A DNA stretch of 21,342 bases, from positions 1-21,342 of IMG/VR virus record IMGVR_UViG_3300036851_000647; one strand, written 5' to 3'. Positions 1-21,342 of this stretch are shown in pieces. Position 1 is the stretch's first letter, and each line of letters opens with the position of its first letter. The notes beneath the pieces are model-generated. The model searched no databases. It was not told the origin of the DNA and saw only the letters and a program-made list of their open reading frames with translations. Source of the stretch: a virus. Both the position numbers and the translations under genes were made by a program.

Positions 1-358
1 AGGGAAAGAAGAATGGATTGAACGGATGCACGACGGGTCCTGGCGGGCCCCGCAGCAGATGGTGCAACAGCTCGTGCGCGATCACCCATGCATGGGCGTT
101 GTAATCGAGCTCGAGGTCGAAGGTGATAGTATCCGGCGGCGACCAGATGGCTTCGCTGCCATGGAATCGATCCCTCGCCGAGACGGAGTCCACGAGCCAG
201 ATCACGTCCCCGAGGTCCCCGCCTGCCTGGACGGGCGCACCGCTACAATCGCGCACGGTCTGCCAAAGCGAGTCAGCGACCGCGGGAAGAGGGATCCGCT
301 GCTGGGCCCGGAGCGGCGGGGCGAACACCAAAAGGAGCAGCACCAGCAGCAGGAGCAT
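1..358 (-). CDS. Secreted zincin-like metallopeptidase, partial
   Basis: The visible 119 residues run off the left edge, so the C-terminus is missing. The protein starts with a leucine-rich signal peptide (about residues 1-18, ending LRAQ), so export is likely. Residues 92-101 read VIAHELLHHL, which fits the zincin consensus: His95 and His99 would bind zinc and Glu96 would be the catalytic base. His111, in VVHPF, is a possible third ligand, but the normal metzincin spacing is absent. The ATG overlaps the upstream stop as TGATG; a second ATG sits directly before it at 361. The gene follows the NlpC/P60 and lipoprotein genes in the same tightly packed run, which suggests a role at the cell envelope. 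Seen: signal peptide and motif. Inferred: protease activity. The substrate is unknown. Confidence 0.8.
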   Translation of the reverse strand, partial: MLLLLVLLLLVFAPPLRAQQRIPLPAVADSLWQTVRDCSGAPVQAGGDLGDVIWLVDSVSARDRFHGSEAIWSPPDTITFDLELDYNAHAWVIAHELLHHLLRGPPGPVVHPFNPFFFP

Positions 359-717
359 CATGTGCAGGCCTCGCGCTGCACCGTGTCAGCGGGGATCACC
401 CAGCGCCAAACCCGCGCCTCCATCGGCGCGAAGAAACGCGTGTAATAGGGCCCGGCGATCAGCTGCAGCCGGCGAGAGCTTCCGCTCCATCCAGCGAAGT
501 AGCGGCCGCCTGGGCGCAGGCGCGCCACGAGGTCCCACTCCTTACCGATCTCATCAACGGCGATGACGGGCAGCGTCTCACGCCCTTGATTCTCGAGGCA
601 GAGCACGGCGATACCGCGGGGCGAGATGACTGAGGAGCGGAATGGATTGCAGCCGGAGAATACGAGGGCGGCCGAGGCGACGAGGATAGCGGTCCCACAG
701 CCGCGCAGCTTAGGCAT
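358..717 (-). CDS. Small putative lipoprotein of lysis region
   Basis: This 119-residue protein starts at an ATG that overlaps the endolysin stop (TGATG). Residues 8-22 are hydrophobic and end in VFSGC, so Cys23 is the likely lipidated residue, although Phe at the -3 position makes the lipobox imperfect. The mature part is short and probably beta-rich, with a Gly/Arg/Trp-rich middle and a C-terminal Trp-x-Trp. Its position directly after holin-like and endolysin genes would suit an outer-membrane spanin, but the mature domain lacks the short proline-rich or coiled-coil look of known o-spanins. It resembles small host envelope lipoproteins at least as much. Function is unassigned; export is moderately well supported. 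Confidence 0.8.
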   Translation of the reverse strand: MPKLRGCGTAILVASAALVFSGCNPFRSSVISPRGIAVLCLENQGRETLPVIAVDEIGKEWDLVARLRPGGRYFAGWSGSSRRLQLIAGPYYTRFFAPMEARVWRWVIPADTVQREACT

Positions 718-1166
718 CAGAAGAGCGTCGGAAATGGATCCACTGCGCATAGCCAACCTGGTGTGATGCGGCGGATCTTCACGTAGGCGTTTTGTTTCAC
801 CGCGGTCGCGCGATCGATGGTGCGCGATCCCCCACCTGATGCGCCGAGCGTCAGCACGCGATCGTGGAATGTGGCCCAGACGATCTCGACGTGATGGACC
901 GGCTGATTGGGAAGCGCCCAGAACACCAGCATGCCGCGGCGCAGCAGCCGATCGATCGTCTCGCGCGGATAGTCCTTGAACGTCTGGCGGAGCAGCGAAT
1001 CGGCCGTGATATCGAGCTCGCGCGGAACGAGCCCGACGGCTTTCAGACCCTCGAGCACGAGACCGCTGCAGTCCACACCCTCCATCGGGTCGTCCCCAGC
1101 CCAGCGGTAAGGGACGTTGAGAAACGATCGCCACACATCGAGCGCGACGTCGCGGAGATCGCTCAT
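717..1166 (-). CDS. NlpC/P60-family endolysin
   Basis: A 149-residue protein with the NlpC/P60 papain-like fold signature. Residues 18-37 carry VPYRWAG followed by GVDCSGLV, so Cys33 is the expected nucleophile. The later His-Val-Glu-Ile segment places His92 as the catalytic base. The third polar residue cannot be assigned by eye. Family members cut the bond between D-glutamate and diaminopimelate in peptidoglycan stem peptides. No signal peptide is visible, so a holin would be needed for release, and the gene overlaps a holin-like gene by 4 bases (ATGA). The longer reading frame upstream to 1304 is rejected because it covers the holin-like gene and has a low-complexity Arg-rich translation. 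It is a phage lysis enzyme with high likelihood; a tail-associated peptidase is the alternative. Confidence 0.88.
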   Translation of the reverse strand: MSDLRDVALDVWRSFLNVPYRWAGDDPMEGVDCSGLVLEGLKAVGLVPRELDITADSLLRQTFKDYPRETIDRLLRRGMLVFWALPNQPVHHVEIVWATFHDRVLTLGASGGGSRTIDRATAVKQNAYVKIRRITPGWLCAVDPFPTLF

Positions 1167-1426
1167 CCGGCGGCCCCGGTATCGCCGCCACCCGAGCGCC
1201 GTCCGGGCAGCATGCCGGCGATCGCTCCCCAAACCCGCCCGGCGGTCATGCGACCGAGCGTCTTGGGAGCTGCGAGAATCGCCATGACGATGAGCAGTGT
1301 CCACGGAAAGGGCCGATCCGCCATCATCGAGAGAGCCTCGCGGATGCCGGCGAAAATGCCGAGCGCGATCGCCGCGAAGAAGCCGATGTCCTCGAGAACG
1401 CGCGACACCCAGCTGGAGTGGCTCAT
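1163..1426 (-). CDS. Holin-like small membrane protein
   Basis: This 87-residue protein has two hydrophobic segments (about residues 13-28 and 41-54) joined by a short charged loop, and a Gly/Arg-rich C-terminal tail. That is the usual shape of a class II holin, which assembles pores in the inner membrane to release or activate the endolysin. The start ATG overlaps the upstream stop by 4 bases, and the end overlaps the NlpC/P60 endolysin by 4 bases, so all three genes are probably translated together. A family cannot be assigned from sequence alone. The assignment rests on size, membrane segments and position. Confidence 0.7.
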   Translation of the reverse strand: MSHSSWVSRVLEDIGFFAAIALGIFAGIREALSMMADRPFPWTLLIVMAILAAPKTLGRMTAGRVWGAIAGMLPGRRSGGGDTGAAG

Positions 1427-1716
1427 GGGCTGGTGAACGTCTGGGGTTTGAGGAGGCGGTCGCAGGGCAGGCCCATCAGCTGCGTTTCGCGCTGTGGGCG
1501 ATCGAGGCATTCAGCGATCGCCATCGCGCGGATGTAGCGACCGAGTTCGACGAGGATGGAGTCTTGGCGGGCGTTATCGGCTTTGATGGTGCGGAACTGC
1601 GCAGCAGGAGTCTTGAAGTCGAAGCCGACGGCGAGCAGGGCGATAAGGGCAAGCCATAGCAGCCATTGGAACCGCTGCAGTTTTGTGCTAATGGAGCTCA
1701 GCCAGGCTCCGCTCAT
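1423..1716 (-). CDS. Single-TM protein at head of lysis cassette
   Basis: A 97-residue protein with one membrane segment (about residues 17-33, Trp/Leu-rich) after a short N-terminal region. A roughly 60-residue, partly helical and charged domain with two cysteines (70 and 85) follows. An excellent Shine-Dalgarno (AGGAGG, 7 bases before the ATG) fixes the start. It overlaps the holin-like gene by 4 bases. Topology and position fit an inner-membrane spanin subunit, an antiholin or a second holin component, and the sequence does not decide between them. It is the first gene after the counter-oriented cassette, so its transcript start may lie in the 1717-1912 gap. Confidence 0.7.
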   Translation of the reverse strand: MSGAWLSSISTKLQRFQWLLWLALIALLAVGFDFKTPAAQFRTIKADNARQDSILVELGRYIRAMAIAECLDRPQRETQLMGLPCDRLLKPQTFTSP

Positions 1717-1739
1717 CCGAGCCTCCTAGAACGCACAAA

Positions 1740-1767
1740 GGCCGCGCTTCAATGCCGAAGCGCGGCC
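1740..1767 (-). terminator. Perfect 11-bp hairpin, possible terminator
   Basis: The arms at 1740-1750 and 1757-1767 are perfect 11-base inverted repeats around a 6-base loop. On the minus strand the stem is followed by only three T (CTTTGTG), so as an intrinsic terminator it would be weak. It lies 23 bases upstream of the first lysis-cassette start codon and downstream of a candidate minus-strand promoter. It may end read-through from the tail genes, or act as an attenuator or antitermination target for lysis. The structure is certain from sequence; its role is inferred. Confidence 0.6.
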
Positions 1768-1804
1768 TGGGTTCCTGCCTAGGTTGTGGTCCTGCTCAGA
1801 CACC

Positions 1805-1833
1805 AATGTAGTATTTCCCATCCCGCCAAACAA
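1805..1833 (-). promoter_or_regulatory. Candidate minus-strand promoter for lysis cassette
   Basis: On the minus strand a TTGTTT hexamer (1828-1833) and a TACATT hexamer (1805-1810) are 17 bases apart. Matches to the sigma-70 consensus are only 3 of 6 and 4 of 6. The position, upstream of the hairpin and of the lysis cassette, is sensible. This is a weak prediction. Confidence 0.25.
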
Positions 1834-1837
1834 CCGT

Positions 1838-1858
1838 CCGGTCACCCTAGGCGACCGG
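1838..1858. repeat. Short inverted repeat in divergent gap
   Basis: CCGGTC (1838-1843) and GACCGG (1853-1858) form a 6-base inverted repeat around a 9-base spacer, in the gap between the divergent 1716 and 1913 starts. It could be an operator for either direction. Such a short repeat can also arise by chance in GC-rich DNA. Confidence 0.25.
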
Positions 1859-1882
1859 CTGGTTGCCGATCGACCGAGCGTC

Positions 1883-1888
1883 TATCAT
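1883..1888 (+). promoter_or_regulatory. Possible -10 box of plus-strand cassette
   Basis: TATCAT, 25 bases before the start codon at 1913, is the best -10-like hexamer in front of the plus-strand genes. The nearest -35-like hexamer, TTGCCG at 1863-1868, is only 14 bases away, which is too close for a typical sigma-70 promoter. Low confidence; another sigma factor is possible. Confidence 0.2.
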
Positions 1889-1912
1889 CGTCTAATGCGG
1901 GAGGGACATCGC

Positions 1913-2217
1913 ATGCGTACACTGCTCAGCCTGATCATCGTGACCGCCCTGGCGCGGCCACTCGCGGCGCAGGATCAGCCACGATGGGAATACGGCATCC
2001 TGGGGCTGCGCGGTGGAGTGCCAGTCGGTTGGAGCGCCGGCGACAGTTCCGGCAACGCGCGCGCCCTCATCCGCGCGGCGGAAGAACGCGAGCGGGCGGC
2101 AGGCATGAAACGGAGCGCCGATCTACTCATCAGCGTATTCAACGAGCTCGACCGGCAGGGATGGGAGTTTCTCCAGGCCACGTCAGTGGGGCTCATCTTT
2201 CGACGTCAGAGGCAACC

Positions 2218-2221
<4 letters not shown>
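1913..2221 (+). CDS. Exported DUF4177-like small protein
   Basis: A 102-residue protein. Residues 1-19 form a Sec signal peptide ending in LAAQ, so the mature protein begins near Gln20. The mature part has the layout of DUF4177-type domains: an early Trp-Glu-Tyr strand (25-27), a central helix, then the Asn-Glu-Leu ... Gly-Trp-Glu-Phe block (77-86) and a final strand ending Phe-Arg-Arg. The start at 1913 is preferred over upstream ATGs because it places the signal peptide at the N-terminus and has a GGAGGG ribosome binding site 8 bases upstream. The gene is opposite in direction to the phage operon and overlaps the next lipoprotein gene by 4 bases (ATGA). The molecular function of the family is not known to me. 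Confidence 0.8.
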
Positions 2222-2953
<732 letters not shown>

Positions 2954-2967
<14 letters not shown>

Positions 2968-3460
2968 TAGGCTCTGCGGCCGGGAACGCGCGCATCACCG
3001 CCTTGAGGTCTGAGTCCAGCGCGCCCCGCTTGCCTGGGTCGAGCTCGGCCGCAAGCATCACGTCCCGATAGGCGGGCCACCACGGTTGGGCGGTCACTTC
3101 GGCTGGTGCCTTCACGGCGCCGCGCCGCAGGGACAGTTCGTCATGGCGCCACGCCTTTGCGACCACCGCCGGCGGGAGCTCCAATCCTCGAGCGATTTCT
3201 TCGCGCGTCACGACGCCGCTGCGGAACAGTTGTTCCCGGCATCCACCGCAGAGGTACAGCTCCTCGAGCTGGATCGCGGCCAGGACCGGGAAGTGTACGT
3301 ACACGCGCTCGAGCAGCTCGACCGGCAGTCCGCCCCACCACACTAACCCATCGCACGCGACGACGGTCGTCGCGCAACAGCGGGGCGGCCCCTCGCCGGC
3401 GTCACGGTTGACGCTGGTTGCCCGCCGCTCGAGGCGGCGCTCGTCCGCCCACGTCTTCAT
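2954..3460 (-). CDS. Cys-rich hypothetical protein after tail genes
   Basis: A 168-residue protein of unknown function. It has a Cys-Cys pair at 28-29, Cys36 and a CGGC motif (71-74), which together could bind a metal. The C-terminal half is helical and charged, with a Glu-Leu-Pro-Pro turn near 94-97. The ATG at 3460 shares its A with the previous stop (TGATG), and a GTG at 3463 in the same frame is an alternative start. The good ribosome binding site (AGGAGG) 8 bases before the ATG supports this start. It is the last gene of the tail run before the counter-oriented cassette, and it is followed directly by the convergent lipoprotein end. It may be a tail accessory or small regulatory protein. 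Confidence 0.75.
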
Positions 3461-4680
3461 CACGTGACCTCCTGCGCAACCCACACGACCTGGTCGCCGG
3501 CTGCGGGGATCGCGCTGACCGTGGTGTCGCTTGCCGTCGTGTAGGTCACGCCGTTCCGGGTGTCCGGATTGGATCCGCCGGCATCGGCACCCCGGACCTC
3601 GAACGAGCCGACGCAATCGTGGTCAGTGAACGACTTGGCGCGAATCCTGATGTCGTCATTGGTTCCGAGCCCGCTGACGACAATCGGCTTCGCTTCTGAG
3701 TTCCAGTTTGACGTGCCGCCCGAGCTGCGCGAATAGACAAACGTGGCCGTCTCGATCCACCCATTGCCGTCCTGCCGGTTAATGTCGATCGCGACCGTGA
3801 GCGTGGCGAGCGGGTCCACCCCGGGGCTTGAGACGGTGACGGAGACGCGGTAGTTAACCGTGTAGGTGTCGTCATTCGCACCTCCAGGGTTCAGGTCGGC
3901 CTCGGCCGTCCCATCGACTGCGTCGATGAGGTTCCCACTCGGGAAGTCGTCCACCTGAGCCGTAATGATCCCAGCATTGACGAGCTGCGTGCGGGACGTG
4001 AACCCGCTCTGCGTCACATTGAGTGCCTGGAATCGTTGCCGCTGGTTGACGGCGCTGCCGATCGTGCTCGAGTAGCTCAGGTACTGGCCGCCCCGGAAGA
4101 AGATGAGCGGGATGTTTTGGTAGACCTGCGCGAATGTGACGGCGACGTCGCCATCCGCGTCGATCCCCTGGACGGTGATCTCTTCCCGGTGGCGGTACAG
4201 CTTGAAGACGACGCTGCCCTCTTTGATTCCGTTTTGAGGATCCAACTGCACAGTGGGATCAGCTAGCACGCCGGTGTTCGTCGCGGCGATGAGCGCGAAT
4301 TTCCCGTCCGACATGGGGCGGCTGCGCACGATCGGATAGAGCGAGATCAGCCCGCCAGCGGCCGCGGGGCCCTCAAGGCGCGTCGGCTTGCCGCGGCCGA
4401 CCGCACTCCACAGCGGGCTCGGATCGTAGCCAGGGCCGATATGACGCCAGCGGTAATGGCGGAAGGCGTTGTCTGCCGGCAGGAGATCGACGAAGGTCGC
4501 CGCGCCATGGATCGGCGGGATGTTGGCGATCGTGGCGAATGCGCCAGGCCCGCCGCTGCCGTCATCCGGTGCCCGCTGCAGCTCGATCTGGAAGGTGGGT
4601 GGATCCCCCGGGATCATGTTGATCCCGATGCCGTGACTCTCGGGCTGGTTGCCGTCGAGGAACTTCTGCGGCAGCGCCAT
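3460..4680 (-). CDS. Tail fibre or tail-tip protein
   Basis: A 406-residue, Gly/Thr/Asn-rich and probably all-beta protein whose ATG directly follows the stop of the hub gene. No signal peptide or membrane segment is seen. The C-terminal part (about 265-400) has the alternating strand pattern of a beta-sandwich, with one isolated cysteine. Position immediately after the tape measure, tail-tip and hub genes, and composition, suggest a virion tail-tip or receptor-binding component. No family is recognised by eye, so the function is inferred from order. The neighbouring hub has its own carbohydrate-binding-type domain, so the two may act together in adsorption. Confidence 0.75.
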   Translation of the reverse strand: MALPQKFLDGNQPESHGIGINMIPGDPPTFQIELQRAPDDGSGGPGAFATIANIPPIHGAATFVDLLPADNAFRHYRWRHIGPGYDPSPLWSAVGRGKPTRLEGPAAAGGLISLYPIVRSRPMSDGKFALIAATNTGVLADPTVQLDPQNGIKEGSVVFKLYRHREEITVQGIDADGDVAVTFAQVYQNIPLIFFRGGQYLSYSSTIGSAVNQRQRFQALNVTQSGFTSRTQLVNAGIITAQVDDFPSGNLIDAVDGTAEADLNPGGANDDTYTVNYRVSVTVSSPGVDPLATLTVAIDINRQDGNGWIETATFVYSRSSGGTSNWNSEAKPIVVSGLGTNDDIRIRAKSFTDHDCVGSFEVRGADAGGSNPDTRNGVTYTTASDTTVSAIPAAGDQVVWVAQEVT

Positions 4681-7600
4681 CTAGGCCGCCCCGATCACGA
4701 TCGCGATGCCGCCGGGATTGGGCGCGGTCGCGGCGCTGCCCGTCGTCGTCACGTCACGCGTCACCTCGGTGGAGAGACCGCCGAGGGAATCACGATGGCG
4801 CAAGCCCACGCGGTAGGTCGTGCTCAGCTCAAGATCCACGAGCTCGACGCGCGTGGCGCCTGGGGGCAGCGTCTTCACGCGCACGCGCGGGTCCGATGTC
4901 GGCGTCGCGAGCAAGACCTCAGTGGGCAGCCGCGTATCGCCCGGCGTGAACGTGACGACGAACCGCCGGCCCGTCACCTCGGTGTCGCCCAACGCCGACG
5001 GCGCCGCGAGCGATGCCAGGGTCACGTTGTCCGTGCCAGGGAACGCCCAGACGGATGGGAAGCGCAGCGCGTCGTTGCTTGAGCCAGCATCGTGCCCGGG
5101 GATCGAGCGCGCGCGCACCCAGATCTTCATCCCCGCCGGCAGGTTGATCACTTTGATTGCGCCGGTCGTCTTCACGCGCTTGCCGAAGGTCCAGAGCGGA
5201 TCCGTCTCGACGGGCCGCACCCCGACTCCAGAGGCAGTCACGGCGTAGTGCATCTCGATCGGATCGCCCGCGGCGTTGAGGGTCAGCGTGAGGCTGATGC
5301 CGTGGGCCGTGTCGTCCGTATCGGTCGCGAGTCCTGACAACGTCGGCGCAGCCGCGATGACGTTTGGCCCCAAGTCCACGACCCGCATATTGAGCTCGAA
5401 CTGCCGGGCGTTGCGCTTGACGGCCATCATCACCCGCGCACCCCCCCGCAGATTGCTGGTCGGGTCGGGCATGGGATCGACATCCACAATCCGGAGCTGA
5501 CCCACTTGCCAGCCGTTCGTGTTCGCGGTGCGCCGGCAACGCAGCGTCGCATACGCGGGGCCGCTGCTGAACATCGTGCGGATCTCCTCGAGCCCCCTCT
5601 CGAGTTGGCGCCGGATGTAGCTGAGCCGGCTCTGGCCCTGGATCAACTCGCCCGGCATCGCGCGGAACCCGATCACGTCGAACAGCTCGCGCTTCTGCCC
5701 CATGTCCGCGCGGCCGAAAGTGACGTCGAGATAGGGCTGCTGGACGGCGCGCAGATGGAGCATCGCGGCCGAATCGAACGTGACCGCATCGCCGCCGACG
5801 CCGATCGGCACGTCCACGTAATAGAAGGCCTCGAGCTGGGTAATCGCGTCCTGGCGGCTCTGCTCCCACTGGAACGCGTCCCTGACTTCAATCAGATCGG
5901 TATTGGCGATGGTCGCGACGCCAGCGAGCGAGGACGGGCGCCGGGTGTCGAATACGACGACGCGGTTATCAGCATCAAGCCGGAGGCCGAGGTTGTAGGG
6001 CGGTCGCAGCAGCGCGCGCTTGAGGAACGGCAGGAGCTTGTCCTTCTTTTCGATCCGGCCGCGAAAGGTCGGAATCGTCAGATCGGCCTTGAGCGTGGCG
6101 AAGCTCGTCGGCTCCGGCGTGAACGCCTGCAGCACCGATCCATCGGCCTGCAGCCAGCCGAACTTGCCCAGCACCAGATCCTCGATCAGCTGCACCGCGT
6201 GGGTGTCGTTGATGTAGAGCGGTGCCTCCACGGTGGGCTTCTCTATCAAGATCACGCTGCACTCGACCGCCGTCCCGTTGGGCGGCATGGCGAGAAAGGC
6301 AGGGTCGGTCGCGGGCACCTCGGCGAGCACGAGCTCGTAGACGGGCAGGCCACCGGCGAACGCACCACGGATGTTCGCCGCGACGTTGCTGCCGCGGCGC
6401 ACCACGCCGAGCTGGAACTGGCCGCTGTTCGAGTTATCGAGTCGCTTGAGCTTGATGCGTGCCCTGGTCGAGTAGGTCACGCCCTCCGGGAAGAACGCTG
6501 AGAGTACGTTACCGGTGAGCCCGGGGTTCCCCATCATCCAGTAGCCCGACACATCCTCGAGTAGCTTCGTCAATTGGTTTCGGGGGTTGTTGTGCTCGTT
6601 GGCGTCGACGATGACGGCCTTGATCCCCGCCGATGCCGGGAAGCCGGTCGCAGCCTGAATCTTCCCCTTGATCGGCAGGCCGGGCTGCAGCGCGCCGTAG
6701 GCCACCGGTGGCCCCTGGGGCCAGACCTGGGCGGGCGCGGTGTAGGTGAGCGAGCTGTGCGGCCGCTCCACGAAGACGTCGGCATCGTTCAGCTCGTCGG
6801 CGCCGTCCCGGCACGGGATGCTGTAGGCGTTCTTCTCGGCGAGCTTGGTCAGGTCCATCCGGCCCGTGAAGTAGGACGCCCAGATGAAGCCGTTGTCGAG
6901 CGATTCCTCCCAGCGCGCTTTCAGGCCGAGCAGCTGGTTGCGATTGCGCACGTCGCCCAAGTACTGCGTGATGTAGCGCGAGAGGTTGTCGCCGGGCGTG
7001 ATCTGGCGATCGATCAAGCCCGCCGTCATGTAGCCCGTGTTGAGCACGCGCGAGAGCGGATCGAACTCGCCCGTGATCCCCTCGGGATCGCGCAGGTAGG
7101 GCTTGAAGTGCAGGATCGTGTCGTCGGTGCCGGCGTCGATGCCGACCGGCGTCAGGTCGTTGAGGCCCGCGCTGTCGCGGCCCAGGGCGGGGACGCCGTC
7201 CAGATCGAAGCCCCAGCGGCCGCACAGGCCCGTCTCGTCGATGTAGATGCCGCCGGCGTGCTGCTTGACCTCGGCCGGCGTGAGCACCCGCTGGCGATAG
7301 AGCCGCACTTCGTCCAGCTCGCCGATCCAGGGAGTGCTGAAGCTGCCGCCGACGGCACTCTGGCCGATCCCCACGGCAGCGGCGCCCCCACCGGTCATGC
7401 TGTATCCGGTGGCGATCGTGCCGCTGTGCGCTTGCACGCCGTCGATGTACAGCTTGGCGGCGCCGTCACTGGACTGCCACGTAAAGGCGATGTGATGATA
7501 CTTCCCATCGGTCGAGTAGTTGTCGGCGTCTTGGAGATCGACGTTGTTGACGGTGCCCTGTAGCCGCAGGTTCGGCCCGGCGACGCTCGCGAGCCGCAGC

Positions 7601-7914
7601 TGAATCGCCTGGATCTCGCTGCCAGAAGCGACGGCATAGCTGAACAAGAAGTGACTGACGCCGAGCTGCCCGGCATCGACGCGCGCGTAGCCCTCGAGCG
7701 AGAAGCTCGTCGTGGGCCAGGTGCCGACGGGATTCCGCAGCATGTAACGGCTCGTGCTGCCGAACCGCACCGCGCGGCCGTGATCCTTCGTGGAAACGCG
7801 GAAGGGGTTGGAGTGCAGCGCGCCGGCGCGGGGCACGAGTACGGTCGCCTCGTCGATGTCAATGGAGCGCGGCGAGTAGACGGTGAGGCGGTAGAGCGGT
7901 TGATAGACGGTCAC
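4681..7914 (-). CDS. Large tail hub protein with LamG and FN3 domains
   Basis: A 1077-residue protein starting at a GTG that overlaps the preceding stop (GTGA). A longer in-frame extension to 8055 lies over the previous gene and is rejected. Residues about 45-225 are a LamG/concanavalin-like jellyroll: the strand Lys-Leu-Tyr-Ile-Asp-Gly (154-159) and the ending Gly-Glu-Leu-Asp-Glu-Val-Arg-Leu-Tyr (198-206) are typical. The large centre (about 240-880) contains no domain I can name and should be the tail-tip hub or baseplate core. The last 100 residues look like a fibronectin type III domain. Order after the tape measure and tail-tip genes fits a central tail protein of the J/Tal class. LamG domains bind sugars, so host-surface recognition is likely. 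Confidence 0.87.
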   Translation of the reverse strand: MTVYQPLYRLTVYSPRSIDIDEATVLVPRAGALHSNPFRVSTKDHGRAVRFGSTSRYMLRNPVGTWPTTSFSLEGYARVDAGQLGVSHFLFSYAVASGSEIQAIQLRLASVAGPNLRLQGTVNNVDLQDADNYSTDGKYHHIAFTWQSSDGAAKLYIDGVQAHSGTIATGYSMTGGGAAAVGIGQSAVGGSFSTPWIGELDEVRLYRQRVLTPAEVKQHAGGIYIDETGLCGRWGFDLDGVPALGRDSAGLNDLTPVGIDAGTDDTILHFKPYLRDPEGITGEFDPLSRVLNTGYMTAGLIDRQITPGDNLSRYITQYLGDVRNRNQLLGLKARWEESLDNGFIWASYFTGRMDLTKLAEKNAYSIPCRDGADELNDADVFVERPHSSLTYTAPAQVWPQGPPVAYGALQPGLPIKGKIQAATGFPASAGIKAVIVDANEHNNPRNQLTKLLEDVSGYWMMGNPGLTGNVLSAFFPEGVTYSTRARIKLKRLDNSNSGQFQLGVVRRGSNVAANIRGAFAGGLPVYELVLAEVPATDPAFLAMPPNGTAVECSVILIEKPTVEAPLYINDTHAVQLIEDLVLGKFGWLQADGSVLQAFTPEPTSFATLKADLTIPTFRGRIEKKDKLLPFLKRALLRPPYNLGLRLDADNRVVVFDTRRPSSLAGVATIANTDLIEVRDAFQWEQSRQDAITQLEAFYYVDVPIGVGGDAVTFDSAAMLHLRAVQQPYLDVTFGRADMGQKRELFDVIGFRAMPGELIQGQSRLSYIRRQLERGLEEIRTMFSSGPAYATLRCRRTANTNGWQVGQLRIVDVDPMPDPTSNLRGGARVMMAVKRNARQFELNMRVVDLGPNVIAAAPTLSGLATDTDDTAHGISLTLTLNAAGDPIEMHYAVTASGVGVRPVETDPLWTFGKRVKTTGAIKVINLPAGMKIWVRARSIPGHDAGSSNDALRFPSVWAFPGTDNVTLASLAAPSALGDTEVTGRRFVVTFTPGDTRLPTEVLLATPTSDPRVRVKTLPPGATRVELVDLELSTTYRVGLRHRDSLGGLSTEVTRDVTTTGSAATAPNPGGIAIVIGAA

Positions 7915-9572
7915 GCCGCGAGCGCCTTGGCGATCGTGTCGCGGGTAATGCCGCCGAAGGTGAGCGGGCCGATCTTCACGCGTGCGAACGCGTTGGTCCC
8001 GATCAGGGTTGCCCCGCCGTAGCGGCCCAGATGCAGCCGCGTCGAGGCCGCCCACGCAGCCGGTAAAGCCTGCCCGGCGGTGGCGCTGCCCGCCACCTCG
8101 GCGCCCCCGTTCAGGCTCTGCCGCAGCTGCGCGACGCCGGCAGCGGTGAGCGTCATCAGCTGCGCGACCGTGTCACGGAAGGCCACAGCACCCGGGGTCC
8201 CCGACCCCTGCTGCGTCGGATTGAAGAATTGAACCGAATAGCCCCCGCTCCCGTTGGCTTCGATGTCGATGCGCGGCGCCTGCCCAGCCGGACCATTGAT
8301 CGCGACCACCATCGTGCCGCCCCCGCTCTGGGCCGAGCCGCGCTCAACGAACTCGACGAGCGCGAACATCGCCTGTGGGATATACGGGAACGACCAGGAG
8401 AGGTCATCGTTGTTGCGCGTCCCGAGGCTCGGCCCCTGGTAGCTCGACGGAAACGCCGCGTTCCAGGCGTTGGCGCCGAAGGCGTAGACTGTCAGTCCCG
8501 TCGCGCTAACGTCCGGGTAAATATCGAAGCGGTTGGTGTTCGCGGCCACGACGCTATTGATGCCGAACGCCAGCGCATACCAACCGCCGCCGAACGCGAT
8601 CACGGGAAACAGCGTGCCGCTGCCTGTGGATGTTGAGAGCGAGGGTACGCCAGCCGTCCACGTCACCGACACTAGATGCCGATAGACCCCAGCGGTCGTA
8701 TCGCGGATCGCGATTTGCGAAGTCGCCGCGGTGCCAGCTCGCATGAAGAGCAAGACGACTTTCGTCCCGTCTCCAGTAAAAGCAACGTTCTGTGTGATGC
8801 CTGCTCCGCCAACGGCATTGGTGTCGAGCAAATACGCGGCCGTAGCGCGGAATGGGTCCGCCTGGCCGGACGTGAGCACACAATCGGCCGCCGTCCAGTT
8901 GCCGAAGTTTTCCGGGTCCGTAACGAGCTGCGTCCGCACCGCCTCCAGCAGCGTCGTCCGCAGGCTCCCCTCGTAGTGCCGGTCCCGCAGCACGCCGCTC
9001 GCGTCACTCGCTCCTACGGCCGACACGAGTGTACCCGGCAACCCGCGTCGCGTCGCCGCCGTCGCCCGCGTGAACGTCGCCGCCACGGGGTCCGTCAGGC
9101 TAGCCCCCGGCGCGTACTCGAACATGATCCCGCGCAGCGCCTCGTGGAAACTCTTCGCGGGATTCCGCAGCTTCAGCCGCACGTTGCGCTTGATGTCGGG
9201 CGACAGGTTGCCGAATCCCTTCCGCGGCTCCACGAGGTAGGTGTTATCGACGTAGAAGTCGGGGACGGTCTCGTCGGGCTGGAACCGGAAGGCCCGCCCG
9301 TCGCGTGCCCAGTCGACGAACTCTTCCCAGCTGACGGGGCCCGAGAGCTGCGTCTGCACCGGGTTGGTCCCCGGGCCGTCGGGGATCCACCGCACCTCGG
9401 TGTCCATCGTGAACATCTTGTTCTGCCGCCACGTATCGACGCTGCCGTCGGGCACGTCGATGTACTCGCTGCCCGCGCCGTCTTCTCGGTCGGTTAAAAT
9501 GTCGTAGAGCGGGAAGCCCACGCGGATCTCGTTCTCGAGGCCCGTGCCGAAGAGGAATTTCGAGACCGTCAT
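7911..9572 (-). CDS. Distal tail protein with carbohydrate-binding-like C-terminus
   Basis: A 553-residue protein that overlaps the tape measure stop by 4 bases (ATGA). Residues 1-145 are the part typical of the gene after the tape measure in many siphoviruses, including the Trp-rich segment 81-107 (SWEEFVDWARDG and the Phe-x-Pro-Asp strand). After that, ATFTRATAAT (165-174) and a Leu-Leu-Glu-Ala-Val-Arg-Thr (208-214) block mark the widespread phage module that precedes a jellyroll carbohydrate-binding domain. A Trp-rich beta domain (about 225-395) and a second beta domain (about 400-553) follow. It probably joins the tail tube to the hub and carries a receptor-binding domain. The domain order is seen; the binding role is inferred. 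Confidence 0.83.
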   Translation of the reverse strand: MTVSKFLFGTGLENEIRVGFPLYDILTDREDGAGSEYIDVPDGSVDTWRQNKMFTMDTEVRWIPDGPGTNPVQTQLSGPVSWEEFVDWARDGRAFRFQPDETVPDFYVDNTYLVEPRKGFGNLSPDIKRNVRLKLRNPAKSFHEALRGIMFEYAPGASLTDPVAATFTRATAATRRGLPGTLVSAVGASDASGVLRDRHYEGSLRTTLLEAVRTQLVTDPENFGNWTAADCVLTSGQADPFRATAAYLLDTNAVGGAGITQNVAFTGDGTKVVLLFMRAGTAATSQIAIRDTTAGVYRHLVSVTWTAGVPSLSTSTGSGTLFPVIAFGGGWYALAFGINSVVAANTNRFDIYPDVSATGLTVYAFGANAWNAAFPSSYQGPSLGTRNNDDLSWSFPYIPQAMFALVEFVERGSAQSGGGTMVVAINGPAGQAPRIDIEANGSGGYSVQFFNPTQQGSGTPGAVAFRDTVAQLMTLTAAGVAQLRQSLNGGAEVAGSATAGQALPAAWAASTRLHLGRYGGATLIGTNAFARVKIGPLTFGGITRDTIAKALAA

Positions 9573-11368
9573 CCGCCGTTGCTCCCCCAGCCCTTCGGCT
9601 CGACAATCACCTGGCGCCCGGTGAGGTCCTCGAACAGCTGGGCGAACACGACCTGGTTCTTCGGATCGCGCAGGTCCACGATGCCGCTATCGGACTCGAA
9701 CCGAATCACCAGCGTCGTGGGGCCCTGGTCGCTACTCCCGCTGCCGCCCGAGGCCGACGCCGAATAGCCCCCCCCGCCGCCGCCACCGCCCTCGCCGCTG
9801 AGCCCCGCGCTCGAGATGCGGGCGGCCTGCGCGCCGAGCGTGTTGCCGAGCGCGATCAGCGCGGCACCGACGGCGATCGCGGCTAGTGGATTCTTCGCGA
9901 AGAACTTGATCGCGAAGCCGAGCTTCCCGTACAGAATCGACACGACGCCGAGCTCGACGAGCGTCTTGCCGATCATTTTCATGACGCCGGCAAGCACGTC
10001 CCCGATCGCCCCGATGAAGCCGCGGAAGCTGTGCGTAACGCCGCCCAGGAGGTCGCCGATCTGCCCGGCGATCGCCTCAATGCCGTCCGCGACGCCCTGC
10101 ATGACGTCCTGGATGATCTTCCCCTCGGCGATGATGGCCTCGCTCGCAATGTGCGGGCTGATACCCATCGCCATCATTTCCCGGAACTGCAGGGCGGCCT
10201 TGGTCCGCTGCTCGAGCGTGGACCCCAGCGCATTGATCATGCGCGCGAAGTCGGCGCCGTCATTGGTCGCGATCTGAAACCGCTCGGCGAGCACTCGCAC
10301 GGCCCCCGAAAATGGACTGACGCCCTTATCGATGAGCTCCTTGATCGCCGCCTGGTAGAGCCGCGCCTGGTCGGCCGAGAAGTTGTAGGTCACGCCCATC
10401 GCCTGGGCGAGCCGGTGTGCGCGCTCGAGATCGCCGGCGAGCTGCTTCAAGACCTCATCGACAATCAGGGTCTCGCCAGCGAGCGTCTTCGTGCTCCCGG
10501 TCGCGGCGTCGGCCGCCTTCTGGAACTCGAGGATCTTTGCGGCGGATTTGGCGAGCGAGCGATCGACGAATGCATCGACGCGCGACTGCAGCCCATGAAT
10601 CGCGTCGGCCGCTTTGGCGAGACCCGCGCTCATCGCCCCAAATGCCGCGCCCATGATCCCGGGCACCCCGCTCAAGGCCGAGGATACGTTCGCCCCGCCT
10701 TCAATGAGCGCGGCGAAGCCCTCCAGGATGCCTTGGACGGCGCCGTAGACCGCTTCCTGCACCGCGGTCCAGGCGAGCATGAGCCGTAGGCTCACGGCCT
10801 CCCAGTGCGTGGCGATGTAGATCGCCGCCGCGGCAAGGGCGATGATGGCGACGGCAATGAGGCCCGTGGATGTCAGGAGCAGACTGAAGACTTTAATCAT
10901 GGCTCCAACCGCGGCGATCAGCTTGCCGACGACAAGCAGCGTCGGGCCCAACGCCGCCAGAAAGGCCAGCGTGTGAATGATGACCGACCGCATACCTGGC
11001 GACAGGTTGTGGAACGCCTGGATCCAGCCCTGTACAATCGCGATCCCCGAGCGGAGCGCGCCGATGAACTCGAGGAAGACAGGCTGCAGCTCGCGCCCGA
11101 CCGTCAGGAAGAGATTGTGCAGCTCCGCCTTGAGCGACTGGAATGCCGTGAACAGTGGCCCGAAGCTCCGCGTCGAGTCCTGCAGCAACGCATGGAACGC
11201 CGCGAAGCCCGCGGCGATGAGCGGCAGGCTGATGGCCTGCGTCATTTCGCGGCCGGCGCGCGCGATCATTTTGCCGGTGCGTTCGATGCGCCGGGCCGCG
11301 CTGTCCATCTCCCGGTGAAACTCGGCCGCGTTGGCAGAGAGCTTTACGACGAGACTGGCGATCGTCAC
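9569..11368 (-). CDS. Tail length tape measure protein
   Basis: A 599-residue protein starting at GTG, overlapping the frameshifted chaperone stop by 4 bases. The N-terminus (Ser-Ala-Asn, AAEFHREMDSAARRIER) is a typical tape measure coiled coil, and the rest is Ala/Leu-rich helix. Hydrophobic stretches are at about 128-188, again at about 440-515, and shorter between; family members insert such segments into the host membrane during DNA ejection. A Gly run (about 526-534) leads into a short C-terminal domain. Tape measures set tail length at about 0.15 nm per residue, so the tail should be near 90 nm. Position after the G/GT chaperone is diagnostic. Confidence 0.94.
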   Translation of the reverse strand: MTIASLVVKLSANAAEFHREMDSAARRIERTGKMIARAGREMTQAISLPLIAAGFAAFHALLQDSTRSFGPLFTAFQSLKAELHNLFLTVGRELQPVFLEFIGALRSGIAIVQGWIQAFHNLSPGMRSVIIHTLAFLAALGPTLLVVGKLIAAVGAMIKVFSLLLTSTGLIAVAIIALAAAAIYIATHWEAVSLRLMLAWTAVQEAVYGAVQGILEGFAALIEGGANVSSALSGVPGIMGAAFGAMSAGLAKAADAIHGLQSRVDAFVDRSLAKSAAKILEFQKAADAATGSTKTLAGETLIVDEVLKQLAGDLERAHRLAQAMGVTYNFSADQARLYQAAIKELIDKGVSPFSGAVRVLAERFQIATNDGADFARMINALGSTLEQRTKAALQFREMMAMGISPHIASEAIIAEGKIIQDVMQGVADGIEAIAGQIGDLLGGVTHSFRGFIGAIGDVLAGVMKMIGKTLVELGVVSILYGKLGFAIKFFAKNPLAAIAVGAALIALGNTLGAQAARISSAGLSGEGGGGGGGGYSASASGGSGSSDQGPTTLVIRFESDSGIVDLRDPKNQVVFAQLFEDLTGRQVIVEPKGWGSNGG

Positions 11369-11936
11369 GTGCGGCGTCCTTTCATCGTATCCAGATTGCC
11401 CGACGCTTCAGCGGCCAGCTCGGCCTGTTTGCGGTCCTGCTCTTCGAGCTCGTAGTACGCCATCCACTCGTTGAGCTGGGTGCTACTCAGACCGTCGAGG
11501 AGGGCGTCGACGTCGGGGAGGCCGAGGCGTTCGGCGAGGCGGTAGGCGAAGCGCCGGACGGCTCGGCCGCGGAGTTTCCCACGAGCTCCTCCACGTCCTC
11601 TTTCGTGATGCCGGACAGCCGTGCCGCCGCCTCGAACACCGGCTGGAGGAAGGACGCGGGCAACTGACCGATCGCCTCGGCGTCGCCGTCGTGGAAGAAT
11701 CGATCGCCATTGTCGTCGCGCACGGCCAGCTCCAGCAGCTTGGCGCGCAGGTTCGAGAAATCCTCCGCGGTCTTCTTGCCGTCGCGCTTAACGCACGAGC
11801 GCTCAAAGGTGTCCCGCTCTTTCCCGGTCAGTTCCTGCACGACGACCGGTCCGTCGGCCGTCTCGACCGTTTCCCGCTTGAGCGCGCGCGGCTTCAGAAA
11901 CGCCTCGCGCGTAAGTGATTTCTTGATGCTCTCCAT
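11365..11936 (-). CDS. Tail chaperone GT, -1 frameshift product
   Basis: This is the fusion expected from a -1 ribosomal slip at GGGAAAC (11574-11580). It has 121 residues of the G frame, then 69 residues (LRGRAVRRFAYRLAERLG onward) ending at 11365, 190 residues in total. The extension contains the T-type signature: LSSTQLNEWMAYYELEE. That Asn-Glu-Trp-Met-Ala-Tyr block is highly typical of siphovirus T domains. In lambda-like phages, GT and G together coat the tape measure while the tail tube assembles, and GT recruits the tube protein. The downstream tape measure start overlaps this stop by 4 bases, so GT synthesis also couples to it. The frame and slip site are seen directly; the efficiency is unknown. 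Confidence 0.88.
11487..11936 (-). CDS. Tail assembly chaperone G (zero frame)
   Basis: A 149-residue protein starting MESIKKSLTREAF with a strong ribosome binding site (GGAGGAG) 4 bases upstream. The body is charged and helical; residues 122-149 form a Ser/Pro/Thr/Ala-rich low-complexity tail that is probably disordered. This tail is what ribosomes make when they do not slip at GGGAAAC. Genes in this slot between the tail tube and the tape measure encode the abundant tail chaperone. A reading frame extending upstream to 12812 covers the tail tube genes and is rejected, since this start has the ribosome binding site and conserved-looking sequence. Family identity rests on position, size and the frameshift. 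Confidence 0.88.
   Translation of the reverse strand: MESIKKSLTREAFLKPRALKRETVETADGPVVVQELTGKERDTFERSCVKRDGKKTAEDFSNLRAKLLELAVRDDNGDRFFHDGDAEAIGQLPASFLQPVFEAAARLSGITKEDVEELVGNSAAEPSGASPTASPNASASPTSTPSSTV
11574..11580 (-). other. Programmed -1 frameshift site GGGAAAC
   Basis: The heptamer fits the X-XXY-YYZ rule in the zero frame: GTG GGA AAC becomes GGG AAA C after a one-base slip, and both tRNAs can re-pair. The -1 frame then stays open for 69 codons and ends at the tape measure start. Lambda uses the related GGGAAAG for G/GT. A Shine-Dalgarno-like GGAGGAG lies 5 bases upstream and may stimulate slipping, but it also encodes Glu-Glu, so it could be coincidence. A weak GCCG/CGGC stem can form downstream. 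Confidence 0.88.
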
Positions 11937-11947
11937 GACTCCTCCGG

Positions 11948-12355
11948 TTACGCCGTCGCGCGGGTGATGGGGCCGGCCAGGTCGATCGTGACCTCGCAGG
12001 TATCGCGGCCGCCAACCTCGCCCGCGAGCGGGTTGTATGCGCTCCAGAAGCCTTGGAAGGTCCACTTGGGGTTGCTGGTGCTGACGGCGCCGGCGTCGTG
12101 CCGCACCTCGATCGCGACGACGAGTCCCGCCTGCGCGGCGAAGGTCGCGTCGACCGAGCCCGGGGCGTAGTCCTGGAAGAGCGTCGCCTTCAGCTGGCCC
12201 GTCGCGAGGCCTGGCTTGTAGGTTCGCGTCGTCGCACTCATCGCGGTGAAATCCTGCGTCTCGAATCCCTCCGGCAGCTCGATCGAGAAGAGGTGATCGG
12301 ACAACACCACCCCAGCGAACGAGAGGTAGGCATTGGTCAAGACTTTGGTGGCCAT
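11948..12355 (-). CDS. Second tail tube-like protein
   Basis: A 135-residue protein with a strong ribosome binding site (AGGAG, 7 bases from the ATG). Its first 66 residues match the preceding tail protein: both begin Met-Ala-Thr, then Leu-Thr-Asn-Ala, and share Glu-x-Gln-Asp-x-Thr and Thr-Arg-x-x-Lys-Pro-Gly-Leu in register. The second half differs and ends with a short strand-rich part (WTFQGFWSAYNPL). It lacks the long middle of its 245-residue neighbour. The pair is best explained by tandem duplication of a tail tube gene. It may be a minor tube, tail terminator ring or adaptor component. Position before the G chaperone is the tail tube position. Confidence 0.85.
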   Translation of the reverse strand: MATKVLTNAYLSFAGVVLSDHLFSIELPEGFETQDFTAMSATTRTYKPGLATGQLKATLFQDYAPGSVDATFAAQAGLVVAIEVRHDAGAVSTSNPKWTFQGFWSAYNPLAGEVGGRDTCEVTIDLAGPITRATA

Positions 12356-12364
12356 GTCCGTCTC

Positions 12365-13102
12365 CTATTGAATGGCGAGCACGATGACGAAGGTGATGCT
12401 GTTGCCGCCGCCGCCGGCGACGCTCCAGTTCGCACGCCACCACGTATCCGTGGCGATCGGCCCGTTCACGGGTACGGCCCACTGTGAGCCTTTGACCGTG
12501 ACGGCGCTGAACGTGATCCGGTCCGTCGCCGACGGGAAACCCTGCGCATCGTCGCTCTGGATCTTGAAGGTCCACGTCCCGCCGCCCGAGATCGCCAGGA
12601 CGTGCAGGGTCGCGAAGAGCTGCTGGCCGGATCCGACGAGGCCCTGGTTGAAGGCCGTGCCGCTGCCCGCGCTGCTGACGGTGCCGTTCTTGACGATGAT
12701 GCCGCGCACGAGCTCGTAGCTCGTGGCCATCGCCTCGATGTTGAACTTGAGCATGTCGCCGGCGCTGCCCTGGAGCGGCACGAACGACGCGAGCGCCGCC
12801 ATCAGCGACCATGCGGTATCGCCGTCGGCGCCAGTCGGCGTTGCCAGGCTGAGCGGCACATCGAGGAGGCCCAGCTTCGAGGAGAGGAATTCCTCGGACA
12901 GATTCGGGCCGAAATTCACGAAGCCGGCGCCCGACATCTTGGTGGTCAGTAACCCCGGCTTGAAGATCCGGGTCAGGGGCGGCGTGCCGAAGACGGTCGC
13001 GTCCTGCGGCTCCACGCCTTGCTCGAGCGCAACGGCGTTCATGTCGCCCGTCAGATCGTAGGAGTCGAGGAGGATCTTGGCGTTCGTGAGTTGCGTCGCC
13101 AT
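12365..13102 (-). CDS. Major tail tube protein
   Basis: A 245-residue protein whose ATG overlaps the previous stop (TAATG). It shows the N-terminal pattern of phage tail tube proteins: Gln-Asp-Ala-Thr-Val-Phe-Gly (33-39) followed by Thr-Arg-x-x-Lys-Pro-Gly-Leu. The C-terminal 75 residues form a beta sandwich-like end with conserved-looking GTWTFKIQSDDAQGF and Trp-Trp-Arg-Ala. It should polymerise into the hexameric tail tube. It is longer than its neighbour and is taken as the major protein of the pair. Order just after the DUF3168-like terminator and the 61-residue protein, and before G/GT, is that of siphovirus tail modules. Confidence 0.88.
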   Translation of the reverse strand: MATQLTNAKILLDSYDLTGDMNAVALEQGVEPQDATVFGTPPLTRIFKPGLLTTKMSGAGFVNFGPNLSEEFLSSKLGLLDVPLSLATPTGADGDTAWSLMAALASFVPLQGSAGDMLKFNIEAMATSYELVRGIIVKNGTVSSAGSGTAFNQGLVGSGQQLFATLHVLAISGGGTWTFKIQSDDAQGFPSATDRITFSAVTVKGSQWAVPVNGPIATDTWWRANWSVAGGGGNSITFVIVLAIQ

Positions 13103-13287
13103 TAAGACCTCACTCCCTCGACCGGCGCTACGATGCGTGCCGATGCCTTGGCGTATTCGATCCGCAGTCTCGTGAGTTGCCCAACATGAGCGCGAAGAAC
13201 AATCCCCGCGACCTCATCGGAGATGTCCCGGCCGTCGAGCACCACGCGCCCATAGCCGATCTCGTTCAATTCGAGCTCGAGCTTCAT
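13102..13287 (-). CDS. Small hypothetical tail-module protein
   Basis: A 61-residue protein starting MKLELELNEIGYGRVVL, with a GGGAG ribosome binding site 7 bases before the ATG. A longer reading frame to 13464 in the same frame is rejected because it overlaps the tail terminator gene and translates to low-complexity Ser/Arg. Proteins of this size and slot between tail completion and tube genes are common in phages and have no known function. The stop shares its A with the tail tube start (TAATG). The sequence is beta-strand rich, with a Gly-Arg-Asp-Ile-Ser turn (19-23). Confidence 0.8.
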   Translation of the reverse strand: MKLELELNEIGYGRVVLDGRDISDEVAGIVLRAHVGQLTRLRIEYAKASARIVAPVEGVRS

Positions 13288-13291
13288 GGCT

Positions 13292-13702
13292 TCACTCCCG
13301 ATACCAGACGATGAGGTCCACGACGCGGTGATACAGCCGCGTGTCCGGCTCGCGCCCGAGATCGCGCTCGTTGTCCACGAACACATCGAGGATCTCGACG
13401 CCGAGCAAAGTCCCGCGGAAGCGGCGGTAGCCGGCCCGCACCTGGTCCCCGACGCTGCGCGCATCGGTGCTCGTGTCGCCCCAGCAGCTGAACTGGAACC
13501 GCGCGCGGACCATACCCGGATCGCTGCCCATCGCGTGCTCGGGCGGCCCGCTGATCAGCTGATAGGTCGCATACGGCCGGTCCGCGTTCTGCGTGACCGC
13601 ATCGACCGGATACAGCCGCATGTTCGGCTGTATGCCAATGAGGCCGGTCAGTCCGGCGAAGGCGGCCGCGCGCGCGATGAGCGCGTCGTCGATCGTGCTC
13701 AC
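13292..13702 (-). CDS. DUF3168-like tail terminator protein
   Basis: A 136-residue protein starting at a GTG that overlaps the previous stop by 4 bases (GTGA). It has the DUF3168 layout: an N-terminal helix (IDDALIARAAAFAGL), a Tyr-Pro strand with Tyr-Gln-Leu-Ile-Ser-Gly (47-52), the Phe-Gln-Phe-Ser-Cys-Trp-Gly block (69-75), and a closing strand (VVDLIVWY). Members of this family, like lambda gpU and HK97 gp11, cap the tail tube and join it to the head. Gene order directly after the gp10-like gene fits. The Cys-Trp-Gly motif is present, so the family call is fairly secure. Confidence 0.85.
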   Translation of the reverse strand: MSTIDDALIARAAAFAGLTGLIGIQPNMRLYPVDAVTQNADRPYATYQLISGPPEHAMGSDPGMVRARFQFSCWGDTSTDARSVGDQVRAGYRRFRGTLLGVEILDVFVDNERDLGREPDTRLYHRVVDLIVWYRE

Positions 13703-14178
13703 GAGGCCTCATGCGGCACCCGCTTCTTGAAGGCATCCTCGATCTGCCGGCCCAGCGTGTCACCGATGATCTGGACCGCGTCCTCGGCATGCTGGTCGAT
13801 CGCGGGGCGCAGGAAGGGGTAGGCGGGGACGTGGCCAATCACATGGCCGCCCTGGCCGAGTGCGCCCCCGGCGACTTGCGCATGCCCGAACTCCCGCAGG
13901 TGCGCGATGGGCGAGTTGGTGCCGACCGCGACCCGCGCGCTCTCCTTGCCCATCTGCTCGACGTCGGTCCGGATGGTCTCGGCGAGCGGCACGGCTTCGG
14001 GCCGCCGGCGCGGACCGCGGTGAATCGACGCCGCAGCTTGGGCGTCTTCTTTGATCGGCTCGGCGCCGTCGACCAGGGCGGTCGCGAGGATCTCCCCCCG
14101 CACAGCCTCAGGCAGCTCACGCAGCGCATCAGCGAGCTGCTTACCATTCGCGAAGTCCATCTTGACGGTCTCGCGCAT
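13699..14178 (-). CDS. HK97 gp10-like tail completion protein
   Basis: A 159-residue protein starting at the ATG in TGATG; an in-frame GTG one codon upstream is an alternative and would overlap the adaptor stop by 4 bases. The pattern is that of the HK97 gp10 family: an N-terminal helix with Leu-Arg-Glu-Leu-Pro, a GTNSPIAHLREFGHAQ strand, then a Pro-Ala-Tyr-Pro-Phe-Leu-Arg-Pro-Ala motif (122-130) before a long C-terminal helix. Family members act at the head-tail junction or tail completion. A Gly/His-rich insert (about 103-120) precedes the PAYPFLRPA motif. Confidence 0.88.
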   Translation of the reverse strand: MRETVKMDFANGKQLADALRELPEAVRGEILATALVDGAEPIKEDAQAAASIHRGPRRRPEAVPLAETIRTDVEQMGKESARVAVGTNSPIAHLREFGHAQVAGGALGQGGHVIGHVPAYPFLRPAIDQHAEDAVQIIGDTLGRQIEDAFKKRVPHEAS

Positions 14179-14513
14179 CACGTTCCCCGCTGGACAGCCA
14201 AGAGATCGAGATCACGTCCAGGCAGCACCGGCAGTACCTCGCCGATGTCGTAGAACACACCGTTGGCATTCACGCGCATCTTGGCAAGGACGCCGGCGAC
14301 ATAGGGGGTGATCGAAACCCTGTGCGTGACCTCAGCAAAAATTTGCTGCGCCGCGATGAGTTCTCGACCGGCAAGCGGCTGAATCAGTGCAGACCCAGAC
14401 CAAAACGTCGTCGGCGCACCGGGAATCGGCTCGCCGCGCGAATTCTGTGTCTCCGGCAACTGCTCGATCGTCGCCGCGACACCGCGGATCTGAATCAGTC
14501 CATCGCGGCTCAC
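14178..14513 (-). CDS. Head-tail adaptor (head closure) protein
   Basis: A 111-residue protein that starts at GTG overlapping the connector stop by 4 bases (GTGA). It fits the head-closure adaptor family (SPP1 gp16/HK97 gp7-type): a short strand-turn start, Gly-Arg-Glu-Leu-Ile-Ala-Ala-Gln (49-56) followed by a strand with Thr-His-Arg-Val-Ser-Ile, then Gly-x-Phe-Tyr-Asp-Ile-Gly-Glu-Val (85-92). Such proteins close the portal channel after packaging. A longer frame to 15026 is rejected because it covers the gp6-like gene and is rich in Arg and Ala. Position between gp6-like and gp10-like genes supports the role. Confidence 0.85.
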   Translation of the reverse strand: MSRDGLIQIRGVAATIEQLPETQNSRGEPIPGAPTTFWSGSALIQPLAGRELIAAQQIFAEVTHRVSITPYVAGVLAKMRVNANGVFYDIGEVLPVLPGRDLDLLAVQRGT

Positions 14514-15064
14514 GCGACGATCGGCCGCGCCGGCACCGCGCGCCAACTGGGTAGCTGCTCGAAGCGATCGCGTAACCCGTGCACGAAGGCGCCAATCCCC
14601 TCGGTGGACGCGTCTTCCGAGCCGCGCATGCGATAGACCAGCGCGACGCCGTCGAGCACTGCCTGCTTCGCATCCTTGTCGAGCTGGTCCGCGGCGTCGA
14701 AGGTCACCTGCACGTTTGCCACGCCGCGCGGGAAGATCCCGCCGTCCTGGCGAACGATGCGGCGACCCACCGCAATCACTGTCTTGGGCGCCGCTACGAG
14801 CGTCTCGTCGGGGTTGGCGGAGTCCAAGCCAATCTTCACATTGGTGAGGGTGCTGACCGGCCGTTCGAGCCACACATAGGGCATGCCGGTCCCATCCACC
14901 TTGACGATGACGCCAGCAGCGGACGCGACGAACGTGCGGCGTTTGGTCTGCTCGAGGATGACTTCGACGCGATCGGCGAGGTCTGTGAGCAGCGAGTCGT
15001 CGGAGGAGCCGGTTATTCCGAGCCATGATTTGACCTCCGCGAGTGAAACCAGGTCGGCCGGCAT
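14510..15064 (-). CDS. Head-tail connector, HK97 gp6-like
   Basis: A 184-residue protein with the gp6-like pattern: Leu-Ala-Glu-Val-Lys-Ser-Trp-Leu-Gly (8-16), a Ser-Asp-Asp-Ser-Leu-Leu segment, then a long helix with Val-Ile-Leu-Glu-Gln-Thr. The C-terminal half is strand rich and ends in a proline-rich tail. Such proteins form the ring under the portal that receives the tail. The ATG has a purine-rich AGGCGG about 6 bases upstream. The neighbouring gene order (connector, adaptor, gp10, terminator) is classic. Confidence 0.86.
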   Translation of the reverse strand: MPADLVSLAEVKSWLGITGSSDDSLLTDLADRVEVILEQTKRRTFVASAAGVIVKVDGTGMPYVWLERPVSTLTNVKIGLDSANPDETLVAAPKTVIAVGRRIVRQDGGIFPRGVANVQVTFDAADQLDKDAKQAVLDGVALVYRMRGSEDASTEGIGAFVHGLRDRFEQLPSWRAVPARPIVA

Positions 15065-15076
15065 GGGCCCGCCTGG

Positions 15077-15466
15077 TTACGTCGCCGCGGCGGAGGAATC
15101 CGCTCCGGGCTGTTGATCGCCGCCGGGCGCGCTGGGAGCAGTCTGCTCATTCTCCACGGGCACCAACATCGTGTCAGGCTGCGATTCCTTCTCGCGCACA
15201 TCCAGGATGGCCTCGACCTGCTCCGATTTCTCGAGTGGGGCCTGCACGACGCGGCCATCCACGAGCTCGAGTCCCAGCCGCTGCACGTCGCCCTTGGCGA
15301 TCCGCCCGCCTTCACCGGCGAGCAGGAAGGCCGCAGACGGATCGCCATCCTCCACAAGGCGCGTGTTCGCCGCGTTGATATACAGTCGGCGATCCGCAAT
15401 CAGTTCTCCGTCTTTCGGCTGATCGGGATCCCCGCCGTCAGCCCGTATAATCGTCACGCCACCCAT
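15077..15466 (-). CDS. Small phage protein, unknown function
   Basis: A 129-residue acidic protein with a GGAGG ribosome binding site 7 bases before its ATG. The first 60 residues contain a strand-rich core (VTIIRADGG, RLYINAANTRLV); the last 30 residues are a Gln/Pro/Ala/Glu-rich, probably disordered tail. It lies between the head and connector genes, so it may be a minor head, scaffold-like or connector accessory protein. I do not recognise the family. Confidence 0.8.
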   Translation of the reverse strand: MGGVTIIRADGGDPDQPKDGELIADRRLYINAANTRLVEDGDPSAAFLLAGEGGRIAKGDVQRLGLELVDGRVVQAPLEKSEQVEAILDVREKESQPDTMLVPVENEQTAPSAPGGDQQPGADSSAAAT

Positions 15467-15481
15467 GCGATGCCCTCCGAT

Positions 15482-15865
15482 TTACTCGTAGACCAGCACC
15501 AGGCGGAATTTCCCCGCCGTGAACGCCGCCGTCGCGATCGCCATCGCGGGGTTGCGCTCCGCGGTGGTCTTCACGGTCGTCACGCCCGTAAACGCCGGGA
15601 TAATCGACTTCCGACCCAGCGTGAGGCCCGCTTGGGCAGTCGCCGCGAGCAGATCGGCCGCGCCTTCAGAGTTCAGCGCCACCGTTCCAGTGCCTGAGAG
15701 CAAGGCCGTCAGGATGTCGAGGAATCCGCCCATGATTACAGCGCCGAGTGGCAGCGGGCCGTCCGTGGTGCGCAGAGTGATGGTGCTGACGGCACCGCCG
15801 TCGATGGCGAAGTCGTACTCACCGCGCCACACCTTGAGCGTCCTTGTGTCCGGCATCGTTGGCAT
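15482..15865 (-). CDS. Head or decoration-type structural protein
   Basis: A 127-residue protein with a strong ribosome binding site (GGAGG, 7 bases upstream). The layout Glu-Tyr-Asp-Phe-Ala-Ile-Asp-Gly-Gly-Ala (16-25), Leu-Pro-Leu-Gly-Ala and Phe-Arg-Leu-Val-Leu-Val-Tyr at the end matches a widespread small phage protein I recall as unannotated, found near capsid genes. It is likely all-beta. The gene follows the capsid and the 112-residue protein, where decoration or minor head proteins are common. The function is inferred from position. Confidence 0.8.
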   Translation of the reverse strand: MPTMPDTRTLKVWRGEYDFAIDGGAVSTITLRTTDGPLPLGAVIMGGFLDILTALLSGTGTVALNSEGAADLLAATAQAGLTLGRKSIIPAFTGVTTVKTTAERNPAMAIATAAFTAGKFRLVLVYE

Positions 15866-15877
15866 GTCTTTCCTCCG

Positions 15878-16216
15878 TTACTTGATGACGACTTTGATGA
15901 GCCGTTGCGCGCCTTGGGCGACCGGTGCCGCCGATGTGCCACTGCGGACCTTGATGAATGCGGCGGAATTGAGAGCCGCCGGCGCAGCGAAGAAGACATC
16001 GCCAACGCTCGCGACGATCGTTACCTCGGCGGCGGCGGCATCCTTGAGATCTTTGAACGTGATGCCATCATCGGAGCCCTGAAATGTCAGGGCCGCCGAG
16101 GTGAAGGTGGGAACGAGGAAGCCCACCACGACTCCCTCGCCCACATCCACCGCATCTGACAGACTCGCGGCATTCGCGATCGTCGCGGTCTGAACGGTCG
16201 GCCGAGCCAGCCCCAC
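15878..16216 (-). CDS. Small virion protein after capsid
   Basis: A 112-residue protein that starts at GTG only three bases after the capsid stop, without a clear ribosome binding site of its own, so re-initiation after the capsid gene is likely. The pattern (Thr-Ala-Thr-Ile-Ala-Asn-Ala-Ala-Ser-Leu-Ser, Ala-Leu-Thr-Phe-Gln-Gly-Ser-Asp-Asp-Gly, Ile-Lys-Val-Arg-Ser-Gly-Thr) matches a common small beta-rich phage virion protein. It may decorate the capsid or form a head fibre. It ends with the strand LIKVVIK. Confidence 0.8.
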   Translation of the reverse strand: MGLARPTVQTATIANAASLSDAVDVGEGVVVGFLVPTFTSAALTFQGSDDGITFKDLKDAAAAEVTIVASVGDVFFAAPAALNSAAFIKVRSGTSAAPVAQGAQRLIKVVIK

Positions 16217-16219
16217 TGC

Positions 16220-17485
16220 TTACAGCCCGGTGACCGAGCAGAACGCGGCAGCCCGGCGCACGACGAACGCGAACCGTCCATCAGCGCGGAGCGTCTTCTT
16301 GCCTTCCGTGAACTGCGTGCCGGTGAAGCCGACCTCGACCGTGATGCCCTTCCGCTCCCAGAGCTTCGAGAAGCGGCCGAAATCGCCGACGAGACCGGTC
16401 CCGACCGTCAGGACCTCGTTCAGCGCCACGGGCACGCCGAACAGGTTCATTGGCCCCGGCTCGGCCGGGTTGCCCATGATGTAGATACCGTCTGCCGTCC
16501 GCATGAGCCGGAAGGTCTGCCAGTCGGTCGAATGCAGCGAGATCACGTCCGGCTCAGCGCGACCCACCGCGCGCACCTTCGTGACCGCCTTGAAGACGGC
16601 GTCGAAGTGCGGATCGGTGCTGCGGGCCTGCGTCTGGATGCCGCCGGTGTTCAGAATACCGGTGAGCTGCACGCCGGCGCCGGTCCCGACGATGACTTGC
16701 GAATCCACTTTCTGCCGGATGCCGAAGCGCAGGTCGGTGTCGAGCAGTCCTGCCATCTGATCGACGTCGTCCAGCTGCTCGTCCGTGACCGGAATGGAGT
16801 CCGCGACCTTGCGCGCGGGCGACGTGCGTTCGGTCCAGACGTAGACGCTTTCCAGATACGTCCCACCTTCCGCGAGCTCGGCGGCCGAGATCGTGTAGGT
16901 GGTCTTCTCCATGAAGATGATCGTGGGGTTCGACGTGCCCTCGATCGGGATCACGTCGAGGATCTGGATCGGCCGCGCCGCGAACGGCACGACGTCGGCG
17001 ATCCGCGGCGGCCGCGGCGCGAAGCCGGCGGTGGTGGTCACGAGCGTCTTCTGCCCCTGCAGGTAATCTCTCGAGCTGATGGGGATCTCGACGCCGAAGG
17101 GGCCGCGATTTTTCCCTTGGTCGCGCCATTTCAGATACGCCTCGCCTTCGACCAACAGCCGGCCGAGCGACTTCTCGCTGTTCGGGGAGGGGGCGGGATG
17201 GCGACCGGAAGAGGGCTTGGGATTGCGGAGCGCCTCGTCGCGCTCGTCGTGGTCTTTGATCTCTTCCTTGAGCTCTTCATCGGTGGCTTCGTTGAAGAGC
17301 CGGTGCGCATCGCCGTTCAGCGCACGCCATTTCTTGACCGCGTCGGCCGAGTCCGTCGCGCTGAGCTTTTCGAGCACCTCGCGTTTGCTGAAATCGCGCT
17401 CGGCGCCCGCGAGCTTGAGCACGTCGCCGACGAGGGTGTGTTTGGTGCGGGCTTCCTCGCGGAGTTCGATCGACCGTTTGGCCAT
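16220..17485 (-). CDS. HK97-fold major capsid protein
   Basis: A 421-residue protein. The N-terminal about 140 residues are charged helix (delta/scaffold region), then a proline-rich linker (about 88-104), and the HK97-fold core from about 145. Signatures include AGFAPRPPRIADVV, GTGAGVQLTGILNTGG and a closing Phe-Arg-Phe-type E-loop/P-domain layout with Leu-His-Ser-Thr-Asp-Trp (318-323). The prohead protease upstream should remove the N-terminal domain. Start ATG at 17485 has a perfect AGGAGG with a 6-base spacer, the strongest site in the window, suiting the most abundant virion protein. Confidence 0.96.
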   Translation of the reverse strand: MAKRSIELREEARTKHTLVGDVLKLAGAERDFSKREVLEKLSATDSADAVKKWRALNGDAHRLFNEATDEELKEEIKDHDERDEALRNPKPSSGRHPAPSPNSEKSLGRLLVEGEAYLKWRDQGKNRGPFGVEIPISSRDYLQGQKTLVTTTAGFAPRPPRIADVVPFAARPIQILDVIPIEGTSNPTIIFMEKTTYTISAAELAEGGTYLESVYVWTERTSPARKVADSIPVTDEQLDDVDQMAGLLDTDLRFGIRQKVDSQVIVGTGAGVQLTGILNTGGIQTQARSTDPHFDAVFKAVTKVRAVGRAEPDVISLHSTDWQTFRLMRTADGIYIMGNPAEPGPMNLFGVPVALNEVLTVGTGLVGDFGRFSKLWERKGITVEVGFTGTQFTEGKKTLRADGRFAFVVRRAAAFCSVTGL

Positions 17486-17486
17486 G

Positions 17487-17506
17487 GCGCTCCTCCTACG
17501 GAGCGC
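17487..17506 (-). promoter_or_regulatory. Capsid RBS in a perfect hairpin
   Basis: On the minus strand GCGCTCC-GTAGGA-GGAGCGC is a perfect 7-base stem with a 6-base loop, ending 1 base before the capsid ATG. The AGGAGG Shine-Dalgarno (17492-17497) is split between the loop (AGGA) and the stem (GG). Ribosome binding must melt or share this hairpin, so it may tune capsid translation. The structure is exact from the sequence; the effect is inferred. Confidence 0.7.
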
Positions 17507-17537
17507 GCCGCGGGCTCAAAAACAGAAGGCCAGCGCG

Positions 17538-17554
17538 GCGCAATTGGGTTGCGC
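17538..17554. repeat. Short hairpin upstream of capsid
   Basis: GCGCAA and TTGCGC form a 6-base inverted repeat around a 5-base loop, in the 115-base gap between the zinc-ribbon gene and the capsid gene. A T-rich stretch (TTCTGTTTTTG) lies downstream on the minus strand but about 10 bases away, so it is not a clear terminator. It could be a weak attenuator or RNA processing site. Confidence 0.35.
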
Positions 17555-17600
17555 ACGTCGCCGGCCGATGAAAAGGGCCCTGCGAAGAAGTGCCTCTAGT

Positions 17601-17894
17601 TTAGGAAACTATGTTCAGCAAGTCAACTACCGGTCTCGGACCAGTGCCAGGGACCAGTTCAAAAACATTGATCCAACCACAACTCCGACACCGGAACTTC
17701 TCGGCGCCAGGCGGCAGCTGAATCACGATGAACTGCGGCACGTTGCGGAAGACACCGCAAATGCGCAGCGGTCGCGGCATGCGATCGCCCTCGCGCCCGC
17801 AGTGATGGCAGCGGAAGAGCTCGAGCCGCGGCTCAGTAGTTGAGCTGACGGCGGGTGCGCTCAAATTTCTCGACCTCTTGATCGATTTCCGCAC
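17601..17894 (-). CDS. Com-like zinc-ribbon protein
   Basis: A 97-residue protein when started at GTG 17894, which has GGAGAG 8 bases upstream; a TTG at 17864, with AAGAGG upstream, is an alternative. The gene overlaps the protease end by 62 bases, in another frame. Two CxxC pairs (29/32, Cys-His-His-Cys, and 69/72, Cys-Arg-Ser-Cys) separated by 36 residues should form one zinc ribbon. This resembles the Com-type zinc proteins of Mu-like phages, which control translation by RNA binding. The intervening segment is Pro/Val/Ile-rich. It lies directly upstream of the hairpin-covered capsid start. The zinc ribbon is seen; regulation is a guess. A small structural protein is the alternative. Confidence 0.72.
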   Translation of the reverse strand: MRKSIKRSRNLSAPAVSSTTEPRLELFRCHHCGREGDRMPRPLRICGVFRNVPQFIVIQLPPGAEKFRCRSCGWINVFELVPGTGPRPVVDLLNIVS

Positions 17895-18576
17895 GCTGGC
17901 GTCTCTCCGCTTCAGCGTCGTTATTGGCCTTCACGCGCGCATGCGCCTCGTGCACGGCATCAATCTCTGTCTGCGTAGGCCCTTTCTGCTCGCTGGCCAC
18001 GGGTTCAGCGGCCGCCGGCGCTGCCTCGGCTGGTTTTTCCTTACCAGCCTCATCCGCCGCGTGCTCGCCACTGCATTGCGCGCACTTCGCGGTCACGGTG
18101 CGGGTATCGATCCCCGCGCCGCGCATGACCGGACTCACCTCGTGCACCAGCAGCTTGCTGAGGACGCGCCGCACGCCGCGCTGGCGCAACTCTTCGGTCA
18201 CCTCGCCCGTGGCCTTGACCTCGAACGAGTAGGACCATTCCTGGCTCGGTCCCACGTTCTTCACGGTCGTGAATTGCTCACGACCGGCGACCGTGTCGAG
18301 GAAGTACTGGCCGACCATCCGAGCGTCCTTTTTCGTGACCTTGATGACGCCCTTTCCCACGGGCGGCTCGCCGAAGACGGTCCCGTGACCCCAGGACCCG
18401 ATCAGCACCTCAGCACCGTCCTCGAAGGCATCCTTCTCAGTCCAATCGCCGTGATGGTCGATCGCGTCGAAGGTCGCGTAGACGACCTCGACCTGCCCCT
18501 TCTCCGCATCCTTGATCTCGAGCGTGACAGCTTTCCGCTCGAATGTCGTCGTTTCAGTTGACTTTGGCTTTGGCAT
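17833..18576 (-). CDS. Prohead protease (HK97/U35-S78 family)
   Basis: A 247-residue protein with ribosome binding site AGGGAG. It has the herpesvirus/HK97-type assemblin pattern: Val-Val-Tyr-Ala-Thr-Phe-Asp (31-37), Asp-His/Gly, then WGHGTVFGEPPVGKG containing His64, Trp-Ser-Tyr-Ser-Phe-Glu-Val (114-120, probable nucleophile Ser117), and HEVSPVMRGAG with Glu146. The likely triad is therefore His64-Ser117-Glu146, assigned by pattern only. It cuts the capsid N-terminal domain during head maturation. The C-terminal third (about 160-247) is an Ala/Glu/Lys/Gln-rich, coiled and partly disordered extension with one Cys-Ala-Gln-Cys pair (165-168). That extension may serve as scaffold. It lies directly upstream of the capsid, as expected. 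Confidence 0.92.
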   Translation of the reverse strand: MPKPKSTETTTFERKAVTLEIKDAEKGQVEVVYATFDAIDHHGDWTEKDAFEDGAEVLIGSWGHGTVFGEPPVGKGVIKVTKKDARMVGQYFLDTVAGREQFTTVKNVGPSQEWSYSFEVKATGEVTEELRQRGVRRVLSKLLVHEVSPVMRGAGIDTRTVTAKCAQCSGEHAADEAGKEKPAEAAPAAAEPVASEQKGPTQTEIDAVHEAHARVKANNDAEAERRQRAEIDQEVEKFERTRRQLNY

Positions 18577-18596
18577 CGGTCAGCTCCCTTTCCGGT

Positions 18597-19076
18597 TCAG
18601 CGCCAGGTCTGGGACCGGCGCAAATAGGCGACGTCTTCAAGCGTCCAGAACGATGGCCGCATCCGAATCACGGTGATCTGGACGGTCCCGACGGACACCG
18701 ACATCCCGATACCACCGAGCTGCACCGGCGTGAAGGCCGGCACTGCTGTGAAGAGCACGCTGGCACTCGCGGCGTTTGCTCCAGCCCCGAGCAGGCTGCG
18801 GCGCACGGACAACGTGAGTGCGCCCACCGATCCCGCTGACGCAGCGCCGGAGAAGCTGCGCCGCACAGATCCTGGCACCGCCGCACTCGAGGCGGCGAAT
18901 CCGGTCCCCGTGAAGGACCGACGCACCGCCGCTGTGACCGCGGCCGCGGATCCGGAGGCGCCAGCGCCCTGAAAGGCGCGGCGCACGCCCAGCGTAACCG
19001 TAGCAACAGCCCCACTGGCTGCCCGCCCGAGCAGCTGCGGCTGCGGTGCTCCTTGGAGCGCGAGCAGGAGCGACAT
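18597..19076 (-). CDS. Virion-type protein with five 20-residue repeats
   Basis: A 159-residue protein that directly follows the stop of the 219-residue gene (TAA then ATG). After a short Leu-rich start, residues 16-115 are five tandem 20-residue units: each has Gly at position 2, small residues, and a Val-Arg-Arg-Ser/Ala-Phe/Leu end (the fifth has Val-Pro-Ala-Phe). The last 44 residues are strand-rich and end in Leu-Arg-Arg-Ser-Gln-Thr-Trp-Arg. Repeats with alternating small and branched residues resemble those of phage beta-structured fibres, but the RR pair makes this one strongly basic. Function is unknown; a surface fibre or a DNA/RNA- or capsid-binding protein is possible. It lies just upstream of the protease. 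Confidence 0.8.
   Translation of the reverse strand: MSLLLALQGAPQPQLLGRAASGAVATVTLGVRRAFQGAGASGSAAAVTAAVRRSFTGTGFAASSAAVPGSVRRSFSGAASAGSVGALTLSVRRSLLGAGANAASASVLFTAVPAFTPVQLGGIGMSVSVGTVQITVIRMRPSFWTLEDVAYLRRSQTWR
18732..19031 (-). repeat. Five tandem 60-bp coding repeats
   Basis: Units of 60 bases encode 20 residues each: 19031-18972, 18971-18912, 18911-18852, 18851-18792 and 18791-18732. Units 1-4 end in VRR plus two residues; unit 5 has lost the Arg pair. The repeats are diverged in both protein and DNA, so they are old and not a recent slippage product. The unit length is constant, without indels. Confidence 0.85.
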
Positions 19077-19736
19077 TTAATAGGCCGCTACCTCCGCCCA
19101 CGCCGGCTCCACCAACAGGTTGGCGGTGCCCGCGGCTCCGAACACAATGGTCGGACCGCGCACAATCCACCCCTCGTTCTGCGCGAACACCGGGGGATGG
19201 TCTCCGGCGTTCGTGAAGTCCAACTCTTTGCGATAGGCGATCGCGTTGGGGGTTGTGATCGTCGAGTTCGTCGCCATCTCCAGAATCGGTTCGGCATCCA
19301 GCGTGCGCGTGCCGACCGTTAGACCCGCGGCGACCGCAGCTTTCCGGATGTCGGTAACGAGCGTCGTGCCCATGCTCGTCCGCTTTTTCATGTTATTGCC
19401 CGTCAGGGTGATGGCCGTCCCTACCAAGTCGGAAGCGGTAAATCCGCGCGCGATGAAGGCCTGATAGGATGGCATGATCGTCGCCGTGGCGGCCGCCGTT
19501 TGCAGCAACTCGAGGCGCAGGAACTGCATGACCGCCAATCGCGTCGCATCACCCCATCGCCACGAGAACAGCGTGCCGTTGGCCGCCTGTGTCACCACGA
19601 GGGCTACGGTAGTGGCCAGGCGGTAGAATCCGAGCGCACCGTACTCCATTGGCCGCGGCGTCACGCGGAGCGCGCGGAATGTTGTGCCGTCCACCTCGGC
19701 GATATTGCCACCGAATCCTTGAATTTGGATTGCCAT
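19077..19736 (-). CDS. Phage structural protein, 219 residues
   Basis: The start is the ATG at 19736, which shares its A with the previous stop (TGATG); the in-frame extension to 19820 has unlike composition and lies over the upstream gene. The protein begins MAIQIQGFGGNIAEVDGT and ends in Asn-Glu-Gly-Trp ... Trp-Ala-Glu-Val-Ala-Ala-Tyr. This pattern (N-terminal EVDGT-FRALRVTPRP, C-terminal NEG...WAEV-Y) is one I recall in many uncharacterised phage structural proteins. It has no signal peptide or membrane segment. It is followed without a gap by the repeat protein. Role: virion component, possibly fibre or head decoration; not proven. Confidence 0.82.
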   Translation of the reverse strand: MAIQIQGFGGNIAEVDGTTFRALRVTPRPMEYGALGFYRLATTVALVVTQAANGTLFSWRWGDATRLAVMQFLRLELLQTAAATATIMPSYQAFIARGFTASDLVGTAITLTGNNMKKRTSMGTTLVTDIRKAAVAAGLTVGTRTLDAEPILEMATNSTITTPNAIAYRKELDFTNAGDHPPVFAQNEGWIVRGPTIVFGAAGTANLLVEPAWAEVAAY

Positions 19737-19972
19737 CAGCGCCCCTTTCGGTGTGCGCGGAGCAAGCGCGCGAGCAACATCGCGTCGCGCACGTCCATGT
19801 GGAGCGAGATTTTCGGCCAACCCATCACCGCACAGCGCGCGAGTTCCTGGTCGATCGCTTGGGCCAAGAGCACGGGATCGAAGCGATGCACAATCGGTCC
19901 GTCCGGAGCGGCCAGCAGTGTCCCACGCGCCGCCTGGCGGATCACGGTCTCAGGAACGCGCGCGCGGTTCAC
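19736..19972 (-). CDS. Small hypothetical protein, 78 residues
   Basis: A 78-residue basic, mostly helical protein that starts at GTG overlapping the previous stop by 4 bases (GTGA). It has Arg-rich N- and C-termini (RLLRAHRKGR at the end) and two helices around a Pro-Ile-Val-His turn. No domain is recognised. Coding is supported by the exact 4-base and 1-base overlaps with neighbours on both sides. Small size and charge would suit an adaptor or chaperone, but there is no direct evidence. Confidence 0.7.
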   Translation of the reverse strand: MNRARVPETVIRQAARGTLLAAPDGPIVHRFDPVLLAQAIDQELARCAVMGWPKISLHMDVRDAMLLARLLRAHRKGR

Positions 19973-20229
19973 GGCACGCCTTTGACGAGATCGAGGATGT
20001 AGATGTCGTCGTTGGTGAGGTTGAACCCGATCGTCGCTCCAAATGCGATCGTCGCCGCCGTCAGCGCGACTTGGATCTGATTAGGACTCGCGTTGAGCGA
20101 AACCTCGCCGCTGTTCACTACCGTCGGGATCGTTTCACCGACCCGGCAGTAGTCCACTTGGGCAACGATATCCATGCTCTCCAGGAACACGCCAAACGCC
20201 ATCTCTTTGATGAACGCCTTGTCAGGCAT
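19969..20229 (-). CDS. Small structural-type protein, 86 residues
   Basis: An 86-residue protein with a G-rich ribosome binding site (AGGGGGGG) 3 bases before the ATG. Its N-terminus is helical (KAFIKEMAFGVFLES), followed by strands and a hydrophobic Ala/Thr-rich segment (52-70) that is too polar to be a clear membrane anchor. One cysteine is present (residue 28). It sits in a run of virion-type genes and overlaps the next gene by 4 bases. The family is not recognised. Confidence 0.75.
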   Translation of the reverse strand: MPDKAFIKEMAFGVFLESMDIVAQVDYCRVGETIPTVVNSGEVSLNASPNQIQVALTAATIAFGATIGFNLTNDDIYILDLVKGVP

Positions 20230-20238
20230 ACGCCCCCC

Positions 20239-20622
20239 CTAGTTCCAAGCCCAGGCGGCGGTCCATAGACCCCAGATCCGTGTGCCGAGGCCGCCGCGCG
20301 TCGGCTGCTGGAGACCCTGCGGAGCTGCGAGACCGCCGGCGATGGTTCCGGTCACCCCTTTGAACGGCACGAGCGGTTCGTGGAGCTCGCTCGTGTTGAA
20401 CGCATCAATCGTGAGCGTCCCATCGACTTTATACGACGCCACGGCCTTGATTGTCTCGACCTTGTGTTCATCGGCGGTATGGTCGGCCGTCGCCACCGGA
20501 ATGAGCCACGCTTCAACCTCTGAGTCTGCGACGAGGCCCGTTTGGCCAGACACATCCACACTGGCGTGCGAACTGCCGGGGAAGGCCCCAAAATCGATCG
20601 TCGTCCGACCGTTAGCGCCCAT
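20239..20622 (-). CDS. Phage virion protein, 127 residues
   Basis: A 127-residue protein whose ATG shares the A of the previous stop (TGATG). It has a beta-rich N-terminal half with Thr-Thr-Ile-Asp-Phe-Gly-Ala-Phe-Pro-Gly (7-16) and Val-Glu-Ala-Trp-Leu-Ile-Pro-Val-Ala-Thr-Ala-Asp-His (36-48), a pattern I recall in many small phage structural proteins without a known role. The C-terminus is Gly/Pro/Trp-rich and ends with Trp-Ala-Trp-Asn. It follows the fibre-like protein and probably belongs to the same appendage. Confidence 0.82.
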   Translation of the reverse strand: MGANGRTTIDFGAFPGSSHASVDVSGQTGLVADSEVEAWLIPVATADHTADEHKVETIKAVASYKVDGTLTIDAFNTSELHEPLVPFKGVTGTIAGGLAAPQGLQQPTRGGLGTRIWGLWTAAWAWN

Positions 20623-21284
20623 CAGTCGTCCACCAGCTTGAGCACGCCGTTCTGGAACTGCGGCTGATCGTTCTGGTTGATTGGCACGGTGGTGATCTTC
20701 ATGAGCAGCGAGCGACCAACCGCGGTGATGTTCACCGCACCGCCACCCTGTGTCGTGCTGACTTTGAACTGATCCGCGGTCAGACCCGTCGAGATGACCC
20801 AGTACGTCGTGTTCTCCGAGAGACCCGTCGGCAACCCCGAGGCACCGGGGAACGCTTCGAAGCGCACCTGGTTATCCACCACCAGCCCGTGCGCCGGCGA
20901 GCTGAGGAGATCGGTGGCCAGGTCACCCGGCATGGCCATGACGATGATCGGATCCGCGCCGTCGTTCGGGATGATGTCGGTAAGGTTTCCCGCACTGATC
21001 GCGTCCCACAGGCCGATACCGATCCCGACGACCTGGCCAGCGTCGGTTTTTGCATCGAACAAGACGAGCGCGTTGTTGAGGATCTGTCGGCCGCCACCGC
21101 CGCCGGCCGGCGCGCCGAATGCAACCGCTTTGCGCGCGTAGCCGGCGTAAGAGGCCTCGGTGACCGTCCCCGCCTCGGCATCGGTGATCGCGGTGATAAT
21201 CCCCCCGTACATCGTCGCGGGCGCCGTCATACTCGTGCCGCGATACGTGTTGAGGACGCGATCTGACTGATAGGAGGTCCGCAT
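20622..21284 (-). CDS. Fibre-like virion protein, 220 residues
   Basis: The annotated start is the ATG at 21284, overlapping the previous stop (TGATG); an internal ATG at residue 19 is possible. Residues 48-102 carry the Tyr-Ala-Arg-Lys-Ala-Val-Ala-Phe-Gly and Gly-Leu-Trp-Asp-Ala pattern of phage tail fibre/head fibre-type proteins. Residues 130-197 carry a module (Ala-His-Gly-Leu then Leu-Pro-Thr-Gly-Leu, Tyr-Trp-Val-Ile, Asp-Gln-Phe-Lys-Val) that I recall as a common phage fibre insertion. The end (Gln-Asn-Gly-Val-Leu-Lys-Leu) returns to the first fold. It is a putative appendage protein, of unsure location on the head or tail. Confidence 0.82.
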   Translation of the reverse strand: MRTSYQSDRVLNTYRGTSMTAPATMYGGIITAITDAEAGTVTEASYAGYARKAVAFGAPAGGGGGRQILNNALVLFDAKTDAGQVVGIGIGLWDAISAGNLTDIIPNDGADPIIVMAMPGDLATDLLSSPAHGLVVDNQVRFEAFPGASGLPTGLSENTTYWVISTGLTADQFKVSTTQGGGAVNITAVGRSLLMKITTVPINQNDQPQFQNGVLKLVDD

Positions 21285-21342
21285 CAGGTCTTCGCCGCTG
21301 GTTTGGGATCCGGCAGCACGTGCAGCGTGAGGTCGTAAGCAT
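21284..21342 (-). CDS. 3' end of an upstream gene, partial
   Basis: Only the last 18 residues are inside the window (ending VLPDPKPAAKT) before a TGA that shares its A with the next start (TGATG). The frame is favoured over two others because of this exact overlap and the plausible Pro/Lys-rich C-terminus. The gene's identity cannot be told; portal or another upstream gene is possible. Confidence 0.65.
   Translation of the reverse strand, partial: AYDLTLHVLPDPKPAAKT

Follow-up and report, generated by a model that had tools for sequence, protein, structure and literature searches.

Does the gene directly upstream of the tape measure gene in this virus encode a single tail assembly chaperone or, by means of a programmed frameshift, two? 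Frameshifted tail chaperones have been known for decades in lambda and many other tailed phages, and the lambda slip site is GGGAAAG. In lambda, G and GT are made at a ratio of 30:1, and the arrangement is conserved among long-tailed phages (PMC5009743, where the lambda G/GT studies cited include those of Levin, 1993, and of Xu, Hendrix and Duda, 2004, 2013 and 2014). We analysed a whole 21,342-nucleotide stretch of DNA (the window; IMG/VR virus record IMGVR_UViG_3300036851_000647, positions 1 to 21,342), and the evidence set out below argues, with a probability of about 0.96, that this is a long-tailed phage whose tail operon uses a programmed -1 ribosomal frameshift of the lambda G/GT type.

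The minus-strand genes are arranged as a siphovirus-like module, running from a head maturation protease (17833–18576), a major head protein (16220–17485), a Phage_HCP head completion protein (14178–15026), an HK97-gp10/neck protein (13699–14181) and a tail terminator (13292–13702) to the tail genes. Gene G (11487–11936, minus strand; ATG at 11936, TGA ending at 11487) lies between major-tail-protein-like open reading frames and the tape measure gene (9569–11368, minus strand; 599 residues; phrog_991, E 4.6e-20), and its 149-residue zero-frame product matches the PHROG 344 tail assembly chaperone family (E 1.6e-22, residues 3–130). Two major-tail-protein-like frames stand consecutively before G on the same strand, one at 12365–13102 (phrog_9522) and one of 135 residues directly upstream of G at 11948–12355 (phrog_4574, E 1.2e-15), which suggests either a duplication or a pair of tail-tube-type proteins. 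A 1124-residue frame (4681–8055, minus strand), located downstream of the tape measure gene, has weak matches to phrog_3545, of unknown function, and to phrog_8510, a virion structural protein.

The slippery heptamer G_GGA_AAC occupies 11580–11574 on the minus strand, near the 3' end of G, where the zero frame reads GTG GGA AAC. A preliminary description of this DNA had called it a perfect X-XXY-YYZ heptamer, and it is indeed in phase with G; it is also the sole in-phase heptamer of this form in the gene, GGGAAAC at 11875 and GGGAAAG at 11825 being out of phase. Beyond it the -1 frame, which re-reads the last C of the heptamer, runs for 69 codons (11365–11574) and ends in a TGA at 11367–11365 that overlaps the tape measure GTG start at 11368. 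The same description had placed the end of this frame over the tape measure start and given the fusion 190 residues; both are borne out, with 121 residues of G and 69 of the extension making up a predicted GT product encoded at 11365–11936. The zero frame continues past the heptamer for 28 codons and a stop (11487–11573), encoding a tail rich in Ser, Pro and Ala.

Some features of this anatomy carry little weight. The openness of the -1 frame was rejected as evidence: it is weak by itself because the DNA is G+C-rich and holds many long open frames (137 of at least 60 residues in the window), and upstream of the heptamer this frame has another 69 open codons. The frequency of the bare 7-mer GGGAAAC is uninformative, as it is not rare in the window (five copies against 1.9 expected). 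Counted over the 13 minus-strand open reading frames of the window, in-phase heptamers number 15 in 4613 codons, most of them composed of G and C only. What rises above chance is the phase of the heptamer, its position, its homology and its conservation.

The identity of the extension was approached with profiles. NEWMAYYELEE had been put forward as a T-domain signature; the string is present in the GT fusion and conforms to the family-typical ELxEWxAY motif, but the Pfam model Phage_tail_T remains below its cut-off on the T part (E 0.038). Library models for tail assembly gave weak matches, to phrog_25875 (E 1.4e-5) and to phrog_39 (E 1.6e-4), whereas a T profile built from relatives only, without the T of the window, recognized the -1 frame of the window and no other frame (E about 2e-15).

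Relatives were then compared at the junction itself. The motif used in an earlier search (A1) had spanned the KN/GN-L junction, so that its count of heptamers in 11 of 11 loci was biased; the present search was therefore run with a G motif lying away from the junction. The 80 loci obtained (L022–L101) are the best 80 of at least 500 relatives, so that the counts apply to the nearer members of the family; reduction at 80% identity left 54 non-redundant loci. By the T profile, the T domain lies in the -1 frame in every one of these best 80 of at least 500. A perfect heptamer stands at the homologous codon in 31 of the 54 loci drawn from them, spelled AAAAAAC in 20, GGGAAAC in eight, and AAAAAAT, GGGAAAT and GGGGGGC in one each. 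Where the zero frame has Gly-Asn at the site, the Gly codon is GGA in all nine cases among the 54, a codon that is rare in the genes of the window (33 of 438 Gly codons). The preliminary description had held that a missing T-family match, together with a heptamer and -1 frame that were not conserved in related genomes, would speak against it; given the profile match and this conservation, the opposite was found on both counts.

The heptamer is not confined to one codon, nor is it present throughout. In 15 further loci of the 54 (from the best 80 of at least 500), an in-phase heptamer is found a few codons away, namely AAATTTN or GGGTTTC at the next codon, GGGAAAA at the preceding one, or CCCTTTY about six codons further on. 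CCCTTTY at about six codons downstream is apparently used in L031, L042, L050, L062, L066, L075, L076, L084, L090 and L098; in L031 the usual slip position is excluded by a stop in the -1 frame immediately preceding this heptamer. In this subgroup the slip site appears to have moved while T was kept in the -1 frame. Eight of the 54 loci, from the same best 80 of at least 500, lack a canonical heptamer around the junction, and the motif is therefore not universal in the family. In these eight (L025, L041, L051, L079, L081, L087, L091 and L095) T is still in the -1 frame; their junctions read, for example, GCG GAT TTC or TCG GAC TGA.

Could T instead be an independent gene, translated from a start codon of its own, the heptamer being incidental? 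It is annotated as a separate CDS in REQ1, AbIPP1, Psymv2 and Shagrat. In the window, however, the T frame, open from 11787, contains no ATG, GTG or TTG between the preceding stop and an ATG at 11463, which leaves T without an ordinary start codon; that ATG is 39 codons past the start of the heptamer, within the conserved NEWMAYY motif, and would yield only about 32 residues. Such a start is likewise lacking in 72 of the 80 loci (best 80 of at least 500). Moreover, in-phase heptamers occupy only 13 of 5967 upstream codons in the G genes of the relatives, and their frequency at the junction codon (31 of 54) is more than 200-fold higher. Taken with these observations, an independent T gene is most improbable.

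Named phages bear on a second objection, that a single chaperone gene was broken across two frames, either by an indel from sequencing or by a genuine mutation. A single-base error can produce a -1 change, and the window is an IMG/VR virus record. Searching with the GT fusion (tblastn) found phiSASD1, Dubu, REQ1, Jflix2, Shagrat, AbIPP1 and Psymv2, most of them annotated as tail assembly chaperones; the records of phiSASD1, Dubu and Jflix2 contain joined chaperone CDSs whose lengths fit a -1 shift. The junction is free of gaps in an alignment of the fusions from the window and six relatives, and Asn-Leu is invariant there; the heptamer of the window falls in the same column as GGGAAAC or AAAAAAC of the relatives (AAAAAAC in AbIPP1, Psymv2, L002 and L003). 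The Streptomyces phages phiSASD1 (gp35/35.1) and Dubu (gp13/gp14) have homologous G and T, at about 37–40% amino acid identity, and the identical in-phase GGGAAAC in that column; they differ from the window in a zero-frame TGA directly behind the heptamer and in a longer T, of 115–118 residues as opposed to 69. Because independent relatives share the -1 relation – all 80 of the best 80 of at least 500, from many independent assemblies, and the isolated phages phiSASD1, Dubu, Psymv2 and AbIPP1 – and several place a zero-frame stop immediately after the heptamer, an indel or mutation is excluded for practical purposes. The anatomy of the locus, its homology and the conservation of frame and site are matters of direct observation. 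Among GenBank phages, no DNA-level relatives of window positions 9000–15000 were found, and a search with G found no relatives in host genomes.

A third possibility is that the -1 frame is reached by slippage of transcription at the G/A run and not by the ribosome. The runs in GGGAAA are just three long, and polymerase slippage usually requires longer ones. Some recoding does depend on polymerases slipping along homopolymers (reviewed in PMC5009743), but what is conserved across relatives here is the two-codon X_XXY_YYZ phase and not run length (AAAAAAC, GGGAAAC, GGGTTTC, CCCTTTC), and we give this explanation almost no credence.

For a programmed ribosomal frameshift, the following course is envisaged. 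Most ribosomes would read G to its zero-frame stop and release the 149-residue chaperone. In a minority, the tRNA-Gly on GGA and the tRNA-Asn on AAC would slip back by one base onto GGG AAA, and these ribosomes would continue in the -1 frame to give the 190-residue GT fusion. If lambda is a guide, G may coat the tape measure protein and the T part may recruit the major tail protein, with G and GT leaving before the tail is complete. The occurrence and rate of slippage, as well as the chaperone roles, are what we infer from the DNA sequence. In E. coli, heptamers ending in AAC are less prone to shifting than those ending in AAG, as stated for A_AAA_AAC (PMC5009743), which counts against the frameshift reading.

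The stretch read in both frames allows the constraint on each to be compared. The nearest relative, L022 (IMGVR_UViG_3300012211_000241), also has GGGAAAC and a 28-codon zero-frame tail; its G is 54% identical to that of the window, its T has 70 residues with NEWMAYY and a stop overlapping the tape measure ATG, and the two tape measure proteins are clearly alike at the N-terminus only (46% over 26 residues). Across the 28 overlapping codons, the window and L022 differ at 22 positions, of which 4, 5 and 13 fall at T-codon positions 1, 2 and 3, and 21 of 28 residues are kept in the T product against 14 of 28 in the zero-frame tail. For this one pair, the pattern is suggestive of T being the constrained frame. 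Because the substitutions in the overlap follow the T frame, the tail in the zero frame probably arises as a by-product of T coding; that the Ser/Pro/Ala-rich tail of 28 residues, equal in length in L022, has a role of its own and makes the overlap truly dual-coding is very unlikely.

Two candidate stimulators were considered. A hairpin starting 5 nt downstream of the heptamer (-28.3 kcal/mol) has a good z-score (-3.0 at 60 nt), but such stability is common in the fragment, being reached by 35 of 87 segments with the same G+C, and the hairpin does not stand out as a special stimulator. Downstream RNA structure has been identified at phage tail frameshift sites only in rare cases (PMC3091744). 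An internal Shine-Dalgarno-like GGAGGAG upstream of the heptamer was rejected, being accounted for by conserved EE residues and codon usage: it beat 90% of synonymous shuffles in 0 of 32 sequences, and is no stronger than codon usage predicts. Neither element is needed for the frameshift verdict.

The likeness to lambda had also been proposed in the preliminary description, with a different last base in the heptamer. The organisation is supported; the base is no novelty. As in lambda, G lies upstream of the tape measure gene, the -1 shift is placed at G_GGA_AAN near the end of G, and the T extension is in the -1 frame; unlike lambda, the window has GGGAAAC for GGGAAAG, a short T and a zero frame running on past the site. 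This comparison concerns gene organisation and slip site. GGGAAAC is shared with phiSASD1 and Dubu, and is reported for Caulobacter phage Colossus, as is AAAAAAC for the phiCbK group (PMC3556154); G_GGA_AAC is also the g-t shift site of the haloarchaeal virus HCTV-1 (PMC5009743). Colossus and HCTV-1 are likened to the window by this reported tail-chaperone slip site alone. Other heptamers that have been reported include UUUUUUC and TTTTTTG (PMC6316719, PMC3091744). The locus is thus an ordinary further tail chaperone of the lambda G/GT type, and it changes no concept. Its value lies in a correct two-product annotation for a divergent uncultivated phage, and in relatives whose slip site changes its letters but not its register with T (AAAAAAC, GGGAAAC, GGGTTTC, CCCTTTY). 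The T extensions of the 80 loci fall into two length classes, of about 59–71 and 101–128 codons, a few being cut by contig ends, and the window has a T of the shorter class.
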